A stretch of 64,000 nt of DNA from Ignavibacteriota bacterium (lineage in GTDB: Bacteria > Bacteroidota > Ignavibacteria > Ignavibacteriales > Melioribacteraceae). Shown here in pieces: positions 1 through 64,000 of this stretch (position 1 is the first letter of the stretch; each line of letters begins with the position of its first letter). The stretch covers positions 62,001 through 126,000 of the forward strand of contig PAAX01000014.1 of NCBI GenBank assembly GCA_002698995.1. Reading direction: 5' to 3'. The notes beneath the pieces were generated by a model. The model saw only the letters and a program-made list of their open reading frames with translations, was not told the origin of the DNA and ran no database searches. The position numbers and the translations under genes were made by a program.

Positions 1-1905
1 GATACAACATCAAACTCATTAACATTAACATGGACTGTTCCTTCCGATACAACAAGAAACGGAGTTGTGGGTTATGATATTAGATATTCTACCTTCCCAA
101 TAAATGATGAAACAGATTTTCAGAATGCAGAACAATTTTTATATGAAGGTACACCAAACGAAGAAGGTGAATTAGAATCTGTTACTTTTGATTCTCTAAG
201 TTTTGAAACAACATACTACTTTGCAGTTAAAGCATATGATTTCTGGTTGAATATTTCCGATATGAGCAATACCGCAGTAGGAAAAACATACATGGCTCCC
301 GTAATTTCGGTTACTCCAAATCAGATGTATCATTCAGCTGAATACACAGAAGAAATTTCGGACACTATTGCATTATCAAATATTTCTGCAGGAGCTTCAA
401 CTCTCGATTATTCGGTTGAACTTATGAACAATACTTTTCCCGAAGGAAAAGTTAATGTAAAACTTATACCTCAAGAAATTGCATTAAAAGCTAAATCTAA
501 AAATGAAAAATCTTCATTGGGATATTTTGGTTTTAGAGAAAGCGGAGGTCCGGATAATTTTGGTTATGAATGGATTGACAGCGACGAACCTAACGGTCCG
601 CAGTTTATATGGAATGATATTTCAACTACAGGAGAATTAGCTTCAAGCTGGGTGGCGGTATCTTCATTCAATGCAAAAGACGAAGGCTATTCTGGTCCTT
701 TTAACTTGGGATTTAATTTCAAGTATTACGGAATTGAATACTCAGAAATCTATATCAATTCAAATGGATTTATAACTTTTTCTCCTCCTACATCAACATC
801 TTATACAAATAATATTTTCCCTACCGGTGCGGCTCCCAATGGTATTATTGCTCCTTTTTGGGATGATTTGGACGGATCAAATGGGAATGGAAAAGTTTAT
901 TATAAAAATGACGGGAATAAATTTATAATTCAATATACCGACTGGAAAAGATACAGCAGTTCCAGTCCGGGCACTTTTACATTTCAGGTTGTAATTAATG
1001 CAAGCGGTTCGTTTAACTATTACTATTATAGTATGACCGGAACAAAAAATGAAAGTGTTATAGGATTTGAAAATGAATCCGGTCAAGATGGATTAACAAT
1101 TGACTACCGCTCCGGTTATGCAAAAAATAACCTGGCAGTTAAAATTGCAGCCGAACCGGAATGGATGTTCACTGCACAGCAAAGCGGTACAATTTACAAC
1201 GGATTTTATTCGAATATTATTATTGACTTTTCAACCGATACCGAACTACTTCCCGGACTTTATGAAATGGATATAAAGATTTCCAGCAACGATCCAATTA
1301 ATCCCGAAATCATTATTCCGGTTTCTTATAATCTTGGCGGTGTTGTTCCAGTTGAATTGACTTCTTTTGAAGCCAGTGTTGGTAAAGATGATGTTGTATT
1401 GAATTGGTCAACTGCAACTGAGACAAATAATCAAGGATTTGAAATTGAAAGAGCATCCGAAGAAAAGAAATGGACAAGAATTGGTTATGTTGAAGGAAAC
1501 GGAAATTCAACATCCAGAATTAATTACAGCTATACGGATAAAGTCAGCAATCCAGGAATTTATTTCTACAGATTAAAGCAAATTGATTATGACGGATCAA
1601 TCAATTATTCAAAAGAAATTGAAACAGAAGTTTTAACTCCTGTAGCATACACACTAAAACAAAATTTCCCCAATCCTTTTAATCCTACTACCAGTATTGA
1701 GTATTCGATACCTAACAGTGAATTTGTTAGTCTTAAAGTATTTGATGTACTTGGAAACGAAGTTGCTTCTTTGGTTAACGAAGTTAAAGAGCCGGGCAAT
1801 TACTCAGTTAATTTTGAAGCCTCATCATTAACAAGCGGAATTTATTTTTACACAATAAGTTCGGGTAATTTTTATCAAGTTAAAAAGATGATGCTTTTAA
1901 AATAG
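1..1905 (+). CDS. C-terminal part of a secreted multidomain T9SS cargo protein (5' end outside window)
   Basis: The frame is open from base 1, so the gene starts upstream of the window and only about the last 634 residues are seen; the GTG at 67 is not its start. The first residues form the end of a fibronectin type III-like domain (LTWTVPSDTTRNGVVGYDI). A beta-sandwich segment rich in Asn, Gly and aromatic residues follows (about 690-1130), then a domain beginning VPVELTSFEA with the TATETNNQGFEIER motif that often sits before the sorting domain. The last ~85 residues are a type A T9SS sorting domain (NFPNPFNPTTSIEYSIP, later SLKVFDVLGNEV). The protein is therefore probably exported and cleaved at the cell surface. 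No catalytic domain lies in the visible part; in related bacteria such C-termini often follow S8 peptidase domains, which is only an inference here. Confidence 0.85.
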   Translation, partial: DTTSNSLTLTWTVPSDTTRNGVVGYDIRYSTFPINDETDFQNAEQFLYEGTPNEEGELESVTFDSLSFETTYYFAVKAYDFWLNISDMSNTAVGKTYMAPVISVTPNQMYHSAEYTEEISDTIALSNISAGASTLDYSVELMNNTFPEGKVNVKLIPQEIALKAKSKNEKSSLGYFGFRESGGPDNFGYEWIDSDEPNGPQFIWNDISTTGELASSWVAVSSFNAKDEGYSGPFNLGFNFKYYGIEYSEIYINSNGFITFSPPTSTSYTNNIFPTGAAPNGIIAPFWDDLDGSNGNGKVYYKNDGNKFIIQYTDWKRYSSSSPGTFTFQVVINASGSFNYYYYSMTGTKNESVIGFENESGQDGLTIDYRSGYAKNNLAVKIAAEPEWMFTAQQSGTIYNGFYSNIIIDFSTDTELLPGLYEMDIKISSNDPINPEIIIPVSYNLGGVVPVELTSFEASVGKDDVVLNWSTATETNNQGFEIERASEEKKWTRIGYVEGNGNSTSRINYSYTDKVSNPGIYFYRLKQIDYDGSINYSKEIETEVLTPVAYTLKQNFPNPFNPTTSIEYSIPNSEFVSLKVFDVLGNEVASLVNEVKEPGNYSVNFEASSLTSGIYFYTISSGNFYQVKKMMLLK

Positions 1906-1928
1906 CCTTCAATTAAACAGTAGGGACT

Positions 1929-2126
1929 GTAGGGACAACTCATGAGTTGTCCCTACGTTTGTTGTTATCAACAATTCAAACCTCCGAGGTTTTAAAAACC
2001 TCGGAGGTTTTTTAGTATTTATAATCGCGTAATGATTAGTTTTTGATAAAGTGTTTTATTTGTTGGGGACGATACGCCGCGGCGGATTTCGTCCCCTACG
2101 TTTGTGAATATTATTTTAACAGAACT
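1929..2126 (+). repeat. Composite palindromic repeat, copy A
   Basis: First of three direct copies of a ~200-bp non-coding unit. It contains three inverted repeats in fixed order: 1929-1956 (GTAGGGACAACT, mirrored), 1978-2010 (AAACCTCCGAGGTTTT, mirrored, then a T-run) and 2065-2096 (GGGGACGA around a GC-rich centre). It ends in a conserved tail, TTTTAACAGAACT. The second palindrome followed by T's could also act as a rho-independent terminator for the gene ending at 1905. Copies B (2786-2990) and C (5804-6004) keep the same order, orientation and linkers. This copy differs in the centre of the first palindrome (CTCATGAG instead of GTCGCGAC). Confidence 0.9.
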
Positions 2127-2785
2127 CTTTGATCTCATACCAGTTTCTGCTTTGGTGATATTATGTCATCTTTTTTTATACAAACCGGTATTAGATTCTT
2201 ATCTATCGTAATAGTAACACAATTGTCCTTCATTTTTTACCAATACGGAAAATATTTTAGTCCCGGTAATAACTTTGCAGCTTTGTATATTTGATATTCA
2301 CCTTGTATTAGATTAACCACTGTTATATCATTTAATTATTATTGACTTGATAGCAAAATAGATCAATATTATTTAATAATCGAAAGGATTAGTATAATTT
2401 TCTGAATTATCATTTGATATTTGATTTTATTTATAAAATCGAGTTAATTATTACTTAATAATTGTGTGTTAAATTTTTATTCTGTTTTGTATCATTTAAT
2501 AATTATAGTCTTTAATAGGAACCACATTATTATTATTTGATAATGTTTTTCTCGAACCTATTTTCAATAATTATTATTTAATAATCGATTTATTTAACAG
2601 CCATTTAGATATTAATCATTTTTGAAAAATTAAACACATTCATTGTTACTATTTGCAGTATTTAGTCAATCTATACTTGCGAAGTTTTTGGGGGACAATT
2701 TAAGTTGCGAATTAATCGGAATGTTTTCTATTGTTTTTGTATCATAATGTTTTGAGACAGCCATGGAAATTTTGCTATTCTTACT
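2127..2785. other. Gene-free AT-rich interval between repeat copies A and B
   Basis: No plausible gene is seen on either strand over about 660 bp. The only organised content is the 41-bp-period dyad array (2286-2585, with possible degenerate units to about 2670). Short words shared with other intergenic parts of this region occur at its edges, for example ACAGCCATGGAAA near 2756. This interval lies exactly between two direct copies of the composite palindromic repeat. Confidence 0.7.
2286..2585. repeat. Array of a 13-bp dyad repeated every 41 bp
   Basis: A 13-bp near-palindrome, consensus ATYATTTRATAAT, starts at 2327, 2368, 2409, 2450, 2491, 2532 and 2573, exactly 41 bp apart each time; a weaker copy (10/13) starts at 2286, again 41 bp before. 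Copies at 2368, 2491, 2532 and 2573 match fully; those at 2327, 2409 and 2450 miss one base. The 28-bp intervals between cores differ in sequence, although several end in AATT just before the core. Two further degenerate copies may follow at 2615 and 2657 with 42-bp spacing. Since 41 is not a multiple of three and no long reading frame crosses the region, it is not coding. The period is close to four helical turns, so all sites would face the same side of the DNA. Confidence 0.85.
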
Positions 2786-2990
2786 GTAGGGACAAGTCGC
2801 GACTTGTCCCTACGGTTGTTATTCTCAAAAAATTCAAACCTCCGAGGTTTTAAGAACCTCGGAGGTTTTTTAGTATTTATAATCGCGTAATGATTTATTT
2901 TTTCATAAAGTGTTTTATTTATTTGTTGGGGACGATCCGCAGCGGAGGATTTCGTCACCTACGTTTGTGAATATTATTTTAACAGAACTT
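2786..2990 (+). repeat. Composite palindromic repeat, copy B
   Basis: Second direct copy of the composite unit. Its palindromes lie at 2786-2813 (GTAGGGACAAGTCGC, mirrored), 2836-2868 (CCTCCGAGGTTTTAAG, mirrored) and 2928-2959 (GGGGACGATCCGC, imperfectly mirrored). The linkers and the tail TTTTAACAGAACTT match copies A and C. A reading frame on the minus strand crosses this copy but follows the repeat and looks spurious. There is no flanking target duplication or transposase. Confidence 0.9.
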
Positions 2991-3032
2991 CTAAATCACA
3001 GTAATATGATTATTATATCATTTTCTTTATCG

Positions 3033-3060
3033 GTAGAGGCGTAGCGCGCTACGTCTCTAC
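3033..3060. repeat. Solitary 28-bp palindrome
   Basis: GTAGAGGCGTAGCGC is followed by its near-perfect reverse complement, with one G/T-type mismatch. It has the same size and outer bases (GTAG...CTAC) as the first palindrome of the composite repeats but a different core, so it looks like another member of one dispersed palindrome family. Similar 26-28 bp GTAGNGAC...GTCNCTAC dyads are abundant between genes in some other bacteria, for example cyanobacteria. Confidence 0.75.
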
Positions 3061-3090
3061 AAATACAGCTTGGCTTCACAATTCTATTCT

Positions 3091-3209
3091 GTCATGCCGG
3101 TTTGGTTTTTCTTTTTGAAATCAAAACCGGTATCTGTGTTTTAAAATTCCTCCTATGGAATGATAGATTCCGGTATTGCTGATAAAAACCATCAACAAAC
3201 CGGAATGAC
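3091..3209. repeat. Inverted-repeat element resembling a small MITE
   Basis: GTCATGCCGGTTTG at 3091-3104 is mirrored by CAAACCGGAATGAC at 3196-3209 with one mismatch, enclosing about 91 bp. Further CCGGTAT words inside (near 3126 and 3172) suggest a larger imperfect fold. No coding capacity is seen. It sits just downstream of the lipoprotein gene that ends at 3272 on the minus strand and might fold in its 3' untranslated region. Confidence 0.5.
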
Positions 3210-3271
3210 TTATTCTTTTGTCGTGATTGGAAAGTAACAGCCATGAAAACTCTCTAGCTTTTCCACCTTTA

Positions 3272-4336
3272 TTATCTTTTACCAATAATTATTACTGCTT
3301 TTGGATTATCGTATCCTACACTTACTATAATATCATCCTTTATCTTTACTCTTAAAAATTCATCTGCGCTTACAGCTCCTTCTTCTCGGTAGCTCTTCCA
3401 GGTTGAACCGTTATAGTGCAGAAGTTCTCCATATGAACCGCATACTGCTATATCATTTTCCGCTTGTCCGTCTATTGAATACAAATAATATCTTGTTATG
3501 CCTTGCTGAAAACTTACCCATGGTTCACTGCTTTTAATATCCTGCTTCTTATACATTTCTCCGCCTACCGCGTAATAAACACTCCCCGGCTTACCCCATA
3601 TTCCACTTATGCTTGCCCGTATGCCCGTAACCGGAAGCTCTGTTACTTTTGTTCCTTCTATCTTCAGAATTTTCTTTTCTAAGTTTACAGACTGTTTAGC
3701 TGCCACAGCGTATATTTTATACTCTTCCCCTTCTTTAAAGCCTTGTATGTCGTAGATATCTAATTGATCTGTACCAGAAGGGGTGGTTAGTTTTTCCCAA
3801 TTATTTCCATTGTAATGAGCCATACTACCTGATCGACCTCCGAAATAGATATTACTTGTGTTTGTTCCCCAGACGCTTGTTAACGACAAATTAGGATCTA
3901 CTGTTGTTCTTAAATCATATACTTGCCAATTATTCCCATCTCCATATATTGGTAAGCTGCCTACTACCCAAATATCAGTTTGAGAAAAAGCAAGAATCCC
4001 TTCTAATGGAGCTGTTATTAGTGCACCTCTGAAATAAGTTTGTATTTTTTTAACCTCGAAACGGGTACCATCCCAATGAACAGCATTATAGGCTTCTGGG
4101 TCAGCTTCTCCGGTTGAATCATTCAAATATATTTCTCCAACAACCCAAATATTATTTTCATCTATTATGGCTATATCAAACAAGGTACTGCTGCTGTGCG
4201 CACCAAACTCCCATCTCTCAAAATTAAAGTTATGTGAGGTAGTATCTTGTTGAATTATATCAGTAGTTTCGGTTGGAGACTTACATGATAAAACAATTAA
4301 GAGTATTACGGTATAAATCCAAATTAGAGTTTTCAT
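3272..4336 (-). CDS. Predicted propeller-type lipoprotein
   Basis: About 354 residues from the ATG at 4336. An in-frame ATG at 4351 would add five residues, but the shorter start gives a standard lipoprotein signal (MKTLIWIYTVILLIVLSCKS, lipobox Cys). The mature protein contains repeated blocks of the form D-IWVVG...HWDG..., NIYFGG...HYNGNNWEKL and DIAVCGSYGELLHYNGSTW. These look like blades of a beta-propeller, although no catalytic motif is visible. It is a distant paralogue of the lipoprotein at 4726-5769 and of the stub at 4434-4571. Probable location is the outer or inner membrane, facing the periplasm or surface. Function is unknown; a role in binding or adhesion is conceivable but unsupported. 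Confidence 0.8.
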   Translation of the reverse strand: MKTLIWIYTVILLIVLSCKSPTETTDIIQQDTTSHNFNFERWEFGAHSSSTLFDIAIIDENNIWVVGEIYLNDSTGEADPEAYNAVHWDGTRFEVKKIQTYFRGALITAPLEGILAFSQTDIWVVGSLPIYGDGNNWQVYDLRTTVDPNLSLTSVWGTNTSNIYFGGRSGSMAHYNGNNWEKLTTPSGTDQLDIYDIQGFKEGEEYKIYAVAAKQSVNLEKKILKIEGTKVTELPVTGIRASISGIWGKPGSVYYAVGGEMYKKQDIKSSEPWVSFQQGITRYYLYSIDGQAENDIAVCGSYGELLHYNGSTWKSYREEGAVSADEFLRVKIKDDIIVSVGYDNPKAVIIIGKR

Positions 4337-4433
4337 ATTTATTAGTCTCATATTCTTTACAGATTAAATCAAAAAATTATTAGATATTTATTTTTCACAA
4401 TACTTCCAAGTTTATTTGCTTGGTCGTTTGCTT

Positions 4434-4571
4434 TTATATCAATCCATACTTCAGTACAAGATTTATAAGAACCTCAAGAGTAATATTTGTTTCTGTTTGT
4501 GGTTTGGTTGCTTCTTCTTTACATGAGAAAAAGAAGAATGATAAAAGAATTGAGAGAATTAGTTTTTTCAT
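4434..4571 (-). pseudogene. 5' stub of a third propeller-type lipoprotein gene
   Basis: From the ATG at 4571 the frame reads MKKLILSILLSFFFFSCKEE, a complete lipoprotein signal, but stops after 45 codons, with no propeller repeats. The ~65 bp upstream of the ATG are almost identical to those upstream of the intact gene at 4726-5769, including the GTAGGGACAAGTCGC palindrome (4606-4633). This points to a duplicated gene that lost most of its body. It could still produce a tiny lipopeptide, but decay is the simpler reading. A longer frame running up to 4667 only translates the repeat. Confidence 0.65.
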
Positions 4572-4605
4572 TATGTAGTTTCCGAAAATTATTTTTGCTT
4601 TTGCT

Positions 4606-4633
4606 GTAGGGACAAGTCGCGACTTGTCCCTAC
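4606..4633. repeat. Isolated copy of the first palindrome of the composite repeat
   Basis: The 28-bp palindrome GTAGGGACAAGTCGC (mirrored) is identical to those at 2786 and 5804, but the second and third palindromes of the unit are absent. Identity with the 5804 copy extends about 35-45 bp toward the lipoprotein start codon (shared ATTTTTGCTTTTGCT). It marks the breakpoint of the duplication that left the lipoprotein stub. Confidence 0.85.
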
Positions 4634-4674
4634 TTGCTTCTGTTACGAAATGATTCATGACAGCCACGAAATAC

Positions 4675-4711
4675 AGACAAGTAATGTTGCAGCATTACTT
4701 GTCTTTTTTTT
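4675..4711. terminator. Hairpin with T-run downstream of the lipoprotein gene
   Basis: AGACAAGTAATG (4675-4686) pairs with CATTACTTGTCT (4693-4704) around a 6-nt loop, a perfect 12-bp stem. The run of T's (4705-4711) is on the plus strand, although the adjacent gene (4726-5769) is transcribed on the minus strand and no plus-strand gene leads into it. It may act in both directions or be another dispersed palindrome. Confidence 0.55.
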
Positions 4712-4725
4712 AGCAATACCTCCAG

Positions 4726-5769
4726 TTAATTTACATTTATCCTACCAGTATAAATCATATTTAATCCTGTAGAAGGTTCCCTTACCAAAAAGATAGATAT
4801 ATTTTCAAAAAGTGCTGCTCCATATATTTGTGTATATGGTCTATCATCAGGTCTATTAAAATAAAACAAATATTCCATATCACTTCCGTTGTAATGTGCT
4901 AAGCCGTCTGTCATTAGTAAGAAAATATCCTTTGAATTTCTTCCCCATATTCTTTGATAAAAATTTGGATTATCCACATTTAATAATGTGTAGAATTTAT
5001 CATTTCTTCTTACCGCTATTCTACTTCCCATTATAAAATAAACTTCTCCATCAATATAGCTCAAATCAGATTGTTTCCCTTTTATCCAAAGGTCGCTGTA
5101 TAATAAGTTGTATCCGCCATTTTTGTACTCATATATTGAAGTGCTATCTGTTAAATTCCTACCACCGATAACTTGTAAATATATGTGGTTATCAAATTTA
5201 TTTTTATATAACCTACTTACAATTCCATAAAGCATATCAGTATTATACATTTCCCATTTACCGCTAGAGTAGTGGACTATTACACTATTGTTATAATATC
5301 CATTTTCTTCAGGATAAGCTCCATATGCATAAATGCTATTAGGTGAATCTCCCCATATATTATTAATAACAGCATGATTATTATTGTCCTTCGGAAGTTC
5401 AGTTATATGGTTCCAGTTTGCACCATCATAATTCCATACATGACCCATTGTGCCAATATATATGTTGCTTGAAGAAAACCCGTAAATTGAATAAGGATCT
5501 ACGATTCCTGGTTCACCGTACAATGACCACTTTTCTCCATCATAATGCGCTATAGACTTATCCCAATTACTTGAACTTATCATCCATAAATTACTGGGTG
5601 AGCTTCCCCACATTCTGTAATAGGCAGTACCAGGAGCATCTAAAGTATCAACACTCCAAACATAATCTCTTCTACCGGGTTTTGTGTCTTCAATTATTTC
5701 TGTTGGTGAATCACATGAGATTGTTAAAATTATTAAAAGCAGTATTATTGAGCGAATTAGTTTTTTCAT
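4726..5769 (-). CDS. Predicted propeller-type lipoprotein
   Basis: 347 residues starting MKKLIRSIILLLIILTISCD, a clear lipoprotein signal with the lipobox Cys at residue 19. The body repeats short blocks such as PSNLWMISSSNWDKSIAHYDG, SSNIYIGTMGHVWNYDGANW, PNSIYAYGA and SKDIFLLMTDGLAHYNGSDM, a pattern expected for beta-propeller blades with an IW/IY-G...HY-G-W core. No enzyme motif is recognised. The gene is a paralogue of 3272-4336 and shares its leader and upstream DNA with the stub at 4434-4571. Composite repeat copy C begins only 34 bp upstream of the start codon, so it probably lies in the promoter or 5' untranslated region. Confidence 0.8.
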   Translation of the reverse strand: MKKLIRSIILLLIILTISCDSPTEIIEDTKPGRRDYVWSVDTLDAPGTAYYRMWGSSPSNLWMISSSNWDKSIAHYDGEKWSLYGEPGIVDPYSIYGFSSSNIYIGTMGHVWNYDGANWNHITELPKDNNNHAVINNIWGDSPNSIYAYGAYPEENGYYNNSVIVHYSSGKWEMYNTDMLYGIVSRLYKNKFDNHIYLQVIGGRNLTDSTSIYEYKNGGYNLLYSDLWIKGKQSDLSYIDGEVYFIMGSRIAVRRNDKFYTLLNVDNPNFYQRIWGRNSKDIFLLMTDGLAHYNGSDMEYLFYFNRPDDRPYTQIYGAALFENISIFLVREPSTGLNMIYTGRINVN

Positions 5770-5803
5770 AATGTAGTTTCCGAAAATTATTTTTGCTTTT
5801 GCT

Positions 5804-6004
5804 GTAGGGACAAGTCGCGACTTGTCCCTACGTTTATTGTAATCAACAATTCAAACCTCCGAGGTTTTAAAAACCTCGGAGGTTTTTTAGTATTTATAAT
5901 CTTGTAATGATTAGTTTTTTCATAAAGTGTTTTATTTATTTGTTGGAGACGATCCGCCGCGGCGGATTGAGTCCCCAACGTTTATGAAATTTTTAACAGA
6001 ACTT
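5804..6004 (+). repeat. Composite palindromic repeat, copy C
   Basis: Third direct copy. Its palindromes lie at 5804-5831, 5853-5885 and 5945-5976, with the same linkers and the tail TTTTTAACAGAACTT as copies A and B. It lies immediately upstream of the minus-strand lipoprotein gene at 4726-5769. The third palindrome has drifted (GGAGACGATCC... with GAGTCCCC). Apparent reading frames across it translate the repeat and are not credible genes. Confidence 0.9.
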
Positions 6005-6114
6005 CAAAATCACTGATAAAATTGAAATTGAACTAATAGTTTTAATTGGTTTAAATATATAATATGTTTTTAGTATATACAACGTCTGTTTGTATTATGG
6101 ATATCTAAAAATCA

Positions 6115-6149
6115 CCCTTCGAAGTTTCAAAAACTCCGAAGGGCTTTTT
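6115..6149. terminator. Rho-independent terminator after the redox-signalling operon
   Basis: CCCTTCGAAGTTT pairs with AAACTCCGAAGGG around a short A-rich loop, 6 bp beyond the stop of the minus-strand response regulator gene. T-rich stretches occur on both sides (CTTTTT on the plus strand, TGATTTTT on the minus strand), so it can work for the operon ending at 6155. Confidence 0.75.
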
Positions 6150-6154
6150 AAGTT

Positions 6155-7309
6155 TTATTTCTTAAAGAACTCACCGGTAATTATGTGCCATTCTTTATCT
6201 TCTAATGTACTTAACTGTTCCCAGTAAACTGTATCATCTTTCTTTTCTGTATTATCAATCTTAAGTACTTCTTTCATTTCAGCCAAATATTTATCAATTT
6301 CCTCCTGGTAAAAACTAACGGCAGCTTTACCTATTTTTAATGCCGGCAGTTCGGTATCAAGATTTCCCGCATCAATAGTGCAAATCCAGTTCTTTTCATA
6401 AGTAGTATAATCTAAAGATTCCAAATTATCATTCAAATCTTGATTTACTTTTGTTACTTGTCCGCTTAACGGAGAATTAAATTGTACTGTTCTCTTACCC
6501 TGTTTAATTCCGAATAAAGGTTCTCCTTTTGTCGCATGCATTCCAAGGTTCGGAAATTCAATAAAATCGATAGTACCTAATAACTTCTTAGCAAAATCAT
6601 CTATACCTATTCTAACAAATCCATCTTGAGTAACATTAGCCCAGCAATGTCCTTCAGAAATAAAAACTCCTCCCGGAATTGCAAATTCACCTTTACCAAC
6701 TGTTTCGCTTTCAGGTAAATGAGAAATATGTACTCTTGGTTTTAATTCTTTATGAATTCTATCTTGTCTTTTAATTAAAGATTTTTTGGTGAACTCTAAA
6801 AGTTCATCTTCGGTAAATGGTTTCTGAACATAATCCATTGCACCGTATTTCATACAATCAACAGCGGTTTCTACAGTTGCATAACCGGTAATAATAATTA
6901 CGTCAATATCGGGACGAAGATTTTTTACAACTTTAGTAACTTCAACACCGCTCATTTCTGGCATTTTCAAATCAGTAAAAACAAAATCATAATGATGAGA
7001 TTTAATTAAGTTGATTGCTTCCGGTCCGGAGTTAACTGTTTCAACTGTATATCCGTCTAACACTAAAATTTTTCTGAAACTATCTAAAATTACATCTTCA
7101 TCATCAACGCATAATATTTTTGCTTTTGGGTTTGGCACTTCAGCACGCTTAAGTGATTTAGCTTCTTTGCTGAAATCAACTTGAATACTATCCTGAAGTA
7201 TTGCTTCTCTTTCTTTACGAAGTTTTTGCTCTTTTGCTTTCTTGAAAGCAAATCTTATGATTATATCAGCTATTATCAAAATGATTACTGCTACAATAAA
7301 GAGTGGCAT
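6155..7309 (-). CDS. Membrane-anchored response regulator with GcvH-like C-terminal domain
   Basis: 384 residues. Residues 3-21 form one hydrophobic anchor. A receiver domain spans about 63-178, with acidic pair D69-D70, phospho-acceptor D113 (FTDLKMP) and K163 (QKPF). Residues ~215-320 resemble the glycine-cleavage H protein/lipoyl fold (VRIGIDDFAKKLLGTIDFI, then FNSPLSGQVTKVN). Lys272 sits seven residues before the SPLSG serine, the position of the lipoylated lysine in GcvH. No DNA-binding domain is present, so output may run through protein contacts or a lipoyl-like group. RBS AGGAG precedes the ATG. It is the last gene of the operon that starts at 13269. The tail (330-384) is unrecognised. 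Confidence 0.85.
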   Translation of the reverse strand: MPLFIVAVIILIIADIIIRFAFKKAKEQKLRKEREAILQDSIQVDFSKEAKSLKRAEVPNPKAKILCVDDEDVILDSFRKILVLDGYTVETVNSGPEAINLIKSHHYDFVFTDLKMPEMSGVEVTKVVKNLRPDIDVIIITGYATVETAVDCMKYGAMDYVQKPFTEDELLEFTKKSLIKRQDRIHKELKPRVHISHLPESETVGKGEFAIPGGVFISEGHCWANVTQDGFVRIGIDDFAKKLLGTIDFIEFPNLGMHATKGEPLFGIKQGKRTVQFNSPLSGQVTKVNQDLNDNLESLDYTTYEKNWICTIDAGNLDTELPALKIGKAAVSFYQEEIDKYLAEMKEVLKIDNTEKKDDTVYWEQLSTLEDKEWHIITGEFFKK

Positions 7310-7348
7310 AGCTATTCTCCTGTTTGAAATAAATTTATATTGCTTTAC

Positions 7349-8140
7349 TTACAGCCTATCAGAACTGCATGAGATCAACAATTTCTTTTCATATTCCAAA
7401 TCTGATGGAAGAATTCTATAAATCCATCCTTCAAAATAGGGATCTTTCTCAAGCAGTTTTGGATTACTTATCAGTCTTTCATTTACTTCTAAAATTCTTC
7501 CGCTTATAGCAGAATAAATATTGTGCGAAAGTCCATCTTCAGAAACAAACTTTGCACATTCTGCTCCTTGTGTTAAAGTATCATCAACATTAAGAAGCTC
7601 TATTTCTTTAATTGATTCAATCAGTTTCATGTATATATCAGTTGTACCGATTTTTGCAGTGCTGTCAAATTCTTCAGCAAGCCAGCTTGAAAAGCCTAAA
7701 CGAAAATATTTACTGGGACAAGAGACTAAAAAGAAATCTCCTTCACTTTCATTAGCTTTCTGGATTACTTGGTTGTATCTCAATCCCCGTCTTAATGTAC
7801 TTTCAAGTTCATCAATACTAAAAGGTTTAGGAATAAAAGCAATTGCCCCTTCGTACAAGGCTTTAACAGCATTTTCAACTGCTGAATATCCTGTAGTTAT
7901 TATAACAGGAGTTTGAATTTTTCTTGCAGCAAGTTCTTGAAGAAATTGAAATCCATCCATTCCGGGCATCATTACATCGGAAAGTATCACATTATAATCG
8001 TTATCATTTAATTTTGCCAAAGCTGTCTGTGCATCAAGAGCAGTATCAATAGTAAGATTATCAAGCTTCGCAATTTTAATAATGGAATCAATTATAACTT
8101 GTTCGTCATCAACTGCTAATATGTCAAATTTGTTTTTCAT
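7349..8140 (-). CDS. Response regulator with degenerate GcvH-like domain
   Basis: 263 residues. The receiver domain covers residues ~5-122, with DDE at 11-13, phospho-acceptor D55 (LSDVMMPGMDG) and the conserved KPF. Residues ~135-255 follow the H-protein pattern: LGFSSWLAEEF, then SAISGRILEVNERL and PKLLEKDPYFEGWIYRI, the last closely like the GcvH C-terminal motif. The position of the lipoyl lysine is Gly here, unlike in the partner encoded at 6155-7309. There is no membrane segment and no DNA-binding domain. The gene lies 3 bp after the kinase gene, so the two are translationally linked. It is likely phosphorylated by that kinase; the target is unknown. Confidence 0.85.
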   Translation of the reverse strand: MKNKFDILAVDDEQVIIDSIIKIAKLDNLTIDTALDAQTALAKLNDNDYNVILSDVMMPGMDGFQFLQELAARKIQTPVIITTGYSAVENAVKALYEGAIAFIPKPFSIDELESTLRRGLRYNQVIQKANESEGDFFLVSCPSKYFRLGFSSWLAEEFDSTAKIGTTDIYMKLIESIKEIELLNVDDTLTQGAECAKFVSEDGLSHNIYSAISGRILEVNERLISNPKLLEKDPYFEGWIYRILPSDLEYEKKLLISCSSDRL

Positions 8141-8143
8141 ATA

Positions 8144-10003
8144 TCAATATTCCGGCAGTCTTAATGTAAAAGTTGTTCCAACATTAACTTCGCTGGTTAC
8201 ACCAATAGTACCGTTGTGGTTATCCATAATTCCCCAAATTACCGAAAGACCAAGTCCGTTCCCTTTTTGTCCTTTTGTAGAAAAGAAAGGATCAAAAATT
8301 TTATTAAGATTTTCTCTCGCTATTCCGCATCCGTTATCGGTAATTTTTATTTCAATGAATTTTTTATTTCCTTCTCTATCAACAAAATCCCATTCCTGCC
8401 AATTATCTTTAAAAGAAGCACAACCTTCTAAAAAGCCTTTTTGAGGAATTGGAATTCTGTAAACTGGTCCGCCGCAGTCGGGACATCTTTTACCACTGTT
8501 TATCAATGAAATTCCGCATTGCGGACAGCTTAATTCAACAGTAGATTTATTGCTTACGGTTATTCCAAAATAATTTTTATTTCTTCCGTAAATCGGATCG
8601 AGATTTATAAATCCTTCCGTTCCGTTTGCGTTCACTTTTAATTTAATTGTTGAATTACCTTCAAGCTTATATTCGGGATCGAGCAGACTGTGATTTTTAG
8701 GGCAGACAGCATGCTTAATGTGTGTTATTCCCTTTGGAGAAAGACTAATTTCCGAAGTTGATATTGTTATAATTCCTTCTTTTTTATCAATCGCATCAAT
8801 CGCATTTAAAAGAAGATTTAACATTACCTGCTGAATTTGATTAGCGTCGGCAACAATATTTGGTAAATCTTTTTCGAGTTCTGTATTTAAAGTTATCTGT
8901 TTTATTTTAAGCTGATTCGTAACAACTTTAAATGCTCTTTCAATTACTTCATTAACATTAATTTTATTCTTTTTAGGTGCTGATTGTCTTGCGAAATCCA
9001 AAAGTCCTTTTACAATCTCTCTGCTTCTCATTGTTTCTCTAACAATAACCTGAAGATCTTCCTGCATTTCTGGATTGTCTTTAGTTCTTTTAAGTAAATA
9101 ACTGCTGTAAGTTAAAACACCGGTTAAAGGATTATTAATTTCGTGCGCAACTCCCGCAGCTAATTGACCAAGAGAAGCCATCTTATCAGATTGGAAAATC
9201 TGCTGACGCATTTCTTCCAGTTTCTTTGTCATTTTATTGAATGAATCACCTAAAATTCCGAGTTCATCATTTCCAAGTTTATCAATCGAGTAATTGAAAT
9301 TTCCTAATGCAACTTGATTAGTAGCATTTACCAATTCTTTAACAGGTCTGTTAATCCAATGAGCAACAAAAAATCCGATTAACAAACCGATTGCAGTAAT
9401 AGAAACAACTGCAAAGATTATCTCTCTAACTGTATTGGCTCTAAGCTGTTCATCAACATCATCTAAAAGAATTGTTACATCAAGCACACCAAGTATTGTT
9501 GATTCTGAACTGTGAGCATGACAAGGAGCTTCATAACATGACGGTTCATTCTGGATTGGATTTATAACCCCCATAATTCTTGGCGAATCATCGGTTGGTT
9601 TATAAATTCTTGTTCTATCTTTTATTTCCAACTTACTTATCGGTTGATCTTCTGCATGACAGACATAACAGCTTTCAGCATTCTTATCCAGCATATGTCC
9701 AATATCATTTTGATGAGAAGAATAAGTAATCATTCCTTCTTTGTTTAGAATTCTTACTGCATTAATCTCTTTATCCTTGCCGATTGTCGTAATGATTTCC
9801 TGAATTCTGTCTCTTTGATTGAAAAGCATATCAAAGCGAGTACTGTTTTTAACAGTCTCGCTTAATTGATGTGCATGTCTTTCAACTTCAGAAAGTAAAA
9901 CTTCACTTTGGGATTTTACATTAAAGTATGAGTAAATCCCAATAATCAATATGGAAGTTATACTTACAACAAAAATCAGTTTTACACTTATCTTCTTTAA
10001 CAT
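8144..10003 (-). CDS. Sensor histidine kinase with periplasmic c-type haem motifs and a zinc-ribbon insertion
   Basis: 619 residues. Membrane segments at ~8-27 and ~194-215 enclose a periplasmic sensor domain with one CxxCH motif (C112-H116) and one CX4CH motif (C156-H162), both plausible covalent haem sites. A HAMP domain follows (216-270), then HisKA with H287 (GVAHEINNPLTG) and an ATPase domain with N-box N400, D556-G560 (DNGCG) and the GNGLGLS loop. Between the N-box strand and the G1 box lie ~125 extra residues (about 422-548) with CPQC (493-496), CPDC (507-510) and an isolated CPK at 434, resembling a zinc ribbon. The gene sits 1 bp after the multihaem cytochrome gene, which suggests it senses the redox state of that pathway. 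Confidence 0.9.
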   Translation of the reverse strand: MLKKISVKLIFVVSITSILIIGIYSYFNVKSQSEVLLSEVERHAHQLSETVKNSTRFDMLFNQRDRIQEIITTIGKDKEINAVRILNKEGMITYSSHQNDIGHMLDKNAESCYVCHAEDQPISKLEIKDRTRIYKPTDDSPRIMGVINPIQNEPSCYEAPCHAHSSESTILGVLDVTILLDDVDEQLRANTVREIIFAVVSITAIGLLIGFFVAHWINRPVKELVNATNQVALGNFNYSIDKLGNDELGILGDSFNKMTKKLEEMRQQIFQSDKMASLGQLAAGVAHEINNPLTGVLTYSSYLLKRTKDNPEMQEDLQVIVRETMRSREIVKGLLDFARQSAPKKNKINVNEVIERAFKVVTNQLKIKQITLNTELEKDLPNIVADANQIQQVMLNLLLNAIDAIDKKEGIITISTSEISLSPKGITHIKHAVCPKNHSLLDPEYKLEGNSTIKLKVNANGTEGFINLDPIYGRNKNYFGITVSNKSTVELSCPQCGISLINSGKRCPDCGGPVYRIPIPQKGFLEGCASFKDNWQEWDFVDREGNKKFIEIKITDNGCGIARENLNKIFDPFFSTKGQKGNGLGLSVIWGIMDNHNGTIGVTSEVNVGTTFTLRLPEY

Positions 10004-10004
10004 T

Positions 10005-11126
10005 TTACTTTACTCTTTTTCCCGGAATAAATTCAGGATAAGTTATATCATCATGACAGCTTTCACAAGTCGGTTTTGAATAATCTTCCGAAGTATGACA
10101 GCTTTCGCAGTCAAGTTCACCATGCATTTCATCAAGAACAATTTTAGTTACTTTATGATCGAAATTAGACCAGCTCCATTCACCATGGCAGCTGCTGCAT
10201 GATTTATTCAATCCGGTAAATTTACCTTGATTAACATGACATCTTTGGCAGTCTAATTTTGAGTGATATTTCAAAATATCAAATCCAGTTGAAACCAAAT
10301 GGTTAAACCCTTTTGGTTCCTTATCATTATGGCATGAAGAGCAGTTATCATCAGTATCATGGCAGTCAGAACATAATTGGTGCTGAATTTCAACTGTTCT
10401 AGGTTTCTTCATTTGTTCCGGACGCTGATCATGACATTTTACACAACCTTCATTAGAATGGCATGTCTGGCAATCTAATCCAAATAAATCTATATGCTCT
10501 TTATGAAGAAATGTAACTTTGCCTTCTGCATCCGGAGTTTCAAATTTAATTCTATCCGGAGTTTCAATTTTCGGATGCGTTTTCGCTTTTGCTTTTGCAA
10601 CTAAATCTTCTTTGCTTAAAGAAGTATTATTAAGCTGATGACATCCGTCGCAGTTAGTATTTCCGCTCCATTCGCGGTGGCAATCCATACATTGTCTGTG
10701 ATATGCACCTTTCAAATCCGGGCGGTTTACATCTTCGCGTTTTCTTTCTTCATTATGACAGCTGTTACAAGCAACAATTTTTCCAGGAGGATTATAGTGA
10801 TGACATGAAACACATCCGCCGGACATTTCAGCCATTTCTGAATGTAATCTATGCGTAAATACTACTTCCTTGTATAGATCTTCATTTCCTCTAAGTTTAT
10901 TTATTTTTATTACTTCTGGTCCCTCTTCCGGAGATTGTCTTACTGTAACCAGCTCTTCTCTTGGGCACTCAATTAAGCAAGGATTTTCCTTAGTTGGAAT
11001 TTCGCAAGAGTGACAGTTACTGCATTTTAAAGCTTTCTCGCTGTGAGAAGTAAATTTTTTGTCTTGTGCATTTGAGTTAATCGAAAAGATTAAAACAAGC
11101 ACTAAAAGTAAACTTAATCTTTTCAT
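10005..11126 (-). CDS. Periplasmic multihaem cytochrome c with 13 CxxCH motifs
   Basis: 373 residues with a Sec signal peptide (MKRLSLLLVLVLIFSINSNA, then Q). Thirteen CxxCH motifs are visible from CSNCH near residue 35 to CESCH near residue 357, together with many spare histidines that could be axial ligands, as in class III-type multihaem cytochromes. An extra cysteine group (CEIPTKENPCLIEC) follows the first motif. The ATG overlaps the stop of the NrfD-like gene by 4 bp. It probably receives electrons from the membrane and FeS subunits encoded upstream. The trio resembles the periplasmic cytochrome/FeS/NrfD quinol complexes known as Hmc, Qrc or Cbc in other bacteria, but the exact family cannot be named from sequence reading alone. 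Confidence 0.9.
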   Translation of the reverse strand: MKRLSLLLVLVLIFSINSNAQDKKFTSHSEKALKCSNCHSCEIPTKENPCLIECPREELVTVRQSPEEGPEVIKINKLRGNEDLYKEVVFTHRLHSEMAEMSGGCVSCHHYNPPGKIVACNSCHNEERKREDVNRPDLKGAYHRQCMDCHREWSGNTNCDGCHQLNNTSLSKEDLVAKAKAKTHPKIETPDRIKFETPDAEGKVTFLHKEHIDLFGLDCQTCHSNEGCVKCHDQRPEQMKKPRTVEIQHQLCSDCHDTDDNCSSCHNDKEPKGFNHLVSTGFDILKYHSKLDCQRCHVNQGKFTGLNKSCSSCHGEWSWSNFDHKVTKIVLDEMHGELDCESCHTSEDYSKPTCESCHDDITYPEFIPGKRVK

Positions 11127-12364
11127 TTGAATAACCCTCTTATTGCATATTTGGTTTTAGGTGCAACTTTTTGCGGTACACTAATAATTGGGAATATCAT
11201 TACAAAAGCTCTAAATAGAAGAATTTCCAGAGCAATAAAGCCAAGTGTAACAGAGATTTCTCCTATTGACGGGAAATATGAAGCTTCTGCATAAGGAGGA
11301 GTATAAGCAACAATAAAGTTGTTGATCCTATTTAATAACACACCAAAAATTACAAGTCCTGATGCGATAAATAATCCCGCCGGAGTACTTGAAATCTTTC
11401 TTGAGAAAAACATTCTTAGCGGAATTACAACTCCAAGAAGAAGTTCAATTGTGAACATTATACTTTCAGTGTTAACTTCCATTAAGTAGACGTATGTTTG
11501 TCTTACAACAATATCAATAAGTTTTGCAGCTAAATAAATTAATAGAAGCGGTCCGACCATTCTTCCCAAACCTGAAAGAACATCTGTCTCAGGTTTTAAT
11601 CCAAATGATTTTGAACTAATAATTGATTCAAAAATTACCATTGGGAAACCAACACAGATTGCAGAAATCAAAAAGAGAAGAGGAAGAATTGGTGTCTGCC
11701 ACAAAGGATGCATCTTAGGTCCGGCAATAACCATTAATGTTCCCAAAGAAGATTGGTGAAGACATGAAAGTACAACTCCCGAAATAATAAAGATGAACAT
11801 TGTCTTTTCTAATCCTTTATCAAGGAAACGCAAGAGTTTATCGACCGTATTATTGAATTTTTTTAAGAATCCCGGAAGATTAACTCTTCCAATAAATCTT
11901 TCGGTTACAATCGGTAAAAATTCAATGTAAAGAACGGTTAAGTATATCATAACGCAAATACCGACTTCAAACAAAACAGAAGTGCCATTCCACATTATGA
12001 GAGGATGCCAGATAAAGTGGTATCTTCCTAAATCAATCATAACACTCATAGCAACAAAAGTGTAGCCGAGCATTGCAGTCAATAGAGCCGGGCGAATTAT
12101 AACTTCATATTTATCGCGGTGCATAATGTGACCCAACGCAGCTGTTGTAAATCCACCTGCTGCTAAAGCAACGCCGGCGGCAACATCAATACCAATCCAA
12201 ATTCCCCAAGGGAATTGATCGTTTAAGTTGGTAATAGCGCCAATACCGAATAAGAATCTACCCAACAAAAATATTAATCCGTTAAGAGCAATTACCGAGA
12301 CAATCATTATGATTGGAGTAAAAAATTTCTTTTGTATTGGAGTAGGTTTAAAGAAATGTTCCAT
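11123..12364 (-). CDS. NrfD/HybB-type integral membrane quinol subunit
   Basis: 413 residues, about ten hydrophobic segments, with little outside the membrane. Typical HybB/NrfD features are seen: WGIWIGIDVAAGVALAAGG near residues 53-70, then the HPLIMWNG and FEVGICVMIYL helices. Proteins of this family hold the quinone site and pass electrons to or from an FeS partner on the outer face without haem of their own. The start codon overlaps the stop of the FeS-protein gene (TAATG), and the end overlaps the cytochrome start by 4 bp, so the three subunits are likely made in stoichiometric amounts. Direction of electron flow, quinol oxidation or quinone reduction, cannot be told. Confidence 0.9.
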   Translation of the reverse strand: MEHFFKPTPIQKKFFTPIIMIVSVIALNGLIFLLGRFLFGIGAITNLNDQFPWGIWIGIDVAAGVALAAGGFTTAALGHIMHRDKYEVIIRPALLTAMLGYTFVAMSVMIDLGRYHFIWHPLIMWNGTSVLFEVGICVMIYLTVLYIEFLPIVTERFIGRVNLPGFLKKFNNTVDKLLRFLDKGLEKTMFIFIISGVVLSCLHQSSLGTLMVIAGPKMHPLWQTPILPLLFLISAICVGFPMVIFESIISSKSFGLKPETDVLSGLGRMVGPLLLIYLAAKLIDIVVRQTYVYLMEVNTESIMFTIELLLGVVIPLRMFFSRKISSTPAGLFIASGLVIFGVLLNRINNFIVAYTPPYAEASYFPSIGEISVTLGFIALEILLFRAFVMIFPIISVPQKVAPKTKYAIRGLFK

Positions 12365-13269
12365 TATTCCTCCTCCCCATGACTTTCATGTTTTCTATTT
12401 TTATTCAACCACATTACTCCGCCAAGTAAAGCATAAATTGCAATTGGTGGAATAAAGTAAGCAAATATTCCATGCTGAATTGCTTCGGTAACACCGGGTG
12501 CCGGATTTTGAGAGAGTTTTGGAAAATCAACTTTTGTGAAATCCATACTTGATAAATACATCCAAGATGTACCACCGACTTCATATTCACCAAAAATATG
12601 ATTGACATATCTTTCCGGGTATAATCTGATTTTTTCTTTTGCGGCTCTAATTAATTCATCACGTTTACCATAGGTTAAAACTTCCATCGGACAAATTTCA
12701 ACACATGCCGGAAGTAAACCGGTTTTTGTTCTGTCAAAACAGAAGTCGCATTTTTTAATATCCGGACTCCAAGCTTTTTCAAATTCAAAAGCAGGTACTT
12801 GGAACGGACAAGCGACCATGCAGTATCTGCATCCGATACACTTATCTGTATCCCAAATAACCGAACCATTTGCTTGTTTTGAAAATGCTCCAACTATACA
12901 AGCAGAAACACATGCGGGATGATCGCAGTGCATGCATTGAACTTTAACATTTAGTGGAAATTTACCATTTGGATTTTGATACTCGTTTACAACTGTTAAT
13001 GCTTTGGCATCAGGTCTTCTTCTTTTTTCAAAAACAGTGCGGTCATCATAACTTTCAATATTTCCTGCAGGCATATCATGTGCTTTTTTACATGCCCATT
13101 CACATTTTCTACAACCAATACAAGCTGTCGTATCAACTAAAACACCCATTCTTTCATCAGATAAAATATTTTGCGGCGCTGCTTTGGTAGGTTTTGCGGA
13201 AGAAAGACCAACAACCGAAGCTCCCAATACTGCTGAGGTTTTTAAGAAATTTCGGCGGGATTGCTTCAT
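12364..13269 (-). CDS. Tat-exported 4x[4Fe-4S] protein (HybA-like) with C-terminal membrane anchor
   Basis: 301 residues. The N-terminus has a twin-arginine signal (SRRNFLKTSAVLGASVVG). Four cysteine groups follow: CIGCRKCEWAC, CMHCDHPACVSAC, CIGCRYCMVAC and CDFCFD...CVEIC, the DmsB/HybA pattern for four [4Fe-4S] clusters. A single hydrophobic helix near the end (AYFIPPIAIYALLGGVMWL) matches the anchored HybA subtype. It should form the electron wire between the NrfD-like subunit and the multihaem cytochrome on the periplasmic face. It is the first gene of the six-gene operon; the ~260 bp before it (13270-13530) are AT-rich with no obvious operator. Confidence 0.9.
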   Translation of the reverse strand: MKQSRRNFLKTSAVLGASVVGLSSAKPTKAAPQNILSDERMGVLVDTTACIGCRKCEWACKKAHDMPAGNIESYDDRTVFEKRRRPDAKALTVVNEYQNPNGKFPLNVKVQCMHCDHPACVSACIVGAFSKQANGSVIWDTDKCIGCRYCMVACPFQVPAFEFEKAWSPDIKKCDFCFDRTKTGLLPACVEICPMEVLTYGKRDELIRAAKEKIRLYPERYVNHIFGEYEVGGTSWMYLSSMDFTKVDFPKLSQNPAPGVTEAIQHGIFAYFIPPIAIYALLGGVMWLNKNRKHESHGEEE

Positions 13270-13530
13270 TTTATTGTTCCTCCGTATGTTGTATTTATCA
13301 TTTTAATTCAAACTTAAACAGAAATTAAGATTCATTTATCCTATTCAAAAATAAAATCATTATACCTTATTGTCAAATTATTTTATATTAGTAAAAATAT
13401 TAAGTTAAAAGAATATTTTACTAAGTTTATCCGATTATCTTATTTAACATTAAAGTGTTGTCCCTATTTGAAATTCATCAAACCTATATTGGATTAATTC
13501 TATATATTTCTATACAAAAATGGAGTCTTT

Positions 13531-14508
13531 TTGAACATCCTGGTTACCGGCGGTTGTGGATATATTGGTTCGCATTTTGTAAAATTTTTACAACAAAATT
13601 CCGATCACAAAGTAATTGTTTTTGATAATCTTTCTCGCGGACATCGAGAAGCAATTAATAATGATGTCGATTTTGAGAAGATCGATTTATTAAATCCAAG
13701 TGAAATAGAAATAGGACTGTCAAAATATAAAATTGACGCTGTTGTTCACTTTGCTGCTTTTGCTTATGTCGGCGAATCCGTTGAAGATCCGGGTTTATAT
13801 TATACTAATAATGTTACCGGAAGCATAAACTTAATCAAAGCTATTAATAAAGCCGGGATTAAAAAATTTATTTTCTCTTCAACATGTTCTCTTTATGGAA
13901 ATCCAAATCAAGTTCCAATCTCGGAAAGTGAACCGACTAAACCTATAAATCCTTATGCACAAACAAAATTAATGATTGAAAAAGTATTAGCAGACTTTGA
14001 CTTGAGTCATAATCTTAAATATGCGGCTTTAAGATATTTTAATGCGGCAGGTGCAGATTTTGAAGGCGAGATTGGTGAAAGTCATGACCCAGAACCACAC
14101 TTAATTCCAATCGTTCTGCAGACTGCATTAGGCAAACGCGAACACATCAAAATTTTTGGTGATGATTACGATACTCCAGATGGAACATGCATAAGAGATT
14201 ATATTCATGTTTATGATCTTGCTGATGCTCACTTAAAAGCTTTGGAATATTTGGTAAGAGGAGAAAATTCCGATTTCTTCAATCTTGGTACCGGTGATGG
14301 AAATTCGGTAAAAGAATTAATCGATAAAGCAAGAGAAGTAACCGGCAAAGAAATTAAATCTGTTATTGCAGAAAGAAGAGCAGGTGACCCCGCTGTTCTT
14401 GTTGCAGATAATAAAAAAGCAAAAAATATTTTGGGATGGAATCCCAAATACAATTTAGATGATATTATTAAATCTGCCTGGAATTGGCATCAAAATCAAA
14501 AGTATTAA
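13531..14508 (+). CDS. galE: UDP-glucose 4-epimerase
   Basis: 325 residues of an extended short-chain dehydrogenase that interconverts UDP-glucose and UDP-galactose. The Rossmann motif TGGCGYIGSHFVKFL is at the N-terminus, the catalytic SSTCSLYG and YAQTK (Tyr-X3-Lys) follow, and RYFNAAGAD is the usual GalE signature. The start is a TTG at 13531, five bases after GGAG (13522-13525); the residues directly after it begin the Rossmann strand, so no upstream start is needed. The gene begins a cluster with rfbC and ugd, pointing to surface polysaccharide precursors. Length is typical of bacterial GalE. Confidence 0.92.
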   Translation: MNILVTGGCGYIGSHFVKFLQQNSDHKVIVFDNLSRGHREAINNDVDFEKIDLLNPSEIEIGLSKYKIDAVVHFAAFAYVGESVEDPGLYYTNNVTGSINLIKAINKAGIKKFIFSSTCSLYGNPNQVPISESEPTKPINPYAQTKLMIEKVLADFDLSHNLKYAALRYFNAAGADFEGEIGESHDPEPHLIPIVLQTALGKREHIKIFGDDYDTPDGTCIRDYIHVYDLADAHLKALEYLVRGENSDFFNLGTGDGNSVKELIDKAREVTGKEIKSVIAERRAGDPAVLVADNKKAKNILGWNPKYNLDDIIKSAWNWHQNQKY

Positions 14509-14510
14509 TT

Positions 14511-15071
14511 ATGAAAATAGAGACAACATTTATAGAAGGGCTTTTAGTTTTTTATCCTAATGTATTTGAAGATGAAAGAGGATTTTTCTTCGAATCATTT
14601 AATCAGCAGAAATATTATGAGTCGGGATTAAAAGAAAATTTTGTACAAGATAATATTTCCAAATCAACAAAAGGAACTATACGCGGACTTCATTATCAAG
14701 TCGGTGAGTTTGCACAAGGAAAGCTGTGTCAAGTTTTAATTGGCGAAGTCCTTGATGTTGCTGTTGATATAAGATTTAATTCGCCGACATTCGGAAAGCA
14801 TTTTTCAATTAGATTAAACGACAAAGAAAAAAATCAATTGTGGATTCCACCCGGATTTGCACACGGTTTTTCTGTTCTTTCCGATGAAGCAATTTTTATG
14901 TATAAATGTTCAAATCCATACAGTAAAAAGGATGAACGGGCTGTCATTTATAATGATGCCGATTTAAATATCGATTGGAAAGTAAACAATCCAATTGTAT
15001 CACAAAAAGATAAAGAAGCAATAAAGTTCAAAGATATTGCAATGGACTTTATTTTTAACAAAACTATTTAA
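14511..15071 (+). CDS. rfbC: dTDP-4-dehydrorhamnose 3,5-epimerase-like protein
   Basis: 186 residues from ATG 14511, two bases after the galE stop; an in-frame TTG at 14484 inside galE is a less likely start. RmlC cupin family motifs are present: GVFEDERGFF-type segment (PNVFEDERGFFFESF), FVQDNISKSTKGTIRGLHYQ with the catalytic His, and WIPPGFAHGFSVLSDEA. The enzyme epimerises C3 and C5 of the keto sugar in dTDP-L-rhamnose synthesis. The other rml genes are not in this window, so the actual sugar could be a relative of rhamnose. Confidence 0.88.
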   Translation: MKIETTFIEGLLVFYPNVFEDERGFFFESFNQQKYYESGLKENFVQDNISKSTKGTIRGLHYQVGEFAQGKLCQVLIGEVLDVAVDIRFNSPTFGKHFSIRLNDKEKNQLWIPPGFAHGFSVLSDEAIFMYKCSNPYSKKDERAVIYNDADLNIDWKVNNPIVSQKDKEAIKFKDIAMDFIFNKTI

Positions 15072-15091
15072 AAGAATTAACGAGGGCTTAA

Positions 15092-16420
15092 ATGAAAATA
15101 TCAGTCATTGGAACAGGTTATGTCGGTTTGGTTTCCGGTACTTGCTTTGCGGAAATGGGAAACGAAGTTATATGTGTGGATAACAATCAAGAAAAATTGG
15201 CTAAGATGCGTAACAAGATAATCCCGATTTATGAACCGGGATTAGATATTTTGTTTGATAGAAATATCGAGAAGAAAAGATTAACATTTACAGATGATCT
15301 AAAAAAAGCTGTTACTGAAACCAACGTAATCTTTTTATGTCTCCCTACCCCACAAGGTGAAGATGGTTCTGCCGATTTGCAGCATGTATTCGGTGTTGCG
15401 GATAGTATCGGAAAAATATTAAAAGAGCATGGTGAAGATGAATTCAAAGTAATAGTAAACAAAAGTACTGTTCCTGTCGGTACTTCTAAATCTGTGACTG
15501 ATATTCTTGAAAAACATGGTTTAAGTAATTTTGAAGTTGTATCAAATCCTGAGTTTTTAAGGGAAGGATTTGCTGTTGAAGATTTCATGAAACCGGATAG
15601 AATTGTTGTCGGTGCCAAATCAGAAAAATCATTAAAGATTATGAGAAATTTGTATGAACCGTTTGTCCGTCAAGGCAACCCAATTATAGAGATGGATCCG
15701 TTCAGTTCGGAAGTCACTAAATATGCGGCAAATTCTTATTTAGCAATGCGTATTACATTTATGAACGAACTTGCAAATTTCTGCGAAGCTGTAGGAGCAA
15801 ATGTAGATTTAGTTAGAAAAGGAATGGGTTCTGATACAAGAATAGGAAAGAGATTTTTATTTGCTGGAATTGGATACGGCGGTTCATGCTTCCCAAAAGA
15901 TGTTAATGCACTTATCAAAACTTCTATCGATAGAGGAAGTGAAATGAAATTGTTAACTCTTGTTGATAAAGTTAATAAAGCACAAAAGACTGTTATTGTT
16001 GATAAAGTATTGAAACATTTTGGCAATGATATTAAAGGCAAGAAGTTTGCGGCTTGGGGATTATCATTCAAACCGAATACGGATGATATGCGTGAAGCAC
16101 CATCTGTAGTTATAATTAATAAATTGCTGGAACTTGGTGCGCAAGTTTCTGCTTATGATCCTGCAGCAGTTGAAAATGCAAAATTTTATTTAGGTGATTC
16201 AATTCAGTATGTCGAAAATCAATATGATGCACTTAAAGATGCAGAGGCTTTATTGATTTTTACGGAATGGAATGAATTTAGAAATCCAAGCTTTACTGCT
16301 ATTGAATCATTATTGAAAAATAAAATTATTTTTGATGGAAGAAATATTTTTGACGTGGAAAAAATGAAAGAACTCGGATTTACATACTTCAGTATTGGTC
16401 GCCAGCCGGTACTGCTTTAG
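15092..16420 (+). CDS. ugd: UDP-glucose 6-dehydrogenase
   Basis: 442 residues of the UDP-glucose/GDP-mannose dehydrogenase family. The N-terminal NAD motif is GTGYVGLVSGTCFAEMGNEV; the catalytic cysteine lies in GYGGSCFPKDVNAL; the C-terminal domain has FKPNTDDMREAPS and the usual FDGRN motif. It oxidises UDP-glucose to UDP-glucuronate for capsule or exopolysaccharide. A GAGGG ribosome site precedes the ATG (AACGAGGGCTTAAATG). It is third in the galE-rfbC-ugd run and is closed by the hairpin at 16427-16459. Confidence 0.93.
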   Translation: MKISVIGTGYVGLVSGTCFAEMGNEVICVDNNQEKLAKMRNKIIPIYEPGLDILFDRNIEKKRLTFTDDLKKAVTETNVIFLCLPTPQGEDGSADLQHVFGVADSIGKILKEHGEDEFKVIVNKSTVPVGTSKSVTDILEKHGLSNFEVVSNPEFLREGFAVEDFMKPDRIVVGAKSEKSLKIMRNLYEPFVRQGNPIIEMDPFSSEVTKYAANSYLAMRITFMNELANFCEAVGANVDLVRKGMGSDTRIGKRFLFAGIGYGGSCFPKDVNALIKTSIDRGSEMKLLTLVDKVNKAQKTVIVDKVLKHFGNDIKGKKFAAWGLSFKPNTDDMREAPSVVIINKLLELGAQVSAYDPAAVENAKFYLGDSIQYVENQYDALKDAEALLIFTEWNEFRNPSFTAIESLLKNKIIFDGRNIFDVEKMKELGFTYFSIGRQPVLL

Positions 16421-16426
16421 AATTTC

Positions 16427-16459
16427 AGTTTCCCGCAATTTTAAAAATTGCGGGAAACT
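16427..16459. terminator. Bidirectional terminator between ugd and bshA
   Basis: AGTTTCCCGCAATTTT (16427-16442) and its exact reverse complement (16444-16459) form a perfect 16-bp stem with a one-base separation in sequence (in practice a short A/T loop). It lies 7 bp after the ugd stop and 6 bp before the bshA stop, serving convergent genes. Confidence 0.9.
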
Positions 16460-16464
16460 TTCTG

Positions 16465-17592
16465 TTATGAATTCAACACTTTCTCGTAATAATCTATATA
16501 CTTTGGAATAATAAGTTTCTTTTCAAAATTATTTACTGATCTCTTTCTAGAGTTTTCTGAAAAGGCTTTATATTTTTTATCGTTGGTCAACAAATCAACA
16601 GTATATTTAGCCATTCTGTTAACATCCCCAATCTCAGCAATATAACCGGTTTGATTATGAACAATCAATTCCGGAAGTCCACCAACACTTGAACTTATAA
16701 CAGGAACACCGCACGACATTGCTTCAAGAGCAGAAAGACCAAAGCTTTCTGATTGCGAAGGCATTAAAAATAAATCCGATGAACTTAATATTTCTGAAAG
16801 TCCATCCTGCTTTCCTAAAAAGTACACATTCTTTTCTAATTTTAATTCACGCACTAATCTTTCGCATTCTGATCTATCGGGACCATCACCAACCAGAAGA
16901 AGTTTTGTTGGGATTTCATCTAAAACTCTATGCAGTATTCTTATTGTATCAGGTACTCTTTTAACAGGTCTGAAGTTGGAAACATGAACAAGAACCTTTT
17001 CTCCATTTGGAGCTACCTTCTCCTTAAAAGCTTGATTAGCGGAAGGTTTAAAGAGTTCGCTGTCAACAAAATTATGAATTACTTCAATTTCTTTATCTAT
17101 ATAATAATTGGTTATAGTTTTTTCTTTAAGAAATCTTGAAACCGTAGTTACACCGTCACTCTCTTCAATACTGAATTTCACCAAAGGTAAAAAAGACGGT
17201 TCTAAACCAACCAAAGTTATATCCGTTCCATGAAGAGTAGTTATTATTTTTATATCAGAATTCTTCTTCTTTAGGACCTGTTTTGCCATATATCCGCTTA
17301 CTGCATGTGGAATTGCATAATGAACATGAATAAGATCGAGTTTTTCATATTCAATAACTTCCAGCATTTTACTTGTAAGAGATAAACCATAAAGTGAATG
17401 TTCAAAGAGGGGATAATTACTCATTTCAACTTCATGATAATAAATATTATCAAAGAAATGATTTAATCTGTGCGGCATAGCGTAACTAATAAAATGAACT
17501 TCATGTCCGGCCATAGCAAGTTCTTTACCGAGTTCTGTAGCAACAACTCCCGAGCCTCCGTAGGTGGGATAACAGGTAATTCCAATTTTCAT
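16465..17592 (-). CDS. bshA: N-acetyl-alpha-D-glucosaminyl L-malate synthase (bacillithiol pathway)
   Basis: About 375 residues of a GT4 glycosyltransferase. The N-terminus MKIGITCYPTYGGSGVVATEL and the segment ISYAMPHRL are characteristic of BshA, which joins GlcNAc to L-malate as the first step of bacillithiol synthesis. The donor-site region has SQSESFGLSALEAMSCGVPV with the E-X7-E motif. The start at 17592 is preferred because residues from there align with the family; the frame continues 30 codons upstream without conserved content. The other bsh genes are not in the window. Other GT4 substrates cannot be fully excluded. Confidence 0.88.
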   Translation of the reverse strand: MKIGITCYPTYGGSGVVATELGKELAMAGHEVHFISYAMPHRLNHFFDNIYYHEVEMSNYPLFEHSLYGLSLTSKMLEVIEYEKLDLIHVHYAIPHAVSGYMAKQVLKKKNSDIKIITTLHGTDITLVGLEPSFLPLVKFSIEESDGVTTVSRFLKEKTITNYYIDKEIEVIHNFVDSELFKPSANQAFKEKVAPNGEKVLVHVSNFRPVKRVPDTIRILHRVLDEIPTKLLLVGDGPDRSECERLVRELKLEKNVYFLGKQDGLSEILSSSDLFLMPSQSESFGLSALEAMSCGVPVISSSVGGLPELIVHNQTGYIAEIGDVNRMAKYTVDLLTNDKKYKAFSENSRKRSVNNFEKKLIIPKYIDYYEKVLNS

Positions 17593-17735
17593 ATTGTAAA
17601 CAGTGTTTTTTATTAAAACTAAATTTAAATAAAATATATCTCTCAAACGAGTTATAAAGTTATTAAGTTCTTTGAAATCCAAACTTTATTTTTTTTAAAC
17701 ACTCCAAAACCGCAATTTTGAAATAGGGTAATTTT

Positions 17736-17814
17736 TATCGATAAAAAAATATCGATTTCTCTTGATAAACTTTCTTCGGTTTATTACGTTTGAATAGAGA
17801 AAATTATATCGATA
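17736..17814. promoter_or_regulatory. Three ATCGAT boxes upstream of rex
   Basis: TATCGATA occurs at 17736-17743, TATCGATT at 17750-17757 and TATCGATA at 17807-17814, the last ending 13 bp before the rex start codon. The first two form a larger inverted repeat with a 6-bp A-rich centre. They are candidates for autoregulatory sites of Rex or another regulator, but they do not match the classical Rex operator (TTGTGAA...TTCACAA), so the factor is uncertain. Confidence 0.45.
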
Positions 17815-17827
17815 AATAATTACTTAT

Positions 17828-18478
17828 ATGATAAAACTAGAAAAAATAAAATCAACCCCAATTCCAACACTTAAGAGATTAACACGCTATTTAAGTGTTA
17901 TTCATCAGTTAAAGGAATCGAAAACAGACTATATATCCAGCACAGAAATTGCAAATATTATGGGCTTAGATCCTATTCAAGTTAGAAAAGATTTAGAATT
18001 TACCGGTATTTCGGGATTTCCAAGATTAGGATTTAAAATTGATGATCTTCACTTTGCAATTAAAGAAATCCTTAATTGGAATAACACAGAAGATGCTTTC
18101 TTGGTCGGTGCCGGAAGTCTTGGACAGGCTATTCTTGGTTATGACAGATTTAAAAGCTGCGGATTGAAGATTATCGCAGGTTTTGATATCAATCCGGAAT
18201 TAATTGGTAAAAAAATCTCTAATATTGAAATCTACCACATAAATAAAATTCCAAATCTGATAAAAAGATTGAATGTAAAAATCGGAATCATTTGCGTTCC
18301 GGCAAGTTCTGCTCAAGATGTGGTTGACTTGATGGTTGATAATGGAATTTTAGCTCTCTGGAATTTCGCTCCAATTCATGTAAATGTTCCATCAGATATT
18401 ATAATTGAAAATGCTCAGCTTTCTCAAAGCCTGGGAATTTTAACTCATAAACTTGCAGAAAAAATTAAAGCCTACTGA
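17828..18478 (+). CDS. rex: Redox-sensing transcriptional repressor Rex
   Basis: 216 residues. An N-terminal winged helix (about 10-80) has PTLKRLTRYLSVIHQL and the GLDPIQVRKDLEFTGISG segment typical of Rex. A Rossmann domain with VGAGSLGQAIL (NADH site) follows, and the C-terminal helix used for domain swapping ends LAEKIKAY. Rex represses fermentation and hydrogenase genes until the NADH/NAD+ ratio rises. Here it is the first gene of the hydrogenase operon, with the next gene beginning 7 bp after its stop, so hydrogenase supply is probably tied to NADH level. No strong ribosome site is visible before its ATG. Confidence 0.93.
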   Translation: MIKLEKIKSTPIPTLKRLTRYLSVIHQLKESKTDYISSTEIANIMGLDPIQVRKDLEFTGISGFPRLGFKIDDLHFAIKEILNWNNTEDAFLVGAGSLGQAILGYDRFKSCGLKIIAGFDINPELIGKKISNIEIYHINKIPNLIKRLNVKIGIICVPASSAQDVVDLMVDNGILALWNFAPIHVNVPSDIIIENAQLSQSLGILTHKLAEKIKAY

Positions 18479-18485
18479 GGATATT

Positions 18486-19004
18486 ATGGAAAACAAAAAT
18501 GAAAAATTTGAAGGCGCAGTAAGAAAATTTCAAAAAGTCTGCGATATTATTAAAAGCTATAATAATGATAAAAACAAATTGATACCTATTCTGCAGCAAG
18601 TACAGCATGAATACCGATATCTTCCGGAAGAAATATTAGCATTTATTGCAACTTCTCTGGAAATTCCTACAGCAAAGGTTTATGGTGTAGCGACTTTTTA
18701 TGCTCATTTTGCTCTAAAACCTAAAGGAAAGTATATCATTAAAGTCTGTGATGGAACTGCTTGTCATGTTAAAAATTCCATCCCGATTGTTAATGCAATT
18801 CAGAAGAAACTTAAAATTGATGAATCAAATAATACTACCGAAGATATGATGTTTACATTGGAAACAGTTTCTTGTCTTGGTGCTTGCGGATTAGCTCCGG
18901 TTGTTGTTGTTAACGAAGATGTTTATTCATGTATGAATCCACAAAAGATTGATAAGCTAATAGATGAAATAATGAATAAAGAGGTTGAATATGCTGACGC
19001 TTAA
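18486..19004 (+). CDS. hydC: NuoE-like subunit of the bifurcating-type [FeFe] hydrogenase
   Basis: 172 residues from ATG 18486, with GAGGA overlapping the end of rex as ribosome site. It belongs to the thioredoxin-like [2Fe-2S] NuoE family: LIPILQQVQHEYRYLPEE, VYGVATFYAHF, CDGTACHVKNS and, near the end, CLGACGLAPVVVV supply the four cluster cysteines (CX4C and CX3C). In trimeric hydrogenases this subunit passes electrons between the NuoF-like and HydA subunits. The stop overlaps the next gene by 14 bp, indicating coupled translation. Confidence 0.9.
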   Translation: MENKNEKFEGAVRKFQKVCDIIKSYNNDKNKLIPILQQVQHEYRYLPEEILAFIATSLEIPTAKVYGVATFYAHFALKPKGKYIIKVCDGTACHVKNSIPIVNAIQKKLKIDESNNTTEDMMFTLETVSCLGACGLAPVVVVNEDVYSCMNPQKIDKLIDEIMNKEVEYADA

Positions 19005-20892
19005 GAAAATTGAAGAATTAGGAAATCAGTTCAATTCTGAAATGGAATTAATTTCCAGAAGAATAATTGTCTGCGCCGGAACCGGATGCGTTGCAAATGG
19101 ATCGAAAAAGGTACTGCATGAATTTGAGGAACAACTCAAAGAAAGAAATTTAGATGTACTTGTTAAACTTGAGTTTTCTCATAAAAAGGACAATAGCATT
19201 CTAATCTCTAAGAGCGGTTGTCAAGGTTTCTGTCAAATGGGTCCCCTTGTAACAATTGAACCTGATGGAATTCTTTATACAAAAGTAAAAGCAGAAGATG
19301 TTGTTGAAATTATTGAAGAATCATTAATTAATAATAGATTGGTTGAAAGACTTCTTTACAAAGATCCTATTAAAAACGAAACCCACAAAGGGGCAAAAGA
19401 AATAAACTTTTACAAAAGACAAAATAGATTTGTACTAAAAAATTGCGGAAGTATAGATCCCGAAAGTATTGAAGAATATTTTTCTGAAGGAGGATATACC
19501 GGAGCTTATAAAGCAATAACGGAATTAAGTTCAGAAGAAGTTTGCAATGAATTAACCTTCTCCGGTCTTCGAGGCAGAGGGGGTGGTGGATTTCCAACAG
19601 GATTAAAATGGGATTTGGCAAGAAAAGAAAGCAATCCGAAAAAATTTGTTGTGTGTAATGGTGACGAAGGTGATCCAGGTGCGTTTATGGATCGCAGTAT
19701 TATGGAAGGAAACCCCCACTCTGTTATCGAAGGAATGATGATTGCGGCTAAAGCAATTGGTGCACAAAAAGGTTTTGCTTATGTTAGAATGGAATACCCA
19801 TTAGCTGTTGAACGATTCAGAAATGCGGTAATTACAGCAAGAGAAATCGGGATTTTGGGAAAGAATATTTTCGGAACTGATTTCGAATTTGATATTGAAG
19901 TAATGGAAGGTGCCGGTGCATTTGTTTGCGGTGAAGAAACTGCTTTAATCGCATCAATTCAAGGTGAAAGAGGTATGCCCAAACCTAAACCGCCATTCCC
20001 TTCTCAAAGCGGATTGTGGGGTTACCCAACTGTAATAAATAATGTTGAAACTCTTGCTGCTGTTTCTTTAATCCTTCAAAAAGGAGCAATAAGTTTTAAG
20101 GAGCTTGGAACACAAAATTCACCAGGAACAAAAACATTTGCTTTAACAGGTCATGTTGCCAATACCGGGTTGATTGAAGTTCCTTTCGGTACCACACTTA
20201 GAGAAATAATTTTTAATATCGGCGGTGGAATAACCGATGACAACAATGAGATTTTGTCTGATGGATTTAAAGCTGTTCAGATCGGCGGTCCTTCCGGAGG
20301 ATGTTTAACCAAAGATCATCTTGATCTTCCATTGGATTTCGATTCGTTAAAATCAATTGGTGCAATGGTAGGTTCCGGCGGATTAGTTGCAATGAATAAA
20401 ACCACATGCATGGTTCAGATTGCAAAATTCTTCATGCAGTTCACACAAAATGAATCGTGCGGAAAGTGTGTTCTCTGCCGTGAAGGGACAAAGCAAATGC
20501 TCGCATTACTTGATGATATTACTGAAGGAAGAGCAACCATTGAAACTATCGATCTTCTAGAAAATCTTGCTCATGCAGTTCAGAAAGGATCATTATGCGG
20601 ATTGGGTAAAACGGCTCCAAGTCCGGTACTGTCAACGTTAAATCAGTTTAGAGAAGAATATATGGCTCATGTTCTTCATCAAAGATGTCCGGCAAAAAAA
20701 TGCACCGCTTTATTAACTCCACATGTAATAGAGGAAAAATGTAAAGGATGCGGATTATGCATCAAAGCTTGTCCGGTTGGAGCAATAACCGGAGAAAAGA
20801 AACAGCCACATTTTATTAATGAAGAACTCTGTATTAAATGCGGAGCTTGTTTGGAAAAATGCAGATTAGAAGCAATTGAGTATGGAGCTTAA
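18991..20892 (+). CDS. hydB: NuoF-like NADH-binding subunit of the bifurcating-type [FeFe] hydrogenase
   Basis: 633 residues from ATG 18991 (AGAGG six bases upstream). An N-terminal thioredoxin-like [2Fe-2S] domain has C28, C33, C77 and C81. The NuoF core has the FMN/NADH motif GLRGRGGGGFPTGLKW, NGDEGDPGAF and the [4Fe-4S] motif ESCGKCVLCREGT. Two C-terminal ferredoxin clusters follow (CKGCGLCIKACPVG and CIKCGACLEKC). This order matches HydB of electron-bifurcating hydrogenases, where FMN is thought to split electrons between NADH and ferredoxin. The neighbours encode the matching NuoE-like and HydA subunits. Confidence 0.92.
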   Translation: MLTLKKIEELGNQFNSEMELISRRIIVCAGTGCVANGSKKVLHEFEEQLKERNLDVLVKLEFSHKKDNSILISKSGCQGFCQMGPLVTIEPDGILYTKVKAEDVVEIIEESLINNRLVERLLYKDPIKNETHKGAKEINFYKRQNRFVLKNCGSIDPESIEEYFSEGGYTGAYKAITELSSEEVCNELTFSGLRGRGGGGFPTGLKWDLARKESNPKKFVVCNGDEGDPGAFMDRSIMEGNPHSVIEGMMIAAKAIGAQKGFAYVRMEYPLAVERFRNAVITAREIGILGKNIFGTDFEFDIEVMEGAGAFVCGEETALIASIQGERGMPKPKPPFPSQSGLWGYPTVINNVETLAAVSLILQKGAISFKELGTQNSPGTKTFALTGHVANTGLIEVPFGTTLREIIFNIGGGITDDNNEILSDGFKAVQIGGPSGGCLTKDHLDLPLDFDSLKSIGAMVGSGGLVAMNKTTCMVQIAKFFMQFTQNESCGKCVLCREGTKQMLALLDDITEGRATIETIDLLENLAHAVQKGSLCGLGKTAPSPVLSTLNQFREEYMAHVLHQRCPAKKCTALLTPHVIEEKCKGCGLCIKACPVGAITGEKKQPHFINEELCIKCGACLEKCRLEAIEYGA

Positions 20893-20893
20893 C

Positions 20894-22909
20894 ATGAAAA
20901 AGAAAACTTTATCTGTAAACGGAAGAGAAGTTGAATTTAACGGCGAAAGAAATCTTCTAGAAGTAGTAAGAAAAGCCAATATAGAAATACCGACATTTTG
21001 CTATCATTCAGAGTTATCTGTTTACGGCGCATGCCGTTTATGTCTTGTTGATGTCGAAGGAAAAGGAATAGTTTCTTCTTGTTCAATTATTCCAGAAGAA
21101 GGAATGAAGATAAATACTCATACTAAAGAAATCCGTGATATAAGAAAAATTACTATGGAATTACTTCTTGCAAACCATGATCAAGACTGCTTTACTTGTG
21201 CAAAAAGTGCAAGTTGCAAACTTAGAGAGATTGCAGATAAACTTGGTGTTGATAAAGTAAGATTCAAAAAAACTAATAAAGAAATGCCTCTTGATTTATC
21301 TTCACATGCCATCAGCCGTGATCCCAATAAATGTATTTTATGCGGTGATTGTGTAAGAGCCTGCGAAGAAATTCAAGGAATTGGAGTTATCGATTTTACA
21401 CATAGAGGAAGTGAAGTTGTTGTATCCCCTGCTTTCGGAAAAGAAATTGGAAAAGGTGAATGTGTTGACTGCGGTCAGTGTGCTAGAGTTTGTCCAACCG
21501 GTGCTATAATTCCAAAATCTGAAATTGAGGATGTATGGAATGAAATTTATAATGATAAGAAATTTGTTATAGCGCAAATTGCTCCGGCAGTTCGAGTGGC
21601 AATCGGTGAATCTTTCGGTTATCAAGAAGGGATTTCATTAACCGGACAAATAGTGGCAGCACTTAAATTAATGGGATTCGACAAAGTATTTGACACATCA
21701 TTTGCCGCAGATTTAACAGTCATAGAAGAAAGCAACGAATTTCTGAAAAGATATTCTGAAGGAAAAAATCTTCCAATTATAACTTCGTGCTGTCCTGGCT
21801 GGGTTAAATATGCTGAGCAGTATTATCCCGAATTTTTAGATAATCTATCATCATGTAAATCACCACAGCAAATGTTTGGAAGCATCGCAAAAAGTTATCT
21901 TGCAGAAAAATATGAAATTGATCCGAAGAATATTTCTGTTGTTTCAATTATGCCTTGTACAGCAAAGAAGTTTGAAGCAAGAAGACCTGAATTCGAGAAG
22001 AACGGAATTAAAGAAGTTGATTATGTTATTACAACTCAAGAGTTGGTTGATATGATAAAAGAATCCGGGATTAACTTTAATAAACTTGAACCAGACAGCT
22101 TAGATTTACCATTGGGATTCAAAACCGGAGCCGGAATTATTTTCGGTAACTCAGGTGGAGTAAGTGAAGCAGTTTTAAGGTATACTTGCGAAAAAGTTAA
22201 TGGAGTTAAACTAACAAATTGCAATTTCAATGAAGTTAGAGGAGTTGATAGTACAAGAGAAGCTACAGTATTATTAAACGGTAACGAGGTAAAGATTGCA
22301 ATTGTAAGCGGATTGAAAAACGCAAAAACTCTTCTCGATAAGATTAAATCCGGTGAAGCAAAATATGATATGATTGAAGTGATGGCATGTCCCGGTGGCT
22401 GCATCGGCGGAGCCGGTCAGCCTGTCAGCTTTGAAGAATCAATCAAGCAGAAAAGAACTGAAGCTTTGTATAATACCGACAAGATGCTTCAACTTCATAA
22501 ATCTCAGGACAATCCATATATAAAATCTTTATATGAAGAATTTCTCGGAGAAATCAACGGACATAAAGCACACGATTTACTCCATACTCATTATGCAAAT
22601 AGAAAAAGATTATTTGAATCGGAAATAAGTCTTATAAAAGCTAATAATTCCCAAAAACTTGAAGTGAAAGTTTGTGTAGGTACAAACTGTTACTTAAAAA
22701 ATTCTCAAACTGTTTTACAAAGACTTTTAGATCATCTTGAAGAAAGAAATCTTGTTCACTTAGTTGATGTTAAAGCTACTTTCTGTATGGAAAAATGTGA
22801 AAAAAGTCCCAACATACTTGTGGGAGAAGAAATTGTAACTTCGGCAAATTTCGAAAAAGTTATTTCAAATATAGAAGATAAATTAGTTTTAATAGCAAAC
22901 AGCAATTGA
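20894..22909 (+). CDS. hydA: [FeFe] hydrogenase catalytic subunit with extra C-terminal thioredoxin-like domain
   Basis: 671 residues from ATG 20894. Plant-type [2Fe-2S] domain (C36, C47, C50, C63), His-Cys cluster (H95, C99, C102, C108) and two [4Fe-4S] clusters (C147-C157, C190-C200) lead to the H-cluster domain. All three H-cluster motifs are intact: TSCCPGW (C300, with proton-relay C299), MPCTAKK (C355) and MACPGGCIGGAGQP (C499, C503). A C-terminal domain (about 588-665) has C594, C599, C631 and C635, a second thioredoxin-like [2Fe-2S] site. The enzyme makes or uses H2 in the cytoplasm, with NADH and ferredoxin through HydB and HydC. Maturation genes hydEFG are not in this window. Confidence 0.94.
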   Translation: MKKKTLSVNGREVEFNGERNLLEVVRKANIEIPTFCYHSELSVYGACRLCLVDVEGKGIVSSCSIIPEEGMKINTHTKEIRDIRKITMELLLANHDQDCFTCAKSASCKLREIADKLGVDKVRFKKTNKEMPLDLSSHAISRDPNKCILCGDCVRACEEIQGIGVIDFTHRGSEVVVSPAFGKEIGKGECVDCGQCARVCPTGAIIPKSEIEDVWNEIYNDKKFVIAQIAPAVRVAIGESFGYQEGISLTGQIVAALKLMGFDKVFDTSFAADLTVIEESNEFLKRYSEGKNLPIITSCCPGWVKYAEQYYPEFLDNLSSCKSPQQMFGSIAKSYLAEKYEIDPKNISVVSIMPCTAKKFEARRPEFEKNGIKEVDYVITTQELVDMIKESGINFNKLEPDSLDLPLGFKTGAGIIFGNSGGVSEAVLRYTCEKVNGVKLTNCNFNEVRGVDSTREATVLLNGNEVKIAIVSGLKNAKTLLDKIKSGEAKYDMIEVMACPGGCIGGAGQPVSFEESIKQKRTEALYNTDKMLQLHKSQDNPYIKSLYEEFLGEINGHKAHDLLHTHYANRKRLFESEISLIKANNSQKLEVKVCVGTNCYLKNSQTVLQRLLDHLEERNLVHLVDVKATFCMEKCEKSPNILVGEEIVTSANFEKVISNIEDKLVLIANSN

Positions 22910-22936
22910 TGGTTCATAATATTAAAAGAAATTAAA

Positions 22937-24652
22937 ATGAATACTCAGCTATCTCAATCAATTATTTACACAAATAAAGCTTCTTGTAGAGATTGTTATA
23001 AATGTATTAGAGTCTGCCCGGTTAAAGCAATAAAAATGAAAAACGGACAGGCTTCTATAATTGAGGAGAAATGTATTTTATGCGGGACATGCATCAAAGA
23101 ATGTCCCCAAAATGCAAAGCAGTACAGAAGAGATACTGAAAAAGTTAAATCATTATTAAGAGAAAATGAATTGGTAGCAGTCTCAATAGCTCCATCATTC
23201 AGTGGAATTTATTCCGACAAAGAAATAAAAAGGCTGCCGTCGGTTCTTCGCCAATTGGGTTTTGAAATTATTACTGAAACTTCTGTTGGCGCCGAGATTT
23301 TATCTAAGCAGACAAATGAAATGGTACTGAAATCTAGTACAACAGTAATAAATTCAACTTGTCCTGCTTTTGTAAATTATATTGAAAAGTATAATGATGA
23401 ATTGATTGATAATCTTCTTCCATTAAAGTCGCCGGCTTTAACTCATGCAATTCATCTTAAGGAAAAATATGGTGATGAAACAAAAATTGTTTTTGTTAGT
23501 CCTTGTATTGCGAAAAAATATGAGATTGAAAGAGACGAGAATTTAGGATTGATTGATGCCGCAATTACTTTTGAAGAATTAAGTGAACTGTTTACGGAAT
23601 TCAAACTAGATTTGATGAATTGTGAAGAAAGTGATTTTGATGAAATTTCATCTAAAAGCTCATCTCTTTTTCCGCTTATCGGCGGTTTTTCTAAAAGTGC
23701 CGATTTAGACACCGATATTTTCTCAACAAAAACCCTTTCAGTAAATGGATTTGATGAAGTCAATAATTCAATTCAATTTTTAAATGAGGAAAATCATATC
23801 TGTTTTCTTGATGGATTGTTTTGTAAAGATGGATGCTTAAACGGTCCCGCTTCAAATTCAAGCAAAAATATTTATCAAAAGAAATTTGATCTGCAGACAT
23901 ATGTCGAATCGAAACCGGAAATTGAATCTACTTATAATGATAACTTATTTATCTCTACAAGTTTTACATCAAAGAAGGTTAAAGAAGATTTTGTTTCCGA
24001 AAATGAAATCAAAAATATATTTGAAAGAACTGGAAAGTATTCTCCCGAAGATGAATTGAACTGCAGTGTATGCGGTTACGATAACTGCAGAGAAAAAGCA
24101 AAAGCTGTAGTAAATGGAATTGCCGAGATAGAAATGTGTCTTCCTTATATGAGAAAGCGTGCCGAGAAACGATCCGATAAAATTATGGAATCATCTCCAA
24201 ACGGAATTGTAATAATAAATGATAAACTTGAAATTGTGCAGATGAATCCGGCTTTTAAAAAAATGTTTATGTGCAGTGATTCCCTTATAGGCAAAAGAAT
24301 TTCATATTTGATTGATCCAGAACCATTTATAAAAATGATAACCGGTGAAATTGATAAGCTCGAGACTAAAGGAGAATATAGAAGTTACAATTTAGTTTGT
24401 CATCAAATTCATTATAAACTTGATAAAGTAAATCAATATGCCGCGGTTTTTGTTAACATAACCAAATCTGAAAATGATAGAGTTGAGCTGCAAAAATTAA
24501 AATCGGAGACGATTCAAAAAGCACAGGAATTGTTTGATCATCAGGTAAATCTTGCTCAGCAGCTTGCTAAATTTATTGGAGAAAGCACTGCAAAAGGGGA
24601 AGAAATTGTTGAGAATTTAATTAAGCTTACTGAAAAACAAAATCCAAGTTAA
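22937..24652 (+). CDS. Putative sensory [FeFe] hydrogenase homologue with PAS domain
   Basis: 571 residues. Two N-terminal [4Fe-4S] clusters (C17-C27, C46-C56) precede a hydrogenase-like H-cluster domain with changed motifs: STCPAF (C142), SPCIAKK (C190) and FCKDGCLNGPA (C296, C300). The proton-relay cysteine of true catalysts is Thr141. A further cysteine set (C376, C379, C384, C401) resembles the extra FeS domain of sensory hydrogenases, followed by a PAS domain (about 415-510) and a coiled tail. This architecture fits HydS-type proteins thought to sense H2 and signal to partners. The stop overlaps the next gene, a PP2C-type phosphatase, by one base, which supports a signalling role. Confidence 0.85.
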   Translation: MNTQLSQSIIYTNKASCRDCYKCIRVCPVKAIKMKNGQASIIEEKCILCGTCIKECPQNAKQYRRDTEKVKSLLRENELVAVSIAPSFSGIYSDKEIKRLPSVLRQLGFEIITETSVGAEILSKQTNEMVLKSSTTVINSTCPAFVNYIEKYNDELIDNLLPLKSPALTHAIHLKEKYGDETKIVFVSPCIAKKYEIERDENLGLIDAAITFEELSELFTEFKLDLMNCEESDFDEISSKSSSLFPLIGGFSKSADLDTDIFSTKTLSVNGFDEVNNSIQFLNEENHICFLDGLFCKDGCLNGPASNSSKNIYQKKFDLQTYVESKPEIESTYNDNLFISTSFTSKKVKEDFVSENEIKNIFERTGKYSPEDELNCSVCGYDNCREKAKAVVNGIAEIEMCLPYMRKRAEKRSDKIMESSPNGIVIINDKLEIVQMNPAFKKMFMCSDSLIGKRISYLIDPEPFIKMITGEIDKLETKGEYRSYNLVCHQIHYKLDKVNQYAAVFVNITKSENDRVELQKLKSETIQKAQELFDHQVNLAQQLAKFIGESTAKGEEIVENLIKLTEKQNPS

Positions 24653-25800
24653 TGGCTTATATTCACTTTGATATTGTTCAATCACAAATTTCAAAATATC
24701 CCGGAAAACCCTCCGGTGATGTGATTTATTATCAATACAATCCAACCAATATTGTACTGATTTTAGCAGATGGAATTGGAAGCGGAATAAAGGCTAACAT
24801 CGCAGCACAAAGTTGTGTTAGCCGAATTAAAACTTTACTTCAATCCGGTTTTACATTAAGAGAATCTTTTGCCCGACATGTAAATACAATGGAAGAGGCA
24901 AAAGCGAAAGATCTTCCTTACACTGCATTTTCTTTAGTTAGAATTCTGCAGGACGGAATCGGTACTTGCTTAACTTATGAATCCCCAACTCCAATCTTTG
25001 TCACAAAAGCTTATTCAACAATTTTGAAATCGAGAATTTATTCAATTAATACTGCTGTAGTAAGTGAAACCATTTTTGAGTTAATGAAAAATGAGGGAAT
25101 TGTCATTGTTACTGATGGAATAACTCAAGCCGGATTGAATCAAGATTATTCAAACGGATTGGAATTAAAAGGATTGAATCAATTCATTGATGAACAGATA
25201 AAGAGCGGATTAAAGTTAAGATATCTTCCCAAAGAAATAACCGATAATGCATTCTTAATAAACAATAAGAAAATGTATGATGATTTATCGGCTGTAATTT
25301 TATTCGCTAGAAAAGGGAGAGTAGTAAATATATTTACCGGTCCGCCAAGAAATGAAGAAAAAGATGCAGAAGCAGTTAAGAAATTTTTGGAATTAGATGG
25401 ACTAAAAATTATTTGCGGTGCGTCAACTGCTAAATTAGTTTCTCGCGAATTAAGCAAAAACTTAGTTATTGATGAAAAATTTGCAAGCTCAATTTCTCCC
25501 CCTAATTATAAAATTGATGGAATTGATTTGGTTACAGAAGGAATTGTTACTCTTAATCAGTTGTATAATATTTGGGATGAAGATGAATCAAAATTGGAAA
25601 AATTTAATCCGGTTACCGATTTATATACATTATTAAAAGTTGCTGATAGAATTAATTTCATTGTTGGAACTGCAGATAATCCGGCAACAGAAGATATTAC
25701 ATACTCACAATTGGGATTATTAAAAAGGAAGAAAATCATTCCTTTGCTTCTTGAAAAATTCAATAAGGAAGGTAAAGTTGTTGTTGTTGAAGAGGTCTAA
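24652..25800 (+). CDS. SpoIIE/PP2C-type protein phosphatase linked to the sensory hydrogenase
   Basis: 382 residues. The N-terminal ~220 residues follow the SpoIIE fold: PSGDVIYYQ and LADGIGSGIKANIAAQ near the start, and a later TDGITQAG and YDDLSAVILFAR with the metal-binding aspartates. The C-terminal ~150 residues (from about 228) contain GPPRNEEKDAEAVKKFLEL and CGASTAKLV, an extension I do not assign; similar tails follow SpoIIE domains in hydrogenase operons. It likely dephosphorylates Ser/Thr on an unknown regulator in response to the sensory hydrogenase. It overlaps that gene by one base, and its 3' end overlaps the convergent receiver gene by 4 bp. Confidence 0.8.
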   Translation: MAYIHFDIVQSQISKYPGKPSGDVIYYQYNPTNIVLILADGIGSGIKANIAAQSCVSRIKTLLQSGFTLRESFARHVNTMEEAKAKDLPYTAFSLVRILQDGIGTCLTYESPTPIFVTKAYSTILKSRIYSINTAVVSETIFELMKNEGIVIVTDGITQAGLNQDYSNGLELKGLNQFIDEQIKSGLKLRYLPKEITDNAFLINNKKMYDDLSAVILFARKGRVVNIFTGPPRNEEKDAEAVKKFLELDGLKIICGASTAKLVSRELSKNLVIDEKFASSISPPNYKIDGIDLVTEGIVTLNQLYNIWDEDESKLEKFNPVTDLYTLLKVADRINFIVGTADNPATEDITYSQLGLLKRKKIIPLLLEKFNKEGKVVVVEEV

Positions 25801-26171
25801 TTAAGGGATAATATTGATTCTACTTCTTTAATTAGATCGATAGCTTTAAAAGGTTTAGTGATATAAGAATTTACACCAATACTTTTAGCATATTTCTTAT
25901 CGGAATGATCAATCCTTGCAGTTAGAAAAATAAAACCTATTTTGTTCCGAAGTTTTAATCTGTCCACTTCTAATTTTAATGAATAACCATCCATAATAGG
26001 CATCATAATATCAGAGATAATTAAGTTTGGATAAGTTTTGCTGGAAGTTAAGAAATCGAACGCTTCTTTCCCGTTATTAAAAGATTTTACTTTGTAATTG
26101 CAAAGAGTAAGTAAATCCTCAACAGACTGCTGAATTTCTGAATTATCTTCTACTATAAAAATATCATACAT
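25797..26171 (-). CDS. Stand-alone receiver-domain protein
   Basis: 124 residues, a single CheY-like receiver: VEDNSEI at the N-terminus, phospho-acceptor in IISDIMMPIMDGY, T in LTAR and K in TKPF. No output domain. It is transcribed toward the hydrogenase operon and overlaps the phosphatase stop by 4 bp. Its kinase is not evident nearby; it may be part of the same hydrogen-signalling group, but location is the only hint. Confidence 0.88.
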   Translation of the reverse strand: MYDIFIVEDNSEIQQSVEDLLTLCNYKVKSFNNGKEAFDFLTSSKTYPNLIISDIMMPIMDGYSLKLEVDRLKLRNKIGFIFLTARIDHSDKKYAKSIGVNSYITKPFKAIDLIKEVESILSLN

Positions 26172-26368
26172 ATGTTATGTTAACTAAATTAGCCTAAAAA
26201 TTAATAAATCAAAATGATTTTACAAACTGTTTATCGATTGATTATCTGCTTTCAAAAGAATTTTAATTTTGTTAACATTATGGTCATTTTTCTTTTACAA
26301 AAAGTTAACCATATCAAATTATGACTTAACTTAGTTTTACATACTAATTAATGAATCACAGGTGTATC

Positions 26369-28012
26369 ATGAAAAGATTTAGTTTTTTGCTTGCAGTAGT
26401 TTTTACTATAACATTAAATGCACAATCTAACCAATCACAAAAAGATCCCGTAAAACTTGTTCTTCAATTAACTGTAGATCAGCTGAGAGGAGATATAATT
26501 AATAAGTTTAAAGACAAATTTGTTGATAACGGTATAAACTATTTACTTAGAGAAGGTTTGTTTTTTACAGATGCTCATTTTCAACATGCAGTTACAAAAA
26601 CTGCTCCCGGACATGCAACCTTGGCTACCGGAACTTCTCCCTCAAGTCATGGAATTATTGGTAACGACTGGTACGACATCAACACAAAAAAATCAATTTA
26701 TAACAGCGAAGATTCTAATCATGCTGTATTCAATATGCCTAAAGAAAAGATAGGAAGATCACCAAAAAATTTGCTGGCTTCTACTACAGCAGATGAAATT
26801 GCCGCATCTAGAAATTTTCAGTCGAAGGTATTTACTGTTTCTGTAAAGGATAGAGGAGCAATTTTCCTTGCCGGTTTCAGCGGAAAAGCATTTTGGTATA
26901 ATTATAACGAGGGAAACTTTACAACAAGCAACTATTATTATGATGAGATACCAAATTGGGTAAATGAGTGGAGCAATAAAAAGTTAACCGATAAACTAAT
27001 TGAAGAAGGGTGGGATCTGCTTTTAGAAAGATCAAAATACATTTATCCTGATGAAACCTCTTACGAAAAAACAATTGAAGAATTAGGAAATACGTTCCCT
27101 TATAACTTATCAAAAATTGATAGAAAAGATATGTATGATCTTTTACCATATACTCCAATTGGGGATAAAATAACTGCTGATTTTGCCGAAGCAATTATTA
27201 CCAATGAAGGATTGGGACAAGACGACATTGTAGATTATTTATCAATTAGTTTTTCATGCACCGATTATATTGGACATTTATTTAGTCCTACAACAATGGA
27301 ATATGAAGATCAAATATTAAATCTTGATAGAACTTTAGAAAAATTCTTCTCATTTATTGATGAAAAGATTGGATTGGATAATGTATTAATTGTTCTTTCT
27401 GCAGATCATGGAGTCTGCGATGCACCTGAGTATCTGCTTGAAAATGGATTTGAATTTGCGGGTGTTGCTGTTGTCGGCGGATTGATAGAGAAAATAAATA
27501 ATTTTGGAAAGGAAAAGTATAACCTAAAATCAAACTTAGTATTGAAATCGATGGTTCCTTATTACTATCTGGATGAAAGTCTTTTAGAAGAGAACAATAT
27601 TGATATTTGTAAAATTGAAAGGGAAATCAGAGATATAATATTAGAAGTTGATGGAATTTATGAAGTCTATACTTCATGCGAGATTTTGAATCAGCATAAT
27701 CCGAATGATGAAATATTTGAAAAAGTAAAAAAATCATTTTATAAAGGAAGATCGGGACAGATTTATATTGTTCCAAAACCATTTTATTATATCACTTCAA
27801 AATCAGAATATAGAGGAAGTGCTGCCACACATGGAAGTCCTTGGAATTATGATACTTATGTTCCTATTATATTTGTCGGACCAGGAGTACAAAAAGGTTT
27901 TTCAAATATTCAAGCAAGTCCAAAAGATATATCAAAAAGTATTTGCAATTACCTGGGAATAAAATCTCCGTCATCTGCTGACGGTAAAGCTTTACTAAAT
28001 TCTGCAAAATAA
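26369..28012 (+). CDS. pafA: PafA-type alkaline phosphatase (phosphomonoesterase)
   Basis: 547 residues from ATG 26369, giving a clean signal peptide (MKRFSFLLAVVFTITLNAQ). Catalytic residues line up with the characterised PafA: nucleophile T78 in KTAPGHATLATG, N99 in GIIGNDWYD, and K160/R162 in SVKDRGAI. Metal ligands appear in FSCTDYIGHLF, LSADHGVCD and the terminal ATHGSPWNYD. The K/R pair marks phosphomonoesterase rather than phosphodiesterase members of the superfamily. It would release phosphate from organic phosphomonoesters in the periplasm. It is followed two bases later by a CYTH-domain gene. Regulation by phosphate is not evident from the upstream DNA. Confidence 0.9.
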   Translation: MKRFSFLLAVVFTITLNAQSNQSQKDPVKLVLQLTVDQLRGDIINKFKDKFVDNGINYLLREGLFFTDAHFQHAVTKTAPGHATLATGTSPSSHGIIGNDWYDINTKKSIYNSEDSNHAVFNMPKEKIGRSPKNLLASTTADEIAASRNFQSKVFTVSVKDRGAIFLAGFSGKAFWYNYNEGNFTTSNYYYDEIPNWVNEWSNKKLTDKLIEEGWDLLLERSKYIYPDETSYEKTIEELGNTFPYNLSKIDRKDMYDLLPYTPIGDKITADFAEAIITNEGLGQDDIVDYLSISFSCTDYIGHLFSPTTMEYEDQILNLDRTLEKFFSFIDEKIGLDNVLIVLSADHGVCDAPEYLLENGFEFAGVAVVGGLIEKINNFGKEKYNLKSNLVLKSMVPYYYLDESLLEENNIDICKIEREIRDIILEVDGIYEVYTSCEILNQHNPNDEIFEKVKKSFYKGRSGQIYIVPKPFYYITSKSEYRGSAATHGSPWNYDTYVPIIFVGPGVQKGFSNIQASPKDISKSICNYLGIKSPSSADGKALLNSAK

Positions 28013-28014
28013 TA

Positions 28015-28485
28015 ATGGAAATAGAAAGAAAATACTTAATAAAAGATATTCCGTTTGAGCCGGATTCATATGACAAAAAAGAAATTATTCAATGTTATTT
28101 GAATCCAGTTCAAAAAGGAATTGAAAGAAGAGTTAGAAAGAAAGGGGAAAAATTTTATTATACCGAGAAATCCTTTGGCGATTTAATTAGAGAAGAAAAA
28201 GAACATGAAATAAACAAAGAAGAATTTGAAAATTTATTGTCTGAGAAAATTAATAATCCCATTTACAAAACTCGGTACATAATTCCTTTTAACAATTACA
28301 CAATAGAATTGGATATTTATCAAAAACAATTAAGAGGACTAATAACCGCAGATGTTGAATTTAATAGTTTGGAAGAAAGCAATCAGTTCAATCCGCCGCA
28401 TTGGTTTGGTAAAGAAATAACCTACGAAAAAAAATACAAGAACTTTATTTTAGCATCATTAGAAAAGTACAATTCTGATTATTAA
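28015..28485 (+). CDS. CYTH-domain protein (triphosphate tunnel family)
   Basis: 156 residues opening with EIERK, the ExExK signature of the CYTH/triphosphate tunnel fold. Alternating acidic and basic strands follow (KGIERRVRKKGEKFYYTEK, YTIELDIYQKQLRGLITADVEF). Members hydrolyse triphosphate or, more rarely, cyclise ATP; bacterial ones of this size are usually inorganic triphosphatases. No signal peptide. Start two bases after pafA suggests co-transcription. Substrate not determinable. Confidence 0.85.
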   Translation: MEIERKYLIKDIPFEPDSYDKKEIIQCYLNPVQKGIERRVRKKGEKFYYTEKSFGDLIREEKEHEINKEEFENLLSEKINNPIYKTRYIIPFNNYTIELDIYQKQLRGLITADVEFNSLEESNQFNPPHWFGKEITYEKKYKNFILASLEKYNSDY

Positions 28486-28486
28486 T

Positions 28487-28984
28487 TTATTTATCACTTA
28501 CAACCGCAATCCAGTTTTCATCCCAGCGTTTTAAAAATGTTTTTACATTCCATCTGCATCTAATCGCAGAAAGTGGAGAAGGATCTAATACAAAAATAGA
28601 GTTCATCGAATATCCATAAACTACTACCCAATGTTCTCCATCATCAACAGAAATTAAAATAGGGTTTTTATCATTTATGGATTTTGTGATATCGCTTAAA
28701 AATGCATTTGAATTTACTTTAACACTGCAGTTAAAATTTCTAATTATATTCAACAAAGGTTCGGTATCAATTCCATCCTTTTTTAATAATTCTGTATTGT
28801 AGTTTATTTCTCTAAGGTATTTCACTTTATTAAAGTAGTTAAGAATCATAAAAGCGGAATGAATACCGCAGCTGAACCTATCTAACTGTACAGATTTATT
28901 TATATCAAGACAAATTGATGTAGGGTCAATAAATTCTTCAATCGATTTCAGGTAATTAAATATTTTATTTACAAATCTGCTCAT
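28487..28984 (-). CDS. C39-like cysteine peptidase domain protein
   Basis: 165 residues without signal peptide. The pattern QLDRFSCGIHSAFMIL supplies an oxyanion Gln (Q33) and the catalytic Cys (C39); GEHWVVVYGY gives His118, and FVLDPSP gives Asp134, matching a papain/C39-like triad. Bacteriocin-processing C39 domains are normally fused to ABC transporters, while this is a free-standing domain, so its substrate is unknown. No precursor peptide gene is seen next to it. Convergent with the CYTH gene with one base between their stops. Confidence 0.75.
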   Translation of the reverse strand: MSRFVNKIFNYLKSIEEFIDPTSICLDINKSVQLDRFSCGIHSAFMILNYFNKVKYLREINYNTELLKKDGIDTEPLLNIIRNFNCSVKVNSNAFLSDITKSINDKNPILISVDDGEHWVVVYGYSMNSIFVLDPSPLSAIRCRWNVKTFLKRWDENWIAVVSDK

Positions 28985-29049
28985 AAGCTGAAATAATTTC
29001 TCTGAAGAAAATAATCAATTTTTATAAAAAAATTAGAAGTGGAAAGTAT

Positions 29050-29355
29050 TTATGAAAACTGATCGGCTAATTTAGATTTGGTTCTCTTAATAAGTTCAAC
29101 AAGTTTTTTAGCTATCTTCTTTTGTCTGCTGTAGAAAAAATCAAACTGTCTGAATATAAAAGCGTAAACAATAGTTAACACTTGATATAAAGGAAAGATA
29201 AAGAAAAGCCAGCCGATAAAATAACCAAACGTCCAAGGTTTAACTCCAAGCCAGCTCATAAATAAACCCGAAAGAAAAGCCGTTGAGGATCCGGTTAAAG
29301 CAAATACTGCAATTATTGAAATAAAATTTATAGTCTTCTTTACTTTTGTATTCAT
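29050..29355 (-). CDS. Small membrane protein of unknown function
   Basis: 101 residues with two hydrophobic helices (about 10-32 and 42-67), the second containing FGYFIGWLFFIFPLYQVLTI, then a basic tail (FYSRQKKIAKKL, KRTKSK). Similar small proteins are widespread in Bacteroidota and have no assigned function. It may interact with nucleic acid or other proteins through the Lys-rich tail, but nothing shows this. Transcribed alone on the minus strand. Confidence 0.7.
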   Translation of the reverse strand: MNTKVKKTINFISIIAVFALTGSSTAFLSGLFMSWLGVKPWTFGYFIGWLFFIFPLYQVLTIVYAFIFRQFDFFYSRQKKIAKKLVELIKRTKSKLADQFS

Positions 29356-29515
29356 GAATCAAAAATAAGAAATTTTTCTTTTTATCCTTTATATAAATTT
29401 TCTTGATATAGAAATGTAAGGAAGAATTTAATTTGGAAAATCAAACGCATGATACATATCAAAAAAATAACTTCAAGACTATCTCACTCAGAAAATTAAT
29501 AATCTAATCAAACTA

Positions 29516-29545
29516 AAACGCCCAATCAAAGTTGATTGAGCGTTT
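29516..29545 (-). terminator. Terminator downstream of metH
   Basis: AAACGCCCAATCAA pairs with TTGATTGAGCGTTT around a 2-nt centre (one mismatch), giving a stem of about 13 bp. On the minus strand it is followed by TAGTTTGATT. It lies 45 bp past the metH stop. Confidence 0.75.
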
Positions 29546-29590
29546 GAATTAAAATCTAATGTCTCTTCTCTATAAATCTAAAATCTAATT

Positions 29591-32500
29591 TCAATCTACA
29601 TCATAATTGAGAACTGGTCTTAACCAGCGTTCTGTTTCTTTAAGACTCATTCCCTTTCGTTTGTGATAATCTTCAACTTGGTCTTTACCAATTTTGCCAG
29701 TTGTAAAATATTTAGCATTTTGATTTGCAAAAAATAATCCGCATACAGATGCAGCCGGATACATCGCTAAATTTTCTGTTAATGAAATTCCGGTCTTCTT
29801 CTCCGGATCAATTAATTTGAAGAGTTCTATCTTTTCTGTATGATCAGGCTGGGAAGGATATCCGGGAGCGGGACGAATTCCAGAATATTTTTCCTTAATT
29901 AATTCATCGTTTGTAAGATTTTCATCAGTTGAATAACCCCAGATTTCTCTTCTTACCTTTTCATGAAGTAATTCAGCAAATGCTTCTGCTAGTCTATCTG
30001 CAACAGCTTTAATCATAATTGAGTTATAATCGTCATGTTCTTTTTCAAATTGCTCAATCAGCTTTTCAATTCCAAGTCCAGCAGTAACAGCAAAAGCACC
30101 AATGAAATCTTTCCTATTAGAATCAATTGGAGCAACAAAATCAGCTAAAGAAATATTTGGAATATCTTTCGATTTTTTAGTCTGCTGCCTAATTGAATGA
30201 AAGATTGTTTTTATTCCTTTTCTTTCTTCATCGCTGTAGACTTCAATATCATCATCAACCGCATTTGCCGGGAAAATTCCGCATACCCCATTAGCTTTTA
30301 GCAGTTTTTCTTCAACTACTTTATCTAATAATTTATTTGCATCATCAAATATCTTTTTTGCTTCACTTCCGTAATTCTCGTCTTCAAAAATAGCCGGGTA
30401 TTTACCTTTCATTTCCCAAGTAATAAAGAATGGAGTCCAGTCGATATATTTCCTTATCTCCTCAAGAGGATAATCTAAGAACTCAGTAATTCCAATTTTA
30501 TTTGGGACTGTAATTTTTTCTTCATCCCAGTTTAGTTTCAGTTTATTTTTTCTTGCATCTTCAATTGAAAGAAATTCTTTTTCCGATGATCTGTTTTTAT
30601 GTGATTCTCTCAAGCTTTCATATTCGTCTTTAATTGTTTTTACAAACGATGATTTGGATTCATCATTCAATAAATTTCCAACAACACTAACACTTCTTGA
30701 TGCATCAAGAACATGTATTGCGGCACCATTAAACTGCGGTGCTATTTTAACTGCTGTATGTATTCTTGAAGTAGTTGCACCCCCTATCAGAAGGGGCTTA
30801 TCAATCTTTAATCTTTCCATTTCTTTTGCAACATGCACCATTTCATCAAGTGACGGAGTGATTAATCCGCTTAACCCGATTATATCAGCATTCTTTTCAA
30901 CTGCTGTAGATAATATTTTATCTGACGGAACCATTACACCAAGATCAATTACATCATAATTGTTGCATCCTAAAACAACTCCAACAATATTCTTTCCTAT
31001 ATCATGAACATCCCCTTTAACAGTTGCAAGAAGTACAGTACCGTTGCTCTTTGCCGAACCGCTTTCACTTTTTTCTTTTTCTATGTAAGGAATTAAATAA
31101 GCAACAGATTTTTTCATTACTCTTGCACTCTTAACTACTTGAGGAAGAAACATTTTTCCAGAACCAAAAAGATCACCGACCACATTCATTCCATCCATTA
31201 GTGGACCTTCAATAACCTGCAGTGCTGAAGGTAGTTTTTGTCTTGCTTCTTCTGTATCTTCTTCAATAAAATCTACAATTCCCTTTACCAGGGAGTGTTT
31301 TAAGCGTTCTTCAACCGGAGCATTTCTCCATTCATCCTTTTTAATTTCTGTTACATCTTTTTGTTTAATACTTTCGGCAAATTCTATTAATCGTTCTGTT
31401 GCATCTTTTCTTCTATTAAGAATTACATCTTCAACTCTTTCTAATAAATCTTTTGGAATTTCTTCATACACTTCTAATTGTCCGGCATTAACAATACCCA
31501 TATCCATTCCGGCTTCTATTGCATGATAAAGAAAAGCCGAATGCATTGCTTCTCTAACTCTGTCGTTTCCTCTAAATGAAAATGAAATATTGCTTACACC
31601 CCCTGAAACCTTAGCGTATGGCAAATTCCTTTTTATCCATCTGACTGCATTAATGTAATCTACTGCATAATTATTATGTTCTTCAATTCCTGTGGCAATC
31701 GCAAAAATATTAGGATCGAAAATTATATCCTGAGGTGAAAATCCAACTTCTTCAGTTAAAATTTTATAAGCTCTTTCACATATTTGAGTTTTTCTTTCAA
31801 AAGTATCAGCCTGCCCTTCTTCATCAAATGCCATAACAATAACGGCTGCACCATACTTTAAAACTTTTTTAGCATGGTCAATGAATGATTCTTTTCCTTC
31901 TTTAAGACTTATAGAATTAACAATTCCTTTTCCTTGAAGACATTTCAATCCTGCTTCAATAACAGACCATTTTGAAGAATCGAGCATAATTGGAACTCTT
32001 GAAATATCAGGTTCTGCCGCTAATAAGTTTAAGAACTTAACCATAGCGGCTTCCGAATCTATCATTCCTTCATCCATATTGATGTCTATTATCTGCGCAC
32101 CGTTTTCAACTTGCTGACGCGCAACAGATAAGGCTTCTTCATAATTGTTTTCTTTTATTAGTCTTGCAAACTTTTTAGAACCGGTTACATTTGTTCTTTC
32201 ACCAATATTAACAAAGTTAGTATCCGGTCTTAATATCAATGGTTCTAAACCGCTTAATCTTAAGTAGGGATTGATTTCCGGAATTATCCTTGGTTTAATT
32301 TCCTGTGCAATTTCAGCAAAAGCTTTTATATGATCGGGAGTTGTACCACAGCATCCGCCGACAATGTTGAAGAATCCTTCATCACCAAATTCTTTAAGCA
32401 CTTTTGCCATAGCTTCCGGTGATTCATCATATTCACCAAACTCGTTTGGGAGACCAGCATTTGGATAAACACTTACAAATAAATTAGCTTTATTAGAAAG

Positions 32501-33277
32501 CTCTTGAAGAAAAGGTCTCATTTGAATAGGACCAAGCGAACAATTCAATCCGACACTAACAATATTTTTAACATGAGAAATGGAAATGAGAAATGCTTCT
32601 GTAATTTGTCCGGATAAGGTTCTTCCGCTCTGGTCAACAATAGTACCGCTTATCATAATTGGCAGAGCAATATTGTTATCTTCAAAATATTCTTCAACAG
32701 CATAAATTGCAGCTTTAGCATTTAAGGTATCAAATATAGTTTCAATAAGAATTATATCTGCACCACCGTCAACCAATCCTTTTGTCTGTTCATAATAAGC
32801 AGCCTTAACTTCATCAAAAGTAATTGCTCTAAATCCGGGATCATTAACATCGGGTGAAAGAGATAAGGTTTTATTTGTTGGTCCTAATGCACCGGCAACA
32901 AATCGAGGTTTATCTGGAGTTAGTTTTGTGAATTCATCTGCAGCTTCTTTTGCTAGTCTGGCAGCCTCAAAATTCAATTCATAAACTATATTTTCTGTTT
33001 TATAATCAGCCTGAGAAATTGAAGTACCGTTAAAAGTGTTGGTTTCAATAATATCTGCACCGGCTTCTAAATATTTTCTATGAATATCTTTTATTGCATT
33101 TGGCTGCGTTAAAACCAAAAGATCGTTGTTCCCTTTAAGGTCACTTGGGTGATCTTTAAATCTTTCTCCTCTGAAATCTTCTTCTGTAAATTTATATCTT
33201 TGAATCATTGTACCCATTGCACCATCAAGCACAAGAATTCTTTTACTTAAAATATTTTTAAAATCATCGATAATCAT
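29591..33277 (-). CDS. metH: Cobalamin-dependent methionine synthase
   Basis: About 1,228 residues from ATG 33277; a TTG 39 bp upstream is in frame but less likely. All four modules are present. The homocysteine domain has DGAMGTMIQ, an upstream zinc Cys in GLNCS, and [12 protein letters not shown] methyltetrahydrofolate (pterin-binding) domain with [11 protein letters not shown] follows. The cobalamin domain has the [10 protein letters not shown] lower-ligand motif. The C-terminal S-adenosylmethionine reactivation domain has [15 protein letters not shown]. It transfers a methyl group from methyl-THF via B12 to homocysteine. The full length is typical of E. coli-type MetH. I found no cobalamin or SAM riboswitch in the short upstream gap (33278-33364). 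Confidence 0.95.
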
Positions 33278-33364
33278 AATAAGGTTATTCCAAGTTACTT
33301 TTGAATTAAGATGCAATATAATTAAATTGAGTTCTAATATAAATCAATCTGTAAGAGGAGAATT

Positions 33365-34339
33365 ATGATAGTAGTTACGGGTGGTGCAGGCTTTATAGGA
33401 AGTGTAGCCATTTGGAGACTTAATCAGTTAGGATATGATAAGATTATTGTGGTTGATGAACTGAGAAGCAAAGAGAAATGGAAAAATCTAAACGGATTAA
33501 AATTTGTTGATATTTATCATAAGAAAGAATTTTATGAGCAGATAGTACAGGAAAGACTTCCATTAAGTATTGATGCGATAATTCATTTAGGAGCTTGTTC
33601 AGCTACAACAGAAAGAGATGCCGATTACTTAGTGCAGAATAATTATCGTTATTCTCTTGAACTTGTTAAATACTGTTTACCGAGAAGAGCAAGATTTATC
33701 TATGCTTCTTCTGCTGCAACTTACGGCGGCGGTGAATTTGGTTATGATGATAATGAAGAGGAATTAGAAAAATTAAGACCATTAAATATGTATGGTTATT
33801 CGAAACATTTATTTGATTTATGGCTGAGGACAAATCATCTTTCCAACAAGGTAGTTGGTTTGAAATACTTTAACGTTTACGGTCCGAACGAATATCATAA
33901 AGGAGATATGAGAAGTGTTGTTCATAAAGCCTTTGAACAAATTCGTGATACCGGTAAGGTTACTCTTTTCAAATCCTATAAAGATGAATATAAAGATGGC
34001 GAACAGAAGAGAGATTTTATTTATGTAAAAGATGCTGTTGATATGACTTTATACTTTTTAGAACATAGAGAGAAGAGCGGACTTTTTAATGTGGGAACCG
34101 GACAGGCAAGAACTTGGAATGATTTGGTAAGTGCTATTTTCACATCATTAAACAAACCTGTTAATATTGAATATGTAGATATGCCTGAAGAGCTGCATGG
34201 AAAGTATCAATATTTCACAGAAGCAAAAATGGACAAGATTAGAGAAACAGGATATGAAAAAGAAATCAGCTCAATAGAAAAAGGAGTTGATGATTATATA
34301 AAAAACTACCTGTTAAAAGATCAATTTATTGCTTACTAA
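33365..34339 (+). CDS. hldD: ADP-L-glycero-D-manno-heptose 6-epimerase
   Basis: 324 residues. Rossmann start VVTGGAGFIGSVAIWRLNQLG, NADP-family signature VVDELRS...KWKNL, HLGACSATTERD, catalytic Ser and Y-X3-K in YGYSKHLFDLW, and KYFNVYGPNEYHKG, all of which match HldD/RfaD. It makes the heptose precursor of LPS inner core, consistent with a Gram-negative envelope. Ribosome site AGAGGAG just before ATG. Divergent from metH with 87 bp between starts and followed by the hairpin at 34353-34385. Confidence 0.93.
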   Translation: MIVVTGGAGFIGSVAIWRLNQLGYDKIIVVDELRSKEKWKNLNGLKFVDIYHKKEFYEQIVQERLPLSIDAIIHLGACSATTERDADYLVQNNYRYSLELVKYCLPRRARFIYASSAATYGGGEFGYDDNEEELEKLRPLNMYGYSKHLFDLWLRTNHLSNKVVGLKYFNVYGPNEYHKGDMRSVVHKAFEQIRDTGKVTLFKSYKDEYKDGEQKRDFIYVKDAVDMTLYFLEHREKSGLFNVGTGQARTWNDLVSAIFTSLNKPVNIEYVDMPEELHGKYQYFTEAKMDKIRETGYEKEISSIEKGVDDYIKNYLLKDQFIAY

Positions 34340-34352
34340 AAACTTTTCTAAA

Positions 34353-34385
34353 AAAAAGCCATGTTGAGTGTACATGGCTTTTTTG
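34353..34385. terminator. Terminator between hldD and the S46 peptidase gene
   Basis: AAAAAAGCCATGT pairs with ACATGGCTTTTTT across a short GTGT-type loop, flanked by A's and T's so that it can serve both convergent genes. It starts 14 bp after the hldD stop. Confidence 0.85.
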
Positions 34386-34396
34386 TTTTCATAACC

Positions 34397-36553
34397 TTAT
34401 TTAACTCCTAATTCATTCAGCACATTATCGGCATTACCTATAGTTTTAGCAACCCATAGAACATAACGAATATCAACTCCGATTGATCTGCTGTATGCAT
34501 CATCCCAGGCAAAGTCGTTTATTGTAGCTTCAAATGCACGGTCAAAGTTAACTCCAATTAGTTCACCTTTAGCATTTAAAATGGGACTTCCTGAATTACC
34601 GCCGGTAGTATCGGTATTGTAAAGAATTGCAACTGGAACGCCGCCCGCTTTTTCATCATAAAATCTGCCGAAATCTTTTTGCTGGTATGCAGTTTTTAAT
34701 TTATCGGGTACAGCATATTCCCCTCCCATAAAGCTTTTTTCAATTATTCCGTCTAAAGTAGTTATTGGTTTGTAAAAAACTGCATCAGCAGGTTCGTAAC
34801 CTTTAATGAAACCATAAGTTAAACGAAGAGTGCTGTTTGCGTCCGGTGTAAAAGTGGTTTTGTTTTTCAGCTTTTTTACTTCAGCTAATTTTGGCATCAA
34901 AACTTGAAGTGTACCACTTATATTACTTTCTAGTTTTTCAATTTCTTCTTTCTGTTTTTTAAGTTCTACAACAAAATCAATTAGCGGATCATTTAAGTCA
35001 CTAATTTCATCATAAGAAAGGTCTAAAGCTTTGTTGAAGAAATCGGGATTACCAATTTCAGTAGATAATAATTCTTCAATATAGTTTGATAACTCTTCTT
35101 CAAAATTAGTACCGTTAACTCTAGCTTTTACAGCTTTTATTGTTGATGTTTCAGAAAAAGTTTCGGTATCATAAAGCATTTTATAAATAAATTCATCTTC
35201 AAAATCGTAATTCAAATCTTCATACTTTTTCTTCATTCTGTCTAAAGTTTCTTCAATCTTGTCTTCTTTAAAGGCAGATTTACGTTCAGAGTTTATCAAC
35301 TCTTTTTGGTTTGAATATTCAAGAAGAAAATCCGCTAGAGAAACTAAATCTGAAAATCTAAAAAATCTAGAAAACCATAAATCAGCCTCTGCAATATCAA
35401 ATCTCTTTTGATATACCTCTTCAATGTCTTTGAAAAGTGTACCGAATTTTTTCTTTAGATTTTCATCTGAATTTATAAACTCAGCTAATATTTTTTCTTC
35501 TGACTGCTTCTTTTCAACTAGATTTAGTCTTCTTAATCCAAGCATTTTACCGCGGTAATTTTTCATTACATTGGCAAGACTTTTAATTCTTGATGAATAT
35601 TTAATCTGAAGTTCTTCGTTTCCTTCACTTATACTTTCATAAATGCCTATCATATAAGAGTATAACTGCTCTGTATAAGGGAGATTAAAATTCTCTTGAT
35701 ATTCTAAAAATTGTGATGGATTATGTCTGAAAGTTCTTCCCGGATAACCAAGTATAAAAACAAAATCTCCTTCATCAACACCATTAGGATTTACTTTTAG
35801 ATATTTTTTAGGAGAATAAGGAATATTCTCTTCTGAGTATTCTGCAGCGCTTCCATCAGGTGCAACATAAGCGCGCATAAAAGTGAAATCACCCGTGTGT
35901 CTTGGCCAGATCCAGTTATCAGCTTCACCTCCAAACTCACCAATTGATCTAGGTGGAGCATAAACCAATCTTACATCTTTTATAATTCTATACTTAAAGA
36001 GAACATAAGATTCGCCGGCAAACATTTCAGATACTTCTGCAACAATTGAATTAGCTTCATCTTCTGCCGACTTTGCAATCTCTCTCATCTTTTTAGAAAT
36101 CGCTTTATTTCTTTCTGATAAATCTTCAATTCCTTCTACTGATTTCAAAATCTCAGCTGTTACATCTTCATATGATTCGGTAATTCTAACCACATAATTT
36201 TTAGCTGGAATTTCTTCTTCAAAGCTTTCTGCTAAAAATCCATTTTCTAAATAATTTTTTTCGGGAGTACTTACATTGCTTATTGCACCAAAAGCGCAAT
36301 GGTGATTTGTAATCATTAAACCTTTATCTGATACAAACGAACCGGTACAGCCATTAATTTTTACAAGTGCATCAATTAAACTTACTCCGTTGGGATTATA
36401 AATATCGTTAATTCCAATCTGTAAGCCTGCCTGCTGCAGATTTAATTTTTGAATTTCACTTAAAGGGTACATTCCCTCTTCGGCATCATATCTTAATGAA
36501 GCAGAAAGATTTAGAGATAAAAATAAAATCAATAAAATGCGAACTGTTTTCAT
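34397..36553 (-). CDS. S46 family dipeptidyl-peptidase, DPP11-like
   Basis: 718 residues with an N-terminal signal peptide (MKTVRILLILFLSLNLSAS). The S46 chymotrypsin-like core is complete: catalytic His85 in ITNHHCAFGA, the segment GEADNWIWPRHTGDF supplying the Asp, and Ser654 in TTGGNSGSPIL. A helical insertion (about 280-570) caps the active site. Arg672 in GVNFDRAFEAT aligns with Arg673 of Porphyromonas DPP11, which selects Asp/Glu at P1, whereas DPP7 has Gly there. It would release acidic dipeptides from peptides in the periplasm. Stand-alone gene, minus strand. Confidence 0.9.
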   Translation of the reverse strand: MKTVRILLILFLSLNLSASLRYDAEEGMYPLSEIQKLNLQQAGLQIGINDIYNPNGVSLIDALVKINGCTGSFVSDKGLMITNHHCAFGAISNVSTPEKNYLENGFLAESFEEEIPAKNYVVRITESYEDVTAEILKSVEGIEDLSERNKAISKKMREIAKSAEDEANSIVAEVSEMFAGESYVLFKYRIIKDVRLVYAPPRSIGEFGGEADNWIWPRHTGDFTFMRAYVAPDGSAAEYSEENIPYSPKKYLKVNPNGVDEGDFVFILGYPGRTFRHNPSQFLEYQENFNLPYTEQLYSYMIGIYESISEGNEELQIKYSSRIKSLANVMKNYRGKMLGLRRLNLVEKKQSEEKILAEFINSDENLKKKFGTLFKDIEEVYQKRFDIAEADLWFSRFFRFSDLVSLADFLLEYSNQKELINSERKSAFKEDKIEETLDRMKKKYEDLNYDFEDEFIYKMLYDTETFSETSTIKAVKARVNGTNFEEELSNYIEELLSTEIGNPDFFNKALDLSYDEISDLNDPLIDFVVELKKQKEEIEKLESNISGTLQVLMPKLAEVKKLKNKTTFTPDANSTLRLTYGFIKGYEPADAVFYKPITTLDGIIEKSFMGGEYAVPDKLKTAYQQKDFGRFYDEKAGGVPVAILYNTDTTGGNSGSPILNAKGELIGVNFDRAFEATINDFAWDDAYSRSIGVDIRYVLWVAKTIGNADNVLNELGVK

Positions 36554-36635
36554 CTATTCCTCGTTTTAATTAATTCATAATTGAAAGATAAAAAAATATC
36601 ATAAAGACTTTGAGAAAATCGGATTTATAAAAATT

Positions 36636-38099
36636 ATGTATTATGATTTTATCGTTATCGGAAGCGGATATGGCGGACTTTCAGCCGCAGCTTTATTAGT
36701 TAAAAATGGTTTTAATGTACTAGTTCTTGAATCTCATTCAAAGATAGGCGGATGTGCTTCTTTTTATAAAAGAAAAGATTTTTTGTTTGATGTTGGAGCT
36801 ACAACATTAAGCGGCGTTAGAAATGATCAACCGGTTGGAATTTTATTTAACGAACTTGGCTTAAAGCCTAAGCTAAAAAAGATTGATCCCGGAATTGTTA
36901 TTGGAATGAATAACAAATCAATTTTCAGATATTCTGACCAAGAAAGATGGATTGAAGAGGCTGAAAAACATTTCGGTGAGAAAAATCAAAAGACTTTTTG
37001 GAATGAAATTCATTCCATTGATAATTTAGCATGGCAGTTTGTAAACAAAAATTACAAACTACCGATTAGAAATCTTAATGATTTCATTGCGATTTCAAAT
37101 CCAAGTAATTTAAAATTTATTAAACTGCTAAGAACTCTTTTTTCTAGTGTAGAAAAAAGTATTGAAAAGTATAAGTTTTCAGATAATACTTTTTACAAAT
37201 TTTTAAATGAACAACTCCTTATTACTACTCAAAGTAAGATTGATGAAGCTCCATATTTAACTGCCGCAATGGGATTAGTATATCCGGCTGAGACATACTA
37301 TCCTTACGGTGGAATGTATAAGCCTGGTGAGCTTCTAATGAATTATATAATTCAGAGTAAAGCAGAAATTAAATTCAAAGAAAAGGTAATCGAACTAAAG
37401 CAGGTAAATGATTTTTATGAAGTAAAAACGATGAAAGGAAACAGCTATAAAGCAAAAGGAATTATATCTAATATTCCAATATGGAACATGGCAAAAATAA
37501 CCGAAGGGAATATTCAGAACTACTTTAGCAAATATTCAGAGAAGTTTAATTCAGCGTGGGGAGCTTTTACAATTAATTTTGCAGTTGAAGCCAAAGATGA
37601 TCTCCCGTCTGTATATTTTCAAATTCATACAGAAAAGGAAATTCCTTATTGTAATTCAAAGTCTATTTTTGTCTCTTTCTCAGAAAAAGATGATTTTGAA
37701 AAAGCCCCGTTAGGATTTAGAACTGTTACTATTTCAACACATACAGACGTTAACAACTGGTATGGTTTAACTAAAGATGAATATGAAAAAAGAAAAGAAT
37801 TAGCAGCCAGCTCAATATTGAATATTTTCGATAATTACTTTGCAGAAAAACTCGGAAATGAAAAACTTTTTCTCTTAAGCGGTACTCCAAATACTTTTGA
37901 ATTTTATACTCAGAGAGAAAAGGGATTTGTCGGTGGAATTCCACATTCGATAAAAAGAAATTTAATGTTTATGCCGCCGAATGTTACTCCTTTTGAAAAT
38001 CTTTACATGGTTGGCGATACTGTTTTTCCGGGACAAGGAACACCGGCAGTTATTTTAGGTGCTTTAAATGTTTCAAAAAGAATTATGGATAAGAAATAG
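36636..38099 (+). CDS. CrtI/CrtD-family FAD-dependent desaturase or isomerase
   Basis: 487 residues. The N-terminal FAD dinucleotide motif is DFIVIGSGYGGLSAAALLV, followed by LESHSKIGGCASFY and a GATTLSG segment; the C-terminus has NLYMVGDTVFPGQGTPAVILG, the carotenoid oxidoreductase signature. Such proteins desaturate or isomerise phytoene-derived carotenoids, though related ones act on retinol or other polyenes. No crtB, crtE or other carotenoid gene is nearby, so the substrate is open. Weak ribosome site. Confidence 0.8.
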   Translation: MYYDFIVIGSGYGGLSAAALLVKNGFNVLVLESHSKIGGCASFYKRKDFLFDVGATTLSGVRNDQPVGILFNELGLKPKLKKIDPGIVIGMNNKSIFRYSDQERWIEEAEKHFGEKNQKTFWNEIHSIDNLAWQFVNKNYKLPIRNLNDFIAISNPSNLKFIKLLRTLFSSVEKSIEKYKFSDNTFYKFLNEQLLITTQSKIDEAPYLTAAMGLVYPAETYYPYGGMYKPGELLMNYIIQSKAEIKFKEKVIELKQVNDFYEVKTMKGNSYKAKGIISNIPIWNMAKITEGNIQNYFSKYSEKFNSAWGAFTINFAVEAKDDLPSVYFQIHTEKEIPYCNSKSIFVSFSEKDDFEKAPLGFRTVTISTHTDVNNWYGLTKDEYEKRKELAASSILNIFDNYFAEKLGNEKLFLLSGTPNTFEFYTQREKGFVGGIPHSIKRNLMFMPPNVTPFENLYMVGDTVFPGQGTPAVILGALNVSKRIMDKK

Positions 38100-38103
38100 G
38101 AAT

Positions 38104-38421
38104 CTAGAAAATTTTTTGTCCCCAAAATCCAAGATACTTTTTGATTGTCAAATCGCCAAGAACTTTACACTGGCAGGCTAATCTTAAATTTTGGTTTTCT
38201 TTATGCGGAGGAAAATTCAATCTAACAATTTCAATTTTGGTTTTAGAAGAGACTTCACCAATAATATGAACTGCACATGTACCGCAAGTTCCCAAACCTC
38301 TGCAGTTAACAAATTCTGAAAATCCATTATAAGGAGTAAGCTGATTTTTAATTAAAACCTTTCTGAGATTTTCATTCTTTTTACATTCAACATGAATACC
38401 GTTGTAATTTATTATTGGCAC
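38104..38421 (-). CDS. Plant-type [2Fe-2S] ferredoxin
   Basis: 105 residues. Cluster cysteines C40, C46 and C49 (NCRGLGTCGTC) plus C83 (LACQC) follow the CX5CX2C...C arrangement of chloroplast/adrenodoxin-like ferredoxins. No transport signal, so cytoplasmic. It is convergent with the desaturase (4 bp between stops) and directly downstream of a small membrane protein gene; a link to the desaturase as electron donor is possible but unproven. Confidence 0.87.
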   Translation of the reverse strand: MPIINYNGIHVECKKNENLRKVLIKNQLTPYNGFSEFVNCRGLGTCGTCAVHIIGEVSSKTKIEIVRLNFPPHKENQNLRLACQCKVLGDLTIKKYLGFWGQKIF

Positions 38422-38422
38422 A

Positions 38423-38641
38423 TTATACCTTTTTACTGAAACTATCTTTTGAACGCTGTATTCTATCTTTTACTTTATCTAAAATTTTACGAGCCCAAAT
38501 AAATTCTGTGGCAAGAATTGATAGTCCAATTGGAATAACAATAAAAGCGGGACCGGGCAATACAATCAAAACAACTCCTATAAGTGTTATAGTTCCACCT
38601 ATAAGAAGAATGAAAAAGCGTTTTATTTGTTTAAAGGTCAT
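38423..38641 (-). CDS. Small PGPGW-like membrane protein
   Basis: 72 residues with one long or two short hydrophobic stretches (about 9-45) containing VLIVLPGPAFIVIPIGLSIL, the motif of the PGPGW transmembrane family, then a basic tail. Function unknown in all members. The ferredoxin gene starts 1 bp after its stop, so they form one transcript. Confidence 0.75.
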   Translation of the reverse strand: MTFKQIKRFFILLIGGTITLIGVVLIVLPGPAFIVIPIGLSILATEFIWARKILDKVKDRIQRSKDSFSKKV

Positions 38642-38757
38642 TTTCTCTTTTTAATTTATTGATAAAACAAATTTATAAATATTCCGTTCCTAAATGAACT
38701 TTAAAAGAAAGACTTGTATTTTAGATATGAAATCTGATTATAAAAGAAAGGGGAAAA

Positions 38758-40398
38758 ATGAAATTTCTAATTTTGGGATTATTAATCTTTTTAACTGCGG
38801 CTTGCACAACTAACAATTTTGATGAAGCAGTAAATTCAATTAATAAAGAAGAAATAGAGAAGCATGTAAAATTATTATCATCAGATGATTTTGAAGGAAG
38901 AGCGCCCGATTCCAAAGGAGAAGAACTGACTATAAATTATCTTAAAGGTGAATTTGAGAGATTGGGATTAAAACCAGCTAACGGAAACAGTTATTTTCAG
39001 GAAATTAATCTTGTTAGAATTATGTCTCACGCTTCATCAAAAATGATTATAGAAGGGAGAGGAAAAAAGATTGAACTTAATCATGCAGATGAATTCGTTG
39101 CTCAATCAAAACATCTTACAGATGAAATTGAAATTTCTGATGCGGATTTGGTTTTTGCGGGATACGGCATTGTTGCACCTGAATATAATTGGAATGATTA
39201 TGCTGATCTTGATGTAAAAGATAAATTTGTAATTGTAATGGTTAATGATCCTGGTTACCATACAAAGGATTCTTCATTATTTACCGGAAATGCAATGACT
39301 TATTACGGCAGATGGAGATATAAGTATGAAGAAGCTGCAAGACAAGGTGCAGCCGGAATTTTTGTAGTTCATGAAACCGGAGCCGCAGGTTACCCTTGGG
39401 CGGTAGTTAGAAACGGCTGGACCGGAGAAGAATTTACTTTAGATTCTCCCGATAAGAATACGAATAAATCAGAAATTGAAGGTTGGTTTAATCTGGATAA
39501 AACCCGAGAAATTTTTGCTGCTGCAGGTTACAATTTTGATGAAGAATTGGAAAAAGCCAAAGTAAGAGGTTATAAGGGATTTAATCTTGGATTAAAATCT
39601 TCTTTAATAATTAAGAATGACTTTTCGACATCCAAAAGTAATAATGTTTTAGCGGTTCTTGAAGGAAGCAAACATCCCGATGAATACATTTTTTATATGG
39701 GACATTGGGATCATATGGGAATTGATACAACATTGGAGGGAGATCAGATTTATAATGGTGCAAGAGATAATGCAGCAGGAATTGCTTCAATTTTAGAAAT
39801 TGCCGAAGCATTTTCTAAGCTTGATAAAAAACCGGAAAGATCAATCGTATTTTTTGCAACAGCCGTTGAAGAGCAGGGACTTTTAGGTTCGGCACATTAT
39901 GCGGCAAATCCAATTTTCCCATTAAATAAAACTGTGGCTGCAATAAATATTGATGCACCAAATGTTTATGGTGAAACTTCTGATATAACGCTAATAGGTT
40001 ACGGACAATCAGAATTAGATAATTATGTAAAAAGAGCAGCCGAAATGCAGAACAGAAATGTTCATTCTGATCCGACTCCGGAAAAAGGATTTTATTATAG
40101 ATCAGATCATTTCAGTTTTGCAAAAGTTGGAATTCCTGCTATTTATTTGAAATCGGGAAATAATCATATTCATCATGGTGAAGATTATATCGTTAATCTT
40201 CTTAATGATTATACACAGAATCATTATCATGAACCTTCGGATGAATTTTATGAAGATAAATGGGATTTACAAGGACTTGTAGTTGATACGCAGCTTCTCT
40301 TTAAGGTTGGAAATGAATTAGCAAATAATAATGACTGGCCTAAATGGAATGAGAAATCCGAGTTCAGAGCCGCAAGGGAAGCTAGTCTCTCAAAATAA
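38758..40398 (+). CDS. M28-family zinc peptidase, lipoprotein, with PA-like domain
   Basis: 546 residues starting with a lipoprotein signal (FLILGLLIFLTAACTT). An insertion of the PA type (about 120-270: VFAGYGIVAPEYNWNDYADLDV) precedes the M28 metallopeptidase domain. Zinc ligands and catalytic acid are visible: GHWDHMG, ARDNAAGIAS, VEEQGLLGS, NIDAPN and the terminal NHYHEPSDE. These enzymes remove N-terminal amino acids from peptides at the cell surface. A ribosome site AAAGGGG precedes the ATG. It is a paralogue of the protein encoded at 57799-59445. Closed by the hairpin at 40404-40458. Confidence 0.88.
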   Translation: MKFLILGLLIFLTAACTTNNFDEAVNSINKEEIEKHVKLLSSDDFEGRAPDSKGEELTINYLKGEFERLGLKPANGNSYFQEINLVRIMSHASSKMIIEGRGKKIELNHADEFVAQSKHLTDEIEISDADLVFAGYGIVAPEYNWNDYADLDVKDKFVIVMVNDPGYHTKDSSLFTGNAMTYYGRWRYKYEEAARQGAAGIFVVHETGAAGYPWAVVRNGWTGEEFTLDSPDKNTNKSEIEGWFNLDKTREIFAAAGYNFDEELEKAKVRGYKGFNLGLKSSLIIKNDFSTSKSNNVLAVLEGSKHPDEYIFYMGHWDHMGIDTTLEGDQIYNGARDNAAGIASILEIAEAFSKLDKKPERSIVFFATAVEEQGLLGSAHYAANPIFPLNKTVAAINIDAPNVYGETSDITLIGYGQSELDNYVKRAAEMQNRNVHSDPTPEKGFYYRSDHFSFAKVGIPAIYLKSGNNHIHHGEDYIVNLLNDYTQNHYHEPSDEFYEDKWDLQGLVVDTQLLFKVGNELANNNDWPKWNEKSEFRAAREASLSK

Positions 40399-40403
40399 TT
40401 AAT

Positions 40404-40458
40404 AAAAAGGGTTGTCTCATATTTATTAAGTTTCTAAATATTTTGAGATAACCCTTTT
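40404..40458. terminator. Hairpin between the M28 peptidase and CotH genes
   Basis: AAAAAGGGTTGTCTCA at the left pairs with TGAGATAACCCTTTT at the right, with a long AT-rich loop. T's and A's flank it, so it may terminate both convergent genes. The stem resembles the hairpin near 53536-53579 (AAGG...TTTCAAA type). Confidence 0.75.
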
Positions 40459-40473
40459 ATTAAATTATGAATT

Positions 40474-42123
40474 CTATTTTACCAGAATCAATTTCTTTGT
40501 TTGAATAAATGATCCGGCTTGCAGTTTATAGAAATAAACTCCGCTCGATAATTCAGAAGCATCAAAATTTACTTTGTAATTTCCTGGTTCTTTACTCTCG
40601 TTTACAAGAATCGCAATTTCATTCCCTAAAATGTCATAAACTTTCAAAGTTACATACTCACTACTCGGTACTGAATACTCAATACTGGTAGTAGGATTAA
40701 AAGGGTTTGGATAGTTCTGAGACAAATAAAAATAATTTGGTTTTAATTCAATTTCATCTGAAACGGAAACCGGTCCGCCGAACATATTATTATCAAGCCA
40801 GCTCAATCTAAAATTTATCCAGCTTTTCATGTAGTTTACTTCAGCAAAGTAAGAGTTACCGATAAAATAATTTGGCCAGACGTAAGTCCCTAAAACCGGC
40901 CATCTTTCAAAGTTTCTCTCTTGAGCATTATCTAAAAAAGTGTAAACCGAATCAATGAAACCAACAATGTTTGCAGAACTCAAAATGTTGCTTCTAAGAT
41001 TTATATATCTTTCTCTCACTTTATTTCTGAAGTTTTCATCATTAAATAATTTTTTCCACCAGAATGGTACTTGGAATTGATCCCCGTAAAGAAAGTCATT
41101 ATTGCTTGTTAAGTAGTCCAAAATCCATCCATCGGTGTTATATGCTTCATAATAATTTGCATTTCCAAAAGCTAGATTAAAATCCCAAATTGGTCCCATG
41201 TGAAGGAGTGAATCTTTATCATTTTTATCTTTATACATGAATGAACTTAGTCTGTATGCATCAACATTTTTATTAACTTCTTGAATAATGAAAAAGTCAA
41301 CAAAACTATTTACATCAATATATCTGCTGTACCCGGTTACAGGATCGCCATAATTGTCACTATTCATAAGGGTTTCAAAAGATTTTATATAGTTTTGAAT
41401 ATATGCTTTTTGCTCAGGAGCAATATCGGCAGCTTTTGGATAATCATATTGATAAAAAACTTTATTAGGAGAATTTTCAAACGGTAAAAAATCCGACTGC
41501 CATCCGTCGTTATCTTCTCCCGCCCATTTATCAACTTTAATAATGTAACCGCCTGTTAAATCAGTTCCGCTTATTTCATCGGGATCAAGTTTACTTATAT
41601 CAACTCTGTTTTTATCCCTTTTAATTTTTTCAAAAAGCAGATAAACTCCTTTATAATCATTGTTGATTACTACTTCAACAAATTTATATCTTGAGGCATA
41701 ATGACCGAATTCCCTGCCTAGTTTAAATGTCAATGCGTTTCGCATTAGAGATTTATCACTGTAAGGACCATTTATTATCCAATCTTCCTCTTCAGGAAAA
41801 TTAAGGAGCGAAACATTAATTCCCTCTCCGCTTGAGTCTCTCGTTTCAAATCCATATTGCTTTTTGGGGAACATCTGTGAACTTGAACCTCTTAATTCAA
41901 TTCCAATAAAACCATTATAATTATTAAAAGGATCAGTCAAATAATTAGTTTGATTTTCACCGTTATAAATAATGCCAAGCGATGCCGTAATCTTATCTTC
42001 ATCCGGAATTTCTTCACCGTAAGTATCAATCACAAAAATGGGTAAATTTGATTCTGTAAAATTCACTTGAGCATTTAAGTTGATAATCAAAATAAAGATT
42101 GATAGAAGTAATATTTTTTTCAT
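40474..42123 (-). CDS. CotH-kinase family secreted protein with T9SS sorting domain
   Basis: 549 residues from ATG 42123, which gives the signal peptide MKKILLLSIFILIINLNAQ; an upstream in-frame start would break it. The middle (about 50-400) carries CotH-family motifs: RGSSSQMFPKKQYGFETRD, NALTFKLGREFGHYASRYKFVEVVINNDYKGVYLLFEKIKR-like segment and GPIWDFNLAFGN. The end is a sorting domain (NYPNPFNPTTSIEYSVP, LKVYDILGNEIAILVN, VYFYKLQAG). CotH proteins are atypical kinases that phosphorylate spore-coat proteins in Bacillus; the secreted bacterial relatives have unknown targets. Probably displayed on the cell surface. Confidence 0.87.
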   Translation of the reverse strand: MKKILLLSIFILIINLNAQVNFTESNLPIFVIDTYGEEIPDEDKITASLGIIYNGENQTNYLTDPFNNYNGFIGIELRGSSSQMFPKKQYGFETRDSSGEGINVSLLNFPEEEDWIINGPYSDKSLMRNALTFKLGREFGHYASRYKFVEVVINNDYKGVYLLFEKIKRDKNRVDISKLDPDEISGTDLTGGYIIKVDKWAGEDNDGWQSDFLPFENSPNKVFYQYDYPKAADIAPEQKAYIQNYIKSFETLMNSDNYGDPVTGYSRYIDVNSFVDFFIIQEVNKNVDAYRLSSFMYKDKNDKDSLLHMGPIWDFNLAFGNANYYEAYNTDGWILDYLTSNNDFLYGDQFQVPFWWKKLFNDENFRNKVRERYINLRSNILSSANIVGFIDSVYTFLDNAQERNFERWPVLGTYVWPNYFIGNSYFAEVNYMKSWINFRLSWLDNNMFGGPVSVSDEIELKPNYFYLSQNYPNPFNPTTSIEYSVPSSEYVTLKVYDILGNEIAILVNESKEPGNYKVNFDASELSSGVYFYKLQAGSFIQTKKLILVK

Positions 42124-42226
42124 GGAAGTCTCTAAAGGATTTGTTAATCTTGTTTCAAATATAATCAAAGTAAGTGGATTTAGAATTAATTACTTATTTT
42201 TACCCTAAAATAATTATGGAGATTTT

Positions 42227-42592
42227 ATGCCCATTAAAATAGAAAAACCTACGGTAATTGAAGCAGCCGGCAACAAGCCAAAATTAATCGAAGAATTTTT
42301 CGGAAGAGTAAATTCAAAAACTGAGGAAATAAGTATAGCGAAGATGAAAAGTCCAGGCGGATGGGTAGAACCGGGACAAAGACCTGAATTTGATGAATAC
42401 ACAGTTGTACTTAAAGGGGAGATTAAAGTAGAAACTGAAACCGGTGAATTTTTTGTTAAAGCCGGAGAAGCAATTCTAACCAAAAAAGGAGAATGGATTA
42501 GATACAGTACACCTAGAAACGAAGGGGCTGAATATATTGCTGTTTGTCTTCCCGCTTTTTCTCCCAATACCGTGCACAGAGATGACGCTTAA
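42227..42592 (+). CDS. Small cupin-domain protein
   Basis: 121 residues, a single cupin barrel: PGQRPEFDEYTVVLKGEIKVETETGEFFVKAGEAILTKKGEW includes the metal-site pattern, although the first histidines of the canonical motif are replaced (QRPEFDEY). Possibly a small-molecule-binding or metal protein of unknown role. It converges with the GNAT gene, whose stop abuts its own. Confidence 0.72.
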   Translation: MPIKIEKPTVIEAAGNKPKLIEEFFGRVNSKTEEISIAKMKSPGGWVEPGQRPEFDEYTVVLKGEIKVETETGEFFVKAGEAILTKKGEWIRYSTPRNEGAEYIAVCLPAFSPNTVHRDDA

Positions 42593-43450
42593 TTAACCAA
42601 GCTCAAAGGTTGTTATTCCAAAAATTTTATTTAACGGGACTTCAGGCGGAGTTCCGTAATACATTCTTGCGCATTCAAAAACATATTTCATATTATATTT
42701 TTCAACAAGCTTTTTTGCATCTGTATTTACAATTGGAATATCAAGATAAAGTAGATTTCCACTAACAGAATTTGATGCAGCTTTATAAAGTTCATCTGCA
42801 GTGTTAAACTCATCGGCAAATAGCGGACATATTTTAAAACCACTATTAGCTTTTCTTACTATTACAAAACCTTTAAGCTTATTTTCATCAAAATACTTGA
42901 AAGCTTTTACTTCCGGCATTCCCAGCCAGTTTAACATGAAATTGCTTCTATCGAATCCAAAACATTCTTTATCGTAATTTAGGATTTCATCATAATCATA
43001 TTTAGTAATTGGCGAAATGTTCTTATCTGTTGTAAATTCTCTGCCAATCGCTTCATACCTCAAATCACGGAAAGCAATTTCAAATCCTCCTTTTTTATAA
43101 AATGGCTGCATATCAACCACACCGTCCATTCCAATTGAAGCATTTGCATTTAATCTTTTTAGCAATGTATCTCTTCGCTTGTACCAAAGATCTCTTCCCA
43201 ATCCATTAGCTCTAAACTTGGGTTTTACAATAAAAAATCCCATAAAACCAAATTCACCATTGTAAGAAACAATTGAACCGCCGGCAATTAATTCATCATT
43301 CTTATAAAAACCATAAAACCCATCCGGGTCAGTTTTATAATAAACTTCTGCATCATAAGGTCCGGGATTCCAGCCTTCATCATCTGCCCATTTAACAAGA
43401 GTTTTAACATCTTCAAAATTCAGTTTAACAAACTCTAATTCATGATTCAT
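42593..43450 (-). CDS. GNAT-family N-acetyltransferase with C-terminal extension
   Basis: 285 residues. The first ~135 form the acetyl-CoA-binding GNAT fold, with FFIVKPKFRANGLGRDLW giving the Q/R-x-x-G-x-G/A loop. A second region (about 140-280) resembles the acetyltransferase-18-type C-terminal domain found with YitH-like proteins. Substrate unknown. It lies upstream of a cupin gene on the other strand and 20 bp downstream of the Nudix gene in the same direction, so probably co-transcribed with it. Confidence 0.82.
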   Translation of the reverse strand: MNHELEFVKLNFEDVKTLVKWADDEGWNPGPYDAEVYYKTDPDGFYGFYKNDELIAGGSIVSYNGEFGFMGFFIVKPKFRANGLGRDLWYKRRDTLLKRLNANASIGMDGVVDMQPFYKKGGFEIAFRDLRYEAIGREFTTDKNISPITKYDYDEILNYDKECFGFDRSNFMLNWLGMPEVKAFKYFDENKLKGFVIVRKANSGFKICPLFADEFNTADELYKAASNSVSGNLLYLDIPIVNTDAKKLVEKYNMKYVFECARMYYGTPPEVPLNKIFGITTFELG

Positions 43451-43470
43451 TAAAATTCCTTGGTTGTTAA

Positions 43471-43929
43471 TTAGTAGAATTCCACACTATAATCTTTGTA
43501 TTCACCCTTTTCATAATTAAACTTTGCGCTAAAAAATTTTTCTTGAAAAAGCCATGGAATAAAAATCTTATCGCCGTCCCAAAGATTAAGTTCAAGCAGT
43601 TTATTGTTATCAATCCATTCCAATTTTCCTTCCGGGGAATCGATTAGATCTCCATCAAACTTATCAATTACAAAAAGAAAAACATACCAATCTTCTTTTC
43701 CATCAAACAATGGAAATGTAATAAAGCCTTTTAACTTCAGACTTTTAACAGTCAATCCCGCTTCCTCTTTTAATTCTCTAACTGCGCACTCTTCGGGAGT
43801 TTCACCAATTTCAAATTTGCCTCCAAGTCCGTTCCATTTCCCTTCATGATAATCATTCTGCTTTTTATTTCGATATAGCATTAAAGTTTTATTTTCCTTT
43901 GTTACGTAACAGAGAGTTGCTAATTTCAT
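43471..43929 (-). CDS. Nudix hydrolase
   Basis: 152 residues with a full Nudix box, GGKFEIGETPEECAVRELKE followed by EAGL, matching GX5EX7REUXEEXGU. The short, soluble protein and surrounding residues (ENKTLMLYRNKKQNDYHEGKWNGLGG) are like MutT/8-oxo-dGTP or related diphosphatases. Exact substrate cannot be told. First gene of a two-gene unit with the GNAT protein. Confidence 0.88.
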   Translation of the reverse strand: MKLATLCYVTKENKTLMLYRNKKQNDYHEGKWNGLGGKFEIGETPEECAVRELKEEAGLTVKSLKLKGFITFPLFDGKEDWYVFLFVIDKFDGDLIDSPEGKLEWIDNNKLLELNLWDGDKIFIPWLFQEKFFSAKFNYEKGEYKDYSVEFY

Positions 43930-44091
43930 TATTCAATCCGTTTTAGATTTACTTAAAAATATACTTTTAATTTTGTATTCCTTACCAATCCAATTTTTCA
44001 TCATCTAAAAAAGAGAGAAAAATATTTGTTAAATTTGTTTTAGTCAAATCAACCTATGGGCAAAATGTAAATTCCAATAAAAGGAAAAAAT

Positions 44092-44514
44092 ATGAAAAGA
44101 TTTGTTTTAATACTTATAATTTTATTTGCCGTATCATGCTCAAGCGATGAGAACAGGAAAATTGAAATCAACAAGATTGATGCATTTGCATTTCAGCTTG
44201 ATGAAGGCTGGGAATTGAACGGTTCGGCAATAATTAAAAATTTTACTGTAGTAGAAAATGAAAATAATTTTTCATCTAAGCTTTCTTATTATATAAATCT
44301 AACTCAGCCGGATAGCTCAATTGTTGAAGAAGCTGACTATGGTTTAATTGACATTTCTGAGGCTGAAGAATTAAGTGAATACCAATTGAATTTTCAGATT
44401 GAACTTGATTCAGGTTTTTCAAGCGGAAACTATAATTTTTTATTAATCGTTCTGGATGATGTTAACGGAACATCTGATTCAATATCAACAAGTTTTGAAT
44501 TATCTGTTGATTAA
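44092..44514 (+). CDS. Small lipoprotein of unknown function
   Basis: 140 residues with a lipoprotein signal (MKRFVLILIILFAVSCSSDE) and a beta-rich body (FAFQLDEGWELNGSAIIKNF, LSYYINLTQPD, NFLLIVLDDVNG). No family recognised. It begins after AAAAGGAAAAAAT. The icd gene follows 32 bp later in the same direction, perhaps under a shared promoter. Confidence 0.72.
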   Translation: MKRFVLILIILFAVSCSSDENRKIEINKIDAFAFQLDEGWELNGSAIIKNFTVVENENNFSSKLSYYINLTQPDSSIVEEADYGLIDISEAEELSEYQLNFQIELDSGFSSGNYNFLLIVLDDVNGTSDSISTSFELSVD

Positions 44515-44546
44515 GCACTATTAACTTTTTGAAAGGAAACTATAAA

Positions 44547-45983
44547 ATGAATAAAACTCCGATAACCGTTGCATATGGAGATGGAATTGGTCCCGAAATT
44601 ATGCGCGCTGTCTTGAAAATTTTAGAAGCAGCCGGTGCTCAATTAGAAATTGAAGAGATTGAAATCGGTGAAAAACAGTACCTAAAAGGAATAGATACCG
44701 GCATGGATAAATCGGCTTGGGAATCCCTTAGAAGAACAAAAGTTTTTCTTAAAGCACCAATTACTACTCCAAGAGGAGGAGGATATAAAAGCTTAAATGT
44801 AACAACAAGAAAAGCATTTGGATTATATGCCAATGTTCGTCCAGCAGTTTCATACCGTCCATTCATTAGAACAAAACACCCTGATATGGATGTGGTTATC
44901 ATTCGTGAAAATGAAGAAGATACATACGCCGGAATTGAACATCGTCAAACAGATCAAGTATATCAATGCTTAAAATTAATAACCAGACCGGGATGCGAAA
45001 AGATTATCCGTTATGCATTTGAATATGCAGTTGAAAACAACAGAAGAAAAGTATCATGCTTTGTTAAAGATAATATTATGAAGCATACAGACGGTTTGTT
45101 TCATCAAGTCTTTAACGAAATTGCTCAAGAATATCCTGATATAGAAACCGATAACTGGATTATAGATATTGGCGCAGCAAGATTAGCAGATACCCCGGAA
45201 ATGTTTGATGTAATTGTAACTCTTAATTTATACGGGGATATAATTTCGGATATAGCCGCACAAATAGCCGGATCTGTTGGTTTAGCAGGATCAGCAAATA
45301 TTGGTGAACACCTTGCAATGTTTGAAGCAATACACGGATCAGCTCCGGATATAGCGGGAAAAGGAATAGCAAATCCATCCGGACTTCTTATGGCAGCCGT
45401 TATGATGCTCGTTCATATTCATCAAGTGGAAGCTGCTGCAAAAGTCCATAATGCATGGTTAAGAACTATTGAAGAAGGTTATCATACAGCTGATATTTAT
45501 GAAAGAGGTATAAGTAAGCAGAGATTAAGTACCGAAGAATTTGCAGATGTAGTAATTAATCATCTTGGGGAAAAACCTCATGAATTGAAGGAAGTTCATT
45601 ACTTCATTCCAAAGAACATGAACTTAAAAAGAAATCCAAGAAGAAAAGATGATAAAGAATTAGTTGGAGTTGATGTATTCTTGGATTGGTCTAAAGGTAC
45701 TCCTAATGAATTAGGTGACGAACTAAGCAAAGTATTTACGGATCAACTGAAATTAAAAGTTATTACTAACAGGGGAATTAAAGTTTACCCAGAAGGTTTA
45801 CCTGAAACTTTCTGCACAGATCACTGGAGATGCAGATTTTGGTCCGGCGACTGGAAGCAAATTGAGAAAAAAGAAATTATCAAACTGTTGGAAAAAATTG
45901 AAACTGCCGGATTTGAATTTATAAAAACAGAAAACCTATATACATTTAACGGTAAACTCGGATTTTCCGAAGTGCACGGATAG
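44547..45983 (+). CDS. icd: Isocitrate dehydrogenase (Thermus-type, about 480 residues)
   Basis: 478 residues from ATG 44547, with GAAAGGA upstream. Family motifs: YGDGIGPEIM at the start, substrate loop ESLRRTKVFLKAPITTPRGGG, RENEEDTYAGIEHRQT, and the NAD(P) region EAIHGSAPDIAGKGIANPSGLL. A C-terminal extension of ~130 residues (from about 345) is present, as in Thermus/Rickettsia-type enzymes. It decarboxylates isocitrate to 2-oxoglutarate in the TCA cycle. Cofactor preference (NADP or NAD) is not decided from sequence reading. Confidence 0.9.
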   Translation: MNKTPITVAYGDGIGPEIMRAVLKILEAAGAQLEIEEIEIGEKQYLKGIDTGMDKSAWESLRRTKVFLKAPITTPRGGGYKSLNVTTRKAFGLYANVRPAVSYRPFIRTKHPDMDVVIIRENEEDTYAGIEHRQTDQVYQCLKLITRPGCEKIIRYAFEYAVENNRRKVSCFVKDNIMKHTDGLFHQVFNEIAQEYPDIETDNWIIDIGAARLADTPEMFDVIVTLNLYGDIISDIAAQIAGSVGLAGSANIGEHLAMFEAIHGSAPDIAGKGIANPSGLLMAAVMMLVHIHQVEAAAKVHNAWLRTIEEGYHTADIYERGISKQRLSTEEFADVVINHLGEKPHELKEVHYFIPKNMNLKRNPRRKDDKELVGVDVFLDWSKGTPNELGDELSKVFTDQLKLKVITNRGIKVYPEGLPETFCTDHWRCRFWSGDWKQIEKKEIIKLLEKIETAGFEFIKTENLYTFNGKLGFSEVHG

Positions 45984-45995
45984 AAATGTAAAATT

Positions 45996-46025
45996 ATCCG
46001 GTATCATTTTATTTTGATACCGGAT
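45996..46025. terminator. Bidirectional terminator between icd and glgA
   Basis: ATCCGGTATCA (45996-46006) pairs with TGATACCGGAT (46015-46025) around an 8-nt loop of T/A. The right arm is followed by TTTTATTC on the plus strand and the mirrored side by AATTTTACAT on the minus strand. It lies between convergent genes. Confidence 0.88.
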
Positions 46026-46030
46026 TTTAT

Positions 46031-47494
46031 TCAAATTTTTTGAACTGCTTTTTTGTACAAATCAACATATTCTTCAGCCGAATGTTTCCATGAATAATCC
46101 TTAACCATTCCGTTTCTAATTATTTTTTCCCAGACAGGTTTGTTATGGAAATCATTAACTGCTCTCTTTATAGATTGCAGTAATGCTGAAGATGAATAAT
46201 CATAAAAAGAAAATCCGTTTCCTATATTCATTCCATAAGAATTATATTCGTTCCAATCCTGCACTGTATCAGCTAATCCGCCGGTTTTTCTAACAACCGG
46301 AACAGTTCCATATTTCAAAGAATAAATTTGATTCAATCCGCATGGTTCATAATGCGAAGGCATTAAAAATATATCAGAACCTGCTTCAATTAAATGTGAT
46401 AGTTCATTATTGAAGCCAATATAAGCACCAACTTTATTGGGATAATAATAGGCAAATTGATTAAAGAGACTTTGATAATGAGATTCACCCGAACCCAGAA
46501 CAACTAACTGAATATTCATTTTCATCAGATCATTCATAATTGGAGCAATAATATCAAATCCTTTTTGTGAAACCATTCTAGAAATTATACCGATTAAAGG
46601 AATATCTTCATGATAAGACAATCCAAATTTTTCAGCCAAAAATTGTTTGTTCTTTTTCTTTCCTTCAAAGTTATCAATTGAATAGTGATATGGAATCAGT
46701 TTATCTTTCTCAGGATTCCAAATATCATAATCGATACCGTTAATAATTCCGTAAAAATCTTGTTCTCTGTATTTGAGGTAATTTTCCATTCCCGCACCAT
46801 ACTCAGATGTAAGAAGTTCCTTTGCATAAGTATTGCTTACTGTATTAACAACTTCAGACATCATAATTGCGGCTTTCATAAAATTCACATCACCGTCATG
46901 TTCAATTATTCCCGGGGGATTAAAAAACTTTTCATCTATCTCTGCTCTCAGCAAAGTATCTTTACCAAATCTGCCTTGATAAGCAATATTATGAATGGTA
47001 TAAACGAAGGCGATATTATCAAAGAACCTATCCCACTTGTAATTATCTTTAATAAGAAGGGGAATTAAACCTGTCTGCCAATCATTGCAGTGAATAATAT
47101 CCGGTTTCCATTGAAGTCTTTGTAAAGACTCTATCATTCCCTTTTGAAAAAGTATAAATCTTTCATCTTCATCCCAATTATTAGTATAAATTTTATTTCG
47201 ATGAAAATAATAAGGATGATCAATAAAAATAATTTCAACATTTGAATTCGGCAGAAAGCCGTTGTAAAGTTTTACGTTTCTATCCCAGCCTCCAACTCTA
47301 ACCGGAAATTCGGGAATATCTTCTCGCCTGTTGATGAAGTACTTGTTATGATCAATACTGTTATAATTAGGCATAAAAACTTTAACTTCATGTCCTAATT
47401 TTGCAAGTTCAATCGGAAGAGAGCCGGCAACATCTGCTAATCCGCCGGTTTTTGCATAAGGAAATACTTCACTGGATACAAAAGCTATTTTCAT
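46031..47494 (-). CDS. glgA: Glycogen (starch) synthase
   Basis: 487 residues. ADP-glucose-binding motif KTGGLADVAGSLPIEL at the N-terminus, HCNDWQTGLIPLL, YTIHNIAYQG, and the donor-site MPSHYEPCGLNQIYSLKYGTVPVVRKTGGLADTV near the C-terminus are diagnostic of GT5 GlgA. It elongates alpha-1,4-glucan from ADP-glucose, so the organism probably stores glycogen. glgB, glgC or other glycogen genes are not adjacent. Confidence 0.94.
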   Translation of the reverse strand: MKIAFVSSEVFPYAKTGGLADVAGSLPIELAKLGHEVKVFMPNYNSIDHNKYFINRREDIPEFPVRVGGWDRNVKLYNGFLPNSNVEIIFIDHPYYFHRNKIYTNNWDEDERFILFQKGMIESLQRLQWKPDIIHCNDWQTGLIPLLIKDNYKWDRFFDNIAFVYTIHNIAYQGRFGKDTLLRAEIDEKFFNPPGIIEHDGDVNFMKAAIMMSEVVNTVSNTYAKELLTSEYGAGMENYLKYREQDFYGIINGIDYDIWNPEKDKLIPYHYSIDNFEGKKKNKQFLAEKFGLSYHEDIPLIGIISRMVSQKGFDIIAPIMNDLMKMNIQLVVLGSGESHYQSLFNQFAYYYPNKVGAYIGFNNELSHLIEAGSDIFLMPSHYEPCGLNQIYSLKYGTVPVVRKTGGLADTVQDWNEYNSYGMNIGNGFSFYDYSSSALLQSIKRAVNDFHNKPVWEKIIRNGMVKDYSWKHSAEEYVDLYKKAVQKI

Positions 47495-47687
47495 TTTGAT
47501 GATTCTTTTGATTTTTAAAGTACAAAGATAATGAAAGAGTTATAGAAATAATTCATTTTATTAAGATTGATTATCTTAAAATATGCAGATAAAATTACTC
47601 TAGATTAATAATGATTTATTTGCTATGATTTATTATTATTTAATAGATGTTTTATAATTGTGTTCGACAAACAAATTAAAGTGAGAT

Positions 47688-48461
47688 ATGAAAAAAACAA
47701 TCCTCTCTGTTCTTATTATTTTATCTTTATTTATTATTTCTTGCGATGAAAACTCAACCTCGCCGCAAAGATCAGAAAAACAGACAATTAAAGTAATTGA
47801 CGAAACCGGTAATCCTATCCCAAAAGTTGAGGTTACTTTTTTGTATAATAATGATAATAGTTACTACCAGCCCACACCGACTAATTCAAAAACATTTTTA
47901 CCAAAAATTAATAAGTTAAGCAATGCCGCAACACCATTTAAGCTTTACCAAAATATTCCAAATCCCGTAAGTGCAATAACTCATATTAGATTCAGCATTC
48001 CGCGCAAAGGGGAAATAAATATTCAATTAAACAGCACTAGTAGTTTTGATGAAATTTTTAGTTACAAGAAAAATGTAGAGCCCGGAATTTATCAGTTCTA
48101 TATTGATATTTTAGATTCTTCCTTTGCAAAATTTACGAATGATTTTTATAGACTGAGTCTTACTCTAAATACCGAAAATGGTTCAAGATTTATTGATACA
48201 AAGGATATGCTGATAATTTCAAATGAGGCTCAAAAGAATTATATAACCAACAGCACAGGAAGTTTTTATTTTACAAAAGAAGATGTAAAAATTGGAAGCA
48301 GTTACATTTATACTTTACCAAATGGAGATTTAGTAGAAAAAATTATCGGTAGTCCAACTTACTTTAAATTACACAAAGAAGGTTATGCGCCTAACTACCT
48401 TTCAATGAACAGTGATCAATATTTCTATCAAGTTACTCTTAAGAAAGAGGGGGTAGAATGA
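47688..48461 (+). CDS. Lipoprotein with an internal sorting-domain-like segment
   Basis: 257 residues with a lipoprotein signal (MKKTILSVLIILSLFIISCD). After a short carboxypeptidase-regulatory-like strand (KVIDETGNPIPKVEVTFLY), residues ~84-160 look like a T9SS sorting domain placed inside the chain: PFKLYQNIPNPVSAITHIRF recalls the NYPNPFNP...I.F motif. After it come EPGIYQFYIDILD and a further ~90 residues (YITNSTGSFYFTKEDV, GYAPNYL). In ordinary T9SS cargo this module is at the very end. The stop overlaps the next T9SS gene by 4 bp, so the two are coupled. Function unknown. Confidence 0.78.
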   Translation: MKKTILSVLIILSLFIISCDENSTSPQRSEKQTIKVIDETGNPIPKVEVTFLYNNDNSYYQPTPTNSKTFLPKINKLSNAATPFKLYQNIPNPVSAITHIRFSIPRKGEINIQLNSTSSFDEIFSYKKNVEPGIYQFYIDILDSSFAKFTNDFYRLSLTLNTENGSRFIDTKDMLIISNEAQKNYITNSTGSFYFTKEDVKIGSSYIYTLPNGDLVEKIIGSPTYFKLHKEGYAPNYLSMNSDQYFYQVTLKKEGVE

Positions 48462-50665
48462 AACGAACAATTGTGATAATTATTTTATTGTCTTTATCAT
48501 TAAATGCACAAGAAAGGTGGTACGTTTGGGATGCTCCAAGAATTGATTTTCAGAAACCATTTATTTCTTTTTATGAAGATAACCTATTTTACCTATCCCT
48601 TGATGGTATGTTCTTCAAATCCGATCCTTATTTTAATTCTAAAGAATTCAGCTTTTTACCTCCATTTGAAGTTGATGTAAATTTCAAGCCTGTTTCTAAA
48701 AAGAATTTTTTATTTGTTGATGAGAATATTGGATTCTTCATTTTTAAGACTAATGAAATTTACAAGACGGTTGACGGTGGAGTTAATTGGGAATTGCAAA
48801 GCAATCTTACGGGAAATATGATCGAATACACAAAAGACGGAGTTCTTTTTTTATTTGATAGATATATATATAAATCTTATGATAAAGGCGAGACTTGGAT
48901 TAAGCTTCCTGCAAGCAATAATTATTTTGATTACGGTGATCCGATTGATCTTGTTGCTTTAGACTCATTAAATATTTGGGTAATTAAAAAACAAGAGTAT
49001 AATACGTTTCCCCCACAGCCAACAACTATAAATTGCTACACAACCGATGGCGGATATACTTGGAATAAGTTTAACGAAAACATAATAACCTCATTTCGTT
49101 TAGATTATCTTGCTATCATGTTTAATGAGGATGGGATTGGGTTTATTTCAGGCGAATATTTATCAGCGCAAGCAAACAAAATTATACCCTTTATATTAAA
49201 GACATCGGATAACGGTAGGACTTGGAATTTCAATTATTTGATTGAAGATTCAATTAGTGACATCTTCTATCAAAATGGTGAATGGTTATTTTTCCCAGCA
49301 TACAAATCCGGTTATTATCTTTCAACGGATGATTTGAATTCAGCTCCTTCTCTTTATAACTCCAATAAATATTATGACAGAAAGTTTTACCATTCATCCC
49401 AAGAGCTTTTATATACAATTTCATGGAATAGTTTTTCAATAAATACCGGAAGCTTTGAGAATATTAATGACTACAACATTCAATTTAATTCAATGCCCGA
49501 TTTTTGGTTCAAATATGATCACCAAACTAATTCAGCCTTTGTTTATAAAAGTAACGAATCTTCTCAATTCTTATTCGAAAATGAAAAAAGTGATTATACT
49601 CCAATAAATCTTGATTGGAGATTTTTATCTAATGGCTTGCTGCAATTTCATAGCAAAACATTTTATACAATAAATAATAATCAACTTCTTTCTGCCGGAA
49701 ATTATGGCAGAGCTCCGTTAGAAATTACTCCTCTTTATACTAACTCTTTAACAACACCGAAGTACACAGTTTATGATGATAATTCATTTTTTGTAGTCAG
49801 TCCAAATAATTTGTACTATTACTTTAAAGATGATTACTTAAAGCGGTTTAGTTCACCATTTATGAAGGAGATAAAAATTACATCATTAGTTCAATACGAT
49901 AATGATAAACTTCTGGCAGTTGGAAATTATTTCGAAGCCCCAGGGTTTTTAAGAACTGAGGACGGCGCAAAAACATGGTCGTTTATTGAAAGTGAATATT
50001 CTTTTTCAACAATTCAAAAATTTAATGATTCTACTCTTTTAGCAACAAACGGAAGTAATATTTATTCTTCAACAGATTTCGGAATAACATGGAATTCCAT
50101 CTATAAAGAGGTTTATGAAAGCTATATTCTTGATTTTAATATTTATAATAATTCTACATTACTTTTATCAACATCTCAAGGAATAAAAGTATTTGATATC
50201 AATTCGGGGGAAATAAAATCAGAGTTTAAGGTTCATCCCTACTTCAAATCATTTAAAGAGGTTTACTTAATTAATGAAAAGCTGATAATAGGGAAAACTC
50301 AGGACCAATATTTTGTTAAAGTAACAGATTTTAATCTTGAGCTCCTGGAAAAATCGTTTAACAATTCCAGCAATGAAAATCCAGTAAACGAAAATAAAAC
50401 TGTTAGTAATCTCCTTTCTCAAAATTATCCCAATCCTTTTAATCCAATTACAAATATTAATTATTACGTAATGGGTAATGAGTTTGTAAGTCTAAAGGTG
50501 TATGATGTTTTGGGAAATGAAATAGCTGTTTTGGTTAATGAAATGAAATCAAAAGGAAATTATCAAGCGGCGTTTGATGGCTCAAATCTTCCAAGTGGTT
50601 TATATATTTATAAATTAAATGTAGGAAGTTATTCCCAAGTAAAGAAAATGATGCTTTTAAAGTAA
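48458..50665 (+). CDS. Large secreted T9SS protein with propeller-type repeats
   Basis: 735 residues: signal peptide MKRTIVIIILLSLSLNAQ and a long body with repeated BNR/YCF48-like blocks (EIYKTVDGGVNWELQ, YIYKSYDKGETWIKL, TTDGGYTWNKF, FLRTEDGAKTWSFI, STDFGITWNSI). The last ~85 residues are a sorting domain (NYPNPFNPITNINYYVM, SLKVYDVLGNEIAVLVN, GLYIYKLNVG). The sialidase-like Asp-box motifs suggest a beta-propeller for binding or hydrolysis, but no catalytic Tyr/Glu set was picked out. It starts within the end of the preceding lipoprotein gene. Probably displayed on the cell surface. Confidence 0.85.
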   Translation: MKRTIVIIILLSLSLNAQERWYVWDAPRIDFQKPFISFYEDNLFYLSLDGMFFKSDPYFNSKEFSFLPPFEVDVNFKPVSKKNFLFVDENIGFFIFKTNEIYKTVDGGVNWELQSNLTGNMIEYTKDGVLFLFDRYIYKSYDKGETWIKLPASNNYFDYGDPIDLVALDSLNIWVIKKQEYNTFPPQPTTINCYTTDGGYTWNKFNENIITSFRLDYLAIMFNEDGIGFISGEYLSAQANKIIPFILKTSDNGRTWNFNYLIEDSISDIFYQNGEWLFFPAYKSGYYLSTDDLNSAPSLYNSNKYYDRKFYHSSQELLYTISWNSFSINTGSFENINDYNIQFNSMPDFWFKYDHQTNSAFVYKSNESSQFLFENEKSDYTPINLDWRFLSNGLLQFHSKTFYTINNNQLLSAGNYGRAPLEITPLYTNSLTTPKYTVYDDNSFFVVSPNNLYYYFKDDYLKRFSSPFMKEIKITSLVQYDNDKLLAVGNYFEAPGFLRTEDGAKTWSFIESEYSFSTIQKFNDSTLLATNGSNIYSSTDFGITWNSIYKEVYESYILDFNIYNNSTLLLSTSQGIKVFDINSGEIKSEFKVHPYFKSFKEVYLINEKLIIGKTQDQYFVKVTDFNLELLEKSFNNSSNENPVNENKTVSNLLSQNYPNPFNPITNINYYVMGNEFVSLKVYDVLGNEIAVLVNEMKSKGNYQAAFDGSNLPSGLYIYKLNVGSYSQVKKMMLLK

Positions 50666-50683
50666 TCCGATTTTATAATATTT

Positions 50684-50730
50684 TGAGACTGATTTAACGA
50701 AACAAATTCCATTTCAAAAAATCAGTCTCA
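50684..50730. terminator. Bidirectional terminator between the T9SS gene and the redoxin gene
   Basis: TGAGACTGATTT (50684-50695) pairs exactly with AAATCAGTCTCA (50719-50730), enclosing a 23-nt loop. TCTTTTATT follows on the plus strand. It lies between two convergent genes. Confidence 0.85.
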
Positions 50731-50737
50731 TCTTTTA

Positions 50738-51337
50738 TTAATACTTTACACTGCATCCGTATGGAGTTGAAACTTTTGTAGTTACCTCTTTACCGCTCAT
50801 TAATTCATCCAATGCGGTTGAGACATAATTCTTTGCTGTTTTAATATCATCTTTGTTTGCTGTTGCTTTATCATCAATACCACCAGCATAAACAAGTTTT
50901 CCTTCTTTATCAATTATGAACATATGCGGAGTCGTTTTTGCACCGTACATTTTACCAACTTTTCCAGTATCATCTACTAAATAACCGGTAAATGCTGCAT
51001 TATGTGCTTTTGATCTTTTATTGATTTCCTCATTAGAAAAGTTTCCCTGCTTCCCTTCAACAGATGAACAAACAGCCAGCCAAACAACTCCGGCTTCAGT
51101 ATATTTTGTTTGCAGACTCTGCATATTTCCAGAATCATAATGTTTTTTAACAAAAGGGCAGTCGTAATTAATCCACTCAAGAACTACATACTTACCTGCA
51201 AAATCACTTAATGAATGCTCTTTGCCGTTTGAATCCTTTAATGTAAAGTTAGGTGCTTTTTCATCTATCTTTGCAGTCTGTGCAAATAATGTTAGTGATA
51301 ATAACATTAATCCCAGAACAGAAATTATTTTCTTCAT
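50738..51337 (-). CDS. Exported AhpC/TSA-type thioredoxin-fold protein
   Basis: 199 residues with signal peptide (MKKIISVLGLMLLSLTLFAQ). The thioredoxin fold is AhpC/TSA/redoxin-like: APNFTLKDSNGKEHSLSDF, then EWINYDCPFVKKHY with a single Cys60 in place of CXXC, and TTPHMFIIDKEGKLVYAGG. A second Cys occurs in AVCSS (about residue 93) and another near the end (YGCSVKY). It probably reduces or oxidises thiols in the periplasm. The DsbD-like gene ends one codon upstream (1 bp gap), so it is the likely electron donor of this protein. Confidence 0.88.
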   Translation of the reverse strand: MKKIISVLGLMLLSLTLFAQTAKIDEKAPNFTLKDSNGKEHSLSDFAGKYVVLEWINYDCPFVKKHYDSGNMQSLQTKYTEAGVVWLAVCSSVEGKQGNFSNEEINKRSKAHNAAFTGYLVDDTGKVGKMYGAKTTPHMFIIDKEGKLVYAGGIDDKATANKDDIKTAKNYVSTALDELMSGKEVTTKVSTPYGCSVKY

Positions 51338-51338
51338 A

Positions 51339-53432
51339 TTATTCTCCTTTTATATTTAGGTTATTTAGTGCATCCAAAACAATTGATTTTGTTAAAATTT
51401 CCGGAAGCTTAATCGGTACTTTACTTTCTTTATCATATAATATGTAAAGAGGAACACTGTTTCTGCCGAATGAAGCTAAAGCTCTTGTAATTTCGTCATC
51501 TTTATTTGTCCAATCACCTTTAAATGCTGTAATACCAAGCTCTTCAAATTTTTCTGCTACTTCTTGATTATTAAGCGCTACTCTTTCATTTACTTGACAG
51601 CTTAAACACCAAGCCGCTGTAAAATCAATAAAGAGCGGTTTTCCTTCATTTAAAAGACTATCAACTTTTTTCTGACTATATTTCTGCCAATCAATGTATG
51701 AGGAACTAATCGAAGTATTAGCACCAACGGTTTTAGCATCAGCACTATTTGAGATTCCAAAATAAAGAGCAAATGCAATTATCAGCAATGAAATAATCTG
51801 CGCTGTAACTCTCTTAGTTTTTTTGATGTAAATCATTCCCCAATTACCATAAACCCAAGCTGCAATAGATGATAAAAGTAGAGATATTAAAAGTAGAATT
51901 ACACCGTCACTTCCTTTCTGCAATCCATAAACCCAAATAAGCCAGATGACAGTAGCGGCAAGTAAAAATCCCATAAACTGTTTTAGTTTGATCATCCATT
52001 CGCCGGGCTTTGGAATAATCTTCATCCATTTAGGAAAAGCCGAAAGAAGCAAATACGGAAATGCCATTCCAAATCCGAGTGAAGAAAAAATTAAGATATT
52101 AACTAATGCAGACTGCGTTAATGCGAATCCCAATGCGGTTCCCATAAAAGGAGCAGTGCACGGAGTGGCAACAATTGCAGCAGTAACCCCGGAAAGGAAA
52201 TTTGAGAACTTACCATTTTGTGTATCAATTTTATTTTCTAATGTGGTTAACGAAGTTCCAAATTCAAAAACACCAAATAGATTAAGAGCAAAAAGAAAAA
52301 GAAAAACTGAGATCAAGAAAATGAATATTGGAGACTGTAATTGAAATCCCCATCCCAATGCTTCGCCTCCTTCTCTTAATATCAAAAGAAGAGTTGTTAA
52401 AATCCAGAATGAAATTAAAACTCCCAATGTAAACCATAAACCACTTACAAAACTTGCACTTCTTGATTGATTTTTATGATTTACAAATCCCAATATTTTT
52501 ATCGAAAGCACCGGAAGCACACAAGGCATAAGGTTGAGAATTAATCCGCCTATAAAAGCAAAGAAAATTGCGGCAAGAACAGTAATTTTTGATTCTTCAT
52601 TAACTTCAAACTGATCCTGAAATTCTACATTAACATTTAGAGCTTTCTCAGAATTTTCACCACGCCAGCCTTGTGAAGTTACCAGCACTCCATCAAGCGA
52701 TTCAGGTTCTTCGGCTCTAAAATTTTCTAAAAGAACTGTTAAATAGTATGAGCCGTTTCTTAATTCAAATTTCTGATCAGGTGCATTTTGATATATTCCG
52801 TTTTTACTTGGGAAAAAGTATAAATCTGTTAACTCATAATCATATTCAGCAGGAGTTACTTTTATTATAACTTCATTCTCACTTTTAACCGATTCAATTT
52901 TCCAACTCGATTCGTTTAACGGAATATTAAATCTTGCATCTGCAAATTTTTCTAACGCTGCTTCATTCACTTCGGGCAAAGTATTTTTTACCGGCAGAGC
53001 AATTTCTAAATTGGCGTTTCCCGGCAAGCACTCAATTTTACATACAAGCCATTCTACATGTGCTTTAATAGTAACAGTTTCATCGGCATAATTCTGTGGT
53101 GCGGTTAGTTTAACAAGTAGAGTAGTTTCCCCTTCATAACCAAAGTTTGCTAATCCGGACATATAAATTTTCTTTGGATAAGGCCAAACAATCTCGCCAG
53201 CAGTAAATCCTTCAGGTAAATCCCAGTTTATATAAGTAGCCATTCCGGCATCACCAGCATTTTTCCAGTAAGTATGCCATTCATTTTTCATTTTAAGATT
53301 TATTCCAAGCCAAAAGGTACTTCCGGGCTGAATAGAATTTATCTCCGAAACAAGATTTGCTTCAACTAATTTTTCATCATTTTGAGCAAATAAGGTAAGC
53401 GTTGTTAAAAGTATGATTAATAATTTTTTCAA
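51339..53432 (-). CDS. dsbD: DsbD-like thiol:disulfide interchange protein
   Basis: 697 residues. A signal peptide precedes a periplasmic DsbD-alpha-type immunoglobulin domain (about 20-275). Eight or so membrane helices follow (about 280-560), with the PCVLPVLSIK and ATPCTAPFMGTALG cysteine motifs. The C-terminal thioredoxin domain has TAAWCLSCQ (C609, C612). It passes reducing power from cytoplasmic thioredoxin across the membrane to periplasmic partners, here most likely the redoxin encoded immediately downstream. Both are translated from one transcript. Confidence 0.92.
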   Translation of the reverse strand: MKKLLIILLTTLTLFAQNDEKLVEANLVSEINSIQPGSTFWLGINLKMKNEWHTYWKNAGDAGMATYINWDLPEGFTAGEIVWPYPKKIYMSGLANFGYEGETTLLVKLTAPQNYADETVTIKAHVEWLVCKIECLPGNANLEIALPVKNTLPEVNEAALEKFADARFNIPLNESSWKIESVKSENEVIIKVTPAEYDYELTDLYFFPSKNGIYQNAPDQKFELRNGSYYLTVLLENFRAEEPESLDGVLVTSQGWRGENSEKALNVNVEFQDQFEVNEESKITVLAAIFFAFIGGLILNLMPCVLPVLSIKILGFVNHKNQSRSASFVSGLWFTLGVLISFWILTTLLLILREGGEALGWGFQLQSPIFIFLISVFLFLFALNLFGVFEFGTSLTTLENKIDTQNGKFSNFLSGVTAAIVATPCTAPFMGTALGFALTQSALVNILIFSSLGFGMAFPYLLLSAFPKWMKIIPKPGEWMIKLKQFMGFLLAATVIWLIWVYGLQKGSDGVILLLISLLLSSIAAWVYGNWGMIYIKKTKRVTAQIISLLIIAFALYFGISNSADAKTVGANTSISSSYIDWQKYSQKKVDSLLNEGKPLFIDFTAAWCLSCQVNERVALNNQEVAEKFEELGITAFKGDWTNKDDEITRALASFGRNSVPLYILYDKESKVPIKLPEILTKSIVLDALNNLNIKGE

Positions 53433-53844
53433 GTTCTCAAATATTTTTTTGAATTGGAAATATATTAAAAAGAATTGGGGACAAAAGGTTCCATTTCCAA
53501 ATGCAAAATACTAAAATGTGCTCTTTAAAAAGGAGAAAGGCTGTTTCAAAAAATCAGAGGTAAATTTGAAACAACCTTTTGAGGTCCTACGAGAAACTTT
53601 TTTATCATTTAGGTCTGCCGGTAACAACTCAATTTTCAATTGATAATAGCATTGTTAAAAACGACTTCCCCCAACGTAGGTCATTAATTAACTTTTGCTA
53701 TCGCTACCGGTATCAATTTTAATTAAGTGCCGGCATCCCTAAATGCATTCAACCCGAAATCATAATAATATTAATATGCAGATGTAACAACCGCATAAGT
53801 ATGCGGTTTTAGGTGGAAATTTTTGACAGGCTTTTTTGTACTGC
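53433..53844. other. 412-bp intergenic region with hairpins
   Basis: No gene is seen. AAAGGCTGTTTCAAA (53536-53550) pairs with TTTGAAACAACCTTT (53565-53579); on the minus strand it is followed by CTCCTTTTTAAA and may be the terminator of the regulator/kinase operon ending at 53845. A second dyad, AACCGCAT-AAGT-ATGCGGTT, lies at about 53789-53808. CCGGTATC near 53707 and GTGCCGGCATCC near 53728 form an imperfect hairpin. The dsbD promoter must lie near 53433-53530. Confidence 0.6.
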
Positions 53845-54477
53845 TTAAATCAATCCTTTACGGATTGCTTTAGCTACTGCATCTGATTTTGAATGTACAT
53901 GAAGCTTTTTATAAATATTTCTTATGTGGTGTCTAACAGTATCAACACTTATGAAAAGTTCTTCTGCAATTTCTTGGTAGTTATTCCCGTTGCCTAATGA
54001 ATTTAAAACTTCCTTTTCTCTATCTGATAAATTATAGTCTTCCTCTTTAATCGGTGAATTCTGTTGAAATACAGTTATAACTTTTCTGGCAATGTGAGAA
54101 CTCATCGGGGAACCACCGTCATATGCATCTTTTATTGCTTCAATTAACCTTTGAGGAGGAGTTTTCTTTACAAGATAACCGCATGCGCCGGCACTTAAGG
54201 CTTCAAACACAGAGTTGTTTTCTTCATAAATTGTGAGCATCAGTATATTCAAATCGGGATCAATAATTTTTGCCTGCTTCACGCATTCAATTCCATTCAT
54301 TCCGGGCAATTGAATATCCATCAAAACTACATCTACCTGCTTCTCAACCAAATCCTCTAAAAATTCTTCACCGGTTTCATAATCTCCAATTGATTTATAC
54401 CCTTTTGTACTGCTTATTAAAGCGGCTAATCCTTTTCTTATGTTATGATTATCTTCAACAATTGCTACGTTTATCAT
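53845..54477 (-). CDS. NarL/FixJ-type response regulator
   Basis: 210 residues: receiver domain with D9 acidic pocket, phospho-acceptor D54 (VLMDIQLPGMNG), T in LTIY and KK in VKKTPP, and a C-terminal LuxR helix-turn-helix (NLSDREKEVLNSLGNGNNYQEIAEEL...VDTVRHHIRNIYKKL). It binds DNA once phosphorylated. The stop of the upstream kinase gene is 9 bp before its start, so the pair is a co-transcribed two-component system. Targets unknown. Confidence 0.93.
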   Translation of the reverse strand: MINVAIVEDNHNIRKGLAALISSTKGYKSIGDYETGEEFLEDLVEKQVDVVLMDIQLPGMNGIECVKQAKIIDPDLNILMLTIYEENNSVFEALSAGACGYLVKKTPPQRLIEAIKDAYDGGSPMSSHIARKVITVFQQNSPIKEEDYNLSDREKEVLNSLGNGNNYQEIAEELFISVDTVRHHIRNIYKKLHVHSKSDAVAKAIRKGLI

Positions 54478-54486
54478 TTTGAAATC

Positions 54487-57400
54487 CTACACTTGTAATT
54501 TTGCTTTTAATTTATGGAGTCTGCTTATCTTTCCTATAAAAGTAATAGACGTCCCTTTATCTTTAGAAGAAATACATTTAATTCTTCCACCAATTTTTTC
54601 TGCTCTTTCCTTCATATTTATAAGTCCGTTTCCTGATTTATGATTATTAATATCAAAACCAATTCCGTCATCTTTAATAATTAATTCCAAATAATCGCCG
54701 CGTAAATTTGCTTTCAGTTTAATTTTATTACATCTGCTGTGTTTAATGGAATTGTTGATTCCTTCCTTCAGAATTAAATATAAATTCTGTCTGTAATCCA
54801 TAGGAAGCTTAATATTTTTTATTTTATTGATGTTGATAGTCTTAAAAGCAACACCGGTTTGAGAAAGGAAATCGCTGTAAAAATCTTTTAATCTAACAAT
54901 TAAATCATGAAGCGAATCGCGTTTTGGATTAATGAACCAAACAATATCGCTCATGTTATCAACAAGCTGTCTGGCAATCTCACTTACATTTTTTAATCTG
55001 TTTGAAAAATCGGAGCTTGTTTCTTTAACTTCTGAAGCAGCAAGTTCGGTAAGAATAGAGATTTCAGTTAGCCCGGCTCCCACATTATCATGAAGATCGG
55101 CTGCGAGTTTCGACTTTACTTTTTCAATCGCAAGTAAGTTTCTATATCTTACTGTACTAATGAAATAAATAAATCCACCGATTAAAATTACCGCAGCAGA
55201 AATGAACCACCAAGTCTGCCAGAAAGGAGGAAGAATTGTTAAATAAACTTCTGCTCCATCCCTATTCCAAATTCCATCATTATTTGAACCGATGACTTTG
55301 AATTTATAATCTCCGGGAGGAAGATTTGTATAATGAGCAATTCTATACTCTGAATCAGCCGATCTCCAGTTTTTATCAAATCCCTCTAATATATATTCAT
55401 ACATATTTTCACTTGGATTTGTATAATCGAGCGCAGCAAATTCAAACGAGAAAAAATTTTGATCGTAAGTTAATGTAATGCTGTCCCTTTCCCCTTTTAA
55501 TTCATTATTAAAAATCTTGAATGATGAAATGACAAGCGGGGGAATGTAATTGTTAACAGTAATACTATCGGGATGGAAATAATTAAGTCCGTTTACTCCA
55601 CCAAAATAAATTCTTCCATTTGGGGATTTATAATAGGCTCCCCCGCTGAATTCAAGGCTTTGTAAACCATCTTGAATGTCATAATGTCCAACAATTTTCT
55701 CTTTAGGATAATACTTAAAAAGTCCGTCATCAGAGCTTGCCCAAAGTGATTGATTGTTATCAATTACCAATCCGTATATTACGTGACTTGTAAAACCATC
55801 TCTTTCGGTAAATCTTTTGAACTTGCCGGTTCTTAAATTAAATTCATTCAAGTTACCGCCGTATGTTCCTACATAGATTATTGAGTCATTCAAACTATTT
55901 AAGCTGATTACTCTATCATCGCTTAATGAATTAAAATCGCTTGGGTTTTTTTGGTATCGGTAAAATATTTTTTCCGTCATATTAAATTGATTTAATCCAC
56001 CGCCAAACGAACCGATCCAAATATTATTATTATGGTGCAGCAATTTATAAATTCTATTATCGGAAAGAGTAGAAGGATCACCGGGAATATTTTTTAACGA
56101 ATAAAATTTTAGGCTAGTTAAATTATCTTGAGTATAATTAGGGGCATAACATAAGCCGCCGCCGAATGTAGCAAGCCAAAGTGTATCATTAAGTAAAAGA
56201 ATATCTTGAATTTGATTGCTTGAAATTGAGAATTGATTTTCAGCTTCGTATTTATAAACAATGGATTTTTCTTTTACCGGATCAAAAATATTTAATCCCC
56301 CTTTATAAGTACCGATAATAAGATTTCCAAAATTATCCTTTTCAATAGATCTAACGTGATCATCACCAATTACTTTATTATCCGAAGTAGATTTATAAAC
56401 TTTTTGAATTCCTTTTTTCAAATCGTATTTAATCAATCCCTGTCTATAAGTTCCAATCCACAATATATTTTCATCCTCATAAATTGCCCAGACAACGTTA
56501 TCGGGAAGTCCGAATGAAGAACTAGGATCGTACTTTATCGATTCAAATTTCACGGTATTTTTTTCAAGCTTACTTATTCCTTTACCTAAGTGAGTTCCAA
56601 TCCATATTATTCCGGATGCATCCTCATAAATAGATAAAACATCATCATCAATTAATGAATTATTTTTATTGGGATTATAAGTAAATCTTTCAAAAGAATT
56701 TTTCTGCTTATCAAACCTTGTAATGCCCCCTCCAAAAGTACCGAACCACAGAAACCCGCTTCTATCTTGGATAATATCCATTATTGTATTTGAGCCGAGC
56801 AGACTTACATTATCTTTACCAAGACAAACTCTTCTAAATAAAGGCTCATTCATGTTATAATATTCAAATCTGTTTGCACCTCCGCCGTATGTGCCAATCC
56901 AAATTGAATAATCTTTATCTTGAAATATTTTTATTATCTCGTTGTTTGATAAACTGTTTTTACTATCACTTAACTCAGAGTAATTTCTAAACGCATACTT
57001 AGAATCATTTGTATAATTTAGTCTGTCTAAACCCGATCCGAATGTACCAATCCAAATTACACCCAGGTGATCAACCAGAATATCCATAATTTTATTAGAG
57101 CTGATTGAAGTTTCATTTGGTTGAAAAACAAAAGATTTATAACTTCCCTCTTTTATATTAAATCTTATTAATCCCTTATTCCATGTACCAATCCATAAGT
57201 TTCCGTTATCATCTTCATCAATTGAGGTTATTGTTTTATTATTATTTCTGGAAAATGGTATTGGGTAATCATAATACTTTTCATTAGAGGCAATATGTTC
57301 AACGGGATAATCGGTAATATAATATCTGTGAAATTTATCAGTTCTTCTGTCAAGTTTGTTCAATACTCCGTTAATAGTTCCAATCCAAATATTTCCTTCC

Positions 57401-57681
57401 TTATCCTCATGGATTGATGAAATACCATTATCGGAAATTGAAGATGAATCTAAGGGATTTGTTACATAAACTCTAAAGTTATAACCGTCATATCTATTTA
57501 ATCCGTCTGCCGTTCCAAACCACAAATATCCTTTGTGATCTTGAATAATATTGAAAATTGTACTTTGCGAAAGCCCTTCACTTAAATCGATTTTTTTGAA
57601 ATAATAATTGTTTTCATCTTCTGCTTTAAAAGTTGTAATAATAAATAAGAGGGTGTATAGTGAGATGACAATTTTCTTCAT
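54487..57681 (-). CDS. Two-component sensor kinase with periplasmic propeller (Reg_prop) domain
   Basis: 1,064 residues. Signal peptide (MKKIVISLYTLLFIITTFKA), about 14 propeller repeats of the GYLWFGT...GLNRYD / IWIGTFGGGLNRF type (30-690), a Y_Y_Y domain (about 700-785), one membrane helix (WQTWWFISAAVILIGGFIYF), then a HisKA_3 dimerisation segment with His864 (LAADLHDNVGAGLTEI) and a small ATPase domain (LKEGINNSIKHSRCN, DDGIGFD, NGLINMKERAEKIGG). This is the simple NarX-type kinase, not the hybrid with fused AraC regulator known from Bacteroides polysaccharide loci; the partner is the NarL-type regulator next door. Its ligand is unknown, and no glycan utilisation genes are adjacent. Confidence 0.92.
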   Translation of the reverse strand: MKKIVISLYTLLFIITTFKAEDENNYYFKKIDLSEGLSQSTIFNIIQDHKGYLWFGTADGLNRYDGYNFRVYVTNPLDSSSISDNGISSIHEDKEGNIWIGTINGVLNKLDRRTDKFHRYYITDYPVEHIASNEKYYDYPIPFSRNNNKTITSIDEDDNGNLWIGTWNKGLIRFNIKEGSYKSFVFQPNETSISSNKIMDILVDHLGVIWIGTFGSGLDRLNYTNDSKYAFRNYSELSDSKNSLSNNEIIKIFQDKDYSIWIGTYGGGANRFEYYNMNEPLFRRVCLGKDNVSLLGSNTIMDIIQDRSGFLWFGTFGGGITRFDKQKNSFERFTYNPNKNNSLIDDDVLSIYEDASGIIWIGTHLGKGISKLEKNTVKFESIKYDPSSSFGLPDNVVWAIYEDENILWIGTYRQGLIKYDLKKGIQKVYKSTSDNKVIGDDHVRSIEKDNFGNLIIGTYKGGLNIFDPVKEKSIVYKYEAENQFSISSNQIQDILLLNDTLWLATFGGGLCYAPNYTQDNLTSLKFYSLKNIPGDPSTLSDNRIYKLLHHNNNIWIGSFGGGLNQFNMTEKIFYRYQKNPSDFNSLSDDRVISLNSLNDSIIYVGTYGGNLNEFNLRTGKFKRFTERDGFTSHVIYGLVIDNNQSLWASSDDGLFKYYPKEKIVGHYDIQDGLQSLEFSGGAYYKSPNGRIYFGGVNGLNYFHPDSITVNNYIPPLVISSFKIFNNELKGERDSITLTYDQNFFSFEFAALDYTNPSENMYEYILEGFDKNWRSADSEYRIAHYTNLPPGDYKFKVIGSNNDGIWNRDGAEVYLTILPPFWQTWWFISAAVILIGGFIYFISTVRYRNLLAIEKVKSKLAADLHDNVGAGLTEISILTELAASEVKETSSDFSNRLKNVSEIARQLVDNMSDIVWFINPKRDSLHDLIVRLKDFYSDFLSQTGVAFKTININKIKNIKLPMDYRQNLYLILKEGINNSIKHSRCNKIKLKANLRGDYLELIIKDDGIGFDINNHKSGNGLINMKERAEKIGGRIKCISSKDKGTSITFIGKISRLHKLKAKLQV

Positions 57682-57798
57682 TAAATTTATTTCCGACAGT
57701 TATTATTTTTCATTTTATCTTTTGAGAAAGAGTTTATTATCATTATTTATAATTGTATTCAGAAAATTAATTGATTAAATATATTTCATCTACAGCTA

Positions 57799-59445
57799 AT
57801 GAAGATAATTTTTATAAATATACTATTCTTTTCGCTTATTCTTAATGCACAATTAAATTCACCAAATTTTGATAAAGCCAGAAACTCGATTAACGAAGGT
57901 AACTTTAAACGACATCTTAATTATTTAGGAAACGATCTTTTTGAAGGAAGAGGAACCGGTACAATTGGAGGAAATCTTTCAGCAAAATATCTTGCTCTTG
58001 AATATGATAGAATCGGACTTCAGCCAATAGGACGCGAAAACACTTTTTATCAATATGTTCCAATTCACGGAAGCAGACCTCTTTCCGGTTCTAAGTTAGA
58101 AGTTCATTCCAAGAGCATTATTTCGCTCGAACTAAACAAGGATTATGTTCTTAATAAAGTTGGAGATCAAACTTTTATTCCAAATCCAATTGATGTTGTT
58201 TTTGCTGGTTATGGTATTATTGCTCCCGAGTATGATTACAACGATTATTATGATTTTGATGTTGAAGGAAAAATTGTTGCTGTTTTAGAAGGAGAACCTT
58301 TTTCCGAAAATGAAAATTATTTCAACGGCGTTTTCCCTACAATTTACAGCAGCAGCGATTCAAAAGAACGCATCGCACTTTCAAGAGGTGCAAGAGGGAT
58401 TATTTTAATTCCAAATTTATTTGAAGAACCTAATTTTTCTTGGGAAAAAGTTAAGCAGCTATTTTCATTTGAAAAACTTAGTCTAGCTTATTCAGTTACT
58501 TCACAATTGAGTTTGATTCTAAATCCAATAAACTGTGATATTATTTTTTCCGCAACAGATTATTCATATGATGATATTCTCCAAATGCATAAAGAGAATA
58601 GAATACAAAGTTTCCCTTTAAATATTAAAATGAATTTTAAAGGTGAGTTTAAAAGAAGAGATTTTTTAGCCCCCAATATTATCGGAATGATTAAAGGAAC
58701 TGATAAGAAATTAGCCGATTCATATTTAATTATATCAGCTCATTATGATCATTTGGGAATTGGTTCTTCTATTAATCAAGATTCCATATACAACGGAGTA
58801 TTTGATAATGCCGCCGGTGTTTCTGCTCTATTGGAAATAGCCGAAGCATTTACCAAGCTTACAGTAAAACCCAAAAGATCAATAATTTTTATGCTTTTAA
58901 CAGGAGAGGAAATGGGACTTCTCGGTTCAAAGTATTACGTTGATCATCCCATTGTACCTCTCTATAAAACCATTGCAAATATTAATATTGACGGAGTTGC
59001 TTCATTTGACGAGTTTAATTCGGTAGTTGGATTTGGAACCGAGTATTCAACATTAGAAAATTTTCTTATTAACTCAGCTTCTCAAGAGAATCTCAATGTA
59101 ACCGATGTTCCCTCAATATTTATGAAATCTGAATCATTTCGGATGTCTGATCAAATAACTTTTGCATCGGTTGGAATACCATCAATATTGGTGATGGATG
59201 GAATTGATTATAAGAATCTAACAAAAGAAGAGGGACTCGAGAAATTCATTTATTTTAGTGATAACATTTATCATACTCCTTTTGATGATTTGACACAGCA
59301 GTTAAATTATGATGCCGCCGTTCAGCATATTAAATTATTATTTAGATTATCATATAATATTGCCGATTCTATTGAGGAACCTGAATGGAATTCCGGTTCA
59401 CCTTTTATAAATGCAAGATTAAGAACTATTGCGGAAAAGAAATAA
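57799..59445 (+). CDS. M28-family zinc peptidase, second copy
   Basis: 548 residues with signal peptide (MKIIFINILFFSLILNAQ), not a lipoprotein. It shares the layout of the peptidase encoded at 38758-40398: leading FKRHLNYLGNDLFEGRG, PA-type insert VVFAGYGIIAPEYDYNDYYDFDV, then M28 motifs SAHYDHLGIG, VFDNAAGVSA, TGEEMGLLGS, and a NIYHTPFDDL end segment with the last zinc histidine. It probably trims peptides outside the cytoplasm. Immediately followed by a PstS-like lipoprotein gene with no gap. Confidence 0.87.
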   Translation: MKIIFINILFFSLILNAQLNSPNFDKARNSINEGNFKRHLNYLGNDLFEGRGTGTIGGNLSAKYLALEYDRIGLQPIGRENTFYQYVPIHGSRPLSGSKLEVHSKSIISLELNKDYVLNKVGDQTFIPNPIDVVFAGYGIIAPEYDYNDYYDFDVEGKIVAVLEGEPFSENENYFNGVFPTIYSSSDSKERIALSRGARGIILIPNLFEEPNFSWEKVKQLFSFEKLSLAYSVTSQLSLILNPINCDIIFSATDYSYDDILQMHKENRIQSFPLNIKMNFKGEFKRRDFLAPNIIGMIKGTDKKLADSYLIISAHYDHLGIGSSINQDSIYNGVFDNAAGVSALLEIAEAFTKLTVKPKRSIIFMLLTGEEMGLLGSKYYVDHPIVPLYKTIANINIDGVASFDEFNSVVGFGTEYSTLENFLINSASQENLNVTDVPSIFMKSESFRMSDQITFASVGIPSILVMDGIDYKNLTKEEGLEKFIYFSDNIYHTPFDDLTQQLNYDAAVQHIKLLFRLSYNIADSIEEPEWNSGSPFINARLRTIAEKK

Positions 59446-60267
59446 ATGAAAAAAATTCTTCTCTTATCATTAATAATTATTGCGGGCTGCAGCAGTTCTT
59501 CAGTACCAATCGGAATGGTGAAAATTAAGGGTTCCGATACGATGCTTATTTTAACCGAGATGCTTGCAGAAGAATATATGAGCAGAAATCCGGGTGTTTC
59601 TATTTATGTTGAAGGAGGAGGAACTTCAGCCGGAGTAAAATCATTAATTTCCGGTGAAGTTGATATTTGCACTGCATCAAGAAGTTTGAATCCTGATGAA
59701 GCAAAATCATTAGCAGACTATTACGGAAGTTTAGGAATGTATTTTCTAATAGCTAAAGATGCATTAAGCATTTACATAAATCCGGATAATGAAGTAAAAA
59801 ATATTTCTTCTGAAGACTTAAAGAAAATCTTTACCTGCCAGATTACTAATTGGAAAGAATTAGGAGGAAATGACGCACAGATAATACCGATTATTAGAAC
59901 TCCAAATTCCGGCACATACTTTTACTTTAAAGAACATATTCTTTCAAATGAGGATTACTGTCCGACTGCTCTAGTTGCCAATACTACCGAAGATGTGATA
60001 AAAATTATTGATAAAAATAAAAATGCAATCGGATTTGGCGGAATTGGTTATCAAGATGATGTATTTCATGCTTATATAGATGACATCAGACCTTCGGAGA
60101 ACAATGCAAGAAATGATACTTATCCAATAACCAGATATTTACATTTCTTTACATCAAAAACTCCAAGCGGAGTTGTTAAAAATTTTATTGACTGGGTTTT
60201 ATCTCCGGAAGGACAAAAAGTTGTACAGAAAGCTGGATTTATTCCTTTGTGGGAGCTTTCTTTCTAA
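59446..60267 (+). CDS. PstS-like phosphate-binding lipoprotein
   Basis: 273 residues starting with a lipoprotein signal (MKKILLLSLIIIAGCSSSSV). The PBP-like fold of phosphate-binding proteins is clear: KIKGSDTMLILTEMLAEEYM, VEGGGTSAGVKSLISGEVDI, SRSLNPDEA, RTPNSGTYFYFKEHIL and GFGGIGYQ, residues known to hold phosphate in PstS. pstC, pstA, pstB and phoU are absent from the window, so it is an orphan binding protein that may serve another transporter or a sensor. Starts one base after the M28 gene's stop, and its 3' end overlaps the convergent hemerythrin gene by 4 bp. Confidence 0.88.
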   Translation: MKKILLLSLIIIAGCSSSSVPIGMVKIKGSDTMLILTEMLAEEYMSRNPGVSIYVEGGGTSAGVKSLISGEVDICTASRSLNPDEAKSLADYYGSLGMYFLIAKDALSIYINPDNEVKNISSEDLKKIFTCQITNWKELGGNDAQIIPIIRTPNSGTYFYFKEHILSNEDYCPTALVANTTEDVIKIIDKNKNAIGFGGIGYQDDVFHAYIDDIRPSENNARNDTYPITRYLHFFTSKTPSGVVKNFIDWVLSPEGQKVVQKAGFIPLWELSF

Positions 60268-60743
60268 TTATCTTTTTGTGATTTTCTTTTTTGTAATTCC
60301 GCAACACTTTCAATCTTATTTTCAAGTTCATTAAGTTTTTCATCACCAAAAAATTTTTGAATCATAGGAAATAATTCTCGTTCTTCGGTTCTGATATGAT
60401 TTTTTAAGATATTACCCAGTTCATCCAATTTTTCAATTGATTTATCATTCAAGTGAAGTTCTGAAATTCTTTTCTTTATAACTCTGTGTTCGTCAACTAT
60501 AATATTGAGTAACTCATCTAAATCTTTATTTTTACCAGATGCAAATGGAAATAGAATATTTTCTTCACTCGCAAAATGAAATTTCAATTCATTTTCCCAA
60601 GCATCTTTTGTGTATTCTATTTTTCCTTCAACATCATTTGGTAAATGAGTGAATTGCGGTGCGTTTTTTTGAATAAGCTGCGCAAGCAATAATCCTTTAT
60701 GATGATCATCGGAAAGTGGAATTAAACTTTTATGTCTTTTCAT
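60264..60743 (-). CDS. Hemerythrin (HHE) domain protein
   Basis: 159 residues of the four-helix hemerythrin family. Iron-ligand motifs are visible: SLIPLSDDHHKGLLL, FHFASEENILFPF, VDEHRVIKKRI and LKNHIRTEERELFPMIQK. Such cytoplasmic domains bind O2 or NO through a di-iron centre. It is the last gene after ric and the NO reductase, consistent with NO handling. Confidence 0.87.
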   Translation of the reverse strand: MKRHKSLIPLSDDHHKGLLLAQLIQKNAPQFTHLPNDVEGKIEYTKDAWENELKFHFASEENILFPFASGKNKDLDELLNIIVDEHRVIKKRISELHLNDKSIEKLDELGNILKNHIRTEERELFPMIQKFFGDEKLNELENKIESVAELQKRKSQKDN

Positions 60744-60799
60744 AACTAATTTTTTTTTAAGATTGCCGGCATTGATTTTTCAACACCGGCAAAAAGTTT

Positions 60800-63028
60800 T
60801 TAATTGTTCTTTTTATTTAAAAGTGATTTACCAGTAGAAAGTCCGATAACAAAAATTACAAACAAAAGTGCACCGGCAGCAAAAATTGTATCACCAAACG
60901 CTCTGAACCATCTTAGTGTTTCCATTATATCAGTCTGCAGAAATTCAGCACTTCTTGCATACCAGTAACCATGTTCAACCGAAGCCCAAGTCTGCATTAA
61001 TCCAACCGGAAGAAGACTGAAAACAACCATTGCAAATAATCCAAAATTAATGGACCAGAAAGAATATTTGATTATTTTTTCTTTCCAAATTGGTTTTGGA
61101 TTCATTGCTCTTAATGAGAAAAGTAAAAGACCCAAGCCTAGCATTCCATAAACACCAAACAATGCTGCATGTCCGTGAACTGGAGTTGTATTTAATCCTT
61201 GCATATAATAAAGTGCAATTGGGGGATTAATCATAAAACCAAATAAACCGGCTCCCAGCATGTTCCAGAAAGCTACCGAGATAAAAAAGTAGATGGGCCA
61301 CTTGTATTTATTTACCCATTCACGCTTCTGTGATAGTTTATAATTTTCATAAGCTTCATATCCAACAAAAAGAAGAGGTACAACCTCCAAAGCACTAAAT
61401 ACCGAACCCAAAGCTAAAACATAAGTTGGAGTTCCTGAGAAATATAGATGATGAAGCGTACCTATAATTCCGCCTGAAAGAAAAATTGTTGAAGATAATA
61501 CCGAAGCTTCTCCGGCCCTTTTAATTGATACCAGTTTTAATCTTGCAAATAAGAATGCAATTACAACTGTGGCAAAAACTTCAAAAAATCCTTCTACCCA
61601 GAGATGAACTACCCACCATCTCCAAAATTCTGCAACAGCCAGATTAGTAGTTCTTCCATACATTAATGCAGCAGCATAAAATAACGCAATGGCAATTGAT
61701 GAGATTAAAAATAGAGTAAGTATTGTTTTTTGTTCATCCTTTTTTCTTAGTGCAGGAAGAATTGCTCTAGTCATTAAAACAAGCCAAAGTATTAAGCCAA
61801 CTAATAATGCAATTTGGAAAAATCTTCCTAGATCGATATACTCGTAACCACTATGACCAAAATAGAACCAGAAATTATCAGGTAACAGACCCATAATACT
61901 TAGCCATTGACCAGCCATTGAACCAAGTACAACAATTAAAAGAGCACCAAATAAAACATTTACCCCAAGTTTTTGAAATTTTGGCTCTACTCCGCTTACA
62001 GCAGGACCGATATACAATCCGGCTGCAAGCCAAGCTGTTGCAATCCAAAATATACCAAGTTGAGTATGCCAAGTTCTTGTTACTGAATATGGTAAATAAT
62101 CAGAAAGCGGAATTCCATAAAATCCATGTCCTTCCACTGTGTAATGTGCTGTTACAACACCGAGTAAAATCTGAAGTAAAAATAATCCTGATACAGTCCA
62201 GAAATATTTAATAACTGCCCTTTGAGAAGGAGTTGCCACTGCATTTAACAGAGGATCATCTGTTGGAATTTCACCAAGTTCTTCTTCCTCTTTTCTGGAT
62301 GCATAAAACCAAGCCATTCCTGCTATACCGGCTAAAAGAAGAATGATGCTGACTCCCGTCCATACAATAGTATCTCCGGTAGGTTTGTTTCCTACTAATT
62401 CTTCATGCGGCCAATTACTTGTGTAAGTTAATTCTTCACCTGGTCTGTTTGTTGAAGCAGCCCAAGAACTCCAAAAGAAAAATGCACTTAGCGCTCTTAA
62501 CTTATAAGGATCGGTAACTGCATTTCTTTGAATAGCATAATCTTCATTTCCTTCAGTAAAGAGTCTGCTGTAATATTCTGTATTTGCTTCTATTGCTTTT
62601 TTTCTGATCGGTTCAATTATTAATTTGTTTTCTGCTTTTTGATAATTATTAGTTCTTATCATTTTGGTTAAGCGTGATTTTAATCCTGCTTTTTCTTCAG
62701 CCTTTAAATTATCATACGCCTTTCCATATTCATCATTTGACCATTCATTCAAAATAAATACCGCTTCTCTGTGAAGCCAGTCAGCTGTCCAATCCGGGGC
62801 TTGATAACTTCCATGTCCCCAAATAGAACCGACTTCCATTCCCCCCATTGCCTGCCATACATTTTGACCCTTATCAATTAATCCTTCTTCAAAAACTATT
62901 TCTCCTTCTGTTGTTATAACAGTATTAGGTTTTGGCGGAGCTTCTTGATAAATTTTCATTCCAACCCAGCCTAAAACCGCAAAGGAGAGAACTATAACTG
63001 CTGAAAATCCTATCCAATATTTTTTCAT
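60800..63028 (-). CDS. norZ: Quinol-dependent nitric oxide reductase
   Basis: 742 residues, single subunit. The N-terminal extension (after the first helix, QEAPPKPNTVITTEGEIVF to about residue 215) is the periplasmic domain of qNOR that replaces the NorC cytochrome. Twelve or so later helices form the haem-copper-like core with the HLWVEGFFEVFATV motif (ligand His, Glu of the active site), TRTWHTQLGIFWIATAWLAAGLY and GHAALFGVYGMLGLGLL. It reduces 2 NO to N2O with electrons from quinol. Lies 9 bp downstream of ric, so co-transcribed. Confidence 0.92.
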   Translation of the reverse strand: MKKYWIGFSAVIVLSFAVLGWVGMKIYQEAPPKPNTVITTEGEIVFEEGLIDKGQNVWQAMGGMEVGSIWGHGSYQAPDWTADWLHREAVFILNEWSNDEYGKAYDNLKAEEKAGLKSRLTKMIRTNNYQKAENKLIIEPIRKKAIEANTEYYSRLFTEGNEDYAIQRNAVTDPYKLRALSAFFFWSSWAASTNRPGEELTYTSNWPHEELVGNKPTGDTIVWTGVSIILLLAGIAGMAWFYASRKEEEELGEIPTDDPLLNAVATPSQRAVIKYFWTVSGLFLLQILLGVVTAHYTVEGHGFYGIPLSDYLPYSVTRTWHTQLGIFWIATAWLAAGLYIGPAVSGVEPKFQKLGVNVLFGALLIVVLGSMAGQWLSIMGLLPDNFWFYFGHSGYEYIDLGRFFQIALLVGLILWLVLMTRAILPALRKKDEQKTILTLFLISSIAIALFYAAALMYGRTTNLAVAEFWRWWVVHLWVEGFFEVFATVVIAFLFARLKLVSIKRAGEASVLSSTIFLSGGIIGTLHHLYFSGTPTYVLALGSVFSALEVVPLLFVGYEAYENYKLSQKREWVNKYKWPIYFFISVAFWNMLGAGLFGFMINPPIALYYMQGLNTTPVHGHAALFGVYGMLGLGLLLFSLRAMNPKPIWKEKIIKYSFWSINFGLFAMVVFSLLPVGLMQTWASVEHGYWYARSAEFLQTDIMETLRWFRAFGDTIFAAGALLFVIFVIGLSTGKSLLNKKNN

Positions 63029-63037
63029 TTTTTCCTC

Positions 63038-63796
63038 TTAAATTTTAGCTGTTAATTCTTGTTCTAAGCTAATTGCTTTTGGAAAAAGAATATTGTTTTC
63101 AAGATGAACGTGAATGTGTAAATCTTTTTCAAACTCTTCCAGCTCGCTGTAAGTCAATCTGAATGTATTGCATGCATCTTCGGGAGGATTATAATTATTT
63201 GTAATTTCTCTTATTCTTGCTGTCGATTCCCCCGCATTATCATGTTCTGCAAGCATCGATTTAATAGGAAATTCTACCGATTTGAAACCAGAAAGTTTTG
63301 GTTTTTCCTCAAATCTTTTGCAGTCAACAAGATATTTTATTAAATGAAAAAGTATTTTTTCTTCCTTTTCAATATGACTAAGCATTTCAGCTTTAAGTGA
63401 ATCAAATGTCGATTTTAATTCATATAAGAATGGATTTTTATCTACATGCTTAAATGTAACTCTATCTAAATGTTCGGTAATTTGAGGAATTGCATTTCTA
63501 ACATAATTGTGATGATTGTTCACAATGTAATCGGATAGAAAATCCAAATTCCATTCTTCAAATCTTTCCTTTGGTTTAGCTGATTCATCGTGATTTACAA
63601 TTTGATAAATTTCATTAAGAATTGAATTCTTATCTATCTCTTTTTCCTCACAAACTTCATTAAAGTTTTTATATCCTTTGCAGCAGAAGTCGATTCCGTA
63701 TTTTTCGAAAACGTGAGCAGTTTTAATATCCATCAGCAGAAAATCTTTAACCCGCGTATCCGGATTTATTTCCAAATTAAATTGTGTATGCTCCAT
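63038..63796 (-). CDS. ric: Iron-sulfur cluster repair di-iron protein (RIC/ScdA/YtfE)
   Basis: 252 residues. An N-terminal ScdA domain (VKDFLLMDIKTAHVFEKYGIDFCCKGYKNFNEVC) is followed by a hemerythrin-like di-iron domain (HHNYVRNAIPQI, HIEKEEKILFHLI, EHDNAGESTARIREIT, HVHLENNILFPKA). The protein repairs FeS clusters damaged by NO or peroxide. Strong ribosome site AAGGAG before the ATG. First gene of the ric-norZ-hemerythrin operon; its upstream region holds the perfect dyad at 63891-63922. Confidence 0.92.
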   Translation of the reverse strand: MEHTQFNLEINPDTRVKDFLLMDIKTAHVFEKYGIDFCCKGYKNFNEVCEEKEIDKNSILNEIYQIVNHDESAKPKERFEEWNLDFLSDYIVNNHHNYVRNAIPQITEHLDRVTFKHVDKNPFLYELKSTFDSLKAEMLSHIEKEEKILFHLIKYLVDCKRFEEKPKLSGFKSVEFPIKSMLAEHDNAGESTARIREITNNYNPPEDACNTFRLTYSELEEFEKDLHIHVHLENNILFPKAISLEQELTAKI

Positions 63797-63838
63797 TTCT
63801 TTCTCCTTTTTCTATTTAATAATTTTATAAATGGAATA

Positions 63839-63922
63839 TTTTATCTTATTTTTAGATAAAAAAATAGTTCTCTTAAATTTTTCTGTAAAAGATAATATAT
63901 TCTATAATCAGAATATATTATC
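63839..63922. promoter_or_regulatory. Perfect 13-bp inverted repeat and second dyad upstream of the NO operon
   Basis: GATAATATATTCT (63891-63903) and its exact reverse complement AGAATATATTATC (63910-63922) are separated by 6 bp. Closer to the ric start, TTTTATCT (63839-63846) pairs with AGATAAAA (63854-63861). The 32-bp dyad is a strong candidate operator, for example for an NO-responsive regulator such as NsrR, NorR or an FNR/DNR-type protein, but it matches none of their consensus sites closely. Either could overlap the promoter. Confidence 0.6.
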
Positions 63923-64000
63923 TGCTTATAAAATAACAATAATCGGAGGTCTTGTCAAGTTTTATTTGGTTTTTACTTTATACAGAACTAATCTTATTTC

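Follow-up and report, generated by a model that had tools for sequence, protein, structure and literature searches.

What is the output of two response regulators whose receivers are joined to relatives of the glycine cleavage H-protein (GcvH), apparently with no DNA-binding part? The question is posed by two adjacent genes of the window, by which we mean the entire stretch of 64,000 nucleotides analysed here. A sequence-only reading had placed these genes at positions 6155-7309 and 7349-8140 and proposed an output at a redox complex that could involve a lipoyl group rather than transcription. The coordinates proved correct, and both genes, here termed RRH1 and RRH2, are encoded on the minus strand; the plus strand gives no translation there. 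Their features are as follows.

6155..7309, minus strand: RRH1, membrane-anchored response regulator of 384 aa, with the order TM helix, receiver, GcvH-like domain, C-terminal tail
7238..7306, minus strand: RRH1 N-terminal hydrophobic helix, about residues 2-24 (span read by eye)
6794..7117, minus strand: RRH1 receiver, residues 65-172 (Pfam)
6311..6655, minus strand: RRH1 GcvH-like domain, residues 219-333 (Pfam and fold match)
6494..6496, minus strand: Lys272 codon of RRH1, at the lipoyl position, unconserved
6158..6310, minus strand: RRH1 C-terminal tail, which hhalign finds in common with receiver-free membrane GcvH-like proteins
7349..8140, minus strand: RRH2, soluble response regulator of 263 aa, with the order receiver, GcvH-like domain
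7793..8122, minus strand: RRH2 receiver, residues 7-116 (Pfam)
7376..7687, minus strand: RRH2 GcvH-like domain, residues 152-255 (Pfam), without Lys at the lipoyl position

Profile scans against Pfam supported the fusion in both proteins. RRH1 matched Response_reg (E = 1.5e-30, residues 65-172) and GCV_H (3.3e-19, residues 219-333), and RRH2 matched a receiver family (6.1e-26) and GCV_H (3e-18, residues 152-255), with GCV_H scores of 69.4 and 66.3 bits, respectively, far above the curated Pfam cut-off of 22.2; the receiver matches likewise exceed their cut-offs by a wide margin. All NCBIfam matches (the best 25 of 107 and the best 25 of 109 families) fell over the receiver or the GcvH part. 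Relative to GcvH itself (PF01597, TIGR00527, NF002270), the whole fold is alike, but RRH1 (73.5 of 117 and 62.3 of 115.85 bits) and RRH2 (65.8 of 117 and 54.1 of 115.85 bits) stay below the NCBIfam GcvH cut-offs. They further differ in being fused to receivers, in not keeping the lipoyl Lys or the Glu three residues before it (-3), and in falling outside the standard GcvH clade.

AlphaFold models of both proteins were built from family alignments. The RRH2 model reached a mean pLDDT of 92.4 and a pTM of 0.88; the RRH1 model reached 79.8 and 0.50, the latter value being low, so that the arrangement of the RRH1 domains is not fixed by the model. The best Foldseek matches in the PDB were H-proteins in both cases, namely 3a8j_E for RRH1 (TM of target 0.91, rmsd 1.6 A, 125 columns) and 3ab9 for RRH2 (TM of target 0.86), and RRH2 residues 139-263 were superposed on H-protein 1htp with a Z of 19.0 and an rmsd of 1.9 A over 122 residues. 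Pfam and the AlphaFold/Foldseek comparison agree on the receiver-GcvH fusion, and the resemblance to GcvH held in structure comparison. At the level of predicted models, these matches confirm that the output domains of RRH1 and RRH2 would each comprise the whole H-protein fold. A chance match to GCV_H was considered and is ruled out by the Pfam scores together with the H-protein fold matches. As a separate observation, the VIA-align list for the RRH1 model held receivers only, with the H-protein absent among the matches listed, and Foldseek gave H-proteins for the same model.

The receivers retain the expected residues. Across 94 distinct RRH1 orthologues D69, D70, D113, T141 and K163 are invariant, and in 86 RRH2 sequences the corresponding Asp and Lys positions do not vary, with the Thr kept in at least 90%. 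With a kinase gene directly upstream of RRH2, both proteins are response regulators with canonical receivers. No DNA-binding family appeared among their Pfam matches at E up to 1 and the fold matches were H-proteins, as the initial view had anticipated; taken together, profile scans and models indicate that RRH1 and RRH2 probably lack a recognisable DNA-binding domain. In the hydrophobic helix of RRH1, D15 is invariant and R19 is kept in at least 90% of the 94 distinct orthologues (both are invariant in a set of 46), as expected for a helix contacting another membrane protein. The positive residues that follow this helix suggest that the domains probably face the cytoplasm.

The sequence-only reading had given particular weight to K272, noting a lysine at the lipoylated site in RRH1 and Gly in RRH2. 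The placement was right: Lys272 occupies the lipoyl position in the alignment and, in the model, the turn between strands 264-270 and 273-278, and RRH2 has Gly203 there, or Asp202 in an alternative alignment. One could thus envisage a redox switch in which the dithiol of a lipoylated Lys272, under receiver control, exchanges electrons or signals at the complex. Besides the position of the lysine in sequence and model, such a switch would find a suitable background in the genome, which encodes a third GCV_H protein on another contig (144.9 bits), taken as a standard GcvH because of its EAVK motif, and two BPL_LplA_LipB proteins, read as biotin-ligase-like and lipoyl-transferase-like. However, the lysine on whose conservation the proposal had been staked is not conserved. 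Among 100 RRH1 sequences, including that of the window, the lipoyl column contains Asn 38, Lys 26, Gly 10, Thr 9, His 6, Gln 4, Arg 4, Ser 1, Ala 1 and Val 1; this count includes six contigs present twice, and Lys is found in 23 of the 94 distinct sequences. Mapped on a tree of 86 orthologues, the Lys label requires 6 changes, and the near relatives of the window's RRH1 carry Asn, Thr, Gln or Arg in this column.

Both the exact position of the lysine and the Glu at -3 matter for lipoylation. The -3 column of RRH1 is Lys or Arg in 95/100 sequences, and the column after the lipoyl position is Arg or Lys in 98/100; the standard GcvH rows have Glu at -3 (these 12 rows were chosen by a Lys-containing motif, which makes their 12/12 Lys a matter of construction, and include the protein of locus L063 twice). 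For RRH2, Lys was found in 0/92 sequences at the lipoyl column (3 rows gapped) and in 1/86 in a second alignment. In addition, a phmmer search (E 0.01) with the two ligase-family proteins of the genome, which a divergent ligase could escape, detected no relative in the window or among 120 loci that together span 1.9 Mb; a search for lipoate ligase or transferase genes with the cluster had been proposed as a check. The alignments show loss of the lipoyl site across the RRH1/RRH2 family. Since Lys is unconserved, the -3 Glu is replaced, RRH2 is without Lys and no ligase relative was found, we regard a lipoyl redox switch as highly improbable.

The two genes are the last of a six-gene operon, in the order Tat Fe-S protein, NrfD/HybB-like protein, multihaem cytochrome, kinase, RRH2 and RRH1. 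The four upstream genes of the window are the following.

12364..13269, minus strand: Tat-signal 4Fe-4S protein with a hydrophobic C-terminal tail, HmcB/HybA-like
11123..12364, minus strand: NrfD/HybB/HmcC-like integral membrane protein
10005..11126, minus strand: multihaem c-type cytochrome, class III/c7 repeats
8144..10003, minus strand: sensor histidine kinase with a Cache-like N-terminal sensor part, HAMP, HisKA and HATPase

The full order was found in 65 of the 73 RRH1 loci with at least 6.5 kb upstream (the other 28 of 101 RRH1 genes had less). Removal of six duplicate contigs, all of them full-order (pairs L034/L138, L035/L071, L036/L081, L037/L082, L039/L089 and L041/L127), gives 59/67. 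Fe-S and NrfD genes occur in the same locus for 71 of the 73 RRH1 genes, the two RRH1 genes without either within about 10 kb both belonging to locus L135. The remaining exceptions concern loci with another gene order (L049, L128), loci with an unrecognised cytochrome and an extra RRH1 in front (L088, L120), a locus whose kinase matched only as two weaker pieces (L096), and one in which RRH2 is absent from the operon, a 263-aa match being present on another contig of that genome (L094). The operon is conserved, and the six-gene order is also present in Gemmatimonadota and Elusimicrobiota. That RRH1 and RRH2 travel with one membrane electron-transfer complex suggests that the signalling adjusts the complex and not gene expression. 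Co-occurrence with NrfD/multihaem operons in other genomes, which had been proposed as a check, was observed, and support for the link to a redox complex extends beyond what the window alone could reveal. The suggestion of an output at that complex instead of transcription remains the better reading, in view of the fold, the lack of a recognisable DNA-binding part and the tie to the operon; its lipoyl component is not supported.

The kinase offers a plausible input for such a system. Its N-terminal sensor part contains two c-haem motifs, each invariant in 76 distinct kinases.

9656..9670, minus strand: kinase CxxCH motif, residues 112-116
9518..9538, minus strand: kinase Cx4CH motif, residues 156-162

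We infer that haem is attached at these motifs. When 22 such sensor parts were scanned against family profiles (E up to 5), the Cache matches were weak, with dCache_1 in 18 (best 5.4e-5) and sCache_3_2 in 16 (best 1e-6), as well as weak Tll0287 matches in 9 (E 0.19 or worse). The best PDB match of the kinase was the chemotaxis sensor 3b42, a weak one (whole-sequence E 0.0057, no single stretch significant); this sensor binds haem. In the available part of a preprint (PMC12889525), heme-binding Cache domains fused to signalling modules are described as behaving as NO sensors, which would make both redox state and NO possible signals for this kinase. As far as that part of the preprint goes, the sCache_heme (DUF3365/Tll0287) kinases are alike in combining a Cache-like domain, a CxxCH before HAMP and a kinase, whereas the kinase studied here has two motifs (CxxCH, Cx4CH) and its sensor family only weak Tll0287 matches (best E 0.19).

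The complex itself resembles known NrfD-type modules. In the accessible portion of PMC10924467, the Hmc complex of sulfate reducers and a three-gene module of tail-anchored ferredoxin, HybB-like protein and cytochrome c are described; they share with the present operon a Tat and C-tail Fe-S protein, an NrfD/HybB-like partner and a multihaem cytochrome. That portion reports no conserved flanking genes for the three-gene module, whereas a kinase and GcvH-fold regulators follow here, and it draws the hmc genes together with rrf1 and rrf2, whose products are given as regulating hmc expression; the term 'glycine cleavage' has 0 occurrences in the paper. Membership of Hmc was considered and rejected, with HmcB at 325.2 of 420, HmcC at 278.1 of 550 and HmcA at 60 of 400 bits, all below cut-off. 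The operon holds only six genes and hence no HmcE or HmcF. A hydrogenase-2 (HybA/HybB) module was likewise discarded, HybA (244.7 of 263) and the HybB type (PRK10881, 348.7 of 450) being below cut-off. In the part of PMC3534657 at hand, an NrfCD cluster of Melioribacter roseus (Mros1571-1572), a possible counterpart of this operon, is presented as a reductase that takes electrons from quinol to an acceptor, of a kind able to supply multihaem cytochromes of the periplasm and perhaps, through them, Fe(III).

To our knowledge, the closest known signalling paralogue of GcvH is GcvH-L, which is lipoylated. According to the available text of PMC4518038, GcvH-L belongs to SirTM/macrodomain operons, its modification depends on lipoylation, an LplA2/GcvH-L pair is named, and the authors link it to redox response. 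Unlike GcvH-L as portrayed there, RRH1 and RRH2 show no conservation of the Lys and have no ligase relative found nearby. A literature search by title and abstract, with most subscription papers outside its scope, returned no account of receiver-GcvH fusions or of GcvH beside NrfD among the matches listed.

When the C-terminal part of RRH1 was used as query in the phylum of the window and in that of a Gemmatimonadetes genome, GcvH-like proteins without a receiver were also retrieved. Of 40 such proteins in 18 loci, 38 are encoded no more than 3 kb from an Fe-S or NrfD gene, and the other 2 are found where a contig of 7.3 kb ends (L149); for standard GcvH genes with flanks, the corresponding count is 0/5. 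The 18 loci were picked by hand from the GcvH-like match lists of the two phyla, mostly for long open frames, which were only partly sampled, and the 40 proteins include some that became apparent only once their locus had been chosen; L063 and L151, chosen likewise for long frames, proved to hold standard GcvH. The lipoyl Lys is present in 0/26, 0/15, 1/6 and 0/3 members of four receiver-free groups, in an alignment that left out anchorless, short and identical rows (26 of 28 kept in group LA, 15 of 23 in LB) and two ungrouped fragments. Three of four scanned receiver-free proteins match the curated GcvH-like families GcvH_rel_desulf (NF045810) or not_gcvH (TIGR03077), with scores that fall well short of the cut-offs (29.5-33.7 of 150 and 32.6-57.4 of 144.05, respectively).

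These sister operons usually have the order membrane-anchored GcvH-like protein, Fe-S protein, NrfD, Cys-rich GcvH-like protein, kinase and regulator. Both haem motifs are present in 11/11 kinases examined (L059, L060, L061 and L149 being outside this sample), and the regulator is of the NtrC type, as judged in L147 by a family scan and in L051 and L053 by its appearance. The pairing of an NtrC-type regulator with the same kinase type would be in keeping with RRH1 and RRH2 being hidden transcriptional regulators whose GcvH-like domain or tail would recruit either DNA or a transcription factor. Nevertheless, Pfam gave no DNA-binding family at E up to 1 and RRH1 appears to be located in the membrane, and we consider this reading highly improbable. 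Receiver-free versions sit in Fe-S/NrfD operons where the transcription regulator is a separate protein, so that the GcvH-like part most probably acts as a partner of the complex; fusion to receivers would then place this part under kinase control.

The descent of RRH1 agrees with such a role. A tree of 99 GcvH-like domains, which took every fifth RRH1 and RRH2 row, placed the RRH1 domains in one clade (100/99), sister to five membrane-anchored proteins that have no receiver (96/65) and, with these, inside a joint group (91/95); the standard GcvH domains were placed in a clade of their own (100/99). The position of the standard GcvH rows did not depend on the Lys column alone. Furthermore, the C-terminal part of RRH1 aligned with that of the membrane-anchored receiver-free proteins with an hhalign probability of 96.8, in a comparison that includes the last GcvH strand and whose E-value is for a single comparison. 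The N-terminal membrane helix gave a weaker 85.6, and the RRH1 tail against the Cys-rich receiver-free group gave 47.9. These sequence comparisons show the kinship of RRH1, with a tail in common, to complex-linked GcvH-like proteins. Given the common GcvH domain, tail and, more weakly, helix, and the nested position in the tree, the simplest reading is that RRH1 would be a receiver-free membrane GcvH-like protein that acquired a receiver between helix and GcvH domain. The RRH2 branch lies beside standard GcvH with weak support (84/88) and has no clear tie to any one receiver-free group from which RRH2 might descend.

We propose, with a probability of roughly 55%, that RRH1 and RRH2 form the output of a two-component system that serves a single membrane electron-transfer complex and that they gate this complex without transcription. 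The kinase, through its two c-haem motifs, would sense either redox state or a haem ligand on that side of the membrane where the multihaem cytochrome works, and would phosphorylate the receivers of RRH2 and RRH1. The GcvH-fold domains, acting other than as lipoyl carriers, would dock from the cytoplasm on the NrfD/Fe-S complex, whose activity phosphorylation would alter without any change in transcription. We infer phosphotransfer, docking on the complex and gating alike; linkage and descent are indirect evidence of contact with the complex, and a structural GcvH-like protein may have gained its receiver for a purpose other than gating.

The main rival to gating is control of assembly, in which the GcvH-fold domains would help to insert or mature the Fe-S, NrfD and cytochrome subunits, with phosphorylation timing the process. 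It would account for the same gene linkage and for the receiver-free versions beside Fe-S/NrfD genes. Conserved receiver residues and a dedicated kinase with haem motifs, however, point to reversible control, with which timing of assembly is still compatible, and we consider this explanation unlikely. Two regulators for one kinase are also a feature of phosphate-sink systems. One of the pair could therefore be a phosphate sink, or the proteins could act away from the complex as H-protein mimics that bind lipoate-dependent or other cytoplasmic enzymes, as the retention of a full H-protein fold might suggest. Action elsewhere is nonetheless harder to reconcile with the hydrophobic helix of RRH1 and its conserved Asp15 and Arg19, and with the complex-linked nature of the closest receiver-free relatives of RRH1; we judge it quite improbable.

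Gating by RRH1 and RRH2, if true, would give two-component systems a further output mode, in which an electron-transfer complex is controlled directly, and would assign to the H-protein fold a second role in which it partners NrfD complexes without a cofactor. Annotations under which such proteins would be named glycine cleavage proteins would need correction as well. More tentatively, and at somewhat less than even odds, non-lipoylated GcvH-fold proteins could be a general and so far undescribed component of NrfD/Fe-S complexes in several phyla, the receivers in this family enabling a haem-sensing kinase to gate electron flow directly and independently of transcription.

The distribution of RRH1 is patchy, with 17 of 198 sampled genomes of the window's phylum carrying it; for the family to which the window belongs, the count is 12 of 15. 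RRH1-like matches occurred in 3/101 genomes of the phylum sample of a Gemmatimonadetes genome, and in 2/99 and 2/145 of two further phylum samples, searched at E 1e-20, a threshold at which receiver-free relatives can escape. A scan of genome contigs gave 197 RRH1 relatives, of which 80 were kept, mostly from Ignavibacteria or Bacteroidetes and also from Elusimicrobia, Gemmatimonadetes and a single Kiritimatiellaeota. Among named lineages Melioribacter/Stygiobacter is the nearest, and the proposal is testable in a strain of this lineage, since Stygiobacter electus strain 09-Me (locus L078), whose record bears no MAG label, carries the operon whole.

The sensor histidine kinase encoded upstream of the soluble regulator RRH2 contains an insertion in which several Cys residues and a His are conserved:

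Window 8420-8704, minus strand: Cys/His insertion in the kinase ATPase domain (kinase residues 434-528)

In the kinase alignment, C434, H438, C493, C496, C507, C510 and C528 were each kept at 90% or more. Judging from its sequence, this insertion, placed within the HATPase domain, resembles a zinc ribbon. In the GcvH-like domains, C310 of membrane-anchored RRH1 and C141 of RRH2 were kept in at least 90% of sequences; C258 of RRH2 reached this level among 43 sequences, not among 86.

In other genomes, genes for GcvH-like proteins that look soluble and carry an N-terminal Cys motif adjoin Fe-S/NrfD genes:

L051:11509-12357
L058:3111-3914
L147:12257-13099

The motif, CIWxxAGVxxYKLC...CExC with near variants, is possibly a metal or Fe-S site. 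A third GcvH-like type exhibits a long, Cys-rich N-terminal part with CPFL-like repeats and is encoded alongside more distant Fe-S/NrfD genes:

L059:14445-15386
L060:14575-15528
L061:9400-10356

In loci L088 and L120, an additional receiver-GcvH gene precedes the Fe-S gene, resulting in three such regulators per locus; in neither locus could a cytochrome gene be recognised in the interval from NrfD to the kinase.

Immediately 3' of the operon in the window lie two genes of similar length that we read as lipoprotein-like:

3272-4351, minus strand: lipoprotein-like gene
4726-5769, minus strand: lipoprotein-like gene
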